Origin: Mesorhizobium sp. M2A.F.Ca.ET.046.03.2.1
Lineage (GTDB): Bacteria; Pseudomonadota; Alphaproteobacteria; Rhizobiales; Rhizobiaceae
NCBI RefSeq assembly: GCF_003952425.1
Contig: NZ_CP034449.1
Coordinates: 2,790,001 to 2,854,000, forward strand
Direction: 5' to 3'
Length of the DNA stretch: 64,000 nucleotides
The notes under the pieces are model-generated. The model ran no database searches and was not told where the DNA came from. It was given only the letters and a program-made list of their open reading frames with translations. Below, in pieces: positions 1 through 64,000 of this stretch; the first letter of the stretch is position 1; each line of letters begins with the position of its first letter. A program made the translations under genes and the position numbers.

Positions 1-318
1 AGGAACATGATGGGCGCCAACGAGGCGCATGGCGCCGTGCCTTGGTTCTGGTCGGATCAGTACGGCCTGACCTTGCAGATCGCCGGGCTTCCCGACGAGG
101 GCAAGAGCATCGTGCGGCGCGACCTCGACGACGGCGCCTTCATTCTGTTCCATCTGGCGGAGGACGGCAGGCTGGTCGCCGCCAGCGGCATCGGCCCCGG
201 CAATGCGGTGGCGCGCGATATCCGCCTGGCGGAGATGCTGATCGCCAAGCGGGGGAAGCCGGCGCCGGAAGCGCTCGGCTCGCAGGCGGTCAAGCTGAAG
301 TCGCTGCTGGCAGCTTGA
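1..318 (+). CDS. Ferredoxin reductase, C-terminal part (5' end outside window)
   Basis: The reading frame is open from base 1, so this is the end of a gene that begins upstream. The visible ~105 residues match the C-terminal domain (Reductase_C) of FAD/NAD-dependent ferredoxin reductases of the rhodocoxin/putidaredoxin reductase type: a VPWFWSDQYG motif, then a beta-rich stretch and a final helix. In that family the segment packs against the FAD and NADH domains and helps bind the ferredoxin partner. The nucleotide-binding domains cannot be seen here, so cofactor preference and partner are unknown. The next gene is convergent, 7 bases away. Confidence 0.75.
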   Translation, partial: RNMMGANEAHGAVPWFWSDQYGLTLQIAGLPDEGKSIVRRDLDDGAFILFHLAEDGRLVAASGIGPGNAVARDIRLAEMLIAKRGKPAPEALGSQAVKLKSLLAA

Positions 319-325
319 GGTCTGG

Positions 326-1285
326 TTAGAAAAGCGCCTTCAGCTCGTCCAGCTTGTCGTTGACCAGCCAGCCGTAATAGTTCTCCTCGGGCAGCTTTTC
401 CGGTTCGCCGGCGGCGCGGCGTCTGTCGTTCTCGGCCTTCAGCGCATAGGCGCGCTGCTCGGGGTTGCCGACATTGTAGAGCGTGGCGGTAAGCCCCGGA
501 TTGTGGGAGATGTCGAAGCCGGCGATGCTGCGATAGGCGTCGATCGACTTCCTGATGGTCGCTGCAACGTAAGGCAGCGTCAGGTCCGGGTCCATGATGG
601 TCTTGTAGACCGCATTGGGATCCTCGACATCAAGCTTCGGCAGGCCGGAGACCTTGTGCACGAGATCGCTCATCTGCAGCGCGGTCAGCGGGTTCAACTG
701 GCCGAGACCGAAGGTCTGGCCGGCATAATAGGGCTGGAAGAAGGTTGCGCCGAAGCGGTCGTTGGGGAAGCTTGTGCCGCCGACGGTCTTGCCGCGAAAG
801 GCATGGTTCCACACCTGCTCGCGGCATTCCCACAGATCGTAGCTGTCGTCCATGCCGGCGCATTTCTTGAATTCCGGCCGCTGAACGAAATCGCCGACAT
901 CCTCGCCCTCATAGGCGAAGGTCAGCTTGCTCGACAGATAGGACATCGCCTTGACGTAGTAGGTCTGCAGGCGGTCATAGGCGTCGACATTGTAGGTGTG
1001 CTCGCCGACGATGGCGCCGACGATATGCATCGGATCGATACCGTAGGCAGCCGCCACCTTCCTGATCTTGCCGCGCAGCTCGGCATCGTTCTGCAGCAAC
1101 GCGTAGACTTTACGGTACTTGGCCTGGAAGGTGGTGTTGGTTGCCTGGGTGCGCCGGCTGGACGCGCCCGGAATGTCCGGCTGCACGGCGTTGCGATTGC
1201 CCGGAGGCACCATGGTCGCGGCATCGGCGATCGTCACCGCCGCCGCCAAAGCGATGCCCAGAAAAAGCAGGATATATTTCTTCAT
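326..1285 (-). CDS. DUF1402 family exported protein
   Basis: A 319-residue protein with a clear signal peptide (MKKY, then a hydrophobic stretch ending at ADA near residue 22), so it is probably periplasmic. It matches the DUF1402 family, common in Rhizobiales and without a settled function. Two stretches resemble lysozyme/lytic transglycosylase folds: GAIVGEHT near residue 90, with a glutamate in the place of a catalytic acid, and FGLGQLNPLTA near residue 190, like the GLMQLMP motif. A role in peptidoglycan cleavage is therefore an inference, not established. It stands alone, convergent with the preceding reductase gene. Confidence 0.75.
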   Translation of the reverse strand: MKKYILLFLGIALAAAVTIADAATMVPPGNRNAVQPDIPGASSRRTQATNTTFQAKYRKVYALLQNDAELRGKIRKVAAAYGIDPMHIVGAIVGEHTYNVDAYDRLQTYYVKAMSYLSSKLTFAYEGEDVGDFVQRPEFKKCAGMDDSYDLWECREQVWNHAFRGKTVGGTSFPNDRFGATFFQPYYAGQTFGLGQLNPLTALQMSDLVHKVSGLPKLDVEDPNAVYKTIMDPDLTLPYVAATIRKSIDAYRSIAGFDISHNPGLTATLYNVGNPEQRAYALKAENDRRRAAGEPEKLPEENYYGWLVNDKLDELKALF

Positions 1286-1368
1286 GCCGCCGCCTTTGAA
1301 TTCGCGGCAAACTAGGAAAAGCGCACGACAGAGTCGAGAGAAGGCGCGGTCAAACCGGATCGAAAGGC

Positions 1369-1390
1369 GGCCAGATGGTACCGTCTGGCC
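1369..1390. other. Short inverted repeat in intergenic space
   Basis: GGCCAGA and TCTGGCC form a 7-base perfect inverted repeat around 8 bases, lying 84 bases upstream of the DUF1402 start on its strand. It could be an operator or a transcript hairpin. There is no T-run, so it is not a typical terminator. Confidence 0.3.
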
Positions 1391-1474
1391 ACACTGCAGG
1401 TTTTAGATAAAGGACCGTCACCAAGAGATCAGCCGCCGTTAAATTGCCGAGCCGGCGGATATCGGTCAACGGCA

Positions 1475-1918
1475 TTAATCCGAGCCAGCTGAGAGCTGCT
1501 CCAGGGTCATGCAGAGATTGGCGATTTCACGGGGAGCCTTCTGGTGCAGCACTCGTACAAGGCGTTCATCCGCGGTCACAAAGCGACAGTTTCGGCTCAT
1601 CGCAAGGCAGACATACATGCAGTCATAGGCCGGATGACCGATATCCGTCGCCAGTTCGGTCGCTTTGGCGAGCAATCCCCGCATGCCGAACAATTCGATA
1701 TCGCTACGCTCCAGCAAGCTTGCGGCCATCTTCGCCTCTTCGCGACTGACTTCACCGCGCAGGACCTTCTTCCAGAGAATGTTGGCGCACTCAACGATCA
1801 GCAGTTCCGGCGCCGCGAAGCGTCGACCATGCCGCAAGCCAAGTGCCAGAGACGTACCCTCCTCCTCGACCACCCATTTGACAGCGATGCTGGCGTCTAC
1901 GACGAGCGTTTCCGTCAC
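1475..1918 (-). CDS. vapC: VapC/FitB-type PIN-domain toxin
   Basis: A 147-residue PIN-domain protein, the usual VapC length. The acidic residues that hold the catalytic Mg2+ are visible: Asp in VVDASIAVKW at the N-terminus, Glu in IVECANILWK, Asp in HPAYDCMYV and Asp in VTADERLV. VapC toxins are ribonucleases that cut tRNA or rRNA when the antitoxin is degraded. The start overlaps the stop of the upstream antitoxin gene by 4 bases (ATGA), so the two are translationally coupled. The frame is intact and the PIN residues are present, so the toxin is probably functional. The RNA target cannot be read from sequence. Confidence 0.88.
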   Translation of the reverse strand: MTETLVVDASIAVKWVVEEEGTSLALGLRHGRRFAAPELLIVECANILWKKVLRGEVSREEAKMAASLLERSDIELFGMRGLLAKATELATDIGHPAYDCMYVCLAMSRNCRFVTADERLVRVLHQKAPREIANLCMTLEQLSAGSD

Positions 1919-2154
1919 CGTTCGTCACGTCCTTCGCGCAGCAGCACTTCGGAGGGTGTCTGCTTTCGCTGCGCGGTGAGCCGCCGCAGCCGGGCGGCCA
2001 GTTCATCGAACGAGGGCTCGCTCTCATTTTCCAGCGCCTGCCTGAGGATTTCACGGTGCTCGGCCTCAGCCGAGCGCCCATGCCGGGCGGCACGCATCTT
2101 CAGCTTGGCGATCAAGTCGTCATCCAGATTGCGGACGTGCAGATTTCCGGCCAT
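1915..2154 (-). CDS. vapB: FitA/VapB-type ribbon-helix-helix antitoxin
   Basis: A 79-residue protein with an Arc/FitA ribbon-helix-helix N-terminus (LHVRNLDDDL, then KLKMRAARHGRSAEAEHREIL), a DNA-binding dimer fold. The C-terminal ~30 residues are polar and probably wrap the toxin. It precedes the PIN toxin gene and overlaps it by 4 bases, the standard antitoxin-first order. A perfect palindrome at 2165-2181 lies just upstream and is a candidate autoregulatory operator. A GGAAGG ribosome-binding site precedes the ATG. Confidence 0.85.
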   Translation of the reverse strand: MAGNLHVRNLDDDLIAKLKMRAARHGRSAEAEHREILRQALENESEPSFDELAARLRRLTAQRKQTPSEVLLREGRDER

Positions 2155-2164
2155 ACGCCTTCCA

Positions 2165-2181
2165 TGCTCTCATTGAGAGCA
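2165..2181. promoter_or_regulatory. Candidate vapBC operator palindrome
   Basis: TGCTCTCA, one T, then TGAGAGCA: a perfect 8-base inverted repeat about 11 bases upstream of the antitoxin ATG. FitAB/VapBC complexes repress their own operon by binding palindromes in this position. Assignment is by position and symmetry only. Confidence 0.5.
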
Positions 2182-2289
2182 ATGATAGCATTGGGCCAGC
2201 ATCCAATCAAGACCCGCGCTGGGCGCGGCAGACATCCGTCCCATGCGCCAACGAGCGAGAAGGAAGGATAGCTGCCGCCGGCGGCGGAG

Positions 2290-3600
2290 CTACAGGATGA
2301 AGCGCGACAGGTCGGTGTTGCGCGACAGGTCGCCGACATGCTTCTCGACATAGGCGGCGTCGATGACGACTTGGGTGCCGTTGCGGTCCGGCGCGTCGTA
2401 GGAGATCTCGTCCAGCACGCGCTCCATGACCGTCTGCAGGCGCCGTGCGCCGATGTTCTCGACGCTGGCGTTGAGGTCGACGGCGATGCCGGCCAGCGAA
2501 TCGATGGCGTCGTCGGTGAAGCTCAGCTCGACGCCCTCGGTCTTCATCAGCGCGATATACTGCTTGATGAGGCTGGCCTCGGTCTCGGTGAGGATGCGGA
2601 CGAAATCCGCCTTCTCCAGCGCGCGCAGCTCGACGCGGATCGGCAGGCGGCCCTGCAATTCCGGCAGCAAGTCTGACGGCTTCGAGACGTGGAAGGCGCC
2701 GGAAGCGATGAACAGGATATGGTCGGTCTTGATCGGCCCGTATTTGGTCGCGACCGTGGTGCCTTCGACCAGCGGCAGCAGGTCGCGCTGCACGCCCTCG
2801 CGCGACGGGCCGCCCGAAATGTCGCTCCTGGCCGCGATCTTGTCGATCTCGTCGAGGAAGACGATGCCGTCGTTCTCGGCCGAGTCCAGCGCGCGACGCA
2901 CGACCTCGTCCTGGTCGAGCAGCTTGTCGGACTCGTCGTTGACGAGCAGCGCGTAGGAATCGCGCACCGTCGTCTTGCGGGTCTTGGTCCTGCGGCCGCC
3001 CATCGCCTTCGACAGCATGTCGTTGATGTTGAGCACGCCGACATTGGCGCCCGGCATGCCGGGGATCTCGAAGCCTGGCATGCCGCCATTGCCGGTGTCG
3101 GCCACCTCGATCTCGATCTCCTTGTCGTCGAGCTCGCCGTCGCGCAGCTTCTTGCGGAAAGAATCGCGCGTGGCCGGGCTCGCCGTCTTGCCGACCAGGG
3201 CTTCCAGCACGCGCTCCTCGGCGTTGATCTGGGCGCGCGCGGCGACATCCTCGCGCATCTTTTCGCGGGTCAGGCCGATGGCGACCTCGACGAGGTCGCG
3301 CACGATCTGCTCGACATCGCGGCCGACATAGCCGACCTCGGTGAACTTGGTCGCCTCGACCTTGACGAAGGGCGCGCCGGCGAGCCGCGCCAGGCGGCGC
3401 GAGATCTCGGTCTTGCCGACGCCGGTCGGGCCGATCATCAGGATGTTCTTCGGCATCACCTCTTCGCGCATCTGGCCTTCCAGCTGCTGGCGGCGCCAGC
3501 GGTTGCGCAAGGCGATGGCCACGGCGCGCTTGGCGTCCTTCTGGCCGATGATGAAGCGGTCGAGTTCCGAAACGATTTCGCGGGGAGAAAAGGTGCTCAT
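2290..3600 (-). CDS. hslU: ATP-dependent protease ATPase subunit HslU
   Basis: A 436-residue AAA+ unfoldase, the normal length for rhizobial HslU. The start at [20 protein letters not shown] is the conserved N-terminus; the longer reading frame upstream is not family sequence. Walker A GPTGVGKT lies at about 57-64 and Walker B IVFLDEID near 250. The C-terminal tail DLSRFIL is the conserved peptide that docks into HslV. HslU hexamers unfold substrates and pass them to the HslV peptidase in the cytoplasm, mainly under heat stress. It is the last gene of hslV-GNAT-DUF2585-hslU; the two inserted genes separate hslV and hslU, which are adjacent in many other bacteria. Confidence 0.97.
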
Positions 3601-3605
3601 ATTAC

Positions 3606-4202
3606 TCAAATTCCACTTTGCCACTGCCTGATGGACTCGAACGGATGCAGCAGCATGATCACGTTGAGCGTCAGATTGTCCCGGATGATGTAGCCCGTGC
3701 CGAGCTCGAAGATGAGCGCCAGGGCCACGATCACCCATATAGGTAGCTTTCGCGCCATCACAAATCCCAGCACCATGAACAGCGTGTCGGACACCGAGTT
3801 GATGATCGAATCGCCGTAATAATTCAGCGAGATGGTGCCGGCGCGGTAGCGCTCGATGATGAAGGGGCTGTTCTCCAGGATCTCCCAGCCGCCTTCGATG
3901 AGGACGGCGAAGGCGAGCCTCAACCCGACCGGCGAGCGCGGGAACAGCGCCCAGGCCAGCGCATAGAACAGGAAGCCGTGGATGATGTGCGAGAAGGTGT
4001 ACCAGTCGGCGATGTGCTGGGAATTCTCCGAGCTGTTGACCACGCCGTGCCAGAGCTTGACGTAGCCGCAGGTGCAGATCGGCGGATGCCCCATGCCGTA
4101 TAGGGTGCCCGCCTGGAACACGATCAAGGCGAGCACCAGCAGCAGGCCCATGCGCCAGCTGTCCTCATAGGCGGAAAGAGTCTTGTCCTCAGGCGCGGTC
4201 AT
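3606..4202 (-). CDS. DUF2585 (UPF0314) membrane protein
   Basis: A 198-residue protein with several hydrophobic helices (for example [32 protein letters not shown] and [18 protein letters not shown]), so an inner-membrane protein with about five segments. It matches the UPF0314/DUF2585 family known from Rhizobiales, function unknown. Family-type motifs include [11 protein letters not shown] and the closing LNVIMLLHP. It lies between the GNAT gene and hslU with very short gaps, so it is probably co-transcribed with hslVU. That suggests, but does not show, a link to protein quality control. Confidence 0.82.
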
Positions 4203-4205
4203 TCG

Positions 4206-4733
4206 TCAGTCCCCCAGATCTTCATCGTCGTCTTCGTCCGCATCGACGGCCATCAGCACGACGTCCCCATATTGCGAATGCCTGTGGCCGATCGGCCTGA
4301 AGCCGGCCTTCTCATAGGCGCGGATGGCGCGGCCGTTGTCGGGATGCGGGTCGATGATGACGCGCGGCGCGCCTTCCCCGAACAGTTCCTCGACGAACTG
4401 GCTCAGGATTGCCGAGCCATGGCCGACACCGACCAGCTCCGGCGGGCCGATCGTAAGATCGACGCCCAGCGTGCCGAAGGGCTGGTCGGCGTAAGGATGG
4501 TCGTCCTCCAGATGCGGATCATAGCTCTGCAGATAGGCGATCGGCCTGCCGTCGAGCTCGACGATCAGCGGCTCCACCGAGACCGAATCCATATGCTCGC
4601 GGATCTCGGCGATTTCCTTGTCCGGATCGTCCCAACACTCAGCGACATGCGGCTCGCGCAGCCACCTGGCGATCAACGCCAGATCCTTCTCGGTGACCGG
4701 CCGAAAATCGTAGCTATGCTGCTGAGTGACCAT
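4206..4733 (-). CDS. GNAT-family N-acetyltransferase (AAC(6')/IucB-like)
   Basis: About 175 residues when started at MVTQQHSYDF. It shows the GNAT core: TLGVDLTIG as beta-4, then VGVGHGSAIL as the pyrophosphate loop for acetyl-CoA, and NGRAIRAYEKAGF near the C-terminus. This layout is nearest to aminoglycoside 6'-acetyltransferase and siderophore-acetylase relatives, but the substrate is unknown. The C-terminus is a run of acidic residues. A start 18 codons upstream (4787) is possible, but those codons lie in a dispersed palindromic repeat (4728-4776). The repeat also contains the proposed start codon. The gene lies in the hslV-hslU operon. Confidence 0.82.
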   Translation of the reverse strand: MVTQQHSYDFRPVTEKDLALIARWLREPHVAECWDDPDKEIAEIREHMDSVSVEPLIVELDGRPIAYLQSYDPHLEDDHPYADQPFGTLGVDLTIGPPELVGVGHGSAILSQFVEELFGEGAPRVIIDPHPDNGRAIRAYEKAGFRPIGHRHSQYGDVVLMAVDADEDDDEDLGD

Positions 4734-4776
4734 GACCTTATCCAAAAACCGGCTCCCACTTTTTGGGATCATGGTC
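4728..4776. repeat. Dispersed palindromic repeat (GACCATGA...TCATGGTC type)
   Basis: About 49 bases with inverted ends GACCATGA and TCATGGTC and an inner AAAAACCGGCTCCCACTTTTT segment. It resembles the 9946-9993 element in having ATGATC/GATCAT ends and an ACCGG-centred core. It lies across the start of the GNAT gene. Read on the minus strand it is open and gives MIPKSGSRFLDKVMV, so it could be translated as a leader. Confidence 0.75.
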
Positions 4777-4783
4777 GGCAAGC

Positions 4784-5335
4784 TCAAGCGGCATCGAGCG
4801 TTTCGACAACAAAATTGTTGTTGGTGTAGACGCAGATGTCGGACGCGATCTGCATGGCCTTGCGGGCGATCTCCTCGGCGTCCTTGTCGGTGTCGATCAG
4901 CGCGCGGGCCGCGGCCAGGGCGTAATTGCCGCCGGAGCCTATGGCCATCACGCCATGCTCGGGTTCCAGCACGTCGCCATTGCCGGTCAGCGCCAGCGAG
5001 ACCGACTTGTCGGCGACCAGCATCATGGCTTCCAGGCGGCGCAGGTAACGGTCGGTGCGCCAGTCCTTGGCGAGCTCGACGCAGGCGCGCGTCAGCTGAT
5101 CGGGATATTGCTCGAGCTTGGCTTCGAGCCGCTCCAAGAGGGTGAAGGCGTCGGCAGTGGCGCCGGCGAAGCCGGCAATGACGCTGCCTCCCTTGCCGAT
5201 GCGGCGCACCTTGCGGGCGTTGCCCTTCATGATGGTCTGGCCAAGGCTGACCTGGCCGTCGCCGGCGATCACGACCTTGTTGCCCTTGCGCACGCTGATG
5301 ATGGTCGTGGCGTGCATGGTGAGTTCATTCGACAT
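4784..5335 (-). CDS. hslV: ATP-dependent protease peptidase subunit HslV
   Basis: A 183-residue proteasome-beta-like peptidase. The mature enzyme should begin at the Thr-Thr of [11 protein letters not shown] after removal of a short propeptide, giving the N-terminal threonine nucleophile. GDGQVSLG and the later [14 protein letters not shown] are typical. It forms a double hexamer capped by HslU. It is the first gene of the minus-strand operon and diverges from hisB across about 214 bases. On its strand an ATTGGCC / 16 bases / CCCATCC arrangement (5392-5421) weakly resembles an alphaproteobacterial RpoH promoter; this is a suggestion only. Confidence 0.97.
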
Positions 5336-5549
5336 TTTGAGCTCCGATTCGCGCTATCCCTTGAAGGCGATTGGCGCGGTACGAGTGAGTTGGATGGGCC
5401 ATATGTATGCATAAGGCCAATGATTGCAAACCGCCCCGCGGCGAAGGCCGATAGTGGCCGGAATGGCAACTGGCAATCGCCGGATCATGCTGATAGAAGG
5501 CTTTCGTTTTCAAGCCCGGGGCCCCGATCAGGGCAATAAGGACACGACG

Positions 5550-6146
5550 ATGACGCGTTCGGCCGAAGTCAGCCGCAAGACCAGGGAAACCGAGATTTCG
5601 GTCTCGGTCCATGTCGACGGCAAGGGCAAGGCCGACATTTCGACCGGCGTCGGCTTCTTCGACCATATGCTCGACCAGCTGTCGCGCCACTCGCTGATCG
5701 ACATGACCATCAAGGCCAAGGGCGACCTGCATATCGACGACCACCACACGGTCGAGGATACGGGGATCGCGATCGGCCAGGCGCTGAGCAAGGCGTTGGG
5801 CGAGCGGCGCGGCATCATGCGCTACGCCTCGATCGACCTTGCCATGGACGAGACGCTGACCCGCGCGGCGATCGACGTGTCCGGCCGGCCGTTTCTGGTC
5901 TGGAACGTCGGCTTCTCCTCGCCGAGGATCGGCACGTTCGATACCGAACTGGTGCGCGAGTTCTTCCAGGCTCTGGCGCAGAATGCCGGCATCACGCTGC
6001 ATGTGACCAACCATTACGGCGCCAACAACCATCATATTGCCGAGACCTGCTTCAAGGCGGTGGCGCGCGTGCTGCGGGCAGCACTCGAGCCAGATCCGCG
6101 CCAGCCGGATGCCGTGCCTTCCACCAAGGGATCGCTGAAAGGATAG
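5550..6146 (+). CDS. hisB: Imidazoleglycerol-phosphate dehydratase HisB
   Basis: A 198-residue enzyme that dehydrates imidazole glycerol phosphate to imidazole acetol phosphate in histidine synthesis. It is monofunctional, without the phosphatase domain of the E. coli fusion. Metal-binding motifs are visible: [15 protein letters not shown], and the mirrored [12 protein letters not shown]. The start at MTRSAEV is preceded by AAGGA; the longer upstream frame is not family sequence. First gene of the his cluster, with DUF2628 three bases downstream. Confidence 0.97.
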
Positions 6147-6149
6147 GCT

Positions 6150-6623
6150 ATGGCGATCTATGTCGTGATGGAGCCGCCGGCCGGCAAAAAAGCCGAGGAC
6201 GTCCATTTTGTGCGCGACAGCTTCACCTGGCTCGGTTTCCTGTTCTCGCCGCTCTGGCTCGCCTGGAACCGGCTGTGGATCGAGGCGGTGTTGGCCTTCG
6301 TCGTCATGGCGGTGTTGTCGGCGCTCGGTGAGAGGCTCGGGCTCGAATGGGCCGGATCAATGCTGTCACTGCTGGTCTCGCTCTATGTCGGCTTCGAAGG
6401 CCAGGCCCTGCGCATCGCGACTCTGCGGCGGCGCGGCTGGCGCGAATGGGGCGTGGTCGAGGCCGGCGATCTCGCCGATGCCGAGATACGCTTTGCGGCG
6501 GAGGTCGATGACCATGAGCCAGAGCCAACGCCAATGCCGCGCATCATACCGGACGCGTCGCTGGCGCGACCGCCGCAAACCGGCATGGCGCTGGGCCTGA
6601 CCCATACGCCTGGAAGGCCCTGA
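6150..6623 (+). CDS. DUF2628 domain membrane protein
   Basis: A 157-residue protein of the DUF2628 family. The N-terminal half has [19 protein letters not shown] followed by two hydrophobic segments (residues ~45-60 and ~70-90), so it is probably an inner-membrane protein with a soluble, proline-rich C-terminus. It sits between hisB and hisH with gaps of 3 bases or fewer, so it is co-transcribed with histidine genes. Its function is unknown and the position does not by itself show a role in histidine synthesis. Confidence 0.8.
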
Positions 6624-6624
6624 C

Positions 6625-7275
6625 ATGCGGGTAGCCATCATCGACTACGGCTCGGGCAATCTGCGCTCGGCCACCAAGGCTTTCGAGCGCGCCGCGCGCG
6701 AGGGAGGCATTGCAGCGACGATCGAGCTGACGGCCGATGCCGAGCGGGTGCGTTCCGCCGACCGCATCGTGCTGCCGGGCGTCGGCGCCTATGCCGACTG
6801 CGCCGCCGGCCTGCACGCGGTGCCAGGCATGTGGGAGGCGGTGGAGGAAGCGGCAATCGCCAAGGGGCGGCCGTTCCTCGGCATCTGCGTCGGCATGCAG
6901 TTGATGTCGCAACGCGGGTTGGAAAAGACCATCACCAAGGGCCTTGGCTGGATCGCCGGCGACGTCAAGGAGATTCAGCCCTCCGATCCAACGCTGAAAA
7001 TCCCGCAGATCGGCTGGAACACGATCGACCTTATCCGCCCCCATCCGCTGTTTTCCGGCATCGAGACCGGCCCGAGGGGACTGCACGCCTATTTCGTCCA
7101 TTCCTATCATCTGGACGCGAAGAACCCGGACGAGGTGCTGGCGGTTGCCGACTATGGCGGCCCGGTGACGGCGGCGGTCGCCCGCGACAACCTCGCCGGC
7201 ACGCAGTTCCATCCCGAGAAGAGCCAGGCGCTCGGCCTGGCGCTGATCACCAATTTCCTGAAATGGAGGCCCTGA
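6625..7275 (+). CDS. hisH: Imidazole glycerol phosphate synthase glutamine amidotransferase HisH
   Basis: A 216-residue class I glutaminase. It releases ammonia from glutamine and passes it to HisF, which makes imidazole glycerol phosphate and AICAR. The catalytic Cys lies in [11 protein letters not shown] and the His/Glu pair in [10 protein letters not shown] near the end. The [10 protein letters not shown] start is typical. It lies immediately after DUF2628 and 2 bases before DUF1330. Confidence 0.97.
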
Positions 7276-7277
7276 AA

Positions 7278-7568
7278 ATGAGCAGGAAGGGCTATTGGAT
7301 GGCGATGATCGATGTCCGCGATCCCGACGTCTACAAGCAGTATATCGAAGCGAATGCCGTCGCCTTCGCGAAATACGGGGCGAAATTCGCGGTCCGCGCG
7401 GGCCGCTACGAGAGCCCGGAAGGACCGACCGGCAACCGTCACGTGCTGGTGGAGTTCGAGTCCTACGACAAGGCAATCGAATGCTATCATTCGCCTGAAT
7501 ATCAGCACGCCTCGAAATTCCGGCTCGCCGCTTCGACCGGTCATTTCGTCATCGTCGAGGGCGACTGA
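7278..7568 (+). CDS. DUF1330 domain protein
   Basis: A 96-residue protein of the DUF1330 family, which adopts a ferredoxin-like dimeric alpha-beta fold. Typical motifs are KGYWMAMIDVRD at the start, then FAVRAGRYE, and the central VLVEFESYDKAIECYHSPEYQ. No enzymatic activity is established for the family. It lies between hisH and hisA, 2 and 3 bases from its neighbours, so it belongs to the his transcript. A paralogue lies at 61731-62018 with the same KGYW and CYHSPEYQ motifs. Confidence 0.87.
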   Translation: MSRKGYWMAMIDVRDPDVYKQYIEANAVAFAKYGAKFAVRAGRYESPEGPTGNRHVLVEFESYDKAIECYHSPEYQHASKFRLAASTGHFVIVEGD

Positions 7569-7571
7569 CCC

Positions 7572-8315
7572 ATGATCCTGTTTCCAGCCATAGACCTCAA
7601 GGACGGCAAATGCGTGCGCCTGAAACACGGCGACATGGCCACCGCCACGATCTATAATGACGACCCCGCCGCGCAGGCACGGGCCTTCGAGGACCAGGGC
7701 TTCGAGTGGCTGCATGTCGTCGACCTCAACGGCGCCTTCAAGGGCCAGAGCGTCAACAGCGCCGCGGTCGGGGCTATCCTCAGGGCGACGAAGAACCCGG
7801 TGCAGCTCGGCGGCGGAATCCGCACCTTGCCGCAGATCGAAGACTGGCTGGACCGCGGCCTGACGCGCGTCATCCTCGGCACCGTGGCCGTGCGCGAACC
7901 CGAACTCGTCAAGGAAGCGTGCAAGGCTTTTCCGGGAAAAATCGCAGTCGGCATCGACGCCAAGGGCGGCAAGGTGGCCGTCGAGGGCTGGGCCGAAGCC
8001 TCCGAGCTCGGCGTCATCGAGCTGGCCAGGAAATTCGAGGGCGCCGGCGTTGCCGCTATCATCTACACCGACATCGACCGCGACGGCGTGCTGACCGGCA
8101 TCAACTGGGATTCGACCATCGACCTCGCGGAAGCGGTTTCCATTCCCGTGATCGCATCCGGCGGCCTCGCCTCGATTGCCGACATCGTGCGCATGACCAT
8201 GCCCGACGCGCAAAAACTCGAAGGCGCGATCTCGGGCCGCGCCCTATATGACGGACGTATCGACCCGGCCGAGGCACTGGCGATCCTGCGCGGCGAACGG
8301 GCGGAGGCAGAATAG
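7572..8315 (+). CDS. hisA: ProFAR isomerase HisA
   Basis: A 247-residue TIM-barrel isomerase that opens the ribose ring of N'-ProFAR to PRFAR. The N-terminal [14 protein letters not shown] carries the first catalytic Asp, and [13 protein letters not shown] carries the second; GGGIR and ASGGLAS are the phosphate-binding loops. It is homologous to HisF downstream. The stop codon shares one base with the GTG start of the next gene. Confidence 0.97.
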
Positions 8316-9154
8316 TGAACATCTCGATCATCCTGGCATCCTATGACAGCGGCCACTTCCACGGTGGCTGCGGCCAGGGCCCGGACGCGCTCATCTCGGG
8401 CGGGCTGGCCGAGGCGCTGAAGCTCGCCGGCCACGACGTCGAGGTGAACGACATCGGCAAGGTGGTCGAGGACGAAGAAGAGCGCGAGATCGGCACCGGC
8501 TTTGCCGTCTGCAACGCCGTTTCAGGCGAAGTTCGCATGGCGCTGGACAAGAAGCGGTTTCCGATCGTGCTGGCCGGCAACTGCCTGACCGCCGCCGGCG
8601 CCGTGGCAGGCGCCGGCGCCGACGCCATCATCTGGGCCGACCAGCATGGGGACCTCAACACGCCGGAGACCACCACAACGGGCTTCCTCGACGGCATGGC
8701 GCTGGCCACCGTGCTCGGCCTCTGCTGGCGGCGGATGGCGAACCAGATCCCCGGCTTCAAGCCAGTCGATCCGTCGCGCAGCGTCCTAGTCAACGCGCGC
8801 GACCTCGACGCCGCCGAAAGAGAACTGCTGGAAAAGCTGCCGATCGTCCGGACCGAATGCCCCGACTGGAAGAGCGCTGCGCAGAGACTGAAAGCCGACG
8901 GCGCACGCCCGGTCCACATGCATGTCGATCTCGACGTGCATGACCCCGAGAAGCTGCAGGCCAACCGCTACACCACGCCCGGCGGCCCGGTGCCGGAGCA
9001 AGTGCGCATGGCGATGTGCGGCCTTGCCGGTCCGCTTGCCATCGCCGGGCTCACCATTTCCGCCTACGATCCGGCCTTCGACCCCAAGGGCGACGTGCCG
9101 CCGCTGGTCGGCGAGCTGGTGGTCGACCTGCTGTCCACCCTGGAAAGCAAGTGA
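8315..9154 (+). CDS. Arginase/agmatinase-family protein in the his operon
   Basis: A 279-residue protein of the ureohydrolase (arginase, agmatinase, formiminoglutamase) superfamily, started at a GTG that overlaps the hisA stop. The second metal motif is intact (WADQHGDLN, Asp109-His111-Asp113) and so is the third (HVDLDVHDP). The first motif, normally GGDH, reads AGNC at 87-90, so the first Mn-ligand histidine is a cysteine and the Asp an asparagine. It may have altered metal use, a different substrate, or no hydrolase activity. Its place between hisA and hisF suggests a link to histidine or a related C-N compound, which is inference. Confidence 0.82.
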
Positions 9155-9945
9155 TGCTGAAAGCCCGCGTCATCCCCTGCCTGGACGTCAAAAACGGCCG
9201 CGTGGTCAAGGGCGTCAATTTCGTCGACCTCATCGACGCCGGCGATCCGGTCGAAGCCGCCAAGGCTTATGATGCCGCGGGCGCCGATGAGCTGTGCTTC
9301 CTCGACATCACCGCCTCGTCGGACAATCGCGAGACGATCTTCGACGTGGTCGCCCGGACCGCCGAGCAATGCTTCATGCCGCTCACCGTCGGCGGCGGCG
9401 TGCGCCAGGTGGCCGATATCCGCAAGCTGCTTCTGGCCGGCGCCGACAAGGTGTCGATCAACACGGCGGCGGTGAAGAACCCCGATTTCGTCACGGAGGC
9501 CGCCGACAAGTTCGGCAACCAGTGCATCGTCGTGGCCATCGACGCCAAGAAGGTGTCGGCGGCCGGCGAGGCCGACCGCTGGGAGATCTTCACCCATGGC
9601 GGTCGCGAGAAGACGGGCATCGACGCGGTCGACTTCGCCGCACGCATGGTCGATCGCGGCGCCGGCGAGATCCTGCTGACCTCGATGGACCGCGACGGCA
9701 CGAAGGCCGGCTACGACATCGCGCTGACCCGCGCCGTCGCCGACGCGGTGCGCGCGCCGGTCATCGCTTCGGGCGGCGTCGGAACGCTCGATCACCTGGT
9801 CGAAGGCATCCGCGACGGCCATGCTGGCGCCGTGCTTGCCGCCTCGATCTTCCATTTCGGCACTTACTCGATCGCCGAGGCCAAGGCATACATGGCCAAG
9901 GCCGGCCTGCCGATGCGGCTGGACTCGGCCGCCCATCGGGCTTAA
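9154..9945 (+). CDS. hisF: Imidazole glycerol phosphate synthase cyclase subunit HisF
   Basis: A 263-residue TIM barrel that joins ammonia from HisH with PRFAR to give imidazole glycerol phosphate and AICAR. The catalytic Asp pair is visible in [17 protein letters not shown] and in [19 protein letters not shown] and ASGGVG bind phosphate. The start ATG shares one base with the preceding TGA. A palindromic repeat begins at the base after the stop codon. Confidence 0.97.
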
Positions 9946-9993
9946 AGCATGATCCCGCAAGGTTGGGGACCGGTTTTCGGAAAAGATCATGCT
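9946..9993. repeat. Dispersed palindromic repeat (AGCATGATC...GATCATGCT)
   Basis: 48 bases with perfect 9-base inverted ends AGCATGATC and GATCATGCT and an ACCGGTTTTCGG core. It starts directly after the hisF stop and ends 15 bases before hisE. On a transcript it would fold into a hairpin, which could affect expression of hisE relative to hisF. It is probably related to the element at 4728-4776. Confidence 0.8.
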
Positions 9994-10008
9994 TAAACAA
10001 GCAGATAG

Positions 10009-10341
10009 ATGACCGACATGGCTCAATTTTCGCTCGCCGAGCTGGAAACGATCATCCATCAGCGCGCCCATTCCGGCGACCCGGACTCATGGACGGCGAA
10101 ACTGTTCGCCAAGGGCATGGACAAGGCGGCGCAGAAGCTCGGCGAGGAGGCTGTGGAAGCCGTGATCGCCGCCGTCCGCGGCGACAAGCAGGCCCTCGTT
10201 TCGGAAAGCGCGGATCTTCTGTATCATTGGCTGGTCGTGCTCGGCATCGCGGGCGTTCCGTTGGACGACGTGCTCAAGGAGCTCGAGGGCCGCACCGGCC
10301 GCTCGGGGGTTGCCGAAAAGGCGTCCCGCCCCCGGGTTTGA
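10009..10341 (+). CDS. hisE: Phosphoribosyl-ATP pyrophosphohydrolase HisE
   Basis: A 110-residue MazG-like helical enzyme that hydrolyses phosphoribosyl-ATP to phosphoribosyl-AMP, the second step of histidine synthesis. The metal-binding segment [13 protein letters not shown] followed by [11 protein letters not shown] is typical. It is a stand-alone HisE, not fused to HisI. A second ATG three codons in (MAQFSL) is an equally possible start. It is separated from hisF by a palindromic repeat and followed 36 bases on by coaA. Confidence 0.95.
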
Positions 10342-10377
10342 CGCCCGGGGCACACGGCGAGGAGGGCAGGAAACCCG

Positions 10378-11337
10378 ATGGACCAGCTGACTCCGACCGA
10401 GAAGTATTCCCCTTATCGCTTCTTCTCCGCCGAGCAATGGTCGCAGTTCCGCGCCGACACGCCGCTGACGCTGACCGAGGACGAGATCGACCGGCTGCGC
10501 TCGCTCAATGACCCGGTCAACCTCGAAGAGGTCAAGCGCATCTACCTGTCGCTTTCCCGCCTGCTCTCGGCGCATGTCGAGGCGAGCCAGCTGCTGTTCA
10601 GGCAGCGCCAGGCCTTCTTCAAGGCGCAGGACATCGTCAAGACGCCTTTCATCATCGGCATCGCCGGTTCGGTCGCGGTCGGCAAGTCGACCACGGCGCG
10701 TGTGCTGAAGGAGCTTCTGGCGCGCTGGCCGTCGAGCCCCAAGGTCGATCTCATCACCACCGACGGCTTCCTGCTGCCCAATGAGATCCTGCGCCGCGAG
10801 AACCTCATGGAGCGCAAGGGATTTCCCGAGAGCTACGATGTCGGCGCGCTGCTGAGATTCCTGTCCGGCATCAAATCGGCGCAAGGCAGCGTCCGCGCGC
10901 CGGTCTACTCGCACCTGACCTATGACGTCATCCCCGGCGAGTTCGTCACCATCGACCGTCCCGACATCCTGATCTTCGAAGGCATCAACGTGCTGCAGCC
11001 GGGCAAGCTGCCGAAGGACGGCAAGATCGTGCCGTTCTTGTCAGACTTCTTCGATTTCGCCATCTATATCGATGCCGACGAGAAGCTGATCCACCAATGG
11101 TACATCCAGCGCTTCATGCGGCTGCGCGAGACCGCCTTCCGCAATCCGGACTCCTTCTTCCACCGCTATTCGCAGCTTTCCGAGGATGCCGCGCGGGCCA
11201 TTGCTGAGGGGCTTTGGGCCAATATCAACCTGAAGAACCTGCGCGAGAACATCCTGCCGACCAGGGCGCGGGCCGATCTCATCCTGCGCAAAGGCGCCAA
11301 CCATTTGATCGAGGAAGTGGCGCTGAGGAAGCTGTGA
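10378..11337 (+). CDS. coaA: Type I pantothenate kinase
   Basis: A 319-residue prokaryotic type I PanK, which phosphorylates pantothenate as the first and usually feedback-controlled step of coenzyme A synthesis. The P-loop [12 protein letters not shown] lies near residue 101; TTDGFLLPN and EGINVLQ are further family motifs. Length and start ([13 protein letters not shown]) fit the family. It is last in the his cluster, 36 bases after hisE; his-coaA adjacency is usual in rhizobia. Confidence 0.96.
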
Positions 11338-11396
11338 GGCCGCGCCCGACGCCGGATCGCCATTCTTCACATCTGCGAGGCAGCTCCTTCGCGCCA

Positions 11397-11413
11397 CGAT
11401 CCAATCTGGATCG
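11397..11413. other. Short inverted repeat between convergent genes
   Basis: CGATCCA, ATC, TGGATCG: a perfect 7-base inverted repeat between the end of coaA and the end of the broken GT87 gene. No T-run follows, so a termination role is uncertain. Confidence 0.3.
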
Positions 11414-11449
11414 CTGAAAATTCGGGACGCGGAAGCCCTCTTCCTTGCG

Positions 11450-12498
11450 CTATGCCAGACGGAAAATCGCCGGGGCAGTTGCCCCAGAACGGCTGCGCCC
11501 TGAACCGCTACGCCAGCGACGGCTTTGCGGAGATTTCAGCCTTCCGGCTTCCCGTCCATTTCGTAGACAGCATCCACGCGCGAGAAACAATGGCACCAGG
11601 ACGGCAACGCAATATCCGCCCCAGGTGAAGTAATGCGTGACGAAAGGCCAGAGCCAGCAAATCGCGAGTATCAGCCGGGGCGGCCTTGACGTCATCGCGG
11701 CCAGCATGGCGACAGCGACGGCCAGACCGATCGTGTCGTAGGTGTAGCCGTAGGGCGTGGCAAGGATCGCAAGGACAGCGGTCAGCGCCACGCGTTCCTG
11801 ATGCGAGACCTGGCGCCCCGGCCGCCAGAGCCAGACCGCTATGGCGATGGAAATGATAGTCGCGACCGCCTGGGCGCCATAGGCGGCGGTTAGCCCGAAG
11901 CCGAGCGCCCTCGCCGTGAAGAACAACGTTATCGCATTATACTGATAAGGCTGCGGATAAGGCGCCTCCATGATCGCCGTCATCAAGGGACGGGTTTCGG
12001 TCAGGAACAGCCGCCGTTCTGACCGAATATCGAGTTCCAGATAACGGCGGGACTGAGGACGACCGCCAGTTCCACCAGCGCTCCGAGTTTCAGCGGCCGG
12101 ATTGCCAGCCACAGACACAGAACGGTCCCGAACGTCCAGACCAGAAAGGCGGGCAGGATCGGCAGGGTCGCGAGCGGGACGCCGAGCAAGAGGATGTTCG
12201 GCGGATAGCTCCATTCCTGATTTGGAAGGTCGGGCGAGAACATGCCGCGCAACGCCGCGCGGTAGGCGTCCGCATCGAAAAGCACGGCAACATGGCCGTC
12301 GATGGCCAGGCGGGAGCCGGCCCAGAGATTGGTGAAATCCCAGTAGGGCAGCCTGTGCGATAGCTCGGAAAACCCTCTGCCGTCGAGGTTCCACAACATG
12401 CTCAGGTAGACCTCGGCCATCCAGATACCGATCATCGATACGACCGTGACCATTGCCACGTCCAAGAGGCTTCGGGTCCTGATCCAGTTCGGTTCCAT
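11450..12498 (-). pseudogene. GT87 (DUF2029) membrane glycosyltransferase, internal deletion plus frameshift
   Basis: The first 160 or so codons (12498 down to about 12010) read as the N-terminal part of a GT87/DUF2029 polyprenyl-phosphate-dependent mannosyltransferase: a membrane segment, then YWDFTNLWAGSRLAIDG, WSYPPNILLLGVP and the end motif IWNSIFGQNG. The frame then stops at 12001. Family-like sequence resumes in another frame with FLTETRPLMTAIMEAPYPQP and continues in hydrophobic helices to 11450. The segment that normally lies between FGQNG and the LTET region appears to be missing, roughly 60-80 residues by memory of the family. The gene is therefore likely inactive. The long frame covering 11450-12565 is only partly real. 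Confidence 0.72.
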
Positions 12499-12567
12499 GG
12501 CGATCTCGATTTGGCAACCGCGCTTGTAGCGTGGGTGTCCTTAAAATCGCGTTGCCCCCGGACATGG

Positions 12568-13185
12568 TCAGCCAGGCACCGTCACCCGCCGCAGCGTCAG
12601 ATTGATGCGGCCGCCATTCTTCAACAGCGCCGATGTCGCCGGATAGATGCGATCGACGCCATGGAAGGCGAGGCGCCCCTCGCCGCCGAGCACGACGACG
12701 TCGCCGCTCTTCAGCCTGAACGATTTGGTGCCGCCTTCGCGCGTGTTCTGGCCGACCCGGAACAGGCAGTCGTCGCCCAGCGAGACCGACACAACGGGCG
12801 CGTCAAAATCCTGCTCGTCGCGATCCTGGTGCAGACCCATCCTGGCGTCCGCCGCATAGAAGTTGACAAGACAGGCCTCGGGCGGATGCGGGTAAGCCGA
12901 GACTTCGCGCCACAATTGCAGCAGCGCCTCGGGGATCGGCGGCCAAGGCTCGCCGGTCACCGGATGCGTCGGCTGGTAGCGGTAGCCGCGCTCCTTGTCG
13001 GTCACCCAGCCAAGCGCGCCGCAATTGGTCATGCGCACGCTCATCTGCTTGCCGGTGCGCGGCATGGCGGGCACGTAGAGGGGTGCGGCCTGCACCACGC
13101 GCCGGATCTCCTTGACCAGCGCTTCCTGGGCGGGGCGAGCGATGTAGCCCGGCATGTGGCGGACGCCTTTGGGCAGAACGAGCAT
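12568..13185 (-). CDS. alkB: AlkB-type alpha-ketoglutarate-dependent dioxygenase
   Basis: A 205-residue Fe(II)/2-oxoglutarate dioxygenase of the AlkB family, which removes alkyl groups from bases such as 1-methyladenine and 3-methylcytosine in DNA or RNA. The iron ligands are His119 and Asp121 in GLHQDRDEQDF and His175 in LAFHGVDR. The 2-oxoglutarate-binding arginines are in RINLTLRRV near the C-terminus. NFYAADARMG is also typical. It stands alone with no Ada-like gene nearby. Confidence 0.93.
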   Translation of the reverse strand: MLVLPKGVRHMPGYIARPAQEALVKEIRRVVQAAPLYVPAMPRTGKQMSVRMTNCGALGWVTDKERGYRYQPTHPVTGEPWPPIPEALLQLWREVSAYPHPPEACLVNFYAADARMGLHQDRDEQDFDAPVVSVSLGDDCLFRVGQNTREGGTKSFRLKSGDVVVLGGEGRLAFHGVDRIYPATSALLKNGGRINLTLRRVTVPG

Positions 13186-13275
13186 GGATCGATCCGATCA
13201 ATTGGCCCGAAAGCATGCCACCGAAGGAAGAGTTCCGCGACCCGAAAACGGCCGCTCGTTTCCGGCATGCTGTTC

Positions 13276-13713
13276 TCAGTCGCTGTCGACGCGACCGCGC
13301 AGCTTCTTCACCGTCGACCGGCCTGCCTTGCTCTTGAGGCGGCGCTCCACGGCGCCTTTGGACGGCCTGGTCTTCTTGCGCGGCGGCGGTGGCGGCTCGG
13401 CCGCCTTGGCGACCAGCGCGGTCAGGCGCGCCCGCGCGTCGGCGCGGTTCTGCTCCTGGGTGCGGAACCGGCCGGCCTCGATGACGATGACGCCGTCCTT
13501 GGTGGCGCGCTGGCCGGCAAGCTTGATCGCGCGGACGCGGACCCGCTCGCTAAGGCCCGAAGCGTTCGCCGCGTCGAAGCGCAACTGTACGGCGGTGGCT
13601 ACCTTGTTGACGTTCTGGCCGCCCGGGCCGGACGAGCGGATGAAGTCCTCATGCAGGTCGCCCGCATGGATGACCGCTTCGCCTGATATGATGATGTCGT
13701 CGTCGCTCGCCAT
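13276..13713 (-). CDS. arfB: Peptidyl-tRNA hydrolase ArfB (stalled-ribosome rescue)
   Basis: A 145-residue class I release-factor-like protein when started at MASDDDIIIS. The GGQ motif is in SSGPGGQNVNK and catalyses peptidyl-tRNA hydrolysis. The C-terminus is rich in Lys/Arg (RKKTRPSKGAVERRLKSKAG), the tail that enters the empty mRNA channel of stalled ribosomes. A longer start at 13770 adds 19 residues without family similarity. It lies downstream of pckA, with a palindromic repeat between them. Confidence 0.93.
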   Translation of the reverse strand: MASDDDIIISGEAVIHAGDLHEDFIRSSGPGGQNVNKVATAVQLRFDAANASGLSERVRVRAIKLAGQRATKDGVIVIEAGRFRTQEQNRADARARLTALVAKAAEPPPPPRKKTRPSKGAVERRLKSKAGRSTVKKLRGRVDSD

Positions 13714-13812
13714 GGAGCACTCATGACGCGACGGCTGCAAAAAGAAAAGGCCCGGCGCAGGGGGCTTCACCGTTTCACGGAAACGGCGAATCCTCCCTGG
13801 CTCTCAATGTTG

Positions 13813-13860
13813 ACGCAATTCCGGACGGAAAACCGTTTTGCACTTTTCCTGGAATTGCGC
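13813..13860. repeat. Palindromic repeat, ACGCAATTCC...GGAATTGCG family, copy 1
   Basis: 48 bases with ends ACGCAATTCC and GGAATTGCGC around GGACGGAAAACC and CACTTTTCCT. Two further copies lie at 36753-36800 and 55753-55799. This copy lies just downstream of pckA, where a transcript hairpin could act as a 3' stabiliser. Confidence 0.85.
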
Positions 13861-13898
13861 TGGCCGGGCCCTGGAGGTGAGGACGCTCGAGGCAGCGA

Positions 13899-15509
13899 TT
13901 ATTCCGCCGCCTCCTGCAGGCGCGGCGCTGCGCCCAGGATGGTGGCGTCGACGTGACGCTCGAACTTCTCGAAATTGGTCGCGAACATGTTGACCAGCTT
14001 CGCCGCCTGGCGGTCGTAGCCGGCCTTGTCCGCCCAGGTCGAGCGCGGGTCGAGAATGGCGCCGTCGACACCCGGAACCGCCACCGGCACCTCGAAGCCG
14101 AAATTGGCGTCGGTGCGGAACTCGGCCGACTTCAGCGAACCATCGAGCGCGGCGCCCAGAAGAGCGCGCGTCACCTTGATCGGCATGCGGCGGCCGGTGC
14201 CGTAGGCGCCGCCGGTCCAGCCGGTGTTGACCAGCCAGCAATCGACCTTGTGCTCGGCGATCAGCTCGCGCAGCAGATTGCCGTATTCCGAGGGATGGCG
14301 CGGCATGAAGGGGGCGCCGAAGCAGGTCGAGAAGGTCGCCTCCGGCTCGGTGACGCCCTTTTCCGTGCCGGCGACCTTGGCGGTGTAACCGGACAGGAAG
14401 TGATACATCGCCTGCGCCGGGGTCAATTTGGCGATCGGCGGCATCACGCCGAAAGCGTCGGCGGTCAGCATGATGATGTTCTTCGGATGGCCTGCGCGGC
14501 CGGTCTTCGAGGCGTTGGGGATGAAGTCCAGCGGATAGGCGCAGCGCGTGTTCTCGGTGAGGCTGCCGTCATTGAAATCCGGCACGCGGCCGGCATCGAG
14601 CACGACATTCTCCAGCACCGTGCCGAAGCGCTGCGTTGTGGCGAAGATCTCAGGCTCGGCCTCGGCCGACAGCCGGATCGTCTTGGCGTAGCAGCCGCCC
14701 TCGAAATTGAAGACGCCGTGCGGGCCCCAGCCATGCTCGTCGTCGCCGATCAGCGTGCGCGACGGATCCGCCGACAGCGTCGTCTTGCCGGTGCCGGACA
14801 GGCCGAAGAACACCGCCGCGTCGCCGGCCGGGCCTTCATTGGCGGAACAGTGCATGGGCATCACGCTCTTTTGCGGCAGCAGGTAGTTCAGCATGGTGAA
14901 TACCGACTTCTTCATCTCGCCGGCATAGGACGTGCCGCCGATCAGCACGATCTTGCGGATCAGGTCGACCGCGATCACGGTTTCGGTGCGGGTGCCGTGA
15001 CGCGCCGGATCGGCGCGGAAGGACGGCAAATCGATGATCGTCATGTCGGGGAGGAAGCGCTCGAGCTCCGCGGCTTGCGGGCGGATCAAAAGGTTGCGGA
15101 TGAAAAGCGAGTGCCAGGCGAATTCGGTGATGACCCGGGTCGGCAGCTTGAGGTCGGCGTCGGCGCCGCCGATCAGGTCCTGAACATAGAGATCCTTGTC
15201 CGCCGCGTGGGCGCGGAAGTCGAAAAGCAGCGACTCGAACTGGGCGGGCGAGATCGCCTTGTTGTTGTCCCACCAGACATGCGGCTCGGTCGCCTCGTCG
15301 CGCACGACGAATTTGTCCTTCGGCGAACGCCCGGTGTGCTGACCGGTCTCGGCGACCAGCGCGCCTTGCGCGGTCAGCCTCGCCTCGCTGCGCCGGATCG
15401 CTTCCTCGTAGAGTTCGGCCGCGCCGAGATTGTAGCGCACCATGCCCGTGGTCTTTAGGCCGATCGCGTCAATAGCGCAGTCGGGGTTGCGTTTGCCGGC
15501 TTCCGACAT
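13899..15509 (-). CDS. pckA: Phosphoenolpyruvate carboxykinase (ATP)
   Basis: A 536-residue ATP-type PEPCK, which converts oxaloacetate and ATP to PEP and CO2 as the first step of gluconeogenesis on dicarboxylates. The P-loop [11 protein letters not shown] and the metal site IGDDEHGWG are intact, as is the substrate-binding [11 protein letters not shown] segment. The start at [11 protein letters not shown] follows an AGAGAGGAAA ribosome-binding site; the 33 codons upstream in frame are not family sequence. It diverges from chvI across about 340 bases. Confidence 0.97.
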
Positions 15510-15849
15510 CAAATTTCCTCTCTGGATTTGGCCGCATGTGACGGGGATTTCACTGAGCCCGTGCCGGGGGCTGTCAGGTTCAGAACCAGAAAAGCCGAAT
15601 GATATCAAATCATTAATCGATTTAAAAAATTTGAAAGTTGTTTAAATCGTTTATATGTGCAAAAGTCGCGGACGTTGCCCAAAGGATTGGCAGACTCCAA
15701 TCGTCCAATCCCGTTATGGGTGCGATGGTGTGTAGCGGCAGGCCGCCCGTGACTTCGGACAGGGCCCGTGCCACATTTTGTACCCAATTTGTCCTGCAAA
15801 AGCCCCTTCTCGACGACAGAAGGGACAGCTCATGAGGGAGCCGCTTGAA
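15510..15849. promoter_or_regulatory. pckA-chvI divergent regulatory region
   Basis: About 340 bases without a gene. An AT-rich core (15600-15660) contains CGATTTAAA (15618-15626) and its reverse complement TTTAAATCG (15641-15649), 14 bases apart; the left arm overlaps AATCGATT, a CG-centred palindrome of the kind bound by LacI-family regulators. In rhizobia the LacI-type regulator PckR controls pckA, so these are candidate PckR sites. The match to a PckR consensus could not be tested. The rest shows nothing I can name. Confidence 0.4.
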
Positions 15850-16551
15850 ATGGCAACAATCGCGCTTGTCGACGACGACCGCAACATCCTGACCTCGGTG
15901 TCGATCGCGCTCGAATCCGAGGGCTACCGGGTCGAAACCTACACCGACGGCGCGTCGGCGCTGGAAGGCCTGGCGGCGCGCCCGCCGAACCTCGCCATCC
16001 TCGACATCAAGATGCCGCGCATGGACGGCATGGAGCTGTTGCGCCGCATGCGTCAGAAATCGGACCTGCCGGTGATCTTCCTGACGTCTAAGGACGACGA
16101 GATCGACGAATTGTTCGGCCTCAAGATGGGCGCCGACGATTTCATCCGCAAACCCTTCTCGCAGCGGCTCCTGGTCGAGCGCGTGCGGGCGGTGCTGCGC
16201 CGGACCAGCGCCCGCGAGGCGGCGGCCAAGGCGCCCGCCCAGCAGGCCCGCTCGCTCGAACGCGGCCAGCTGGTGATGGACCAGGAACGCCATACCTGCA
16301 CCTGGAAAGGCGAGCCGGTGACGCTGACGGTGACCGAGTTCCTCATCCTGCATTCGCTGGCGCAGCGCCCCGGTGTGGTGAAAAGCCGTGATGCGCTGAT
16401 GGATTCGGCCTATGATGAGCAGGTCTATGTCGACGACCGCACCATCGACAGCCACATCAAGCGGCTGCGCAAGAAGTTCAAGGCCGTCGACGACGACTTC
16501 GAGATGATCGAAACCCTTTACGGAGTCGGGTACCGGTTCCGCGAAGCATGA
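15850..16551 (+). CDS. chvI: Response regulator ChvI
   Basis: A 233-residue OmpR-type regulator. Receiver domain: Asp8-Asp9 acidic pocket, phospho-acceptor Asp52 in [13 protein letters not shown], and [11 protein letters not shown]. Winged-helix DNA-binding domain: from about residue 130, with [17 protein letters not shown] as the recognition region. The start at [12 protein letters not shown] matches the conserved rhizobial N-terminus; an in-frame ATG at 15832 adds six residues. With ChvG it controls exopolysaccharide, motility and acid or envelope-stress genes and is needed for host interaction in several rhizobia. Confidence 0.95.
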
Positions 16552-16690
16552 ATAGGCAGTAGTGAGTAGGCAGTAGGGAATAGTCGGTAGTCAGCTTTGA
16601 ATAGTGCGAGCGGCCGGTTATGCCAGCTGCGGTCCCCGCCAGCCACTGCTCTATTCCCTACTGCCTACTGCCTACTCACTACTCACTAAT
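16552..16690. repeat. Long inverted repeat of GTAG/CTAC-type units between chvI and chvG
   Basis: Begins right after the chvI stop. The left arm (about 16559-16582) reads TAGTGAGTAGGCAGTAGG and on to AATAG; the right arm (about 16651-16688) is its complement, extended by an extra CTACTGC unit. The spacer is about 70 bases. A second, different copy of the same style lies at 63498-63600. On the chvI transcript it would make a strong hairpin upstream of chvG. Confidence 0.8.
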
Positions 16691-16710
16691 TAACCAGGGC
16701 CTGCTATTCG

Positions 16711-18495
16711 ATGGCAGTGGAAGTAGAGCGAGGCAGACGGGCGGGCGCGGCAAGGCGTCCGCCGCGGATCGTGCCCGCCTTCGTGTCGAGAATCACGGTG
16801 CCGATGCGCCGGTTTCTCGGCCATCACATCTTCTCCAGCCTGACGAGGCGCATCCTGTTCCTCAACCTGGCCGGCCTTGCCGTGCTGGTGACCGGCATCC
16901 TCTACCTCAACACCTTTCGCGACGGCCTGATCGACGCTCGCGTCGAGAGCCTGATGACGCAGGGCGAAATCATCGCCGGCGCGATCGCCGCCTCGGCGAC
17001 GGTGGAAACCGATTCGATCAGCATCGACCCGGAAAAGCTGCTCGAGCTGCAGGCCGGCGAGAGCCTGGGGCCCGGATCGGACCAGCTCGACAATCTGGAC
17101 TTCCCGATCAACCCCGAGCGCGTCGCGCCGGTGCTGAGACGGCTGATCTCGCCGACGCGCACCCGCGCCCGCATCTATGACCGCGACGCGAACCTCCTGC
17201 TCGACTCCCGGCATCTCTATTCGCGCGGCCAGATCCTGCGCTACGACCTGCCGCCCGTCGACGACGAACAGCCCGCCCTCGTGGAGCGGGTCGAGAAGTT
17301 CATCTTCGACTTCTTCCGCAACAAGGACCTGCCCGTCTACCACGAGCAGCCCGGCGGCAATGGCGCGGCCTTCCCGGAGGTGGTCAAGGCGCTGACCGGC
17401 AGCCCTTCGACCATTGTGCGGGTGAGCGAGCAGGGCGAGCAGATCGTCTCCGTCGCGGTGCCGATCCAGCGTTTTCGCGCCGTGCTGGGTGTGCTGATGC
17501 TGTCCACGGAAGGCGGCGATATCGACAAGATCGTCGCGGCCGAGCGCAAGGCGATCCTGCGCGTGTTCGGCGTCGCGGCGCTGGTCACCGCGATCCTTTC
17601 GATGCTTCTGGCGTCCACCATCGCCAATCCGCTGCGGCGGCTTTCCGCCGCCGCCGTCAGGGTGCGGCGCGGCGTCAAGAACCGCGAGGAAATACCGGAC
17701 TTTTCCGACCGGCAGGACGAGATCGGCAATTTGTCCATCGCCGTGCGCGACATGACCAATGCGCTTTACGCGCGCATCGAGGCGATCGAAAGCTTCGCCG
17801 CCGACGTCTCGCATGAATTGAAGAACCCGCTGACATCGCTGCGCAGCGCGGTCGAGACGCTGCCCTTGGCGAAGAACGACACGTCTCGCGCGCGTCTGAT
17901 GGAGATCATCCAGCACGACGTGAAGCGGCTCGACCGGCTGATCACCGACATCTCCGACGCCTCCCGTCTCGACGCGGAGCTGGCGCGCGAGGACGCCGGA
18001 ACCGTGGACCTGAAGAAGTTCATCACCGATCTGGTCGCGGTCTCGCGCGAGACCACGCGCAACAAGAAGGCTGTCGAGATCGAACTCAAGGTGGCCAAGC
18101 TGCCGACCGGCGCCAAGGGCTATTACGTTGTCGGCCATGATCTGAGGATTGGCCAAGTCATCACCAACCTGATCGAGAACGCGCGCTCCTTCGTGCCCGA
18201 CGAGCACGGCCATATCGCGATCTCATTGGCGCGCGCTGGCAAGTTCAACATCATCACCGTCGACGACAACGGCCCGGGTATCCGGGCCGAGAACATCGAC
18301 CGCATCTTCGAGCGCTTCTACACCGACCGGCCGGCCGGCGAGGCGTTCGGCCAGAACTCTGGTCTCGGGCTGTCGATCAGCCGCCAGATCGTCGAGGCGC
18401 ATGGCGGCACGCTGACGGCCGAAAACATCCCCGGCACCAAGCCCGGCGAGATCAAGGGCGCGCGTTTCGTGGTGACGCTGCCGGCGGAAGGCTGA
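16711..18495 (+). CDS. chvG: Sensor histidine kinase ChvG (ExoS)
   Basis: A 594-residue membrane kinase, the usual ChvG length. Order: short cytoplasmic arm with RRFLGHHIFSSLTRRILFLN, first membrane helix (about 50-67), periplasmic sensor (about 70-285), second helix (about 290-310), HAMP, then DHp with the phospho-His at about 368 in DVSHELKNPLTS, and the ATPase domain with NLIENARSF, DDNGPGI and GLGLSISRQ. ChvG phosphorylates ChvI; the periplasmic repressor ExoR is its known partner in rhizobia. Separated from chvI by an inverted repeat, followed 12 bases on by hprK. Confidence 0.95.
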   Translation: MAVEVERGRRAGAARRPPRIVPAFVSRITVPMRRFLGHHIFSSLTRRILFLNLAGLAVLVTGILYLNTFRDGLIDARVESLMTQGEIIAGAIAASATVETDSISIDPEKLLELQAGESLGPGSDQLDNLDFPINPERVAPVLRRLISPTRTRARIYDRDANLLLDSRHLYSRGQILRYDLPPVDDEQPALVERVEKFIFDFFRNKDLPVYHEQPGGNGAAFPEVVKALTGSPSTIVRVSEQGEQIVSVAVPIQRFRAVLGVLMLSTEGGDIDKIVAAERKAILRVFGVAALVTAILSMLLASTIANPLRRLSAAAVRVRRGVKNREEIPDFSDRQDEIGNLSIAVRDMTNALYARIEAIESFAADVSHELKNPLTSLRSAVETLPLAKNDTSRARLMEIIQHDVKRLDRLITDISDASRLDAELAREDAGTVDLKKFITDLVAVSRETTRNKKAVEIELKVAKLPTGAKGYYVVGHDLRIGQVITNLIENARSFVPDEHGHIAISLARAGKFNIITVDDNGPGIRAENIDRIFERFYTDRPAGEAFGQNSGLGLSISRQIVEAHGGTLTAENIPGTKPGEIKGARFVVTLPAEG

Positions 18496-18507
18496 CGCTA
18501 GCCGAAC

Positions 18508-18969
18508 ATGCCGGACACCGCCGCGAAGCCCCTGAATATCCACGGGACGGCCCTCCTGATCGGCGAGCGCGGCGTGCTGATCACGGGGCCGTCCGGCGCC
18601 GGCAAGACGACGCTGGCGCTGGCGCTCCTCGATCATTGCCGAACCCGCGGCATGTTTTCCCGGCTGCTGGGCGACGACCAGCTGTTCGCCGCCGCGCATG
18701 GCGGGCGGCTGGTGTGCCGCGCGCCGGCAAGCATCGCGGGACTCTGCGAGGTGCACGGCATCGGGCCGCGGCCGTTGGCCTTCGAGCCGGCCGCCGTGAT
18801 TGACCTTGTCGTTCGGCTTGTCGAGCCGGCCGATATGGCGCGGCTGCAAGACGAAGCCACCGAGACGATCGAGGGTTGCCGGCTGCCCCGCATCGACATC
18901 ACCCGGCAAAATGTCACCGCCGCGCTGCCCATGCTGATGGCGCGGCTGGCGATCCAGCCTTTTTCATGA
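18508..18969 (+). CDS. hprK: HPr kinase/phosphorylase, short alphaproteobacterial form
   Basis: A 153-residue protein holding only the catalytic part of HPr kinase; the N-terminal domain of the ~310-residue Gram-positive enzyme is absent, as is normal in rhizobia. The P-loop is GPSGAGKTTLA and the C-terminal signature is IDITRQNVTAAL. It phosphorylates a serine of HPr and so sets the state of the regulatory PTS. It lies in chvG-hprK-EIIA-HPr order, tying the PTS to ChvGI. Confidence 0.93.
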   Translation: MPDTAAKPLNIHGTALLIGERGVLITGPSGAGKTTLALALLDHCRTRGMFSRLLGDDQLFAAAHGGRLVCRAPASIAGLCEVHGIGPRPLAFEPAAVIDLVVRLVEPADMARLQDEATETIEGCRLPRIDITRQNVTAALPMLMARLAIQPFS

Positions 18970-19133
18970 TCCGGCCGGGGTTTTTTGCTGCGATGCGTCA
19001 AAATGGCCCAAGCCGCCGCAATTTTGGGCTTGTCAACCGGCCGTGCGTCGACAAGATAGCGCTCCCGCCGCCTGGAATGGCTGGCGAACATAATATACGC
19101 CTGTGAAGCGGCGATGACGGGAGCCACCAGAGA

Positions 19134-19535
19134 ATGATCGGACTCGTGCTCGTGACGCACGGTCAACTCGCCACCGAGTTCCGGCATGCCGTAGAACATG
19201 TCGTCGGGCCGCAAGACAATTTCGAAACCGTGGCGATCGGCGCCGACGACGACATGGAGCAGCGCCGGGCCGACATCGTCGACGCTGTGGCGCGCGTCGA
19301 CACCGGCGCCGGCGTCATCGTGCTAACCGACATGTTCGGCGGCACGCCCTCCAACCTCGCCATCTCGGTCATGGAATCCGGTCGCACCGAGGTCATCGCC
19401 GGCATGAACCTGCCGATGCTGATCAAGCTCTCCTCGATCCGCAAGGGCGACAACATGGCCGCCGCGCTCGATGAAGCGCAGGCGGCGGGCCGCAAATACA
19501 TCAACGTCGCCAGCCAGCTCCTGAGCAGCAAATGA
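19134..19535 (+). CDS. PTS EIIA component, mannose family (PtsM/EIIA-Man)
   Basis: A 133-residue EIIA of the mannose type. The phospho-accepting histidine is His9 in LVLVTHGQLA; TDMFGGTPSNLA is the conserved second motif. No EIIB/IIC/IID permease genes are present, so it is part of a regulatory PTS: phosphate from HPr is used for signalling, not sugar uptake. The stop overlaps the HPr gene start by 4 bases (ATGA). Confidence 0.94.
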   Translation: MIGLVLVTHGQLATEFRHAVEHVVGPQDNFETVAIGADDDMEQRRADIVDAVARVDTGAGVIVLTDMFGGTPSNLAISVMESGRTEVIAGMNLPMLIKLSSIRKGDNMAAALDEAQAAGRKYINVASQLLSSK

Positions 19536-19828
19536 ACGCACCGGCGCAGCAGACGGACGAGGTTGTGCGGGAGTTCCCGATCATCAACCAGCGCGGCCTG
19601 CATGCGCGCGCTTCGGCGAAATTCGTCCAGGTTGCCAGCGGCTTCAATGCCACCATCCATGTCGAGAAGGACGGCGTGAAGGTCGGCGGCACCTCGATCA
19701 TGGGCTTGATGATGCTGGCGGCGAGCCCGGGCTATTCGATCCGCGTGATCGCCAGCGGCCCGGAAGCCGTGCCGGCCATGGACGCGCTGGAGCAGCTGGT
19801 CGCCTCGCGTTTCGGCGAGGAAATCTAG
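19532..19828 (+). CDS. ptsH: Phosphocarrier protein HPr
   Basis: A 98-residue HPr. The PEP-dependent phosphorylation site is His24 in NQRGLHARASAKF, and the HprK-target serine is Ser55 in VGGTSIMGLMML. It passes phosphate from EI to the EIIA encoded just upstream. Its start overlaps the EIIA gene, so the two are made together. The N-terminus carries about 12 residues more than E. coli HPr. Confidence 0.95.
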   Translation: MNAPAQQTDEVVREFPIINQRGLHARASAKFVQVASGFNATIHVEKDGVKVGGTSIMGLMMLAASPGYSIRVIASGPEAVPAMDALEQLVASRFGEEI

Positions 19829-19866
19829 TTCCCGGCCTCACATTTCGCGCCTCGAAGACATGCGCG

Positions 19867-19884
19867 CATAAAGATTTCTTTATG
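19867..19884. promoter_or_regulatory. Candidate SahR operator upstream of ahcY
   Basis: CATAAAGA, TT, TCTTTATG: a perfect 8-base inverted repeat 108 bases upstream of ahcY. This resembles the ATAAAGAtATCTTTAT-type site reported for SahR, the SAH-responsive ArsR-family repressor of methionine-cycle genes in alphaproteobacteria; I recall the motif but could not check it. The sahR gene is not in this window. Confidence 0.55.
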
Positions 19885-19991
19885 TCCCATTGTCGTATCG
19901 CGGCCGATCTGCTAGTCAGGCCGGCAACCGCGCCCTTCCATGCGCCTCCCGGCGCCGGCGCGCATTGAGAAAATCACACCGGAGCACTGCC

Positions 19992-21392
19992 ATGACGGGT
20001 AGCAAGGACTATGTGGTCGCCGACATCTCGCTTGCCGGCTGGGGCCGCAAGGAGATCGAGATCGCCGAAACCGAAATGCCGGGCCTGATGGCCTGCCGCG
20101 AGGAGTTCGGCGCCAAGAAGCCGCTGAAGGGCGCGCGCATCACCGGCTCGCTGCACATGACGATCCAGACGGCGGTGCTGATCGAGACGCTGAAGGCGCT
20201 GGGCGCCGACATCCGCTGGGCATCGTGCAACATCTTCTCGACGCAGGACCATGCGGCTGCGGCGATCGCCGAGGCCGGCATTCCGGTCTTCGCCATCAAG
20301 GGCGAGTCGCTCCAGGACTATTGGGATTACACCGACCGCATCTTTCAGTGGACCGATGGCGGCACATCCAACATGATCCTCGATGACGGCGGCGACGCCA
20401 CCATGTATATTCTGCTCGGCGCGCGTGCAGAGGCCGGCGAGGACGTGTTGTCCAATCCCGGCAGCGAGGAGGAAGGGATCCTGTTCGCGCAGATCAAGAA
20501 GCGCCTGAAGGCCTCGCCCAGCTTCTTCACCAAGCAGCGCGAAGCAATCCGCGGCGTCACCGAGGAGACCACCACCGGCGTCAACCGCCTCTACCAGCTG
20601 CAGAAGAAGGGCCTGCTGCCCTTCCCGGCGATCAACGTCAACGATTCCGTCACCAAGTCGAAGTTCGACAACAAATATGGCTGCAAGGAATCGCTGGTCG
20701 ACGGCATCCGCCGCGGCACCGACACGATGATGGCCGGCAAGGTCGCGGTGGTGTGCGGCTATGGCGACGTCGGCAAGGGCTCGTCGGCCTCGCTGCGCGG
20801 CGCCGGCGCCCGCGTCAAGGTCACCGAGGTCGACCCGATCTGCGCGCTGCAGGCAGCGATGGACGGCTTCGAGGTGGTGACGCTGGAAGACGCGGCCCCA
20901 ACCGCCGACATCGTCATCACCACCACCGGCAACAAGGATGTCGTCACGCTCGACCACATGCGGGCGATGAAGGACATGGTGATCGTCGGCAATATCGGCC
21001 ACTTCGACAACGAGATCCAGGTGGCGTCGCTGCGCAACCTGAAATGGACCAACGTCAAGCCGCAGGTCGACCTGATCACCTTCCCGGACGGCAAGCGGAT
21101 GATCCTTCTCTCCGAGGGACGCCTGCTCAACCTCGGCAACGCCACCGGACATCCGAGCTTCGTCATGTCGGCCTCGTTCACCAACCAGGTCCTGGCGCAG
21201 ATCGAGCTGTTCACCAAGCACGGCCAGTACCAGAACCAGGTCTATGTGCTGCCCAAGCATCTCGACGAGAAGGTGGCGCGGCTGCATCTCGACAAGCTCG
21301 GCGCCAAGCTCACGGAGCTCTCCGGCGAACAGGCCGCCTATATCGGCGTGACGCCGCAGGGCCCGTATAAGCCGGAACACTACCGCTATTAA
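19992..21392 (+). CDS. ahcY: S-adenosylhomocysteine hydrolase
   Basis: A 466-residue enzyme that splits S-adenosylhomocysteine to adenosine and homocysteine, keeping methylation reactions running. The NAD-binding motif [10 protein letters not shown] lies near residue 258. [15 protein letters not shown] and the C-terminal [16 protein letters not shown] with PYKPEHYRY are family hallmarks. The start at [15 protein letters not shown] follows CGGAG. A candidate SahR site lies upstream and a clear terminator downstream, so it is probably a single-gene transcript. Confidence 0.97.
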
Positions 21393-21421
21393 CCAAAGCG
21401 AAATTATCTACCAGATATTGA

Positions 21422-21458
21422 AGTCGGGTGGTTGACTTTCCGCCCGGCTTTATTTTTT
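21422..21458 (+). terminator. Rho-independent terminator after ahcY
   Basis: AGTCGGGTGG and CCGCCCGGCT pair over 10 bases (two G-U pairs) around an 8-base loop, followed by TTATTTTTT. It starts 30 bases after the ahcY stop. Confidence 0.85.
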
Positions 21459-21582
21459 GCGCCAATGATTCTTCACGCCGATTCCAGCAGGCGTTATTGT
21501 TGTGATTCGCGGTCCGGGGACATGTTGGGCCGGGGACGCATTCAGGGCGGTCTTGCATTCAAGCGGCGAAGAGGACCAAGAC

Positions 21583-24162
21583 ATGCCGGGGGATTACCCG
21601 CGAAGCGCGGGAAAGGCCGTTTCCGGCGGCCATGAGGATTCGAACGAAGCCGACCCCGCCGTGAACGGCGGCGGTTTTCGCGCCGGTGCGCGGCAGGCCT
21701 TGCTTCTTGCCACCTCGGCGCTTGCCAGCCCGCTGCTCGCCTTTGCCGCGCGCGCCGACACAAGCCTTCCGGGAAAGGCCGATGCGCCGGTCAGTACCGT
21801 CGAGGTCATGCAGCTCGCCATGTTCGTCGGCGTGATGGGCGCGGCGCTTGTCTCGGCCATCTTCCTGATCCGCGAACGCGGGCGCACCGCCGCGCAGAAT
21901 GTCCAGCTCAGGGCCCGCATCGCGGACGTCAACGCGGCGCTGCAGCGTTCCGAGGCGCTGCTCAACCTGCGCGACCAGCGGCTGATCGTCTGGGCCACGG
22001 ACAACAAGAAACCCGAACTCATCGGCAGCCTGCCGTTGGAAAGCGGCGCGCCCGACGACAGGTCCGCCTTCCTCGCTTTCGGCCGCTGGCTGATGCCGCG
22101 CTCGGCGGCGGCGCTGGAACACGCGGTCGCCGCGCTGCGCGAGCAGGCAAAGGCCTTCGATCTGGTCATCGAAACGCAGGCCGGCGTGCCGCTGGAAGTG
22201 CATGGCCGCAAAAGCGCGGCGCATGTCTTGGTGCGCTTCGTCTCGCTGTCGGAGACGCTGCGCAACCAAGCCAGGCTGAAGATCGAGAACCAGCGGCTCA
22301 GCGCCGACCACGACACCATGATCGGCCTGCTCGACGCGTTGAAGATGCCGGCATGGCTGCGGGCGGCGGACGGCCGATTGCAATGGGTCAACCGCGCCTA
22401 TGCCGAGGCGGTGGAGGCGGAAAGCCCGGCTGCGGCCGTGCGCGACGCCAGGGAGTTCCTCGGCGGCCAGGCGCGCGATCAGATCGCCGAACAGCACAAG
22501 ACGCGCGCGGTCTTCGAACAGACGCTTTCCACCGTGATCGATGGCGACCGCCGCATGTTCGCGGTCACCGACTTCGCCGGCGCCGACGGCTCGGCGGGAC
22601 TTGCTTGCGACACAAGCGCGGCCGAGACGATCCGCGCCGAACATGAGCGGACCGTGCGCAGCCATGCCGACACGCTCGACCAGCTGAACACCGCGGTGGC
22701 GATCTTCGACACCGACGAGAAGCTGCGTTTCTTCAACCAGGCCTTCCAGAAGCTGTGGGGCCTGGATTCGGGCTTCCTGCTCAGCGCGCCCTCCAACACG
22801 CTGCTGCTTGACCGGCTGCGCTCGGAAGGCAGGATCGCCGAGCAGCCGGAATGGCGGCGCTGGAAGGAGAACCTGCTCAGCGCCTATCGCGCCGTCGAAT
22901 CGCAGGAGCATTGGTGGCACCTGCCGGACGGCAAGACGATCCGCGTAGTGGCGAACCCGCAGCCGAAGGGCGGCGTCACCTGGGTGTTCGAGAACCTGAC
23001 CGAGAAGATGGATCTCGAGAGCCGCTACCAGACCGCCGTGCGGGTGCAGGGCGAGACGCTGGACAACCTCGCCGAAGGCGTGGTCGTCTTCGGTCCGGAC
23101 GGGCGGCTGCGCCTGTCCAATCCGGCCTTCGTCGCGCTTTGGGGGCTGACGGCGGAAGCGCTCAAGCCCAACGTCCATGTCTCGGCGATCCGCGACCTGT
23201 GCGACCAGCACGCCGCGAACAGCCCGTGGGGCGGCTTCGTCGCCGCCGTCACCGGCTTCGACGACGAGCGCCGCGACCGGCGCGGCCAGATCGAGCTGAT
23301 CAATGGCAACGTGCTGAGCTACGCGGTGATCCACCTGCCCAATGGCCAGGTGATGATCACCTTCGTCGACGTCACCGACACCGTCAATGTCGAGCGGGCG
23401 CTGAAGGACAGGAACGAAGCGCTGGAGAAGTCCGACCAGTTGAAGAACGAATTCGTGCAGCACGTGTCCTATGAGCTGCGCTCGCCGCTGACCAACATCA
23501 TCGGCTTCACCGAGTTGCTGTCGCTGCCCGCCACCGGGCCGTTGACGCCGAAGCAGCGCGAATATGTCGAGTATGTCGGCTCGTCGTCATCGGTGCTGCT
23601 CACCATCGTCAACGACATTCTCGACCTGGCGACGGTCGACGCCGGAATCATGCAGCTCGACATTTCCGAGATGAATATCGATCGGACGATCGCCGCGGCG
23701 GCCGAGCTGGTCGCCGACCGGCTGGACGAGCACCGGATCAAGCTCGCGATCGACGCGACGGAGGCGCCGGCGAGCTTCCATGGCGACGAGACCCGCATCC
23801 GCCAGATCCTCTACAATTTGCTCAGCAACGCGGCGAACTACGCGCCGGAGGCAAGCACGATCCGGCTTACCTGCCGGCGGCTGGCCGACGCCGTCGAGTT
23901 CTCGGTGCATGATGACGGCCCCGGCATGCCGCCGGACGTGCTGGAGTCGGTCTTCCGCCGCTTCGAGCCGCGCGCCAATGGCGGGCGGCGGCGCGGCGCC
24001 GGGCTGGGGCTCTCGATCGTCAAGAGCTTCGTCGAGCTGCATGGCGGAACCGTGCGCATCGAGACCGGCCAGGACAGGGGCACCACGGTGATCTGCACCT
24101 TCCCGGACAAGCCGTCCGGAATCCCGGATACGCCGGCCGGCATCCGCGACGCGGCCGAGTAG
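21583..24162 (+). CDS. divL: DivL-like PAS-domain kinase homologue with Tyr at the phospho-acceptor site
   Basis: An 859-residue protein when started at MPGDYPRSAGK, which follows GAGGA; a start at 21502 is possible. Order: N-terminal membrane helix (about 75-95), several PAS-like domains (about 230-600, for example NTAVAIFDTDEKLRFFNQAF and NLAEGVVVFGPDGRLRLSNP), DHp helix and C-terminal ATPase domain (NLLSNAANYAPE, DDGPGMPP, GAGLGLSIVK). In the DHp box the usual VSHELRTPL reads VSYELRSPL, so Tyr630 replaces the phospho-acceptor histidine. This is the hallmark of DivL, which in Caulobacter and rhizobia steers CckA and the CtrA cell-cycle pathway rather than acting as an ordinary kinase. Confidence 0.88.
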   Translation: MPGDYPRSAGKAVSGGHEDSNEADPAVNGGGFRAGARQALLLATSALASPLLAFAARADTSLPGKADAPVSTVEVMQLAMFVGVMGAALVSAIFLIRERGRTAAQNVQLRARIADVNAALQRSEALLNLRDQRLIVWATDNKKPELIGSLPLESGAPDDRSAFLAFGRWLMPRSAAALEHAVAALREQAKAFDLVIETQAGVPLEVHGRKSAAHVLVRFVSLSETLRNQARLKIENQRLSADHDTMIGLLDALKMPAWLRAADGRLQWVNRAYAEAVEAESPAAAVRDAREFLGGQARDQIAEQHKTRAVFEQTLSTVIDGDRRMFAVTDFAGADGSAGLACDTSAAETIRAEHERTVRSHADTLDQLNTAVAIFDTDEKLRFFNQAFQKLWGLDSGFLLSAPSNTLLLDRLRSEGRIAEQPEWRRWKENLLSAYRAVESQEHWWHLPDGKTIRVVANPQPKGGVTWVFENLTEKMDLESRYQTAVRVQGETLDNLAEGVVVFGPDGRLRLSNPAFVALWGLTAEALKPNVHVSAIRDLCDQHAANSPWGGFVAAVTGFDDERRDRRGQIELINGNVLSYAVIHLPNGQVMITFVDVTDTVNVERALKDRNEALEKSDQLKNEFVQHVSYELRSPLTNIIGFTELLSLPATGPLTPKQREYVEYVGSSSSVLLTIVNDILDLATVDAGIMQLDISEMNIDRTIAAAAELVADRLDEHRIKLAIDATEAPASFHGDETRIRQILYNLLSNAANYAPEASTIRLTCRRLADAVEFSVHDDGPGMPPDVLESVFRRFEPRANGGRRRGAGLGLSIVKSFVELHGGTVRIETGQDRGTTVICTFPDKPSGIPDTPAGIRDAAE

Positions 24163-24172
24163 CGCGGCCTAT

Positions 24173-25684
24173 ATGGAAGGGATGGTGCTGGAGCGTTTTC
24201 TCGCCGACGAGGCGGCAACGGCAAGGCTTGGCGAGGATCTCGCCATGGCATTGCGCGCCGGCGACGCGATCGCGCTCAAAGGCGATCTCGGCGCCGGCAA
24301 GTCGACGCTGGCCCGCGCGCTGATCCGGGCACTGGCCGACGACGCCAATCTCGAGGTGCCGAGCCCGACCTTTACGCTGGTACAGAGCTACGAGACGCGC
24401 GTCCCCGTCCACCATTTCGACCTCTATCGGCTTTCCGCGCCGGACGAGCTCGACGAGCTCGGACTCGACGATGCTCTCAGCCAAGGCGCGGCGTTGATCG
24501 AGTGGCCGGAACGGGCCGGAGACCGATTGCCCGCAAATGCGCTGTGGGTCGATCTCGCCGAACATGGCGAAGGTCGCGTGGCGCGGTTGTCGGGCCAGGG
24601 ACCTGTCTTTGAGCGCGTGGCGCGATCGCTGGCCATGCGCGATTTCCTGGCCTCGGCCAGACGGGGCGAAGCCAGCCGCCGCCATTTCGTCGGCGATGCC
24701 TCCGCCCGCTCCTACGAGATCGTGTCGCTGCCCGGCGAGGCGCCGCGCGTGCTTATGAACTCTCCGCGCCTGGTGCTCGGGCCGCCGGTGCGCGACGGCA
24801 AGCCCTATGCGGTGATCGCCCATACGGCTCAATCCGTCGCCGCCTTCGTCGCCATCGACAAGGCGCTGCTGGCGAACGGCGTCAGCGTGCCGGTGATCCA
24901 TGCCCAGGACATCGACCAAGGCTTTCTGCTCATCGAACATCTCGGATCGGAAGGTTTTCTCAGCCACGACGGCCAGCCCATCGCCGAACGCTACGAAGCA
25001 GCGGCCGAACTGCTTGCCATGATGCATGGCAAGGCCTGGCCCACGCGCATGGAAGCGGCGCCCGGCGTGGTCCACGACGTGCCGCCCTTCGATCGCGACG
25101 CCATGCTGATCGAGGCCGATCTTCTGGTCGACTGGTATGTGCCCTGGATCACCGGCGGTCCGGCGAGCGAGGACTTGCGAGCGGGCTATCACAAGGAATG
25201 GAACGCGGCGCTCGACCGCCTCGCCGGCAGCGAATACACGCTGATGCTGCGCGATTTCCATTCGCCCAACATCATCTGGCGGGCAGAGCGATCCGGCCTC
25301 GACCGGCTCGGCATCGTCGACGTCCAGGACGCGCTGATCGGGCCCGCCGCCTATGACGTCGCCTCCCTGGCCATGGACGCACGCGTCACCGTCTCGCCCG
25401 AGATCGAGCGCCGGACGGTCGCCGCCTATGTCGCGGCGCGGCACGCTGCGGGCGCCTTCCATGAAGCCGCTTTCGCCGAGGCCTACGCGATCATGGCGGC
25501 GCAGCGCAATTCGAAGATCCTCGGCATCTTCGTGCGGCTCGAAAAGCGCGACGGCAAGCCTTACTATCTGAAACACCTGCCGCGCATCCGCGACTATCTG
25601 AGGCGGGCGCTGGCGCATCCGGCGCTGGCCGGCCTGAAGGAATTCTACATGGCCCACGGCCTGCTCGAGGAACGGGTCCCATGA
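24173..25684 (+). CDS. tsaE: TsaE-AmgK fusion: t6A ATPase plus cell-wall sugar kinase
   Basis: A 503-residue two-domain protein. Residues 1-150 are TsaE, the ATPase of the t6A tRNA-modification complex: P-loop GDLGAGKSTLA (37-47), SPTFTLVQSYE and HHFDLYRL. Residues about 165-503 are an aminoglycoside-phosphotransferase-fold kinase of the AmgK type, which phosphorylates the anomeric position of MurNAc/GlcNAc in peptidoglycan recycling: catalytic loop LRDFHSPNIIW (Asp361) and metal loop GIVDVQDAL. The next gene is the matching uridylyltransferase MurU, overlapping by 4 bases, which supports the AmgK reading. Such fusions occur in other alphaproteobacteria. Confidence 0.9.
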   Translation: MEGMVLERFLADEAATARLGEDLAMALRAGDAIALKGDLGAGKSTLARALIRALADDANLEVPSPTFTLVQSYETRVPVHHFDLYRLSAPDELDELGLDDALSQGAALIEWPERAGDRLPANALWVDLAEHGEGRVARLSGQGPVFERVARSLAMRDFLASARRGEASRRHFVGDASARSYEIVSLPGEAPRVLMNSPRLVLGPPVRDGKPYAVIAHTAQSVAAFVAIDKALLANGVSVPVIHAQDIDQGFLLIEHLGSEGFLSHDGQPIAERYEAAAELLAMMHGKAWPTRMEAAPGVVHDVPPFDRDAMLIEADLLVDWYVPWITGGPASEDLRAGYHKEWNAALDRLAGSEYTLMLRDFHSPNIIWRAERSGLDRLGIVDVQDALIGPAAYDVASLAMDARVTVSPEIERRTVAAYVAARHAAGAFHEAAFAEAYAIMAAQRNSKILGIFVRLEKRDGKPYYLKHLPRIRDYLRRALAHPALAGLKEFYMAHGLLEERVP

Positions 25685-26418
25685 AGCCCCCAACCACGAC
25701 GCCGAAGACAGCGATGGTGCTGGCGGCCGGGCTTGGCAAGCGCATGCGGCCGATCACCGACACGATGCCCAAGCCGCTGGTGAAGATCGCCGGCAAGACC
25801 TTGCTCGACTGGGGGCTGGACAGCCTGGAGGCCGCCGGCATCGCCAAGGCCGTCGTCAATGTGCACTATCTGCCCGAGCAGATCGTCGCCCATGTCGCCA
25901 GCCGGAAAGCTCCGAAGATCGTCATCTCCGACGAGCGCGAGGCGCTGCTGGAATCGGCGGGCGGCATCGTCAAGGCGCTGCCGCTTCTGGGCAGCGAGCC
26001 CTTCTACATCATCAACGCCGATACGTTCTGGATCGACAGCGGTCAGCCCAGCCTCAAGCGCCTTGCCCTTGCATGGGACGCCGCCAGAATGGATATTCTG
26101 CTGATGCTTACCGATCTCGACTCAGCGACCGGGCACTGCGTCGGCACCGATTTCCTGGTTGCCGCCGATGGAGCTCTACGGCGCTCGAAGGGTGATCCGA
26201 CTGGCCTGATCTATGCCGGCGCCGCCATCATCCATCCGCGCATCTTCAAGGACGCGCCCACGGGCTCGCATTCGCTCAACGTCTATTTCGACAAGGCGAT
26301 CGCCGCCGGGCGCCTGTTCGGCATGAAGATGAACGGGCGCTGGATCACCGTCGGCACGCCGGACGCCATTCCCGCCGCCGAAGCGGCCGTGGCCGGCGCG
26401 CTCGCGAAAGCGGTATGA
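25681..26418 (+). CDS. murU: MurU-like N-acetylmuramate-1-phosphate uridylyltransferase
   Basis: A 245-residue nucleotidyltransferase with the signature VLAAGLGKRMRPITDTMPKP near the N-terminus, then FYIINADTFWID (metal-binding Asp) and the closing GRWITVGTPDAI. In Pseudomonas, AmgK and MurU convert recycled MurNAc to UDP-MurNAc, bypassing de novo synthesis and fosfomycin. Here the amgK part lies directly upstream with an ATGA overlap, and addB overlaps the end. The substrate is inferred from this pairing; other sugar-1-phosphates remain possible. Confidence 0.85.
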   Translation: MKPPTTTPKTAMVLAAGLGKRMRPITDTMPKPLVKIAGKTLLDWGLDSLEAAGIAKAVVNVHYLPEQIVAHVASRKAPKIVISDEREALLESAGGIVKALPLLGSEPFYIINADTFWIDSGQPSLKRLALAWDAARMDILLMLTDLDSATGHCVGTDFLVAADGALRRSKGDPTGLIYAGAAIIHPRIFKDAPTGSHSLNVYFDKAIAAGRLFGMKMNGRWITVGTPDAIPAAEAAVAGALAKAV

Positions 26419-29400
26419 GCGGCGCGCGCCGCGTCCTTTCCATCCCGCCCGGAGCGCCGTTCCTGCCGACGCTGGCGGAGGCGTTGCTCGACGGACGATT
26501 GATTCCCGGCTTTCGTTTCGACGGCGAGCCGCTGGCGCTGGCCGACGCGACCGTCTATGTGCCGACCCGACGCGCGGCGCGGGCGCTGCGCGGCGCCTTC
26601 GTCGACATTCTCGGTCAACGCTCGGCCATCCTGCCGACGGTGCGGCCGCTCGGCGAGTTCGACGAGGATGAGGCAGCCTTCGACGCAGAGGCGGCGCCGG
26701 CGATAGACCTCGCGCCGCCGATCGCGGCGCAGGAGCGATTGCTGTTGCTGGCGCCGCTGGTGCGTGCCTGGAAGGAAAGCCTGCCGGCGCATGTCAGAGA
26801 GCGGTTCAACGAGGAATTCGTCGTGCCGACCTCGGCCGCCGACGCCATCTGGCTGGCGCGCGACCTTGCCCGGCTGATGGACGAGATCGAGACCGAAGGC
26901 ACGGATTGGGCGAAGCTCGCGACGCTGGTCACCGGCAATCTCGCCGGCTGGTGGCAGGTGACGCTCGATTTCCTCGGCATAGTCACCGACAACTGGCCGG
27001 AACTGCTCAAGGAGCGCAACCGCTCCAATCCGGCCGCGCATCGCAGCGCGCTGATCCGGCTGGAAGCGGCGCGGCTGAAGCGCAATCCGCCGGCCGGACC
27101 TGTGATCGCCGCCGGTTCGACCGGCTCGATTCCCGCCACGGCGGAACTGCTTGGCGTGATCGCCGGGCTGCCCAATGGCGCCGTCGTGCTGCCCGGGCTC
27201 GACCGCGAGCTGGACGACGCATCCTTCGCGGCGATCACGGCCCCCGGCGCGCGTCCGGCAACGCTCGGCCACCCGCAATATGGCCTCGCCAAGCTGATCG
27301 GCGGCATCGGCATCCAGCGCCGCGATGTCGAGGATGTCATCGCCGCGCCACCGCCGCTGGCGCTGCGGGCGGCCCTTGTCGGCGAGGCGCTGCGGCCCGC
27401 CGAAACCACCGAATACTGGACCGAAACGCGGCCGCGCTTCACGTCAGGCGATGTCGAACAGGCGCTTGCCGGCGTGACGCTGGTGGAAGCGGCGAACGAA
27501 CGCGACGAGGCGGCGGCAATCGCCATTGCACTCAAACTTGCCGTCGAGGCACCGGGCAAGCGCGCGGCGCTCGTCACCGGCGACCGCGCGCTGGCGCGGC
27601 GGGTCTCGGCCGAGCTTCTGCGCTTCGGCGTCGTCGCCGACGATTCCGGCGGCGCGCCGCTCATCAACATACCGGCCGCCAGCCTGCTCAGGCTCGCGCT
27701 GAGCGCCGCGTTCCGGCCCGGCGACCCGGTAAGCCTGCTCTCCTTGCTCAAGCATCCGCTGCTCGGGCTCGGCCTCGAACGCCAGGCCGTGCGCAAGGCG
27801 GCCGAGTTGGTCGAGCTGGTCGCCTTGCGCGGCGGCACGGGCCGGCCGGATGTCGCATCGCTCGGCGCGCTTTTCGAGACGCGACTCGCGGAGCTGAGCG
27901 GCGATACGAGGCAGCCTTTCTGGTTTTCGCGGCTCACCGTGCGCGGCATCGAGCAGGCGCACGGCATGCTTGGCCGCCTTAGCAAGGCGCTCTCGCCGCT
28001 CACCGCTATGCGCGACGAGAAAGACGCCGATATCGCGACGCTGACCAGCGCAAGCGTCATCGCGCTGGAGGATCTCGGCCGCGCCGCCGATGGCAGCCTG
28101 GCGGAACTCTATGCCGGCGATGCCGGCGAGAAACTCGCCGAACTTTTGCGCGGACTGGTGGCGGCGTCCTCGCCCTTCACTTTCGCCGCCTCGGAATGGC
28201 CCGACGTGATCGAGGCGCTGATCGCGCCGGAGACGGTGAAGCCGGGGCAAGGCACCGACCGCAACATCGCCATCTGGGGCGCGCTGGAAGCGCGATTGCA
28301 GAATGTCGACATGCTGGTCATCGGCGGGCTCAATGAAGGGGTCTGGCCGCGCAAGCCCGATAGCGATCGCTTCATGTCGCGGCTGATGAAGACCGGCATC
28401 GACCTCGAACCGCCGGAGCGGCGCATCGGCCTTGCCGCGCATGATTTTCAGATGGCGATGGGCGCGGCGGAAGTGTTGCTGACACGGTCGGCGCGATCCG
28501 GCGATGCGCCGGCGGTGCCGTCGCGCTGGCTGCAGCGCATCCTGACCTTCATCAGCAAGGAGCCGGCGGCGGCCCTTCGCGGGCGGGGCGACGCGCTGCT
28601 TGGCTGGGCGCGCGCGCTCGATGCCGGCGAGAAGAAGGATTTCGCCGCCCGCCCGCAGCCCAGGCCGCCGCTCAGCATGCGCCCGCAGCATTTCTCGGTC
28701 ACCGAGATCGAGACGCTGCGCCGCGACCCCTACGCGGTCTATGCGCGGCGCATCCTGGGGCTCTCGCCGCTCGAGCCGTTGATCCGCGATCCGGGCGCCG
28801 CCGAACGCGGCACGCTGTTCCACGAGATCCTGCATCTGTTCTCGCGGCGGGTGGAGGATCCAAGGGCGCCGAATGCGCTCTCGAGCCTCATCGAAGCCGG
28901 CCGTCTCTGCTTTGCCGAGGCAAAGCTTCCGCCGGACATCGAGGCCATCTGGTGGCCGCGTTTCGAAAAGCTCGCCGAGAATATCATCGAATGGGAGCAT
29001 ACCCGCGCCGATGCGGTCGCGAGGCGCTATGCCGAGGAACGCGCCGACAAGACGGTGGTCGGCCGCACCGGCGTGACGCTGTCGGGCTATGCCGACCGCG
29101 TCGACCTGCTGGCCGGCGGCATGGCCGACATACTCGACTACAAGACCGGCTCCTCGCCCTCGAAAGCGCAGGCGCACACGCTTTTGTCGCCGCAGCTTGC
29201 GCTGGAAGGCGCGCTGCTCAGGCGCGGCGCGTTCAGGGAACTGGGTATCCGCGAGCCCTCGCAGCTGGCCTTCGTGCGGCTGAAGCCGAATGGCGAGGTA
29301 TTCGAGGAATCGATCCTCGAATACAACCGCAAGCCCCGCACCGCCAACGATCTCTCCGAGGAAGCCTGGGCGCGGCTAGAGCGGCTGCTGTTCCATTATG

Positions 29401-29534
29401 CCGACCCGACCACCGGCTATCTGTCGCGCGCCCTGCCCTTCCGCGAGGGCGAGGCCGACGGCGATTACGATCATCTGGCGCGCGTGCTGGAATGGTCGGC
29501 CGGCGGCGCCAGCGAAGACGAGGCGGAAGGATGA
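26415..29534 (+). CDS. addB: AddB subunit of the AddAB helicase-nuclease
   Basis: A 1039-residue protein matching alphaproteobacterial AddB. The N-terminal part is an inactivated helicase-like fold; GGLNEGVWPRKPDSDRFM (about 635-652) is a family motif; the C-terminal nuclease has GYADRVDLLAGGMADILDYK and TGSSPSKAQ, where the Asp and Lys of DYK are catalytic. With AddA it processes double-strand breaks and recognises Chi-like sites for RecA loading. Overlaps murU and addA by 4 bases each. Confidence 0.94.
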   Translation: MSGARRVLSIPPGAPFLPTLAEALLDGRLIPGFRFDGEPLALADATVYVPTRRAARALRGAFVDILGQRSAILPTVRPLGEFDEDEAAFDAEAAPAIDLAPPIAAQERLLLLAPLVRAWKESLPAHVRERFNEEFVVPTSAADAIWLARDLARLMDEIETEGTDWAKLATLVTGNLAGWWQVTLDFLGIVTDNWPELLKERNRSNPAAHRSALIRLEAARLKRNPPAGPVIAAGSTGSIPATAELLGVIAGLPNGAVVLPGLDRELDDASFAAITAPGARPATLGHPQYGLAKLIGGIGIQRRDVEDVIAAPPPLALRAALVGEALRPAETTEYWTETRPRFTSGDVEQALAGVTLVEAANERDEAAAIAIALKLAVEAPGKRAALVTGDRALARRVSAELLRFGVVADDSGGAPLINIPAASLLRLALSAAFRPGDPVSLLSLLKHPLLGLGLERQAVRKAAELVELVALRGGTGRPDVASLGALFETRLAELSGDTRQPFWFSRLTVRGIEQAHGMLGRLSKALSPLTAMRDEKDADIATLTSASVIALEDLGRAADGSLAELYAGDAGEKLAELLRGLVAASSPFTFAASEWPDVIEALIAPETVKPGQGTDRNIAIWGALEARLQNVDMLVIGGLNEGVWPRKPDSDRFMSRLMKTGIDLEPPERRIGLAAHDFQMAMGAAEVLLTRSARSGDAPAVPSRWLQRILTFISKEPAAALRGRGDALLGWARALDAGEKKDFAARPQPRPPLSMRPQHFSVTEIETLRRDPYAVYARRILGLSPLEPLIRDPGAAERGTLFHEILHLFSRRVEDPRAPNALSSLIEAGRLCFAEAKLPPDIEAIWWPRFEKLAENIIEWEHTRADAVARRYAEERADKTVVGRTGVTLSGYADRVDLLAGGMADILDYKTGSSPSKAQAHTLLSPQLALEGALLRRGAFRELGIREPSQLAFVRLKPNGEVFEESILEYNRKPRTANDLSEEAWARLERLLFHYADPTTGYLSRALPFREGEADGDYDHLARVLEWSAGGASEDEAEG

Positions 29535-32500
29535 AATATCCGATCCCCTCCGATACCGCCGCCAGCCAGGCGCGCGCCTCGGATCCTGCCTATTCCGCCT
29601 GGGTGTCGGCCAATGCCGGCTCCGGCAAGACGCATGTCCTGGCGCAGCGCGTGATTAGGCTCCTGCTCAACGGCACCGATCCGTCGAAGATCCTGTGCCT
29701 GACCTACACGCGGGCTGCCGCCGCCAACATGTCGAACCGCGTGTTCTCGACCCTGTCCGAATGGACAGCGCTGCCCGATGCGGAGCTGGCGGTCAGGATC
29801 GCGGCGCTGGACGGCCGCGGCGCCGACCGCGACATGATGCGGCGCGCGCGCCGGCTGTTCGCCGAGGCGCTGGAGACGCCGGGCGGGTTGAAGATCCAGA
29901 CCATCCACGCCTTCTGCGAATCCGTGCTGCACCAGTTCCCGCTCGAAGCCAACATCCCGGCGCATTTCGAGATGCTCGATCCGCAGATGGAGGCCTCGCT
30001 GTTCGCCGATGCCCGCCGCGACATGATCTCGGGCGCTGGCGCCGGCGTCGAAGGCCTGGCGGAAGCCTTCGCCACGGTGCTGGAGCGCGGCGGCGAGTTC
30101 GGTCTCGATTCCCTGCTTGCCGAGATCGTCGGCAAGCGCGACGAGTTGCGCGATTTCATCGCCAAGCTCGGCAGGGATCGGGATTTCCGGCCGCTCTTCG
30201 CCGAATTCGGCTTCAGGCCGGGACAGACGGCCGAGGGCATCGCCGCTTCGCTATGGCCGCTGCCTGGCTTCGACCCCCGCCAGTTCGCCGAATTCGCGCA
30301 TGCCGCCGAAGCCGCCGACGCGCGGCAGGTGCTGAACAACGTCATCCCCTATGCACGGGGCGCCTTCGCCGAAGCCGACCCGATCCGCCGGCTGCGGCTG
30401 CTGGCAAAGGCCTTTCTCAAGGCCGACGGCGACCCCTATGAGCCGCCCAAGATCTTCAAGAAGGCGCTGGTCGACCGGCTACCGGATCTGCCGGACCGCT
30501 ATCTGGCCGGGGCCAAGGCGATCCTCGACGTGTCGGACCGGCTGGCGCTGTTCCGCATGCTGGAAGGCACGGCGGCGGCGCTCACCGTCGCGGGCTGGCT
30601 GATCGCGCGCTACGAGCAGTTGAAGCGCGGACGCGGCTTCCTCGACTTCAACGACCTCATCACCCGCACCGTGAGCCTGCTGTCACGGCCCGATGCCGGA
30701 CCATGGGTGCAGTTCAAGCTCGACCAGGGCATTGATCATATCCTGCTCGACGAGGCGCAGGACACCAGCCCGGACCAATGGGAGGTGGTGAAGAAGCTGA
30801 CGGAAGAGTTCTTTGCCGGGCTCGGCCAGCGCGAGGCAGTCAGGCGCACGGTGTTTGCCGTCGGTGACGAGAAGCAGTCGATCTACTCCTTCCAAGGGGC
30901 AGCGCCGGATTCCTTCGCTGAAAGCCGGCAGCTGTTCGCCGGGCGCGTGCGCGACGCCGAAGCCGCCTTCGCCAATCTCAAGCTCACCTGGTCGTTCCGG
31001 TCGAGCGACGATGTGCTGGCCGCCGTCGACCGCGTCTTCGCTGAACCCGGCGTGCGGCGCGGCATCAGCCACGATCCCGATCCGCTCAGCCACAAGGCGA
31101 TCCGCAATGACGCGCCCGGCTATGTCGAGGTGTGGCCATCGGTCGGCGCCGAGATGGTCGAGGAACCGGACGACTGGACCTTGCCGGTCAACCACGCCAG
31201 CGCCCCCGCCGTGCGCGTCGCCGAGCATGTGGCCACGACCATCCAGACCTGGCTCAAGCAAGGCGAGGTCATCGAAGGCAAGGGCAGGAAGCTGACCGCC
31301 GGCGACATCCTGGTGCTGGTGCGCAAGCGCGACCGCTTCGTCCATGCGCTGTCGCGCAGCCTGAAGAACCGGCAGATCCCGGTCGCCGGCGCAGATCGGC
31401 TCAGCCTGCCCGGCCATATCGCGGTGCAGGACCTGATCGCGCTCGGACATTTCCTGATCCAGCCGGAGGACGATCTTTCGCTGGCCGCGGTGCTGCGCAG
31501 CCCGATCTTCGAGGTCTCCGAGGAGACGTTATTGACGCTTGCCAGCCAAAGGCCGAAGGGCCAGTCGCTGATTGCCTCGCTCAGGCATCACGCGGCCGAA
31601 GATGTTTCCCTCGCCGCTGTCGTTAGCCGGCTCGATGGCTGGGCAACCGAGGTCGCGTTCAAGCCGGTGTTCGAATTCTACGCCGCGGCGCTGGCGCGCG
31701 ACGGGCTGCGCCGCAAGATGACGGCGCGGCTTGGACCCGAAGCCGGCGACATCCTCGACGAATTCCTGAGCTTTTGCCTGGCCGAGGAACGGACCGGACT
31801 GCCGGGGCTGGAATCCTTCCTGTCGACACTGGAGAATGCGGGCCCCGAGATCAAGCGCGAGATGGACCAGACGCGCGATGAGGTGCGCGTCATGACCGTG
31901 CACGCCGCCAAGGGCCTGGAGGCGCCGTTGGTCTTCCTGGTCGATGGCGGCTCGGCGCCGTTCAGCGACCAGCATCTGCCGCGGCTGATGCCGTTCGAAA
32001 GCTCGGGGACGCAATGGAGGGGCAAGGGCTATCTGTGGCGCTCGGCCAGCGATGTCGCCAATGGCGTTTCGAAGGCGGCCTCGGTGCGGGCGCGCGAACT
32101 GGCGGACGACGAATACCGGCGGCTGCTCTATGTCGGCATGACGCGCGCCGAGGACCGGCTGATCGTCTGCGGCTATCACGGCAAGCGGCAGCCCAGCCCC
32201 GGCACCTGGCATTCGATCGTCAGCCGCGCGCTGCTGGGCGCGCCCGAGAGTTCCGAGCGGCGGCATCCGGCGACGGCCGATGTGGCGGTGCATCGCTTCC
32301 ATAAGACGAAACTACCGCCGGTTGCGCTGGCGGAGGGCGAAGCCGAGCATCCAATCGAGCATCTTGCGCCGCTGCCGGACACCCTGTTCCGACCATTGCC
32401 GCCCTATGAGGAGCTGCCGCGTCCGCTTTCGCCCTCCGGCGCCTCGGCGCTGATCGAGGAAGCGAACGACGCTATTCCCGATACGCGCTCGCCGGTGCTC

Positions 32501-33043
32501 GACGCTGCCGCCGAGCCCGGCTTCGCGGTCGTGCGCGGCCTTGCCTTGCACAAATTGCTGCAGATGCTGCCCGGCATCGCCGAGACGGAAAGGCACGGTG
32601 CGGCCGAGCGCTATCTCGCGCGCGCCGGCGCAGATTGGCCAGATGGTGAGCGCGACAGGGCGTTGGACGCGGTGCTCTCCATCCTTTCCGACGACCGCTT
32701 CGGCGCGTTGTTCTCGCCGTCGTCCCGCGCGGAAGTCGCGATCATGGGCAGTCTGGAGGTGAAGGGCAGGCTGCGTTCCATCTCCGGCAAGATCGACCGG
32801 CTGGCCGTCAGCCCGGAAAAGGTGTCGATCGTCGACTACAAGACCAACCGGCCGGCTCCCAAAGACCTGGCCGAAGTGCCGCCGGCCTATGTGCTGCAGC
32901 TTGCGCTCTACCGCGCGCTGCTTGAGCCGCTCTATCCGGGACGCGAGGTGACGGCGGCGCTGCTCTTTACCGAGGCACTGCGGCTGATCGAGCTGCCTGC
33001 AAGGGCCATGGCCGATGCCCTTGCCCGACTCACGGGAGCGTGA
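29531..33043 (+). CDS. addA: AddA helicase-nuclease subunit
   Basis: A 1170-residue UvrD/RecB-type helicase with a C-terminal nuclease. Walker [13 protein letters not shown] lies near residue 30, motif [16 protein letters not shown] near 408, motif [18 protein letters not shown] near 446, motif [16 protein letters not shown] and motif [15 protein letters not shown]. The RecB-type nuclease ends with [20 protein letters not shown]. The start overlaps the addB stop (ATGA). It is the motor and one of the two nucleases of AddAB in double-strand break repair. Confidence 0.96.
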
Positions 33044-33117
33044 CACAAGAACTGCTTGAACATCGCCGCCACAACCACCACATTTGGTGCAACCCGAGTT
33101 TTCGAAAGGATTTCAGC

Positions 33118-33441
33118 ATGGCCACCGTCAAGGTCGACAATGGCAATTTCCAGGCCGATGTGCTCAATGCCAAGGAGCCGGTCGTGGTGGATTTCTGGGC
33201 CGAGTGGTGCGGCCCGTGCAAGATGATCGGCCCGTCCCTGGAAGAGATCGCCAAGGAACTCGGCTCGAAGGTGAAGATCGCCAAGCTCAACATCGATGAG
33301 AATCCGGAGCTTGCCGCGCAGTTTGGCGTGCGTTCGATCCCGACGCTGATGATCTTCAAGGGCGGCGAAGTGGCCGACATGAAGGTGGGCGCCGCGCCGA
33401 AGACCGCGCTGTCGCACTGGATCAACGGCGCCATCGCCTGA
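33118..33441 (+). CDS. trxA: Thioredoxin
   Basis: A 107-residue thioredoxin with the active site WCGPC (Cys31 and Cys34), FWAEW before it and the cis-proline loop [12 protein letters not shown]. It reduces disulfides in cytoplasmic enzymes such as ribonucleotide reductase. The start at [11 protein letters not shown] follows GAAAGGA. It lies 74 bases after addA, a conserved rhizobial neighbour, and is followed by a terminator. Confidence 0.97.
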
Positions 33442-33463
33442 GCCATTCGGATATCCAAGGAAC

Positions 33464-33493
33464 AAGCCCGGCCATCGCGCCGGGCTTTTCTTT
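33464..33493 (+). terminator. Rho-independent terminator after trxA
   Basis: AAGCCCGG and CCGGGCTT form an 8-base perfect stem with an 8-base loop, followed by TTCTTT, 22 bases after the trxA stop. It probably ends the tsaE-addAB-trxA transcript. Confidence 0.88.
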
Positions 33494-33569
33494 GGCGCCA
33501 TCGCTCATGGCGCCCTGGCCCTGACGTTCGCGCCCGCCATCTCCTCTTCTACAGGAAAAGGAGAACGCC

Positions 33570-33851
33570 ATGACCGGAACAGCCAAGGCCACAGTCCATG
33601 TCGACAATGAGCGGGTGATCGTCACCGAGTACCGCTTCGCGCCCGGCGCCAACACCGGCTGGCACCGCCATGGCCACGACTATGTCGTCGTGCCGCTGAT
33701 GGACGGCAAGGTGAGGCTGGTGACCAACGACGGCGAATCCTTCGCCGAAATGAAGAAGGGAGCGCCCTATTTCCGCCGCGAGGGCGTTGAGCACGACGTC
33801 ATCAACGCCAATGACGGCGAATACGCTTTTATAGAGATCGAGCTGAAGTAG
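33570..33851 (+). CDS. Small cupin-domain protein
   Basis: A 93-residue single-cupin protein. The first cupin motif is GWHRHGHDYVVVPLMDG, with the two metal-binding histidines of HxH but no obvious Glu at the usual place; the second is YFRREGVEHDVINAN with the third histidine. It could be a metal-binding enzyme or a sensor; no substrate can be named. The start follows AAAAGGAGAA. It is convergent with the VOC gene 7 bases on. Confidence 0.82.
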   Translation: MTGTAKATVHVDNERVIVTEYRFAPGANTGWHRHGHDYVVVPLMDGKVRLVTNDGESFAEMKKGAPYFRREGVEHDVINANDGEYAFIEIELK

Positions 33852-33858
33852 GCTTGGG

Positions 33859-34278
33859 TCACCAGTCGGCGACGCGATCGCCGCCGGTGAACTGCGCGCT
33901 TTTTGCGGTGTATTCGAACAGCTCGATCCTCACGCCGTTGGGATCGGTGATCCAGGCCTGAAAAGTGTCGTCGCATGCGAGCTTCTTCGGCGTCACCTCG
34001 ACGCCTTTCGAGCGGATATGGGCGATCGCAGCCTCGATATCTTCCACTTCCAGGCAGAAATGGTTGATCTGGTTACGGTCGCCGTAGCTGGCCTCGGTCT
34101 TCTCAAACACCTCGACATGGCTGCGGCCGCCGCAGTTGAGATAGAAGCCGAAAATCCTGCCGTCGCGCAGGAAATTGAACCTTGTGTCCATGCCAAGCAC
34201 GTCGCGATAGAAGGAGCGCGTCGCCTCCAGGTCGTGCGCGAAGATGCAGACATGGGCGAGCTGCCTGACTTTGATCAT
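33859..34278 (-). CDS. VOC (glyoxalase) family protein
   Basis: A 139-residue protein with two beta-alpha-beta-beta-beta units of the vicinal oxygen chelate fold: LAHVCIFAHDLEATRSFYRDV at the start, NQINHFCLEVEDIEAA at the middle, and WITDPNGVRIELFEY at the end. Candidate metal ligands are His9, His73 and the Glu of RIELFEY. Relatives include glyoxalase I and extradiol dioxygenases; the substrate cannot be assigned. It lies 52 bases downstream of folC on the same strand. Confidence 0.83.
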   Translation of the reverse strand: MIKVRQLAHVCIFAHDLEATRSFYRDVLGMDTRFNFLRDGRIFGFYLNCGGRSHVEVFEKTEASYGDRNQINHFCLEVEDIEAAIAHIRSKGVEVTPKKLACDDTFQAWITDPNGVRIELFEYTAKSAQFTGGDRVADW

Positions 34279-34330
34279 GGCCGGTTCCTTTCGGCCCCCG
34301 CCGAATCCGCAGCGCTATCTTGAATTTGAC

Positions 34331-35656
34331 TTAGGTCGGCGGCGTACCGTTTTCGGCCAGAACGGCGCCCGCGAAATAGAGCGAGCCGCCGATGAGAATG
34401 CGCGGCGCCGGGCCGTCCCAGGAGTCGCGCAACAGCATCAGCGCGCTGGCGACGGAGCTGACCGGCTCGGCCGACAGGCCGGCCTCTTCCGCCCGCAATG
34501 CCAGCTCGTCGTTGGGAACGCCGGCATCGCTGTTGCTCACCGGCACGGTGTAGACATGGCGGGCAAGCCCCTTGAAGGCGCTGAAATAGCCGGTCTGGTC
34601 CTTGGTGTTGATCATGCCGGAGATCAGCACCAGAGGCCTCGGATTCTTCTCCTCCTGCTCGGCCAGGGCCTCGGCGATGACGATGCCGGCCCCGGGATTG
34701 TGGCCGCCGTCCAGCCAGATCTCCGCGCCCTTCGGAGCCAGATCCACCAATTTGCCCTGCGTCAGCTTCTGCATGCGTGCCGGCCAGGCGACATGGGTCA
34801 TCGCCCGCTCGGCGGCGCGATGGCCGATCTCGAAGCCGGCCGCCTTTACAGCGGCGATCGCGGCGGCGGCGTTGGCGTATTGATGACGCCCGGGCAGGCG
34901 CGGCAAGGGCAAGTCCATCAGCCCGTCCTCGTCCTGGTAGACCATGCGGCCGTTTTCCTCGAAAGCGAGGAAATCCTGGCCGTAGACAAAGGTCGGGCAA
35001 TCCAGCCGCTCGGCCGTCTCAATCAGCACCTGAAGCGCCGTCTCGCTTTCCTGGGCGCCGATCACCACCGGGCAGCCGCGCTTCATGATGCCCGCCTTCT
35101 CGGCGGCGATCAGCTCGACGCGGTCGCCAAGATAGGCTTCGTGGTCCATCGAGATCGGCATGATCACCGAAACCGCGGGCCGCTTGATGACGTTGGTGGC
35201 GTCGAAGCGGCCGCCAAGCCCGACCTCGATGATGGCCGCCTCCGCCGGATGCTCCGAGAACAGGACGAAGGTGACGGCCGTGAGTATCTCGAAGACGGTG
35301 ATCTTCTGGCCGCCATTGGCCTCGGCGACGCGCGCGATGGCCTCGGCGAATACATCGTCCTCGACGAGCTTGCCGCCGCCTTCGGCCGCCAGCCGGTAGC
35401 GTTCGTGCCAATTCACCAGATGCGGCGAGGTGTGGACGTGAACGAGATGGCCGGCCGCCTCCAGAAGCGCGCGCGAGAAGGCGGCGCAGGAACCCTTGCC
35501 ATTGGTGCCGGCGATGTGGATGACCGGCGGCAGCCGGTCCTGCGGATTGCCGAGGCGTTCGAGAAGCCGGGTGACGCGGTCCAGCGAAAGGTCGAAGCCT
35601 TTCGGATGCAGCGTCATCAGATGTTCGATTTCGCGTTCGGCGGAGAGCGTTGTCAT
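34331..35656 (-). CDS. folC: Folylpolyglutamate/dihydrofolate synthase FolC
   Basis: A 441-residue Mur-ligase-like enzyme that adds glutamate to dihydropteroate (dihydrofolate synthase) and to folates. The P-loop is HIAGTNGKGSCAAF near residue 48; IEVGLGGRFDATNV and ISMDHEAYLGD are typical. It is the last gene of trpF-trpB-trpA-accD-folC, 139 bases after accD; accD-folC adjacency is widespread in proteobacteria. Confidence 0.96.
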   Translation of the reverse strand: MTTLSAEREIEHLMTLHPKGFDLSLDRVTRLLERLGNPQDRLPPVIHIAGTNGKGSCAAFSRALLEAAGHLVHVHTSPHLVNWHERYRLAAEGGGKLVEDDVFAEAIARVAEANGGQKITVFEILTAVTFVLFSEHPAEAAIIEVGLGGRFDATNVIKRPAVSVIMPISMDHEAYLGDRVELIAAEKAGIMKRGCPVVIGAQESETALQVLIETAERLDCPTFVYGQDFLAFEENGRMVYQDEDGLMDLPLPRLPGRHQYANAAAAIAAVKAAGFEIGHRAAERAMTHVAWPARMQKLTQGKLVDLAPKGAEIWLDGGHNPGAGIVIAEALAEQEEKNPRPLVLISGMINTKDQTGYFSAFKGLARHVYTVPVSNSDAGVPNDELALRAEEAGLSAEPVSSVASALMLLRDSWDGPAPRILIGGSLYFAGAVLAENGTPPT

Positions 35657-35795
35657 GGCGGAATCCTAACGCCTGACCCGGAGACCGGGAATCGGTCTCG
35701 GAACGGTCATATGCAAATAAGAGGCTACAGCAGACAACGCACGGCGCAAATCGCGGTTCGCGGCGAATGATGTCGCGCAGACCGATATGGCGTCA

Positions 35796-36722
35796 TCAGG
35801 CCTGGGGCCGTGTCTCCGCGTTGGCGATCGCCGGCGGCAGGATTTCCGGCTCCAGCGGTTTGTCGGCTTGCGGCACCTTGAGCAGCATCTTCAAGAGCCG
35901 GGAAATGGTCTGGCGCATCTCAAGCCGCGAGACGACCATGTCGACCATGCCGTGCTCCATCAGATATTCGGCGCGCTGGAAACCGTCGGGCAGCTTTTCG
36001 CGAATGGTCTGCTCGATGACGCGCGGACCGGCAAAGCCTATCAGCGCGCCGGGCTCGGCGATATGGACATCGCCCAGCATGGCGTAGGAGGCGGTGACGC
36101 CGCCGGTGGTGGGGTTGGTCAGCACGACGATATAGGGCAGGCCGGCTTCCTTCAGCCGGTCGACGCCGACCGTGGTGCGCGGCAGCTGCATCAGCGACAG
36201 GATGCCCTCCTGCATGCGGGCGCCGCCGGAGGCGGCGAACAGGATCAGCGGCCGCCTGCGCTGCAGCGCGACCTCGAAAGCATGCACGATGGCTTCGCCG
36301 GCAGCCATGCCAAGCGAGCCACCCATGAAGGCGAAATCCTGCACTGTGACGATGACCGGCAGCCCATCGATGGTGCCGGCGCCGTTGAGGATCGCATCCT
36401 CGAGGCTGGTCTTGGCCTTCGCCTCCTTCAGGCGATCGGTGTAGCGCTTCTCGTCGCGGAACTTCAGCGGGTCCTGGACGACCTTGGGATTTTCCAGCAC
36501 CTCGTATTTGCCGTCGTCGAAGAAGTATTTCAGCCGCTCCTTGGCCGAAATCTTCATGTGGTGCCCGGAGGCCGGGATGACGAACTGGTTGGATTCGAGA
36601 TCCTTATGAAAGATCATCTCGCCGGTCTCGGGATCCTTGATCCAGAGGTTTTCCGGCATGTCGGTGCGCCGGCCGAGCATCGAATTGATCTTCGGGCGGA
36701 CGTAATTGGTGATCCAGTTCAT
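35796..36722 (-). CDS. accD: Acetyl-CoA carboxylase carboxyltransferase subunit beta
   Basis: A 308-residue carboxyltransferase beta subunit started at [13 protein letters not shown]. With AccA it moves the carboxyl group from biotin to acetyl-CoA for fatty acid synthesis. [12 protein letters not shown] and [17 protein letters not shown] are the crotonase-fold active-site regions. The N-terminal zinc ribbon of the E. coli protein is degenerate: all four cysteine positions are replaced (IKDPET and VIPASGHHM). A repeat lies just upstream. It belongs to the trpFBA-accD-folC operon. Confidence 0.95.
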
Positions 36723-36752
36723 GGCTTCGGCTCCCGTCCTGAAAAGGACTTC

Positions 36753-36800
36753 ACGCAATTCCAGGAAAAGTCTGTGGCGATTTTCCGTCCGGAACTGCTT
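36753..36800. repeat. Palindromic repeat, ACGCAATTCC family, copy 2
   Basis: 48 bases in the opposite orientation to copies 1 and 3: ACGCAATTCCAGGAAAAG at one end, TTTTCCGTCCGGAACTGC at the other. It lies between trpA and accD, inside the trp operon, where a hairpin could set the ratio of the two genes. Confidence 0.82.
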
Positions 36801-36817
36801 GTAGAGGAATAGTCAGG

Positions 36818-37657
36818 CTATTCGGCGGCAGCAAGGCGGGCCGAACGGACGCCCTGGGCGAGGCCGCTGACCAGCGTGGCGACGGCTTCGGCCGGATCGG
36901 CTGTCTTCTCGCCCTTCGGTCCCAGCACATTGGCGATCGCATTGACGATCGCCGTGCCGACCACGACGCCGTCGGCCGAGGCGCCGATGACGCGCGCCTG
37001 CTCGGCGGTCTTGACGCCGAAGCCGACGCAGACCGGCAGAGCGGTGTGGCCCTTGATGCGGGTGACCGCCGCCGAGACCTTGGCGGTGTCGGCAAGTGCC
37101 GAGCCGGTGATGCCGGTCATCGAGACGTAATAGACGAAGCCGGAGGTGTTTTCGAGCACCTTGGGCAGGCGCTTGTCGTCTGTGGTCGGCGTCGCCAGAC
37201 GGATGAAGTTGACGCCGGCTTTCAACGCCGGAATGCAGAGCTCTTCATCCATTTCCGGCGGCAGGTCGACGACGATCAGGCCGTCGATGCCGCTGGCCTT
37301 GGCGTCGGCGAGGAAGCGGTCGACGCCGTAGATATAGATCGGATTGTAGTAGCCCATCAGCACGATTGGCGTCTCGTCGTCGCCAGCGCGGAACTCGGAC
37401 GCCATCTTCAGCGTCCTGGCCAGCGTCTGGCCGCCTTTCAGCGCCCGAAGACCCGCCGCCTGGATGGCCGGACCGTCGGCCATCGGGTCGGAGAAGGGCA
37501 TGCCGAGCTCGATGACGTCGGAGCCTGAGGCAGGCAGCGCCTTCATGATCGACAGCGAGGTCTCGTAGTCGGGGTCGCCGCCCATGATGTAGGTGACCAG
37601 AGCCGGATGGCCTTCGGCTTTGAGCTTCGCCATGCGGCGGTCGATGCGGGTGGTCAT
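36818..37657 (-). CDS. trpA: Tryptophan synthase alpha subunit
   Basis: A 279-residue TIM barrel that releases indole from indole-3-glycerol phosphate. The catalytic residues are the Glu of [17 protein letters not shown] and the Asp of [21 protein letters not shown] and [11 protein letters not shown] bind the phosphate. Its start is 2 bases after the trpB stop, so the two subunits are coupled and form the alpha2-beta2 channelling complex. Confidence 0.97.
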
Positions 37658-37659
37658 TG

Positions 37660-38880
<1,221 letters not shown>

Positions 38881-38906
38881 CGCCGATCTCCTGATTTTGG
38901 TTGTGC

Positions 38907-39566
38907 TCAGGCGGCGCGGTCGTCGCGCGCGGCCCTGACGGCCCGGAAAAACTGCTCGATCAGCGCCGGATCCTTGACGCCCGGAGCGCTTTCCACACCG
39001 GACGAGACGTCTATTCCGGGAGGGTTGGCCAGTCTCAGGGCATCGCCGATATTGGCGGCGTTGAGCCCACCGGAAAGCATGTAATCGAGCCCGGCGTCAA
39101 GGCCGGCAAGGATGCGCCAGTCGAAGGCGACGCCATTGCCGCCCGGCAGCTGCGATCCCTTGGGCGGCTTGGCGTCGAACATGAAACGATCGGCGATGCC
39201 AACGAACGGCTTTACACGCTCGAGGTCGGCTGTCTCGCTGACGGAAAACACCTTCATGACCGGCAGGCCGTAACGCGCCTTGATCTCGGCCACACGCTCA
39301 GGCGTTTCCGAACCGTGCAGTTGCAGCATGTCCGGCTGCATCTTGGCGACGATCTCGTCCAGGAAAGCATCATCGGCGTCGACCGTGACGGCAACCGCCA
39401 AGGCCTTGCCGCGCACCGCTTCGCGCAGGCGCCCGGCCTCGGCGGGCTCGACATAGCGCGGGCTTTTGGGGAAGAAGATAAAGCCGACATGGCTGGCGCA
39501 GCCGGCAAGGGCGGCGGCCATCGCGGCGTCGGTCTTCAATCCGCAGATCTTGATGTCGAGCGTCAT
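38907..39566 (-). CDS. trpF: Phosphoribosylanthranilate isomerase
   Basis: A 219-residue TIM barrel that converts phosphoribosylanthranilate to CdRP. The catalytic Cys is in IKICGLKT at the start; the Asp is in [17 protein letters not shown] and DVSSGVES bind phosphate. The start at MTLDIKICG is chosen over 39611, which adds 15 non-family residues. First gene of the operon and free-standing, not fused to trpC. Confidence 0.95.
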
Positions 39567-39676
39567 GGGCCGGGCTTGGCACGAAAAGCCGCGAGAGTCG
39601 AGAAAAAGCATGCTGTTGCCACCACGGCGGAAAACGCTACCTTCATATAGGAACCACAGGCGAGAGCAGGATAATC

Positions 39677-39892
39677 ATGGCCGACCGGACCGTCGCCGAA
39701 CTGAAGCAGAAGGTCGCGCAAGCGCGCGAGGTGATCGCGCATCTGATCGACAAGGCCGCCTTCAACGGCGCCGAGGCGCACCGGGCGCTGGAGTATTTCG
39801 GCAGCGATGGCTTCGACCGGGATTTCCTGCCGTGGCCGCATATCGAAGAAGGGCTGCGGCCGGAGGAATTGAACGCGGCGAATGATGATTGA
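39677..39892 (+). CDS. Small conserved-looking hypothetical protein
   Basis: A 71-residue acidic protein that I do not recognise. It has an N-terminal amphipathic helix (AELKQKVAQAREVIAHLIDKA) and a C-terminal segment with ALEYFGSDGFDRDFLPWPHI. Codon use is like neighbouring genes (G/C-rich third positions), and it starts with ATG 110 bases from trpF, divergently. Its reality rests on codon use and an undisturbed frame. The short length leaves some doubt. Confidence 0.6.
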   Translation: MADRTVAELKQKVAQAREVIAHLIDKAAFNGAEAHRALEYFGSDGFDRDFLPWPHIEEGLRPEELNAANDD

Positions 39893-39917
39893 GGGGTGCG
39901 TGAGGCAACCGCGCGGT

Positions 39918-40110
39918 CGTCATCCTAGGGCGGAGCGACGCGAAGCGGCGAGCAGACCCTAGGATCCATGCCGTTACATCAGCCGAAAGGTGCAGCGGCG
40001 GAGAATATTCCCTTTTTCGTTCAACGGCATAGCATTGTTTGCACCGCTGCGGCGCTCGCACGTTAGGCATGGATCCTAGGATCTGCGCGCGTCGCTTCGC
40101 TCCTTGCTTC
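39918..40110. repeat. Inverted-repeat element with CCTAGGATCCATGCC ends
   Basis: The 247 bases between the small protein and the metalloprotease are mostly one element. CCTAGGATCCATGCC (about 39958) recurs inverted as GGCATGGATCCTAGG (about 40066), and outside these lie GGAGCGACGCGAAGC and GCGTCGCTTCGCTCC. It looks like a non-coding mobile or palindromic element. No transposase is present. Confidence 0.72.
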
Positions 40111-40139
40111 GCGGGCTAGTAGCGCGCAAGCCATCGTCC

Positions 40140-40898
40140 CTACTCAAACACAATCGCCTGCAACGCCCCGCCGTTGCGCTTCAGCCAGTCCTTGCAGCGG
40201 TCGGTATCGGGGCACAGTTTCTCGCACAGCTTCCAGAATTTCGGGCCGTGGTTCATCTCCTTGAGATGCGCCACCTCATGCGCCACCAAATAGTTTATCA
40301 CCGCCGGCGGGGCCATCATGATGCGCCAGGAGAAGGAGAGATTGCCCTCCGAGGTGCATGACCCCCAGCGGCTGGACGTATCCTTGTACCTTATGGCCTT
40401 GGCGCGCTTGCCGATCGCCTCGGTGTGCTTGACCACCAGTCTTTCGATCTCCTTCTTGGCCTCGCGCTTGAGGTAGTCGGCGACACGGCGCGGCAGATGG
40501 ATGCGCTCGCCATGGACGACCAGAAGCGGGCCGCGCTCGTCACGCGAGACCGTGACGGTGCCGCGCTTCGAAGGCTCATGCACGATGCGGTGCGGCACGC
40601 CGCGGATCGGGATTTTTATGCCGGGCCGCACTTGCGGGCGGGTAGGCACCTTGGCCAGGCGCTGCTCCAGCCAATCCTGGTGGCGGTCGAGGAATTTCTC
40701 CACTTCGCCTCGGCGCAGGCCGGGCGGCACGGTGACGCGAAGGCCCTGGCCGCCGGAATCGATGCGCAAAGTGAGCCGCCTGGCCCTGGCGCTTTCGACG
40801 ATCTTCAGCGGCAGCGTGCGGCCGGCGACGCAGTGTTCGCGCTCCACCACAGGGGTGGGCTTTGGCTTGGTCAGATTGCGAAAGAAGCCGAGGGTCAT
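40140..40898 (-). CDS. YgjP/SprT-like zinc metallopeptidase (M48-type, DUF45)
   Basis: A 252-residue protein with the zinc motif HEVAHLKEMNHGPKFW: HExxH plus a third histidine. The preceding SSRWGSCTSEGNLSFSWR is the DUF45/YgjP hallmark. The N-terminal half is beta-rich and basic. Family members are annotated as M48-type or SprT-like peptidases; the natural substrate is unknown. It is alone, between two intergenic repeats and DUF2852. Confidence 0.88.
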   Translation of the reverse strand: MTLGFFRNLTKPKPTPVVEREHCVAGRTLPLKIVESARARRLTLRIDSGGQGLRVTVPPGLRRGEVEKFLDRHQDWLEQRLAKVPTRPQVRPGIKIPIRGVPHRIVHEPSKRGTVTVSRDERGPLLVVHGERIHLPRRVADYLKREAKKEIERLVVKHTEAIGKRAKAIRYKDTSSRWGSCTSEGNLSFSWRIMMAPPAVINYLVAHEVAHLKEMNHGPKFWKLCEKLCPDTDRCKDWLKRNGGALQAIVFE

Positions 40899-41018
40899 GG
40901 CTGGACGATACGCGATTCGAAAAAAACGGCCAGTGGAGGGAAGCTACAAAGAGAACAAAAAAGAAACGGCGCCGCTGAACGCGACGCCGCATATCATACC
41001 GGAGCCTGTCGCGCGGCT

Positions 41019-41498
41019 TCAGTCGTCGAGCAGGTTCGTGCCCTTGCCGCGCTTGGCAGCGGGCTTGTCGTCCGAGCCGGTGGTGGTCGGCGCGGTATGC
41101 TTGTTGCGGTTGGCCATGAAGCGGTCGAACTCTTCCTGGTCCTTGGCGCGGCGCAGTTCGCGGGCGTAGTCGTCGAACTCGGTCAGCATCTCGTCCAGCT
41201 TGCGGCGCTCTTCGGCCAGGCGCTCGAGCTCCTTCTCGCGCCAGTCATCGAAGGCGACATTGCCGGTGCGGGCCGAACCGTGACCCCAGCGGGCCGCCTT
41301 GTCGGAGCCGCGGCGGCAGCCGGCGAAGATGCCGTCGGTCGCGCGGTTGACGTCGCGCTTGAAGCCTTCCAGCCGGTCGCCCCAGATGATGTAGGCGAGC
41401 ATGGCGAAGCCGAGCGGCCAAAACACCATGAAGCCGATGACCATCAGCGCGATGGTGGCCGGCGTCCAGGCCGGACGGATCAATGCAGTCGTATTCAT
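41019..41498 (-). CDS. DUF2852 membrane protein
   Basis: A 159-residue protein of the alphaproteobacterial DUF2852 family when started at MNTTALIRPAWTP, which follows AAGGATTGGGAGA. An N-terminal membrane helix (about 12-40, ATIALMVIGFMVFWPLGFAM) is followed by a charged, probably coiled-coil segment (KELERLAEERRKLDEMLTEF). It ends in a polar Thr/Lys-rich tail. Function is unknown. A start at 41516 adds six residues. Confidence 0.82.
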   Translation of the reverse strand: MNTTALIRPAWTPATIALMVIGFMVFWPLGFAMLAYIIWGDRLEGFKRDVNRATDGIFAGCRRGSDKAARWGHGSARTGNVAFDDWREKELERLAEERRKLDEMLTEFDDYARELRRAKDQEEFDRFMANRNKHTAPTTTGSDDKPAAKRGKGTNLLDD

Positions 41499-41613
41499 TT
41501 CTCCCAATCCTTCCATTGGAGACAGCCAAATCGGCTGCGTGGAATCGAAATGGGAAGGCGAAATGGGCTATTCAAGACAAATCCGGCCAAAACCGGCGAA
41601 GCTTCTGAAATGA

Positions 41614-42756
41614 TTATCGCTTTTTGAGTTTTTCCAGGAAAAGCACTGCCATGCCGGCGATAAGCCCCCAGAACGCCGCGCCGACGCCGAAGAGCGTGAG
41701 TCCCGACGCGGTCACGGCGAAGGTGACGGTGGCCGGCATGCGGTCGCCAGAGTCATGAAGGGCTATCGACAGCGCATTGGCCAGGGGCGCCGTCAAGGCG
41801 AGCCCCGCGACCAGCACGATCAGGCTCTGCGGCAGCACGGCGAAGATCGCCACCAGCGAGGCGCCGAAGATGGCGAAGATGAGATAGGCCAGCGCGTAGA
41901 ACGGCCCGGTCTTCCACCGCTCGGCCGGATCTGGATGGACATCGGGGCCGGTGCAGATTGCGGCCGAGATCGCCGCGAGATTGGTGGTCGCGGCGCCGAA
42001 CGGCGCCGAGAGCAGCGAAAACAGTCCGGTGACGCCGATCAGCGGGCCGGGTTCGGGGTGATAGCCGGCGGCACGCAGCACCGCGAGGCCGGAAAGGTTC
42101 TGCGAGGCCATGGTGACCAGGTAGAGCGGCAAGGCAAGGCCGATGGTCGCCGATGCGGTGAATTGCGGCGCAATGAACGTCAATGTCGACAGTTCCGGCA
42201 CCGGCAGGCTGCCGACGCGGCCGGTGAGGAAAGCGGCAAGGCCGCCGCCGATCAGCACCACCAGCACCGATAAAGCCGGACTGAACAGGCGGATGACGAA
42301 GAAGGCGGCGATCAGTGGCAGGATCAGCCAGGGATCGGCGGGAATGGCCTTCACCGCATTGACGGCGAAGCTGACCAGGATGCCGGCCAGCATGCCGGAC
42401 GCCACAGAGGCCGGGATCTGCGCGATCAGCCGGGTCAGCGGCTTGAAGAGGCCGGTGGCGACCAGAAGGACACCGGTGACCATGAAGGCGCCCACGGCCT
42501 GCGGCATCGTGAAACCGCTGGAGGCCGCGATCAGGGCGAGACCCGGCGTCGACCAGGCGGTGATGACAGGCATTTTCGTGCGCCAGGACAGCCACAGGCA
42601 TTCCACGACCATGGCAAGGCAGATCGCCGTCACGCCGCTGGCGGTCTCGATCTGGGTGGCGCCGACCGCCTTGGCGGCGGCGATGACGAGGGCCAGCGTG
42701 CCGCCGAAGCCGACGATCGCGGCGACGAAGGCGGATATCGGGATGGAGATGCGCAT
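41614..42756 (-). CDS. BenE-family benzoate/H+ symporter-like transporter
   Basis: A 380-residue integral membrane protein with about 11-12 hydrophobic helices, matching the BenE family. Family motifs are WSTPGLALI near residue 69 and SAPFGAATTNLAAISAAICTG near 265. BenE proteins import benzoate with a proton, but no benzoate-degradation gene lies nearby, so the substrate is uncertain. The hydrolase gene upstream on the same strand ends 2 bases before its start. Confidence 0.88.
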   Translation of the reverse strand: MRISIPISAFVAAIVGFGGTLALVIAAAKAVGATQIETASGVTAICLAMVVECLWLSWRTKMPVITAWSTPGLALIAASSGFTMPQAVGAFMVTGVLLVATGLFKPLTRLIAQIPASVASGMLAGILVSFAVNAVKAIPADPWLILPLIAAFFVIRLFSPALSVLVVLIGGGLAAFLTGRVGSLPVPELSTLTFIAPQFTASATIGLALPLYLVTMASQNLSGLAVLRAAGYHPEPGPLIGVTGLFSLLSAPFGAATTNLAAISAAICTGPDVHPDPAERWKTGPFYALAYLIFAIFGASLVAIFAVLPQSLIVLVAGLALTAPLANALSIALHDSGDRMPATVTFAVTASGLTLFGVGAAFWGLIAGMAVLFLEKLKKR

Positions 42757-42758
42757 GG

Positions 42759-43529
42759 TCAGGCGGCCCGCCTGACCATGTCGGCGACGGCGCGCTGCAG
42801 CATATCGAGATCCTCGGGACGGGACAGGCGATGGTCGCCGTCGGGGATCAGCGACAGCGTCACGTCGTCGGCGGGAAGCATCGATGCGAGCTTCAGCGCA
42901 TGGCTGGACGGCACGTCCGGATCGGCCAGGCCCTGCAATATGTGCACCGGACAGTGCGTGTCGATCGGTCCGGTCATGACCCGGTTGGCGCGGCCGTCCT
43001 CGATCAGCGCCCGGGTGTAGATATAAGGCTCGTCCGAATAGTCGGACGGCTCGGCAAAAAATCCCTTTTTAGAAAGATCGCGCCTCTGTGCCTTGGTCAG
43101 CACCGGTTCGATCAACTCGAATGTGAAGTCAGGCGCCGGCGCAAGCAGCACGAGACCGGCCACGCGGTCGTCGCCCGCCCGGCGCAATTCCTGCACCATG
43201 CGCAGAGCGATCCACGCCCCCATCGAGGAGCCGACCAGGACCTGCTTGCCTTTGCTGAAGCGCCGAAAGACGGCAAGGCTCTCGGCCAGCCATCTGGAGA
43301 TCGTGCCGCCGGCGAATTCGCCGCCCGACTCGCCATGGCCGGAATAGTCGTGGCGCAGATAGGCGCGGCCCTCGCGAGCGGCCCAGGCGGCAAGTGTCTC
43401 CGCCTTCGTGCCCAGCATGTCGGACTTGTAGCCGCCGAGCCACACCACGCCGGGCGCCGCGCCCGGCGCCTGCCTGACGGCGATGCTCGATCCGTCCACA
43501 TCGATGAAAACCGGAGCGCCGGCGGCCAT
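42759..43529 (-). CDS. Alpha/beta hydrolase
   Basis: A 256-residue alpha/beta hydrolase started at MAAGAPVFIDVDG after GGAAAGGAC. The nucleophile elbow is LVGSSMGAWIA, the oxyanion region HDYSGHGESGG, the acid probably the Asp in LQGLADPDVPSS, and the His in PDGDHRLSRPE. It resembles esterases and peptidases of the serine hydrolase 1 group. It lies just upstream of the BenE gene and the two are probably co-transcribed. Confidence 0.87.
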   Translation of the reverse strand: MAAGAPVFIDVDGSSIAVRQAPGAAPGVVWLGGYKSDMLGTKAETLAAWAAREGRAYLRHDYSGHGESGGEFAGGTISRWLAESLAVFRRFSKGKQVLVGSSMGAWIALRMVQELRRAGDDRVAGLVLLAPAPDFTFELIEPVLTKAQRRDLSKKGFFAEPSDYSDEPYIYTRALIEDGRANRVMTGPIDTHCPVHILQGLADPDVPSSHALKLASMLPADDVTLSLIPDGDHRLSRPEDLDMLQRAVADMVRRAA

Positions 43530-43652
43530 GGGCTTGTCCTTTCCGCCGGTCTTTTGGCACAGGCGGTGGTTCAACGAAAAGTGCTCGCGGCATTTCTTTG
43601 CTTGGTGCAGACAATTGCAGGCGGCAGGTGATTTTCCGGCAGGGCTATGCTA

Positions 43653-43681
43653 TTGACTCACACCCCGCGCTCACCACATAG
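43653..43681 (+). promoter_or_regulatory. Candidate housekeeping promoter for infC
   Basis: TTGACT, 17 bases, ACATAG: a good -35 and a weak -10, 62 bases upstream of the infC start codon. Confidence 0.4.
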
Positions 43682-43743
43682 GCGCGTCCACCTGTTTTGA
43701 CTCTACAGAAACCCTGAACGAAACGGCCGAGGAGACCACGACC

Positions 43744-44280
43744 ATTCGCAGACCTTTCAAAGCAGCGGCACCCACCAAGGACGGGCCGCGCTCCAACCGA
43801 GACATCCGGGTTCCCCGGGTCCAGCTTATCGACGCCGAAGGCCAGAACCGCGGCGATGTTTCCATCAACGACGCATTGCTGCTCGCCGAAGAGGCCGGGC
43901 TCGATCTGGTCGAGATATCGCCCAATGCGGTACCGCCCGTCGTCAAGATCCTCGATCTCGGCAAGCTGAAATACGCCAACCAGAAGAAGGCGGCCGAAGC
44001 GCGCAAGAACCAGAAGGTCATCGAGATCAAGGAGATCAAGATGCGCCCGAACATCGACAGCCATGACTATGAGACCAAGATGAAGGCCGTGCGGCGCTTC
44101 TTCGAGGAAGGCGACAAGGTCAAGCTGACGCTGCGCTTCCGCGGCCGCGAGATGGCGCATATGGAGCTCGGCATGCAGCTTCTGAACAAGGTGCGCGAGG
44201 AAGTGGCGACGATCGCCAAGGTCGAGGCGGAGCCGAAGCTCGAAGGCCGCCAGATGATGATGGTTCTGGCGCCGCGCTAA
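43744..44280 (+). CDS. infC: Translation initiation factor IF-3 (ATT start codon)
   Basis: A 178-residue IF-3. No in-frame ATG, GTG or TTG fits the conserved N-terminus; the frame begins at ATT (43744) with [21 protein letters not shown], 9 bases after GAGGAG. IF-3 genes widely use AUU, and IF-3 itself rejects this codon, giving autoregulation. N-domain: [15 protein letters not shown] and [19 protein letters not shown]; linker rich in Lys; C-domain: [17 protein letters not shown] and [13 protein letters not shown] terminator follows. It sits upstream of rpmI-rplT, with one membrane-protein gene between. Confidence 0.95.
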
Positions 44281-44304
44281 ATCCCGCCAAAATCATGGTG
44301 CAGG

Positions 44305-44340
44305 GGCGTCCCGACGATCGGCGGGACGCCTGTTTTCTGT
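44305..44340 (+). terminator. Rho-independent terminator after infC
   Basis: GGCGTCCCG and CGGGACGCC form a 9-base perfect stem around ACGATCGG, followed by TGTTTTCTGT, 24 bases after the infC stop. Confidence 0.85.
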
Positions 44341-44433
44341 CCGATCGCGAGCAAATCGACGACCGAGTTCTTCGGTTGCGTGCAAATCTCGACGATCGCT
44401 TCGAGATCGCGAGCAGACGATCGGGTTTTCCTC

Positions 44434-45081
44434 ATGGCCGATGAAGTGAAGTCCAAGCCTGCCAGGCAAACGCCAGGTCTCGGCGGCTATCAGTATATGC
44501 GCCGCGTTGTGCTGGCCGTTCTGATCGTGGTGCTGTTTGCCGCGCTTCTGTTCGGACAGTCGACTTTTCCGCCGGACACGCCGGTGCACGAAACGATCGA
44601 GATGTTCGGCGTGCTCTTGATTTTTCTCGGCATAGTCGGGCGATTGTGGTCGACGCTTTATATCGGGGGGCGCAAATCCTCCGAAGTGGTCACCGGCGGG
44701 CCCTATTCGATCACCCGCAACCCGCTCTACCTGTTCTCGACCGTGGCTGCTGCCGGCGTCGGCGCGCAGATCGGCTCGTTTTCAGGCATCATTCTCTTTG
44801 CGCTGCTGTGCGCCGGCGCGTTCCACATCGTCATCCTGCGCGAGGAGCGCTATCTGAAGGAAGTTCTCGGCGCCCCTTATGCGGCGTATCTTGCCAAGGT
44901 GCCGCGTTTCTTCCCGAACCTCCGGCTCTACCGGGAGGGCGACACCGGCAGCTTCAAGCCGCGCCTGTTGTTGAACACGCTGCTCGACGGCATGGTGTTC
45001 CTGGTGGCGCTGCCGGCCTTCGAGCTGATCGACGGCGCGCAACAGTCGGGGGTGTTGCCGGTGTGGTTCACGCTGCCCTAG
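44434..45081 (+). CDS. Isoprenylcysteine carboxyl methyltransferase-like membrane protein
   Basis: A 215-residue membrane protein with about five hydrophobic segments. The ICMT/PEMT-type motif is visible: GGPYSITRNPLYLFS near residue 92 and EERYLKEVLGAPYAAYLAKVPRF further on, which in relatives bind SAM and the substrate. Bacterial members have unknown targets, probably lipids or quinones. The start at MADEVKSKPARQ is chosen over 44380, which lies in non-conserved sequence. A dispersed repeat begins at its stop codon. Confidence 0.8.
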   Translation: MADEVKSKPARQTPGLGGYQYMRRVVLAVLIVVLFAALLFGQSTFPPDTPVHETIEMFGVLLIFLGIVGRLWSTLYIGGRKSSEVVTGGPYSITRNPLYLFSTVAAAGVGAQIGSFSGIILFALLCAGAFHIVILREERYLKEVLGAPYAAYLAKVPRFFPNLRLYREGDTGSFKPRLLLNTLLDGMVFLVALPAFELIDGAQQSGVLPVWFTLP

Positions 45082-45221
45082 GAACGGTAATCTTCAGGTG
45101 AGGCCGGCCTGCAAATGGCGGCTTCCTGCGCTTCCGGTGCTCACGTACTTTAAGTACGCTCCGCTCCGGTTCTCGGAAACCACCATTTTCGGCTCGGCCT
45201 GACCTGAATCTCAACCGTTCC
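45081..45221. repeat. Long palindromic element with CGTACTTTAAGTACG centre, copy 1
   Basis: About 141 bases. Ends GGAACGGT and ACCGTTCC, then AGGTGAGGCCG and CGGCCTGACCT inside, and a core with CGCTTCCGGTGCTCACGTAC. The centre CGTACTTTAAGTACG (45144-45158) recurs inverted at 62113-62127. The outer end overlaps the last base of the ICMT-like stop codon. This and the leader hairpin account for most of the 335 bases between that gene and rpmI. Confidence 0.85.
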
Positions 45222-45348
45222 CGCCGGCGCACATCGCGGACACCGCGTCGCATGGCTTGAGGTGTTGCACAGCAGCCGTCTTTGATCTATAGGACCGCGG
45301 TTCCAGAAAACCGCCCGGCAGGGCATGCCGTGGCGGTTTCATTTGCTT

Positions 45349-45370
45349 TTCGGGCTTTGGTCGGCCCGAA
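45349..45370 (+). promoter_or_regulatory. Hairpin in the rpmI-rplT leader
   Basis: TTCGGGC and GCCCGAA pair perfectly around TTTGGTCG, 46 bases before rpmI. Ribosomal protein operons are often controlled by such leaders through L20 binding, but no known L20 leader family is recognised here. Confidence 0.35.
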
Positions 45371-45416
45371 GCGAGAAAAGAAGCGCGATGGTGCGCCACC
45401 AATACGGAGTAGCAAA

Positions 45417-45620
45417 ATGCCCAAGATGAAGACCAAATCGGCCGCCAAGAAGCGGTTCAAGATTACTGCCACCGGCAAGGTGCTGTCGGCTGCCGCCGGC
45501 AAGCGCCACGGCATGATCAAGCGTTCCAACAAGTTCATTCGCGATGCCCGCGGCACGATGGTTCTGGCTGAACCGGACGGCAAGAAGGTCATCAAGAATT
45601 TTCTGCCGAACGGCCTCTAA
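45417..45620 (+). CDS. rpmI: 50S ribosomal protein L35
   Basis: A 67-residue basic protein with the conserved N-terminus [20 protein letters not shown] and the segment [14 protein letters not shown]. It is part of the large ribosomal subunit. The start follows ACGGAG. rplT begins 37 bases downstream, the universal rpmI-rplT arrangement, with infC 1.1 kb upstream. Confidence 0.97.
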
Positions 45621-45657
45621 TCCCTCGGCTTGGACAACGTATTAAGGAGATCATGAC

Positions 45658-46059
45658 ATGGCACGCGTAAAGAGAGGCGTCACCGCCCACGCCAAGCACA
45701 AGAAGGTCCTGAAAGCCGCCAAGGGTTTCTACGGCCGCCGCAAGAACACCATCCGCATCGCCAAGCAGGCGGTGGAGAAGTCGCTGCAGTATGCCTACCG
45801 CGACCGCAAGAACCGCAAGCGCTCGTTCCGCGCGCTGTGGATCCAGCGCATCAACGCGGCGACCCACGAGCACGGCCTGACCTATGGCCGCTTCATCGAC
45901 GGTCTCAACAAGGCCGGCATCGAGATCGACCGCAAGGTCCTTTCGGACATGGCCATCCACGAGCCGCAGGCTTTCGCCGCGCTGGTGGCCAAGGCCAAGG
46001 TCGCGCTCGAATATCTGAAGAACACCACGCCGAATGCTTTTGAGAGCGCTGTCGCCTAA
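45658..46059 (+). CDS. rplT: 50S ribosomal protein L20
   Basis: A 133-residue L20 with the conserved start [19 protein letters not shown] and [20 protein letters not shown] in the middle. It is needed early in large-subunit assembly and in many bacteria represses its own operon. The start follows AAGGAG. A terminator follows 38 bases after the stop. Confidence 0.97.
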
Positions 46060-46097
46060 GCCAGCGCTTCCCAAGCATTTCTAGTACTGATTTGGGG

Positions 46098-46130
46098 AAC
46101 CCGCGCTGGCACGGCTGGCGCGGGTTTTTC
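46098..46130 (+). terminator. Rho-independent terminator after rplT
   Basis: AACCCGCGC and GCGCGGGTT form a 9-base perfect stem around TGGCACGGCTG, followed by TTTC. Confidence 0.88.
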
Positions 46131-46201
46131 TTATGCCTGATCAAACCAAGATGGTGACGCACCACATGGGTGCTGTCCGCCCGAACGAAGAGAGTTTCGC
46201 C

Positions 46202-47299
46202 GTGAACGCCACTGCTGGAAATCTTGAAGCCCTGGAAGCTTCGCTGCTCGCCGAGATCGCGGCGGCCTCGGATGAGGCCGCGATCGAGGCGGTGCGCGTC
46301 TCGGCGCTGGGCAAGAAGGGCTCGGTGTCCGAAATGCTGAAGACGCTGGGCGCCATGAGCGCCGAGGAACGGCAGGTGAAGGGCCCGGCGATCAACGGCC
46401 TCAAGAACCGCGTCACCGAGGCACTCACCCGGCGCAAGGCCGAGTTGAAGGATGTGGCGATCGTCGCCCGGCTCGAGGCCGAGAAGGTCGATGTCACGCT
46501 CCCCGTTCGCCAGTCGCCGGGCGAGCGCGGCCGCATCCATCCGATCAGCCAGGTGATCGACGAGATCGCGGCGATCTTCGGCGATCTCGGCTTCTCGATC
46601 GCCGAAGGTCCGGATATCGAGACCGACCATTACAATTTCACGGCGCTGAACTTCCCCGAGGGACATCCGGCGCGCGAGATGCACGACACCTTCTTCTTCC
46701 AGCCGGACGAGAGGGGCGAGCGCAAGCTGCTGCGCACACACACCTCGCCTGTGCAGATCCGCACCATGGAGCGGCAGAAGCCGCCGATCCGCATCGTCAT
46801 TCCCGGCAAGACCTACCGGCAGGATTCCGACGCGACGCATTCGCCGATGTTCCACCAGGTCGAAGGGCTGGTGATCGACAAAACCGCCAACATCGCCAAC
46901 ATGAAGTGGGTGCTGGAGGAGTTCTGCAAGGCCTTCTTCGAGGTGCCTAGCGTCAAGATGCGCTTCCGCCCGTCCTTCTTCCCGTTCACCGAACCCAGCC
47001 TCGAGGTCGACATCCAGTGCGACCGCTCGCGTCCGGGCGAAGTGCGCTTCGGCGAAGGCTCCGACTGGATGGAGATCCTGGGCTGCGGCATGGTGCATCC
47101 CAACGTGCTGCGTTACGGCGGGCTCGATCCCGACGAATATCAGGGCTTTGCCTGGGGCATGGGTATCGACCGCATCGCCATGCTGAAATACGGCATGCCG
47201 GATTTGCGCGCCTTCTTCGACGCCGACGTGAGGTGGCTCACGCATTACGGCTTCCGGCCGCTCGACCTGCCGACGCTGTTCGGGGGGCTGTCTGCATGA
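46202..47299 (+). CDS. pheS: Phenylalanine-tRNA ligase alpha subunit
   Basis: A 365-residue class II synthetase alpha subunit if started at the GTG (46202), which gives the family-like N-terminus [19 protein letters not shown]. An ATG at 46133 would add 23 residues not conserved and close to the rplT terminator. The N-terminal coiled coil is followed by motif 2, with [20 protein letters not shown], and motif 3, [17 protein letters not shown]. It charges tRNA-Phe with PheT. The GFA-family gene overlaps its stop by 4 bases. Confidence 0.93.
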
Positions 47300-47733
47300 C
47301 GGCACCTCACACCGGCGGCTGCCGTTGCGGCGCGGTGCGGTTCGAGGCCTCGGCCGAGCCGCACCACATCAGCTATTGCCATTGCGGCGACTGCCGGCGC
47401 GCCACGGGCGCGCCGGTGTCGGCCTTTGTCGGCTTCATGGCCGACCAGGTCGCGCTCGAAGGCAAGTCGCTGAAAAGCTACCGCAACGGCCCGGTGGAGC
47501 GCTCCTTCTGCGGCATTTGCGGCTCGCCGATCGCCTATGTCGATAAGCGGCTCGACAACAAGATCTATTTCATGCTCGGCGTCATGGACATGCCGGCCTA
47601 TTTCAAGCCGACGCTGCATGCCTATGTGCGCGAGCAACTGCCCTTCCTGCACATGCCGGACGACCTGCCGAGACATCTGAAGACCAGCGTGCCCCGACCA
47701 GAAGGGCAAGGACCGAACGGAACAGAACCATGA
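47296..47733 (+). CDS. GFA-family (glutathione-dependent formaldehyde-activating-like) zinc protein
   Basis: A 145-residue protein of the GFA/CENP-V fold. Zinc-binding cysteines are visible: [10 protein letters not shown] at the start, [13 protein letters not shown] near residue 30, and [12 protein letters not shown] near 70. The family was named after Gfa, which speeds formaldehyde-glutathione adduct formation, though most members are untested. It is wedged between pheS and pheT, with 4-base ATGA overlaps on both sides, so all three are translationally coupled. Confidence 0.88.
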
Positions 47734-50138
47734 AATTCACGCTCTCCTGGCTCAAGGACCATCTCGAGACCGACGCCTCGCTTGCCGAGATCGTCGAGCG
47801 GCTGACCGCGATCGGCCTCGAAGTCGAACATGTCGACGACAAGGCAGGCTTGAAACCCTTCGTCATCGCCAAGGTGCTGACGGCGGTGCAGCACCCCGAT
47901 GCCGACCGGCTGCGGGTGCTGACCGTCGACACCGGCGACGGCAAGCCGCCCGTGCAGGTGGTGTGCGGGGCGCCCAATGCCCGCGCGGGGATGATCGGCG
48001 CCTTCGCCGCGCCCGGCACCTACATCCCGGGCATCGACGTGACGCTCTCGGTCGGCAAGATCCGCGGCGTCGAAAGCCATGGCATGATGTGCTCGGAACG
48101 CGAGCTGGAACTGTCGGACGAGCACAGCGGCATCATCGATTTGCCTGAGGATGCGCCGGTCGGCACCAGCTTCGCGGCCTACGCGCATCTCGACGATCCG
48201 GTGATCGAGATCAACCTGACGCCGAACCGGCCGGATGCGACCAGCGTCTACGGCATCGCCCGCGACCTTGCAGCGAGCGGGCTCGGACGGCTGAAGACAG
48301 CACCGGTGGAAGCGATTCCCGGCAAGGGCGCGACACCGGTCAAGGTCACGATCGAGGCGCCCGAGCTTTGCCCCGGCTTCGCGCTGAGGCTGGTCAAGGG
48401 CGTCAAGAACGGCCCGTCGCCGAAATGGCTGCAGCAGCGGCTGATCGCCATCGGGCTCCGGCCGATCAGCGCGCTGGTCGACATCACCAACTACGTCACC
48501 TTCGACCGCGGCCGGCCGCTGCATGTGTTCGACGCCAAGAAGGTCGCCGGCAACCTCGTCGTGCGCCGCGCCCGGGACGGCGAGAAGGTGCTGGCGCTGG
48601 ACGGCCGCGAATACACGCTGACGCCCGAAATGTGTGTGATCGCCGACGACAATGGCGTGGAATCGATCGCCGGCATCATGGGCGGCGAGCATTCGGGCTG
48701 CGACGAGAACACCACCGATGTGCTGATCGAATCGGCGCTCTGGGATCCGATCACGACGGCCCGCACCGGCCGCGCGCTCGGCATCATCACCGACGCGCGC
48801 TATCGTTTCGAGCGCGGCGTCGATCCCCAATTCATGGTGCCGGGCGTGGAGCTCGCGACCAGGCTGGTGCTCGATTTCTGCGGCGGCACGCCGAGCGAGA
48901 TGGAGGTTGCCGGCTATGCCGGACACAAGGCGATGGTCGTGTCCTTCCCGCTGTCGGAAGTGAAGCGGCTGACCGGCATCGAGGTCCCCAAGGCCGAGAG
49001 CCTCGACATCCTGACGCGGCTCGGCTTCGAGCCGCAGGGCTCGGGCGACGTCGTCAAGGTGACGGTGCCGTCCTGGCGGCCGGACATCGACGGCAAGGCA
49101 GACCTCGTCGAGGAGGTGATGCGCATCCACGGCGTCGACAACATCTTGGCCCAGCCGCTGACCTCGCATGACGCCGTCAACGGCAAGATCCTGACCACGC
49201 TGCAGGTGCGCACCCGCGCCGCCAAGCGAGCGCTCGCCGTGCGCGGCATGATGGAGGCCGTGACCTGGTCGTTCATCCCGGCCAAGCACGCCGAGCTGTT
49301 CGGCGGCGGCCAGACGGCGCTGAAGCTCGCCAACCCGATCGCCGCCGACATGTCCGACATGCGGCCTTCGCTGCTGCCCGGACTGATCGCCGCGGCGCAG
49401 CGCAATGCCGACCGCGGCATCGGCGACGTGGCGCTGTTCGAGGTCTCCGGCACCTATGAAGGTGACGCGCCCGAACAGCAGCGGCGAGTGGCAGCCGGCG
49501 TGAGGCGCGGTACGGCTAGGCTCGACGGTTCGGGCCGCAGCTGGGCCGGCAATGCCGGGCCGGTCGGCGTGTTCGACGCCAAGGCGGACGCGATCGCGGC
49601 GCTCGAGGCCTGCGGCGCGCCGGTCGACCGGCTGCAGATCGAGCCGGGCGGCCCGGCCTGGTATCACCCGGGACGTTCCGGCACGATTAAGCTCGGCCCC
49701 AAGACCGTGCTCGGCACTTTCGGCGAGTTCCATCCGAAGACGCTGGACGGGCTCGATGCGTCCGGCCCGATCTGCGGCTTCGAGGTTTTCGTCGACGCCG
49801 TGCCGGAGCCGAAGGCCAAGCCGACGCGCACCAAGCCGAAGCTGGAGCTGTCGCCCTTCCAGGCGGTGAAGCGCGATTTCGCCTTCGTCGTCGACAGGAC
49901 GGTCGAGGCCGGAACGCTGGTGCGAGCAGCCTTGGCTGCCGACAAGAAGCTGGTCACCGGCGTTTCGGTGTTCGACGTCTTCGAGGGTGCCACGCTCGGC
50001 GAAGCCAAGAAGTCGATCGCCATCGAGGTGTCGATCCAGCCGGTCGAAAAGACGCTGACCGACGAGGATTTCGAGGCGCTGGCCAAGCGCATCGTCGAGA
50101 ACGTCAACAAGCAGACGGGCGGCGTGCTGAGGGCATAG
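47730..50138 (+). CDS. pheT: Phenylalanine-tRNA ligase beta subunit
   Basis: An 802-residue beta subunit. Order: N-terminal tRNA-binding OB domain (about 40-150, [12 protein letters not shown] and [11 protein letters not shown]), B3/B4 editing domain, B5 (about 400-475), catalytic-like core (from about 480), and C-terminal ferredoxin-fold anticodon-binding domain (last ~95 residues, with [15 protein letters not shown]). The editing pocket is in the segment around 220-350. Start overlaps the GFA gene stop (ATGA). Confidence 0.96.
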
Positions 50139-50185
50139 GCTTTCTTGGGATTGCCGGAAGGTGGCGAATCGCCTTCCAAAGGGCG

Positions 50186-50788
50186 ATGGACCACCTCCGC
50201 TACTCCGGCCTTCCCTTCGAAACGCAACGCACGGCTTTCCTCGGCATCATCGCGGCCGACCCGCTGTTGGCCGAGACGCTGGCGCGGGCGCGGGCGCTTG
50301 CGCTGCCGGATTGGCTGGTGGCTTCCGGCGCGCTCTACAACAGCGTCTGGAACCATCTGACCGGCAAGCCGCCAGGCTACGGCATCAAGGACGTCGATCT
50401 GTTCTATTTCGATGATGCCGATCTCTCCTACGAGGCCGAGGACACGGTGATCCGCCGCGCGGCGGCGCATTTCGAGGGGCTGCCGCTGCCGGTCGAGGTG
50501 CGCAACCAGGCGAGGGTGCATCTGTGGTATCCGGTGAAGTTTGGTGAGGAATGTCCGCGGTATGCGAGTTCGAGCGAGTCGGTGAGCTATTTTGCGTCGA
50601 AGACGCATGCGGTTGGGGTGCGATACGGTGCTGACGGGGCGCTGGAGCTGGTGGCGCCGTTCGGGCTGGATTATATCTTTTCGTTTCGCATCACGCCGAA
50701 CCGGGCGCTGGACAATCAGCGGACCCATGAGGCGAAGGGGAGAAGGGCCAGGGAGTGCTGGCCGGAGATTGAAGTGATGCCTTGGTAA
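50186..50788 (+). CDS. Nucleotidyltransferase-family protein (COG3575 type)
   Basis: A 200-residue protein with a minimal nucleotidyltransferase pattern: SGALYNSVWN followed by GIKDVDLFYFDD, whose two aspartates would bind metal. VRNQARVHLWYPVKFGE and the SESVSYFASKTHAVGVR segment are family features. Substrate is unknown. The start at MDHLRYSGLPFETQ is 47 bases after pheT. The last ~70 codons are somewhat less G/C-rich at third positions than neighbouring genes. Confidence 0.8.
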   Translation: MDHLRYSGLPFETQRTAFLGIIAADPLLAETLARARALALPDWLVASGALYNSVWNHLTGKPPGYGIKDVDLFYFDDADLSYEAEDTVIRRAAAHFEGLPLPVEVRNQARVHLWYPVKFGEECPRYASSSESVSYFASKTHAVGVRYGADGALELVAPFGLDYIFSFRITPNRALDNQRTHEAKGRRARECWPEIEVMPW

Positions 50789-50812
50789 GGGTGCAGAATA
50801 AAATAGGTCGGC

Positions 50813-50981
50813 GCGAGGCCCCCCTCTCTGCCCTGCCGGGCATCTCCCCCTCAAGGGGGGAGATTGGCAGTTTCGATGCCGGCGCTCCCTTGCAACGCAG
50901 GTGATTGACGAAAGCAGATGCGACATCGATCTCCCCCCTTTTGAGGGGGAGATGGCCGGCAGGCCAGAGAGGGGGGCCTCG
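50813..50981. repeat. Large inverted repeat, CGAGGCCCCCCTCTCT type
   Basis: Left arm begins CGAGGCCCCCCTCTCTGCC and contains CATCTCCCCCTCAA; right arm (50941-50981) is the near-complement, with TTGAGGGGGAGATGGCC ending in GAGAGGGGGGCCTCG. The arms are about 40 bases with about 90 bases between. It fills most of the gap between the nucleotidyltransferase and aldo/keto reductase genes. Confidence 0.82.
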
Positions 50982-51023
50982 TGCCGGCCTTTCAACAACG
51001 GGCGCCAAAGCGCCCTTCGTCTG

Positions 51024-52022
<999 letters not shown>

Positions 52023-52115
52023 GCATCTCCTTGTTGCGATGGGCAGGAAATAGGGCCTTGCAGTCCGTTCGATAATCGGCTCTCCTTTGCACGGCTTGTT
52101 CTAAAACATAGACCA

Positions 52116-53075
52116 ATGAACCGCACCAACCTCTCGCAGCTCGCCGTGCTCGCCACGGTCGCCCAATGCGCCAGCTTTCGCGGCGCCGCGCGCGAGCTCG
52201 GCATCGCGCCCTCGGCGGTCAGCCACGCGGTGTCGAGCCTCGAAGCGCGGCTCGGCGTGCGGCTTCTGGCGCGCAGCACGCGCAGCGTCGCGCCGACCGA
52301 AGAAGGCGCGCAGCTGCTCGAACGGCTGCGCCCGGCGCTGTCCGAGATCGACCTGGCGCTGGAGACGGCGGTCGAGGCGCGGGACCGGCCCGCCGGCAAT
52401 CTGCGGCTCACCGTGCCACGCACGGCCGCACACCTGACTCTGACGCCCAGGCTCGGCGCCTTTGCCGCGGCCTATCCCGATATCGTCCTGGAGATCGTCA
52501 TCGAGGATCGCTTCACCGATGTCGTCGAAGGCGGCTTCGACGCTGGCGTGCGGCTCGGCGAAAGCCTGCAGCGCGACATGATCGCGGTGCGCATCGGATC
52601 CGACTTCCGCGGCGCGGTGGTCGGCTCGCAATCCTATTTCGCCTCCATGCCGAAACCGCGCCATCCGCGCGAGCTGGCCGACCACCGCTGCATCCGCTTC
52701 CGTTTCTCCAGCGGCATCCTTTACCGCTGGGAATTCGAGAAGGACGGCGAGGAGATCGAGATCGCGGCGCAAGGACCGCTGATCCTCGACGAGGACCACC
52801 TGATCGCCCAGGCGGCGGTCGACGGCGCCGGCCTTGCCTTCGTCTTCGAGCCCTATGTGTCGGCGCCACTGGCCGACGGCAGGCTGATCCGCGTGCTGGA
52901 GGACTGGTGCCCGTCCTTCGACGGCTTCTTCGTCTACTATCCGAGCCGCCGGCAGATGCGCCCTGCGCTGCGGGCGTTTGTCGATTTCTTCAAGGTGAGT
53001 GGCACCCTCCCCCTTGTGGGGAGGACTATCGCATATGGCACTCCCCCTCACCCAGCCTCCGCTTCGCTCGGCTGA
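52116..53075 (+). CDS. LysR-family regulator with repeat-derived C-terminus
   Basis: A 319-residue LTTR. The N-terminal helix-turn-helix (about 1-60) has FRGAARELGIAPSAVSHAVS; the effector domain runs to about residue 298, ending ALRAFVDFFKV. The last ~22 codons read into a dense palindromic repeat beginning near 53003, giving SGTLPLVGRTIAYGTPPHPA and a few residues more. So the original stop may have been lost. It probably controls the divergent aldo/keto reductase. The domain is otherwise intact. Confidence 0.9.
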   Translation: MNRTNLSQLAVLATVAQCASFRGAARELGIAPSAVSHAVSSLEARLGVRLLARSTRSVAPTEEGAQLLERLRPALSEIDLALETAVEARDRPAGNLRLTVPRTAAHLTLTPRLGAFAAAYPDIVLEIVIEDRFTDVVEGGFDAGVRLGESLQRDMIAVRIGSDFRGAVVGSQSYFASMPKPRHPRELADHRCIRFRFSSGILYRWEFEKDGEEIEIAAQGPLILDEDHLIAQAAVDGAGLAFVFEPYVSAPLADGRLIRVLEDWCPSFDGFFVYYPSRRQMRPALRAFVDFFKVSGTLPLVGRTIAYGTPPHPASASLG

Positions 53076-53210
53076 CCTCTCCCCAGGGGGAGAGGAGATT
53101 ACCGGCGTCGGCGCCAGTCTCTTCTCCCCGTCGGGGAGAAGGTGGCCGCGAAGCGGCCGGATGAGGGGGCTGGCGCTGCCATATGCGATTGCCCCCTTGT
53201 GGGGAGGGTA
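53003..53210. repeat. Nested palindromic element, ACCCTCCCCCTTGTGGGGAGG type
   Basis: About 208 bases. Outer arms ACCCTCCCCCTTGTGGGGA and GCCCCCTTGTGGGGAGGGT; next ATCGCATATGGCA and TGCCATATGCGAT; inner CCTCTCCCC and GGGGAGAAGG. It overlaps the LysR gene's 3' end and separates it from the cytochrome gene. Confidence 0.8.
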
Positions 53211-53252
53211 AGGCTCCCGGAAGAAAGCCGGCGCCGGCTTCGTTCGCCTCGC

Positions 53253-53822
53253 ATGCAACCCTTTACCAACACCCCCACCCGCTACGGCTGGGCGATGATC
53301 GTCCTGCACTGGCTGATCGGCGTCATCTTCATCGGCCAGTTCGCGCTCGGCGTCGTCATGGTGCGCACGACAAGCCAGCGCGCGTCCTTCGAGCTGATCC
53401 AGCTGCACAAATCCTTCGGCTTCCTGCTGCTCGGGCTGATCATCCTGCGCATCGCCTGGCGGCTCGGCAATGTGGCGCCGGCACTGCCCAGCTCGGTTGG
53501 CACGCTGGAGCGCAGGACCGCGCCGCTGGCGCATTTCGCGCTCTATGCCTTCCAGATCGCGCTGCCGCTCTCCGGCTGGGCGTTGGTTTCGGTGTCGACG
53601 CTGGAGATTCCGACCATGCCGTTCGATCTCTTCGTGATGCCCAATCTGCCGCTCGCCGAATCCGACGCTTCGGAGAGCTTTTGGACGTCCGCGCACTGGT
53701 ATCTCGCCTATGCCGGCATCGGGCTGGTGGCGCTGCACATCGCGGCGGCGCTGCGCCACCATTTCCTGCTGCGCGACAATGTGCTGACGCGCATGATCAC
53801 ACCTTCGTCAGGCAGGGAATAG
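53253..53822 (+). CDS. Cytochrome b561
   Basis: A 189-residue membrane protein with four hydrophobic helices. Likely heme-ligand histidines: HWLIG and LHKSFGF in the first half, AHFALYAFQ and LHIAAALRHH in the second. It starts RYGWAMIVLHWLIGVIFIGQ. Family members carry electrons between a quinone and a partner protein. The YceI gene follows 66 bases on, a frequent pairing. A longer start at 53142 lies in the palindromic repeat and is unlikely. Confidence 0.9.
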   Translation: MQPFTNTPTRYGWAMIVLHWLIGVIFIGQFALGVVMVRTTSQRASFELIQLHKSFGFLLLGLIILRIAWRLGNVAPALPSSVGTLERRTAPLAHFALYAFQIALPLSGWALVSVSTLEIPTMPFDLFVMPNLPLAESDASESFWTSAHWYLAYAGIGLVALHIAAALRHHFLLRDNVLTRMITPSSGRE

Positions 53823-53888
53823 AACCGCGCCACCATTCGTTGGTGGGGCAAGAACGCAGAAAAGCGTATCTGCGGAAGGAAGAAACCC

Positions 53889-54464
53889 ATGAACGCGCGT
53901 ATCCTCGGATTGGCGGCCTTTGCCGCTTGCCTTGCCGTGCCTGCCGTTGCCGCGGTGGCGCTCAGCGACGCGGCCGGCAGCTACACGATCAGCCCGTCTG
54001 GCTCCTCGATCCGCTTCACCATCGGCAAGGCCGGCGGCGGCGGCTTCGACGGCGCTTTCGGCCGCTTCAAGGGCACGATCCGCATCGACAATGGCGATGT
54101 CGGCCGCTCCAAGGTCGACCTCACCATCTATCCCGAAAGCGTCGGCACCGGTCAGGCCCGCATCGATGCCTTCCTGCGCTCCGACGCGGTGTTCGACGCG
54201 GCCAACAACCCGGAGATCCAGTTCCGCTCGACCAGCGTGACGCGCACCGGTGACACGACGGCGGTCGTTACCGGGCGCCTGACGGCGCGCGGCAAGACGT
54301 TTCCGGAGAAATTCACCGCCGAGCTCGGCGGATTGAAGGGCGGGACCATCAAATTCCACGTCACCGGCAAGGTGCTGCGGTCGCGCTACGGCATGGATGT
54401 CGGCACGCCGCTCTATTCCAATGTCGTCGACTTCGACATGACGCTGACGGGGAAGAGGGGGTAG
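53889..54464 (+). CDS. YceI-family periplasmic protein
   Basis: A 191-residue protein with a signal peptide ending AVAAVALSDAA near residue 24. The rest is a YceI lipocalin-like barrel: SYTISPSGSSIRFTIGKAGG at the start, FKGTIRID, and KFTAELGGLKGGTIKFHVTG near the end. YceI proteins bind isoprenoid quinones or other hydrophobic ligands. With the upstream cytochrome b561 it probably forms a two-gene unit. The start follows CGGAAGGAAG. Confidence 0.92.
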   Translation: MNARILGLAAFAACLAVPAVAAVALSDAAGSYTISPSGSSIRFTIGKAGGGGFDGAFGRFKGTIRIDNGDVGRSKVDLTIYPESVGTGQARIDAFLRSDAVFDAANNPEIQFRSTSVTRTGDTTAVVTGRLTARGKTFPEKFTAELGGLKGGTIKFHVTGKVLRSRYGMDVGTPLYSNVVDFDMTLTGKRG

Positions 54465-54475
54465 GCACAGCACAT

Positions 54476-54672
54476 TTCCTCGCCCCCGCGAAGGCGGGGG
54501 AGAGGTGGCTCGGGCGAAGCCCGAGAACGGAGCGGGGGCGCCCTCCGCGACGGCAGAGCCTTCGCAGAATTGTGCTGTCGTGAAGCCGTCCCACTCCGAA
54601 GCTGCGTTCTACGAAGGCCCCTCTCCGTCCCGGCTTCGCCGGGCCACCTCTCCCCACTGCGTGGGGCGAGGA
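54476..54672. repeat. Inverted repeat element, TTCCTCGCCCCC...GGGGCGAGGAA type
   Basis: Left end TTCCTCGCCCCCGCGAAGGCG with GGGGAGAGGTGGC; right end GCCACCTCTCCCC with GTGGGGCGAGGAA, about 197 bases. Inner CGGGCGAAGCCCG and CGGCTTCGCCGGG hairpins. It fills most of the 287 bases between YceI and the oxidoreductase gene. Confidence 0.8.
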
Positions 54673-54751
54673 AGCGCGCCGCCTCCTGCATTGGCTTTTC
54701 CGTCGATTTCAGGCAAACCTCGTCGCCTGTAAACCGACATGGAGAAGCGTG

Positions 54752-55738
54752 ATGTTCCGATGGGGTGTTCTGTCGACGGCAAAGATCGGCCGCGAGCAGC
54801 TTTTGCCGGCAATCGTGGATTCGGAGAACGGCGTCCTGTCGGCGATCGCCAGCCGCGACCTGTCGAAGGCCAAGGCGCTGGGCGAGCGTTTCGGCGCCCG
54901 CCATGCTTTCGGCTCTTATGAGGAACTGCTTGCCTCCCCGGACGTCGACGGCGTCTACATCCCGCTGCCGACCTCGCAGCATGTTGAATGGACGGCGAAG
55001 GCGATCGAGGCCGGAAAGCATGTGCTGGTGGAAAAACCGCTGGCGCTCGACGCCAAGGACATCCCGCCGCTGATCAAGCTGCGCGACCAAAAGAAGGTGC
55101 TGGTCTGCGAGGCGTTCATGGTCACCTATCACCCGCAATGGATCAAGGTGCGCGATCTGATCGCCAGCGGCGCCATCGGCCGGCTGCGGCACGTGCAGGG
55201 CGCCTTCTCCTACTACAATGTCGATCCCAACAACATGCGCAACAAGCTAGACCTCGGCGGCGGCGCGCTGCCCGATATCGGCGTCTATCCGACGGTGTCG
55301 ACGCGGTTCTCGACTGGCAAGGAGCCGATCCGCGTGCAGGCGACGATCGAGCGCGACAAGACCTTCGGCACCGACATCTATTCCTCGATCCGCGCCGATT
55401 TCGGCGACTTCGAATTGTCCTTCTATCTCTCGACGCAGATGGCGGCGCGCCAGGTGATGGTGTTCCACGGCGAGAAAGGCTTCATCGAGGTCTTCGGCCC
55501 GTTCAATGCCGGGCTCTACGAGCACCACCGCATCGAGCTGCACAACCAGAACCATACCGAGGCGCAGGTGTTCCGCTTCCCCGGCACGCAGCAATACCGG
55601 CTGGAATGCGAGGCCTTCGTGCGCGCCGCACAGGGCGGCAAGGACCGCGTCTTCACGCTGGAGGAATCGGTGCTCAACCAGAAGGTCATCGACGCCATCT
55701 TCCGCGCCGGCGACAAGGACGGCTGGGAGCCGGTCTGA
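54752..55738 (+). CDS. Gfo/Idh/MocA-family oxidoreductase
   Basis: A 328-residue NAD(P)-dependent oxidoreductase. The N-terminal Rossmann fold has [23 protein letters not shown] holds the conserved Lys-Pro; [13 protein letters not shown] is the C-terminal domain entry. Relatives act on sugars, inositol or dihydrodiols. Substrate is unknown. The start (ATG after GGAGAAG) is chosen over the GTG at 54749. Followed by a palindromic repeat. Confidence 0.92.
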
Positions 55739-55752
55739 CGATTTTTGCTTTT

Positions 55753-55799
55753 ACGCAATTCCAAACGGAAAACCGCGTCACACTTCTCCTGAATTGCGT
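55753..55799. repeat. Palindromic repeat, ACGCAATTCC family, copy 3
   Basis: ACGCAATTCCAAACGGAAAACC at left and CACTTCTCCTGAATTGCGT at right, 47 bases, same orientation as copy 1. It lies 14 bases after the oxidoreductase stop. Confidence 0.85.
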
Positions 55800-55839
55800 A
55801 GGTTTCGAATAAGTTTGCCGGCTCATTCTGGGAGGAAAA

Positions 55840-57495
55840 ATGGCTGACGCGGACGTGATCATTGTCGGCGCGGGGCTGGCGGGCCTCGTCGCCGCTGCCG
55901 AACTGGCGGAGGCCGGCAAGAAAATCATCATCGTCGACCAGGAGCCGGAACAGTCGCTGGGCGGCCAGGCCTTCTGGTCCTTCGGCGGACTGTTCCTGGT
56001 CGATTCGCCGGAGCAGCGGCGCATGCGCATCCGCGATTCGCACGACCTCGCGCTCGAGGACTGGATGGGCACGGCCGCTTTCGACCGCCCGGAGGATTTC
56101 TGGCCGCGCAAATGGGCCGAGGCCTATGTCGGCTTCGCCGCCGGCGAGAAGCGCTCCTGGCTGATCGAGCGCGGCTTGAAATTCTTCCCCGTCGTCGGCT
56201 GGGCCGAGCGCGGCGGCGGCAATGCCGTCGGCCACGGCAATTCGGTGCCGCGCTTCCATGTCACATGGGGCACCGGACCCGGCGTGCTCGAACCTTTCGT
56301 GCTGCGCGTGCGCGAGGCGCAGAAGCGCGGGCTGGTCGAATTCAGGTTCCGTCATCGGGTCAACGAGATCATCCGCACCCGCGATACCGTCACCGGCGTG
56401 CGCGGCGACGTGCTGGAGGCGAGCAGCGTCGAGCGCGGGCATAAGAGCTCGCGCGCCGTGTCCGGCGCGTTCGAGCTCAGCGCGCAAGCAGTGATCGTCG
56501 CTTCCGGCGGCATCGGCGGCAATCACGAGCTGGTGCGCAGGAATTGGCCCGAGCGCCTGGGCGCGCCGCCCAAGCGCATGATTACCGGGGTGCCCGACCA
56601 TGTCGACGGGCGCATGCTTGCGATCACCGAGGCCGCGGGCGGCAGGATCATCAACCGCGACCGCATGTGGCACTATGTCGAGGGCATCAAGAACTGGGCG
56701 CCGATCTGGACCGAGCATGCGATCCGCGTCCTGCCCGGTCCCTCCTCGATCTGGCTCGACGCGCGCGGCAAGAGGCTGCCGGTGCCGCTCTATCCGGGCT
56801 TCGATACGCTCGCCACGCTTAGCCATATCATGGGCACCGGCTTCGACTATTCCTGGTTCATCCTGACCAGGAAAATCATCCAGAAGGAGTTCGCTCTGTC
56901 GGGCTCCGAGCAGAATCCGGACCTCACCGGGAAGAGCTGGCGGCAAGTGCTGGGCCGCGCGACATCGGGCATTCCCGGCCCGGTGAAAGCCTTCATGGAA
57001 AAAGGCGAAGACTTCATCGTCGAGGCCGACCTTTCAAAGCTGGTGGCGCGCATGAACGCGCTGGCCGGCGGCGAGCCGCTGCTGGACGTCGCCCAGGTCG
57101 AGCGCGAGATCCGCGCCCGCGACAGGCAGCTCGACAACCCGTTCTCCAAGGATGCGCAGATCACGGCGCTGCGCGGCGCGCGCACCTATCTCGGCGACAG
57201 GCTGATCCGCACGGCCAGGCCGCACAAGATGCTCGATCCGGCGAACGGCCCGCTGATAGCGGTGCGCCTCAACATCCTCACCCGCAAGACGCTGGGCGGG
57301 CTTGAGACCGATCTCGACAGCCGCGTGCTCGATGCCGCCGGACAGCCGGTTCCGGGGCTCTACGCGGTCGGCGAGGTAGCCGGCTTCGGCGGCGGCGGCC
57401 TGCATGGCTATGCGGCGCTGGAGGGCACCTTCCTCGGCGGCTGCATCTTTTCGGGGCGCAGCGCCGGACGGGCGGCGGCGGCCACGATTGCGTGA
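55840..57495 (+). CDS. FAD-binding dehydrogenase (KstD/fumarate-reductase-like)
   Basis: A 551-residue flavoprotein. The N-terminal FAD motif is DVIIVGAGLAGLVAAAELAE; QSLGGQAFWSFGG follows; AVIVASGGIGGNHELVRRNW and the C-terminal GLYAVGEVAGFGGGGLHGYA bind FAD. It belongs to the FAD-binding dehydrogenase group related to 3-ketosteroid 1-dehydrogenase and fumarate reductase flavoprotein. The substrate is unknown. It starts at an ATG after GGGAGGAAAA. Confidence 0.92.
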   Translation: MADADVIIVGAGLAGLVAAAELAEAGKKIIIVDQEPEQSLGGQAFWSFGGLFLVDSPEQRRMRIRDSHDLALEDWMGTAAFDRPEDFWPRKWAEAYVGFAAGEKRSWLIERGLKFFPVVGWAERGGGNAVGHGNSVPRFHVTWGTGPGVLEPFVLRVREAQKRGLVEFRFRHRVNEIIRTRDTVTGVRGDVLEASSVERGHKSSRAVSGAFELSAQAVIVASGGIGGNHELVRRNWPERLGAPPKRMITGVPDHVDGRMLAITEAAGGRIINRDRMWHYVEGIKNWAPIWTEHAIRVLPGPSSIWLDARGKRLPVPLYPGFDTLATLSHIMGTGFDYSWFILTRKIIQKEFALSGSEQNPDLTGKSWRQVLGRATSGIPGPVKAFMEKGEDFIVEADLSKLVARMNALAGGEPLLDVAQVEREIRARDRQLDNPFSKDAQITALRGARTYLGDRLIRTARPHKMLDPANGPLIAVRLNILTRKTLGGLETDLDSRVLDAAGQPVPGLYAVGEVAGFGGGGLHGYAALEGTFLGGCIFSGRSAGRAAAATIA

Positions 57496-57587
57496 ACGGA
57501 GGGGGCAGGTGATCGCCGGGTTAGCGACAACGCTGTAGGCTTTTTCAGTCAACAGTTGTCGACCGAACTCCAATCAGCGGGAAGAGC

Positions 57588-58562
57588 ATGCGCATCATCG
57601 TCTATGGCATCGGCGCGATAGGAGGCGCCATCGCGGCCCAGCTGAGTTTTTTCGGCCACACGGTCCTCGGCATCGCCCGCGGCAGGCAGCTTGATGCCAT
57701 CCGCGCTTCGGGACTGTCGCTTTCCACTCCGCAAGGCACCAGGACCGCGCGCTTTCCTGTCTATGCCGACCCGGCGGAGATTTCCTTCGAGCCGGACGAT
57801 GTCGTGCTGCTGACGATGAAAACGCCAGACACGCTCGGCGCGCTGCAACGGCTCAACGCCGCCGGCCTGGCGACGCAACCCGTATTCTGCTTCCAGAACG
57901 GCGTCGCCAACGAGGCGCTGGCCTTGCGTTTCTTTGCCAATGTCTATGGCGCAACGGTGATGCTGCCGGCCGATTACGACACGCCCGGCGAGGTCGGGAC
58001 CTATTTCGCGCCCAAGATCGGCGCCTTCGACATCGGCCGCTATCCTTCCGGAACCGACGACGCGGTCGAGAAACTGTGCGGGGTCCTGAGCACGTCCGGC
58101 TTCATCGTCGAGGCCAGGGACAATGTGATGGACAGCAAATACCGCAAGCTGCTGGCCAATCTTCGCAACATCATCGACGCGGCGCTTGGCGACACCGAGC
58201 TTCAGCGGAAATGGTATGCCAGGGCGCTCGCCGAGGCGGAGGCGGTGCTGACCGCCGCCGGAATAGCGTGGGACAAGACCGACGCCATGGCCCGCCAGGA
58301 ACTGACCATAACCGCCATTCCCGGCCGAACGCGCGTCGGGTCGTCGACGCTGCAGAGCATCGTGCGCGGGACGGGCTCCCTCGAAACCGACTTCCTCAAC
58401 GGCGAGATCGTGCTGCTCGGGCGGCTGCACGGCATGGCGACGCCCGTCAACGCAGCCTTGTGCAGACTGTCGATCGCGCTGGCCAGCGGCCGGATGCGGC
58501 CGCAATCGGCCGGCGACGACACGATCGCCTCCATGATCGGCGCGGCCGACGGAACCGGCTGA
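57588..58562 (+). CDS. Ketopantoate reductase-like (PanE/ApbA) dehydrogenase
   Basis: A 324-residue protein with an N-terminal Rossmann fold (IIVYGIGAIGGAIAAQLSF) and the two-domain PanE/ApbA layout. VLLTMKTPDT and FQNGVANEALA are family features; the catalytic Lys is probably that of YRKLLANLRNII. True PanE makes pantoate for CoA, but many paralogues act on other 2-oxo acids, and no panB/panC is nearby, so the substrate is left open. Starts at MRIIVYGIGAIGG. Confidence 0.85.
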   Translation: MRIIVYGIGAIGGAIAAQLSFFGHTVLGIARGRQLDAIRASGLSLSTPQGTRTARFPVYADPAEISFEPDDVVLLTMKTPDTLGALQRLNAAGLATQPVFCFQNGVANEALALRFFANVYGATVMLPADYDTPGEVGTYFAPKIGAFDIGRYPSGTDDAVEKLCGVLSTSGFIVEARDNVMDSKYRKLLANLRNIIDAALGDTELQRKWYARALAEAEAVLTAAGIAWDKTDAMARQELTITAIPGRTRVGSSTLQSIVRGTGSLETDFLNGEIVLLGRLHGMATPVNAALCRLSIALASGRMRPQSAGDDTIASMIGAADGTG

Positions 58563-58655
58563 TCGCCGGAGGCAATCAAAAAACAGAGCCGCCCGAGAAT
58601 CCTTTCGGGCCCATGGAACGTCTTCCTCATGCAGACCCGCAAACAGGAGACTCCC

Positions 58656-58976
58656 ATGACCTACAATCTGATCCGCTATGGCGTGAAGGACGCCAACATC
58701 GCCGAGAACCGGGCGCTGGTGGAAAAAGTGTTCGAGGCGCTGGACGAAACGCAGCCGCGATCGGTGCGCTATCTGGTGCTTGAGTTGGATAACGGCGAGT
58801 TCGTCCACCTTGTCGGCTATGACAAGGACAGCTCGGCGCTGACCGAGCTCGACGCGTTCAAGGCGTTCAGCGCCGATCATGCCGGCCGGCGTTCGACGCC
58901 GCTTGTGAGGTCGCCGGCGAAGATCGTCGGCGATTATCGTATGCTGGCCAGGGCCAATGAAGCCGTGCCCGCCTGA
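58656..58976 (+). CDS. Small hypothetical protein, possibly alpha-beta-barrel
   Basis: A 106-residue protein that I do not recognise. It begins TYNLIRYGVKDANIAENRAL and has the pattern RYLVLELDNGEFVHLVGYD, with a strand-helix-strand alternation like dimeric alpha-beta barrel (monooxygenase-like) proteins. The start follows AACAGGAG. It ends 31 bases before the ECF sigma factor gene, so the two may be co-transcribed. Confidence 0.72.
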   Translation: MTYNLIRYGVKDANIAENRALVEKVFEALDETQPRSVRYLVLELDNGEFVHLVGYDKDSSALTELDAFKAFSADHAGRRSTPLVRSPAKIVGDYRMLARANEAVPA

Positions 58977-59007
58977 CCTTGGCATTGGCGAGGCGAGAAA
59001 GAGGACG

Positions 59008-59895
59008 ATGAGCTTGGCAGGGTTCGGCCGCGCGGAACTTGAAGCCATGCTCGTCGGCCTGCGCCCGAAACTGCACCGCTATGTCGCGCGCATGGCGGGC
59101 TCCGCCGTCGAGGGCGAGGACATCGTGCAGGAGGCAGTGGTGAAGGCGCTCGCCGCCCATGATGGCGGCGCTCTCGTCGAACGCCCCGAGCAGTGGCTGT
59201 TCCGCATCGCTCATAACGCGGCGCAGGATCATCTGCGCCGCCGCCAGCGGGAGCGCTCCCGCGTCACCGAGGCCGACATGACAACGATCGAGGATCTCTC
59301 GGCCAACGCCGAGGTGAGGCTCGCGGCGGCGGCAAGCCTGCGCAGCTTCATGCAGCTTACGCTGGCGCAGCGCAGCGCCGTGATCCTCGTCGACGTGCTT
59401 GGCCTCACCTTGCATGAGACCTGCGAGGTGACGGGCGCGACGCTTGCCGCCACCAAGGCGGCTCTGCATCGCGGCCGGGCGGAGCTGAAGGCGCTGGCTT
59501 CGGCGCCGGCCGATCTCGCGATGCCGAAACTCGAACCGGAAGAAGAGCGCCGGCTGCGCCGCTATATCGAGCTGTTCAACGCGCGCGATTTCGACGGGGT
59601 CAGGGCGCTGATCGCCCAGGACGTCCAGGTCGACGTCGTCAACCGCACCCGCCTCACCGGCAAGAAGGAAGCCTCGACCTATTTCGGCAATTACGAGCGC
59701 CTCGGCGACTGGACACTGTCGCTCGGCTTTGTCGATGGCCTGCCGGCGATCCTCATCCGCAACCCGCAGGCGGACGATGCCGTGCGCGGCTTCGTGCTGG
59801 TCCATTGGCGCGGCGAAGAGGTTGTGCGCATCCGCGATTTTCGCCATGCAGCCTACTGCCTCGAGAATGCAGACATCCATCCCGTCGGCGTTTGA
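59008..59895 (+). CDS. ECF-type sigma factor with NTF2-like C-terminal extension
   Basis: A 295-residue sigma factor. Region 2 (about 14-80): HRYVARMAGSAVEGEDIVQEAVVKAL and EQWLFRIAHNAAQDHLRRR. Region 4 (about 110-165): TLAQRSAVILVDVLGLTLHETCEVTGATLAATKAALHRGRAELK. The last ~110 residues are an NTF2/SnoaL-like domain (RRYIELFNARDFDGVRALIA and so on). Such fused tails act as built-in regulators in ECF41/ECF56-like groups, replacing an anti-sigma factor. No anti-sigma gene is adjacent. Start at MSLAGFGRAEL follows GAGGAC. Confidence 0.88.
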   Translation: MSLAGFGRAELEAMLVGLRPKLHRYVARMAGSAVEGEDIVQEAVVKALAAHDGGALVERPEQWLFRIAHNAAQDHLRRRQRERSRVTEADMTTIEDLSANAEVRLAAAASLRSFMQLTLAQRSAVILVDVLGLTLHETCEVTGATLAATKAALHRGRAELKALASAPADLAMPKLEPEEERRLRRYIELFNARDFDGVRALIAQDVQVDVVNRTRLTGKKEASTYFGNYERLGDWTLSLGFVDGLPAILIRNPQADDAVRGFVLVHWRGEEVVRIRDFRHAAYCLENADIHPVGV

Positions 59896-59945
59896 TCGTC
59901 GCGTGAGGCACTGCTCCATCAAATCATCGTGAAGCCGCGCGATCG

Positions 59946-60066
59946 TCACGGATCGGCCATCAGCGCAGCAGCATAGGCCTGCTCGAAGTCGGCCAGTCCC
60001 CGGTCCCATACGCGCCACGGCACGATCATTTCACCGTCCGCGAAGAAGGCGCCTGGCCAGCCGTCG
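59946..60066 (-). pseudogene. Coding remnant (C-terminal fragment) of unknown gene
   Basis: About 40 codons on the minus strand with coding-like third-position G/C, reading DGWPGAFFADGEMIVPWR and then WDRGLADFEQAYAAALMADP before a stop at 59946-59948. In-frame stop codons lie just upstream in an AT-rich stretch and no start is seen. It looks like the tail of a lost gene cut near 60067, beside the promoter region of the chimera gene. The family is not recognised. Confidence 0.45.
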
Positions 60067-60129
60067 TTAGTTTTTTATCATTTCACCACTCACGTAATGC
60101 GGGCGGACAGGAGCCCGCGAGGTTCTCTG

Positions 60130-61734
60130 ATGTCTCTTACCGAAGCCACCAAGCCCGCCAAGCAGGATTCCCGCAAGGCCAAAGCAGCCACCGCGGCGCC
60201 GCCGCGCGAGCAGATCCTGATCGGCCCTGATTTCATCCAGAAAGGCGAGCCGCATGAGCGGCTCGACCGGTTATTCGCCGATCTGGCGAGCCGCTTCGAT
60301 GCCGCACCGGCGGTCATCTCCGGCGGTCGGCGCTGGTCGTATCGCGAGCTGAACAGCCGCGCCAACCAGTTTGCCCATCTGTTGATCGAGCGCGGTGTCA
60401 AGCCAGGCGACAGGATTGGCCTTTTGCTCGACCGCTCCGCCGAAACCTACATCGCGGTGCTTGCAGTGATGAAGGCCGGGGCGGCATTCGTGCCCTTGGC
60501 CACCGCGTTTCCCGAAGACCGTATGGTGATGATCATCGAGGACGCCAACGTCACGATGGTGATCAGCGTTTCCGGTTATGCCGCGCGCGTGGCGCGCCTG
60601 CCCGTTCCGCATATCTCGATCGATTCGGCGGAGTCCGAAATCGCGCTCCAGCCGGAAACGGCGCCCTTGCCGGAAGGCGCCCAGGATCAGCCGACCCTCA
60701 TCCTCGTCTACGAGCCGGAAAAGGCCTGCCTCGACCGCCTGTCCGCCGACGGATACCCGGCGGATCGTGCCCTGGAAATTTCGTCCTATCTGGCGCAGTC
60801 GACCGACCTTGCGCCCGAATTCGACTTGCTCGCCGCCGCCTGCGAGAAGCGCGGCCTCGCTTTCAAGCCTGTAGAGCTCGACGACGCGGTGCCGGTGCTG
60901 GCAAAGGCCGATCCCGCAACAACGCTGGTCTGGACGCTGACCGACGGCATTGCCTATTTCCGGGGCGGCGCTTCGCCGGCGCTGGCGCGGCTGAACGGGC
61001 TGCGCACCATCGGCGCCGACGATTCGCTGTTTGCGCTCTGCCAGGACAAGTTCCGCTGCGGCGCCGTGCTTGGCGCGCTCGGCCTGCCGGTGCCGCAAGC
61101 CGGCCTGGCGCGCAACGGCGAATGGCTGGTCGAGCCGCCGGCCTCGCCCAAGGGCTGGTTCGTCAAGCCGAAGCGGCTCGGCGCCAAGATCGGCATCTGG
61201 CCGGATTCGCGCATCACCGATCTCGGCCATGCGCTGGAGCTTAGCCGGCGCGTCTTTTCCCATTACCGCGACGACGTCGTCGTCCAGCCCTATGTCGCCG
61301 GCCGCAACGTGCGCGCGAGCTTCCTTGGGCTAAAGCCCGAAACCGGCATCGAGGCGCTTGGTATCTTCTTCGTCGATTCCGGCGGCGACTTCCAGACCAT
61401 GGCCGACTCGATGGCGCTTTATGGCGAGACCGGCCAGGCCGCGAAGGATGCGGGCACCTATGTCGAGCCGGAGCTGGAGGCTGTCGGCGCCAGCCAGCCG
61501 GCGGCGGATCGAAAAATCCGCGCCATCGCGCAAAAACTGATAAGCGGTCTCGGCCTGAGAGATGTCTTTTCCGTCGACCTCAGAGTCGACGCTGACGACA
61601 CCGTCCACCTCATCGAGTTCGAAGTCTGCCCCGGCCTGCCCTGCTTCGATTTTCGCGACTATTGCCGCAGGGAATGGGGCATGAGCCTCGCGGATGCGAT
61701 GGCTGAGACGGCGGCCAATAGGCTCTTTCGCTAA
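60130..61734 (+). CDS. Chimera: truncated NRPS-type adenylation domain plus Ddl-like ATP-grasp ligase
   Basis: A 534-residue protein of unusual build. Residues about 40-195 match the start of an amino-acid adenylation domain: motif A1 RRWSYRELNSRANQF (67-81) and A2 VMKAGAAFVPLATAFPEDR (113-131). Where motif A3 (the ATP loop TSGSTG) should follow, the sequence reads LILVYEPEKAC, so the adenylating core is missing. Residues about 200-534 match D-Ala-D-Ala ligase: LCQDKFRCGAVLGALGLPVP, WFVKPKRLGAKIG, VVVQPYVAGRNVRAS, and metal ligands Asp483 (FSVDLRVD), Glu496 and Glu498 in IEFEVCPGLP. It may ligate amino acids or peptides. The start at MSLTEATKPA is chosen over 60097. It ends in a 4-base convergent overlap with the next gene. 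Confidence 0.8.
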   Translation: MSLTEATKPAKQDSRKAKAATAAPPREQILIGPDFIQKGEPHERLDRLFADLASRFDAAPAVISGGRRWSYRELNSRANQFAHLLIERGVKPGDRIGLLLDRSAETYIAVLAVMKAGAAFVPLATAFPEDRMVMIIEDANVTMVISVSGYAARVARLPVPHISIDSAESEIALQPETAPLPEGAQDQPTLILVYEPEKACLDRLSADGYPADRALEISSYLAQSTDLAPEFDLLAAACEKRGLAFKPVELDDAVPVLAKADPATTLVWTLTDGIAYFRGGASPALARLNGLRTIGADDSLFALCQDKFRCGAVLGALGLPVPQAGLARNGEWLVEPPASPKGWFVKPKRLGAKIGIWPDSRITDLGHALELSRRVFSHYRDDVVVQPYVAGRNVRASFLGLKPETGIEALGIFFVDSGGDFQTMADSMALYGETGQAAKDAGTYVEPELEAVGASQPAADRKIRAIAQKLISGLGLRDVFSVDLRVDADDTVHLIEFEVCPGLPCFDFRDYCRREWGMSLADAMAETAANRLFR

Positions 61735-62018
61735 ACGCCCTCGACCAGCACGATCTCGCCGTCGGCCACTTTCTGGCGAATGGCGGCGGCGCGCTGGTAT
61801 TCCGGCGAGTGGTAGCAGTCATGCGCCACGGCCAGCGATTCGAACTCGATGATGACGTTGCGGGCGCGGCCCGGCCCTTCGGCCTTTTCATGCTCGCCGC
61901 CGCGCGCCAGGAATTTCGCGCCGAAGCGATCGAAGGCGAGCTTCGCGGCGGCGACATAATACTTGTATCCCTCGGCGTCGCGCACATCGACGCGAGCGAT
62001 CCAATATCCCTTGGGCAT
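61731..62018 (-). CDS. DUF1330 domain protein, paralogue 2
   Basis: A 95-residue DUF1330 protein with KGYWIARVDVRDAEGYKYYV at the start and SLAVAHDCYHSPEYQRA near residue 65, clearly related to the 7278-7568 protein. The start at MPKGYW is chosen over 62042. The stop overlaps the end of the convergent chimera gene. Function is unknown; the fold is probably a dimeric ferredoxin-like one. Confidence 0.87.
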   Translation of the reverse strand: MPKGYWIARVDVRDAEGYKYYVAAAKLAFDRFGAKFLARGGEHEKAEGPGRARNVIIEFESLAVAHDCYHSPEYQRAAAIRQKVADGEIVLVEGV

Positions 62019-62048
62019 TGCGTTCCTCCTGTTTGCGCGCACGGAGCG

Positions 62049-62180
62049 AGGACCGGTTCCGAAAGTCGCTCCGGTGAGGCAGCTGGTGGTTTTTTCGAGA
62101 ACCGGAGCGGAGCGTACTTAAAGTACGTGAGTACCGGAAGCGCAGAAAACGCGCCGGAGTAGAGTTTCAGAACCGGTCCT
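62049..62180. repeat. Long palindromic element with CGTACTTAAAGTACG centre, copy 2
   Basis: 132 bases, inverted relative to 45081-45221. Ends AGGACCGGTTC and GAACCGGTCCT; inner GAGAACCGGAGCGGAGCGTAC and GTACGTGAGTACCGGAAGCG. The right end overlaps the first base of the pyrF stop codon on the minus strand. Confidence 0.85.
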
Positions 62181-62863
62181 CAGGCCGACTGCATCTCGGC
62201 GATTATCGCCTCGGCCGCGGCGCGGCGGTCCGGCGCCTTGACGATCGGCCGGCCGACGACGAGATGGCTGGCGCCGTTGCGGATCGCCTGCGCCGGCGTC
62301 ACCACGCGTTTCTGGTCGCCATGGTCGCTGCCCGACGGGCGGATGCCCGGCGTCACCACCGCCAGGTCGGGGCCGACGATGCGGCGCACCGCTTCGGCCT
62401 CTTCCGCCGAGCAGACGATGCCGCCCATGCCGGCATGCAGCGCCTGTTCGGAGCGCCTGAGCACCAGCGTGTGCGGGTCGTATTCATAGCCGGCGTCGAT
62501 CATGTCCTGCTCGTCCATCGAGGTCAGCACCGTCACACCAAGCAGGCACAGATCGCTGCCTTTGGCCGCCTCGACAGCCGCTCTCATCGTTTTGGGATAG
62601 GCATGCAGCGTCAGCATCGAGACACCCATTTTGACGATGTTCTCCACGCCCTTGGCCACGGTGTTGTCGATGTCGAGCAGCTTCATGTCGAGGAACACTT
62701 TGGTGCCGCCGCTGGCGAGCTCCCGCGCGAAGTCTAGCCCGCCGGCAAAGGCCAGCTGGTAGCCGATCTTGTAGAAGGAAACGGCGCCTTCGAGCTCGCG
62801 TACCGCCGTCTCGGCCTCCTTCAGCGTCGGAAGGTCGAGCCCGACGATCAAACGGCCCCGCAT
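62180..62863 (-). CDS. pyrF: Orotidine 5'-phosphate decarboxylase
   Basis: A 227-residue TIM barrel that makes UMP from OMP. Catalytic Lys and Asp residues are in [19 protein letters not shown] at the start and VTPGIRPSG plus [11 protein letters not shown] near the end bind ligand and phosphate. The start at [11 protein letters not shown] is chosen; upstream in-frame ATGs overlap the neighbouring FMN reductase gene. It is 23 bases after that gene on the same strand. Confidence 0.95.
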
Positions 62864-62886
62864 CGTGTCTGCCTCCGCGAAATTGA

Positions 62887-63483
62887 TCACACCTCGATCC
62901 GGGTCGACAGCATGCGCGAGGTTTCCATCAGTGTACGGCATAGGCGCTCCATCGATTGGTGTAGTCTGGCGTCCCTGAATTGTCCGTCCTCGGCGAAGGC
63001 TTCGTCGGCCTCGGAGACTGAGCATTCCGGCGTGATCACCTCCATCTGGCAGCGCACCAGCACCGCGCGCAGATGGTTGATGCAGCGTATGCCGGCGAAC
63101 TTGCCCTCGGAGGACGAGCAGAGCCCGACCGGCTTGCCGGCAAGCGGCCTGAAGGTGCGGCTGCCCTCACGGCGTATCCGGCTCACCCAGTCGATCGCGT
63201 TCTTGAGCAATGGCGGGATCGAGCCGTTATATTCGGGCGTCGCGATCAGGACCCCGTCATGCGCCGCGATCTGGCGGCCGAGCCTGAGCGCGTTCTCGGG
63301 GATGCCTTTTTCCTTTTCGAGGTCCTCGTCCATGATCGGCAGCGGATAGTCGCCGAGCGAGATGCGCGTCACTTCCGCGCCCTGCACGGCCAATTCCTTC
63401 TGCGCCACATCGGCGGTCCGGCCGCTATAGGCGCCGGTCCGGACCGAGCCGGCGAAGACGAGGATTCGTAGGATCACTGCCAT
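62887..63483 (-). CDS. NADPH-dependent FMN reductase
   Basis: A 198-residue flavodoxin-fold reductase. FMN-binding loop: [16 protein letters not shown] near the start; [21 protein letters not shown] near residue 80; [12 protein letters not shown] near 120. It reduces FMN or quinones with NADPH; the physiological partner is unknown. It lies upstream of pyrF and the two are probably co-transcribed. Confidence 0.9.
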
Positions 63484-63497
63484 GGGCCTGCTTCGCC

Positions 63498-63600
63498 AAG
63501 GGAGTAGGGGAGTAAGGGAATAGGGCAGTAGGGATAGTGCGGAAACTGAATGTTCATTCCCTATTCCCCTACTGCCTTACTCCCCTACTCCCTTAACCCT
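63498..63600. repeat. Long inverted repeat of GTAGGG/CCCTAC-type units, copy 2
   Basis: Left arm AAGGGAGTAGGGGAGTAAGG with AATAGGGCAGTAGG; right arm CCTATTCCCCTACTGCC and TTACTCCCCTACTCCCTT. Same style as 16552-16690 but not identical in sequence. The right end reaches the stop codon of the pmtA gene. Confidence 0.8.
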
Positions 63601-64000
63601 AATGCGCCGCGCGGCGATAGATCCACAGCTGCGTCGGCGGGATGTTGCGGAAGATGAAATCGAAATGCTCGACGGTGTAGTCGCCGCGCCCCGCCGGGAT
63701 CGGCGACAGCGGGCCGTAGGTCAGCTGCACGATCGGCCGTCCGGCGGGAATGCGGTCGAGCAGGCTTTCGATATAGGCGATGCGCTGGGCGACCGGGAAA
63801 TTGAGCAGCGGCACGCCGGAGACGACCGAATCGAACACCATGTCGCGCTTCTCGCCGAGCGTGGCATTTAGATTGAAGGCGTCGCCCTCGATCACGTTGA
63901 CGCCGGGATAGAGCCCGCGCAGATGGCGCACGAAGTCGGTCGAATATTCGACCGCGTAGAGATTTTCCGGCTTTACACCCTGGGCGAGGATGGCGCGGGT
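63599..64000 (-). CDS. pmtA: Phospholipid N-methyltransferase PmtA, partial (5' end outside window)
   Basis: The last 133 codons of a gene that continues past base 64000. It matches the rhizobial PmtA family, which adds methyl groups from SAM to phosphatidylethanolamine to make phosphatidylcholine. Visible motifs: GVKPENLYAVEYSTDFVRHL, VFDSVVSGVPLLNFP, VQLTYGPLSPI and NIPPTQLWIYRR. The SAM-binding GxGxG region lies outside the window. Confidence 0.88.
   Translation of the reverse strand, partial: TRAILAQGVKPENLYAVEYSTDFVRHLRGLYPGVNVIEGDAFNLNATLGEKRDMVFDSVVSGVPLLNFPVAQRIAYIESLLDRIPAGRPIVQLTYGPLSPIPAGRGDYTVEHFDFIFRNIPPTQLWIYRRAAH

Follow-up and report, generated by a model that had tools for sequence, protein, structure and literature searches.

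An in-frame fusion of a peptide synthetase fragment to an ATP-grasp ligase in Mesorhizobium as the probable by-product of an 88.8-kb inversion

The window analyzed here, a stretch of 64,000 nucleotides (positions 2,790,001 to 2,854,000 of contig NZ_CP034449.1) from Mesorhizobium sp. M2A.F.Ca.ET.046.03.2.1, contains an open reading frame in which the beginning of a non-ribosomal peptide synthetase of the Pls/PosA family is joined to a D-Ala-D-Ala ligase-like ATP-grasp protein. This fusion is very probably a by-product of an 88.8-kb chromosomal inversion in the lineage of the strain, and not a designed two-domain enzyme. The inversion is documented in the assembly by both of its junctions, by their exactness, by a collinear interior between exchanged flanks, and by intact parent genes in related genomes.

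The reading frame lies on the plus strand (60097–61734, with an ATG at 60130), encodes 534 amino acids counted from this ATG, and has no internal stop codon. Two Pfam families in all were found in the protein: residues 53–154 match positions 5–100 of the 384 positions of the AMP-binding profile (E 8.7e-29), which is the first quarter only of an adenylation domain, and residues 344–522 match Dala_Dala_lig_C (E 1.1e-6; 28.7 bits, cut-off 24). PP-binding and Hexapep domains were not among the Pfam matches, and TIGR02353 was absent from the best 25 of 109 NCBIfam matches. The closest sequence matches with solved structures are adenylation domains of peptide synthetases, which align to the front of the protein. 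A sequence-only reading had described an adenylation fragment that carries motifs A1 and A2, ends just before motif A3, and continues in frame into an intact ATP-grasp core, and the Pfam matches bear this out. Likewise, in line with its remark that it knew of no standard family with such a layout, none came up in the searches made here, and the boundary that it had placed at about residues 155–200 is now fixed exactly after codon 187, at window base 60690 (junction A; Table 1). The three ATP-grasp residues that it had singled out, Asp483, Glu496, and Glu498, are all present and show no variation across the 24 rows of an alignment covering the ATP-grasp part only (13 of the 120 proteins listed by the protein search below plus 10 loci). 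Glu498, which takes the place of an Asn in Ddl, therefore characterizes the sampled ATP-grasp proteins, not the fusion; the motif EFE, with Glu for the Asn expected in Ddl, occurs in all 24 rows, which represent a putative ligase that is widespread in Mesorhizobium and Aminobacter. A structure prediction, which the same reading had proposed as a check, gave a Ddl fold for the ATP-grasp half (residues 188–534). Model confidence fell below 50 at residues 1–47, 49–65, and 122–184, a value that is biased for the fragment because the alignment behind the prediction contained ATP-grasp rows only.

Table 1. Features at and around crossover A, in window coordinates.
Feature	Position	Strand	Basis
ECF sigma factor with SnoaL-like tail	58957..59895	+	Pfam Sigma70_r2, Sigma70_r4_2, SnoaL_2; neighbor in the synthetase locus
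Synthetase-derived 5' part, codons 1–187 (adenylation start to just before motif A3)	60130..60690	+	N-termini of relatives
Crossover A: CAG (Gln) common to both parents	60688..60690	+	Exact comparison with unrearranged G126, G109, and L043
D-Ala-D-Ala/D-lactate ligase-like ATP-grasp 3' part, fourth codon to stop	60691..61734	+	
DUF1330 gene, downstream, neighbor in the ATP-grasp locus	61731..62042	-	Pfam DUF1330; flank collinear with relatives

Both parents of the fusion exist as separate genes in related genomes. Residues 1–187 share 89–94% protein identity with the N-terminus of frames of 1,361–1,421 codons in at least 12 same-genus rows. Among the 36 same-genus relatives compared, residues 1–192 match the N-terminus of a frame of 1,367–1,419 codons located elsewhere at 85–94% in G032, G034, G004, G002, G023, G027, and G025, and such a synthetase-like frame was found at 58–65% in twelve further relatives. 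An intact relative, the 1,356-residue protein of locus L038, belongs to the Pls/PosA family of non-ribosomal peptide synthetases (TIGR02353; 845.8 bits, cut-off 423.1) and has adenylation, carrier (PP-binding), and C-terminal domains. According to a published study, enzymes of this family produce amino-acid homopolymers, and a membrane location is predicted for the C-terminal stretch of about 730 residues (PMC10522769). Compared to the known Pls/PosA synthetases (TIGR02353), such as those for epsilon-poly-lysine and delta-poly-ornithine, the two pieces of the enzyme are represented here by residues 1–187 of the window protein and residues 4–1172 of a reciprocal product described below; the adenylation domain is cut between A2 and A3, with 88.8 kb between the two pieces, which are encoded on opposite strands. 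The core from A3 to A10, whose appearance behind the fragment in close relatives the sequence-only reading had named as evidence against its view, does follow in the intact synthetase from A3 onward. An ECF sigma factor gene precedes the synthetase in L038 as it precedes the fusion; its product may regulate the synthetase and, as a consequence, the fusion as well.

The other parent is a free-standing protein of about 350 amino acids. A search of 5.8 billion proteins, with candidates restricted to at most 1.75 times the query length, scored 7,999 candidates and gave 851 hits. The best 120 of these are free-standing ATP-grasp proteins of 339–364 amino acids with 62–66% query coverage and 79–96% identity; those with a named source are mostly from Mesorhizobium, and none of the 120 covers the front of the window protein. 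A close ATP-grasp match is present in 35 of the 36 same-genus relatives (in two pieces in G019, none in G013). In close relatives the free protein starts with MPQPTLILVYE..., and the fusion lacks the first three residues, MPQ. An in-frame ATG no more than 12 codons ahead of the conserved start was found in 76 of 80 named loci, which are those kept from 119 confirmed loci out of 132 candidate stretches; the remaining four (L073, L138, L142, and L145) may use other start codons. Two ATP-grasp rows (G161 and G067) each contain one TAG, inside matches that reach upstream of the usual start and there probably include non-coding sequence. Mesorhizobium records name the PF07478 relatives D-alanine:D-lactate ligase-like, and the one free-standing relative tested against the curated D-Ala ligase families of NCBIfam (P0001) missed their cut-offs by far (TIGR01205, 39.6 bits against 245.65; NF000206, 26.5 bits against 550). 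In comparison with such D-Ala-D-Ala/D-lactate ligase-like proteins (PF07478), residues 188–534 of the fusion, with their Ddl fold, correspond to the whole protein minus three residues, with 187 foreign residues in front and without its own start codon.

The missing pieces of both parents were recovered at a second place in the same genome. When the intact L038 synthetase was compared with this genome, it matched the window (residues 1–193) and positions 2935992–2939519 of the same contig on the minus strand (residues 181–1356, 97% identity, no stop codon); the remaining 14 matches reach at most 35% identity. The second locus, outside the window, contains a frame of 1,172 codons (2935989–2939507, minus strand) that starts with MPQTCYILYTSGTTGKPKG (MPQ/TCYILYTSG...) and consists of the MPQ of the ATP-grasp protein followed by synthetase residues 188–1356; at the DNA level, ATG-CCG-CAG is followed in frame by TCYILYTSGTTG. 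This reciprocal product thus opens with the very MPQ that the window fusion lacks, so that each chimera carries the missing piece of the other, and the residues add up (187 + 347 = 534 in the window fusion, 3 + 1,169 = 1,172 in its partner). A plausible ribosome binding site, GAGG or GGAG, lies ahead of the start of each chimera.

Comparison with the unrearranged G126 locates the crossovers to the base. With a stroke marking the breakpoint, the ATP-grasp gene of G126 starts with ...GATGCCGCAG/CCGACCCTCATC and its synthetase gene reads ...CAGGATCAG/ACCTGCTAC, and the two junctions of the present genome read ...CAGGATCAG/CCGACCCTCATC and ...GATGCCGCAG/ACCTGCTAC. Both crossovers directly follow a CAG that is a Gln codon in both parental frames, and no base was lost or gained, which is why both products are still in frame. 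Since the codon phases have to agree, a conservative exchange would leave both products in frame in one of three cases. The sequence-only reading had named orthologues split into two genes, with a frameshift at this point, as evidence against its view: close relatives do have separate genes, but no frameshift exists at the junction.

The neighborhood comparison that had been suggested along with that reading was carried out against G032. The left flank of crossover A matches the synthetase locus of the relatives and the right flank the ATP-grasp locus. Relative to G032, the segment from 2850690 to 2939501 (88,811 bases) aligns in plus orientation with 454319–547597, and both flanks align in minus orientation: to the left of the window gene the match passes through the synthetase locus in reverse, within the segment it proceeds from the ATP-grasp gene to the remainder of the synthetase, and beyond 2939500 it is again reversed, leading back from the region upstream of the ATP-grasp gene. 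The interior is imperfectly collinear, as 2857979–2863156 and most of 2913647–2924479 have no close match in G032. By eye, the former stretch of about 5 kb (locus L057, 7979–13156) carries genes for a sugar-type ABC transporter and a LacI-type regulator; it is absent from the corresponding place in G032. Arrangements were counted in the listed rows with a synthetase match of at least 85%, among which both genes share a contig in seven genomes. Five of these contain convergent pairs with gaps of 92.2 (G032), 78.9 (G034), 84.3 (G126), 80.0 (G130), and 92.0 kb (G131), and the other two (G004 and G027) have same-strand pairs at distances of 105 and 157 kb. The genes of G005, whose synthetase match is 73%, are divergent and about 659 kb apart. 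The same-strand and divergent pairs indicate that this region has undergone other kinds of rearrangement as well, which, like the gaps in collinearity, tells somewhat against the inversion. A simple deletion that joined two neighboring genes was rejected: in the five relatives with convergent pairs the two genes are on opposite strands, and the DNA between the junctions is still present here.

The fusion was found in a single genome. Among the matches listed for the 146 genomes of the genus, of which 140 have a match at E <= 1e-60, this genome alone has one that spans residues 1–534; the table is sorted by E-value, so that any second fusion would be expected near its top. Correspondingly, no spanning match was listed for any of the 36 same-genus relatives, and the adenylation fragment was absent from the available flanks of all 80 named ATP-grasp loci (tblastn, E 1e-4). 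The domain layout is new among the rows examined and yet accidental, and the kind of event, a gene fusion by rearrangement, is known. Balanced translocations are an example of reciprocal gene fusions by chromosome rearrangement, and the present case resembles these in its two breaks within two genes, crosswise rejoining, and two chimeras; it differs in that it occurred in a bacterium, both chimeras are in frame, and each has the start signals of the other gene. A literature search by titles and the openings of abstracts returned no reciprocal in-frame fusions from a bacterial inversion, which is no proof of their absence.

Neither chimera contains stop codons or frameshifts. Codon changes seen only in this genome (replacement/silent) amount to 2/2 in the 187 codons of the fragment, 1/9 in the 1,167 codons of the rest of the synthetase, and 3/3 in the 343 ATP-grasp codons. 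The same counts in nine relatives are 0–3/2–8, 0–5/6–30, and 1–5/2–11, respectively, so the values of this genome, small numbers though they are, fall within the relatives' own range. For the synthetase, 9 of 12 genomes were used (G002, G023, and G027 were left out), and for the ATP-grasp gene 9 of 10 (without G036). From the codon counts, the absence of decay fits a recent event and would also fit continued selection. The "old fusion scar" considered in the sequence-only reading hence is upheld as a scar, very probably made by inversion, and not as an old one, as no decay was seen.

Several other explanations have to be weighed. The same reading had also proposed a docking or substrate-recognition module, that is, a selected two-domain enzyme in which the adenylation fragment serves the ATP-grasp ligase. 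The clean frame, the intact ATP-grasp core, and the undecayed fragment would agree with such an enzyme, but we consider it extremely improbable: the search for the same architecture returned no other listed row spanning both parts, the reciprocal partner and the exact junctions account for the fusion as a by-product, and the fragment ends inside a domain and has long stretches of low, albeit alignment-biased, model confidence. Most unlikely, too, is an assembly artefact in which the inverted segment was misjoined within the single contig of 7.37 Mb. The confinement of the fusion to one genome, with no second strain among the rows listed, would be expected from a misassembly; misjoined inversions, however, normally need long shared repeats, and at this crossover the two ends have 3 bp in common. 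The longest words shared in the surrounding 2 kb, 12 and 13 bp in length, are not located at both junctions, and both junctions are base-exact and reciprocal. A rare variant in the culture may also be behind the assembled arrangement.

A fully conservative and reciprocal exchange without loss at either end is what a site-specific recombinase would leave behind if it flipped the 88.8-kb segment and thereby switched synthetase and ATP-grasp ligase on and off. The chance of such a reversible switch appears close to negligible, as the longest word shared at the crossover is just 3 bp and none of the 145 other genomes of the genus spans both parts among the matches listed. It is also highly improbable that the chimeras assemble in trans, with the adenylation fragment on the ATP-grasp protein supplying what the membrane synthetase lacks of its adenylation domain; if they did, one inversion would have created a two-protein complex in which a Ddl-like amino-acid ligase is tethered to a poly-amino-acid synthetase.

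In the preferred explanation, an accidental inversion, two breaks would have occurred, in the Pls/PosA synthetase gene behind codon 187 and in the ATP-grasp ligase gene behind codon 3, and their crosswise rejoining would have produced the window fusion (synthetase residues 1–187 plus the ATP-grasp protein from codon 4) and its partner (MPQ plus synthetase residues 188–1356). We infer illegitimate joining, either by end joining or by template switching at the 3-bp match. A match of at least 3 bases is expected at about 5% of random joints (our own arithmetic, assuming equal base frequencies) and thus is at most a hint at the mechanism. Three Ku loci in this genome make end joining possible, and several Ku loci are carried by rhizobia according to excerpts of an earlier study (PMC5124664). 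In Rhizobium etli, the excerpted results of another study attribute 23% of repairs in one strain to end joining, report mostly one to a few bases lost at the joined sites, and describe one set of deletions from which microhomology was absent (PMC10932983). The lossless joints of the present genome are not typical of this process, so end joining is a candidate mechanism only. Repeat-mediated recombination was rejected: copies of a dispersed repeat of about 60 bp do not coincide with the junctions but stand 1.4 kb to the right of A and 8.5 kb past B. Among the matches listed (40 of 52 candidates were scored), this repeat (window 62085–62150, plus strand) occupies 40 places in the genome, and a count by eye puts 34 of these on the minus strand. 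No inverted repeat of 8 or more bases occurs inside it, and no Rfam family reached its gathering score in window 54000–64000, which includes the repeat.

The window fusion would be made from the start signals of the synthetase and would work as an ATP-grasp ligase with an inert N-terminal extension; the ATP-grasp part is probably still active and the extension probably idle. A possible internal start of the ATP-grasp protein is the TTG at codon 180, which of the in-frame candidates ahead of the junction lies closest to it. The reciprocal product, by contrast, would be made from the start signals of the ATP-grasp gene and be unable to activate its amino acid, and the poly-amino-acid pathway would thereby be lost. 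The synthetase is probably dead, as predicted from the splitting of its adenylation domain over two loci. The synthetase frame of G005 is shorter and its reading frame shifts after about residue 494 (two frames matched, 1–494 and 495–1345). This broken gene (locus L161, C1:1634000–1640500 of G005, minus strand) reflects either a disruption that arose independently or an error in sequencing; provided that it is not the latter, it suggests that loss of the synthetase is tolerated elsewhere as well.

For the interpretation of domain fusions found in one genome, the lesson is that a reciprocal partner should be looked for before a function is proposed. The present locus shows, to the exact base, how a single crosswise repair of two breaks would yield two in-frame chimeras with swapped start signals, at a stage before decay, and the naturally split polymerizing synthetase provides a ready test of adenylation-domain complementation in trans.
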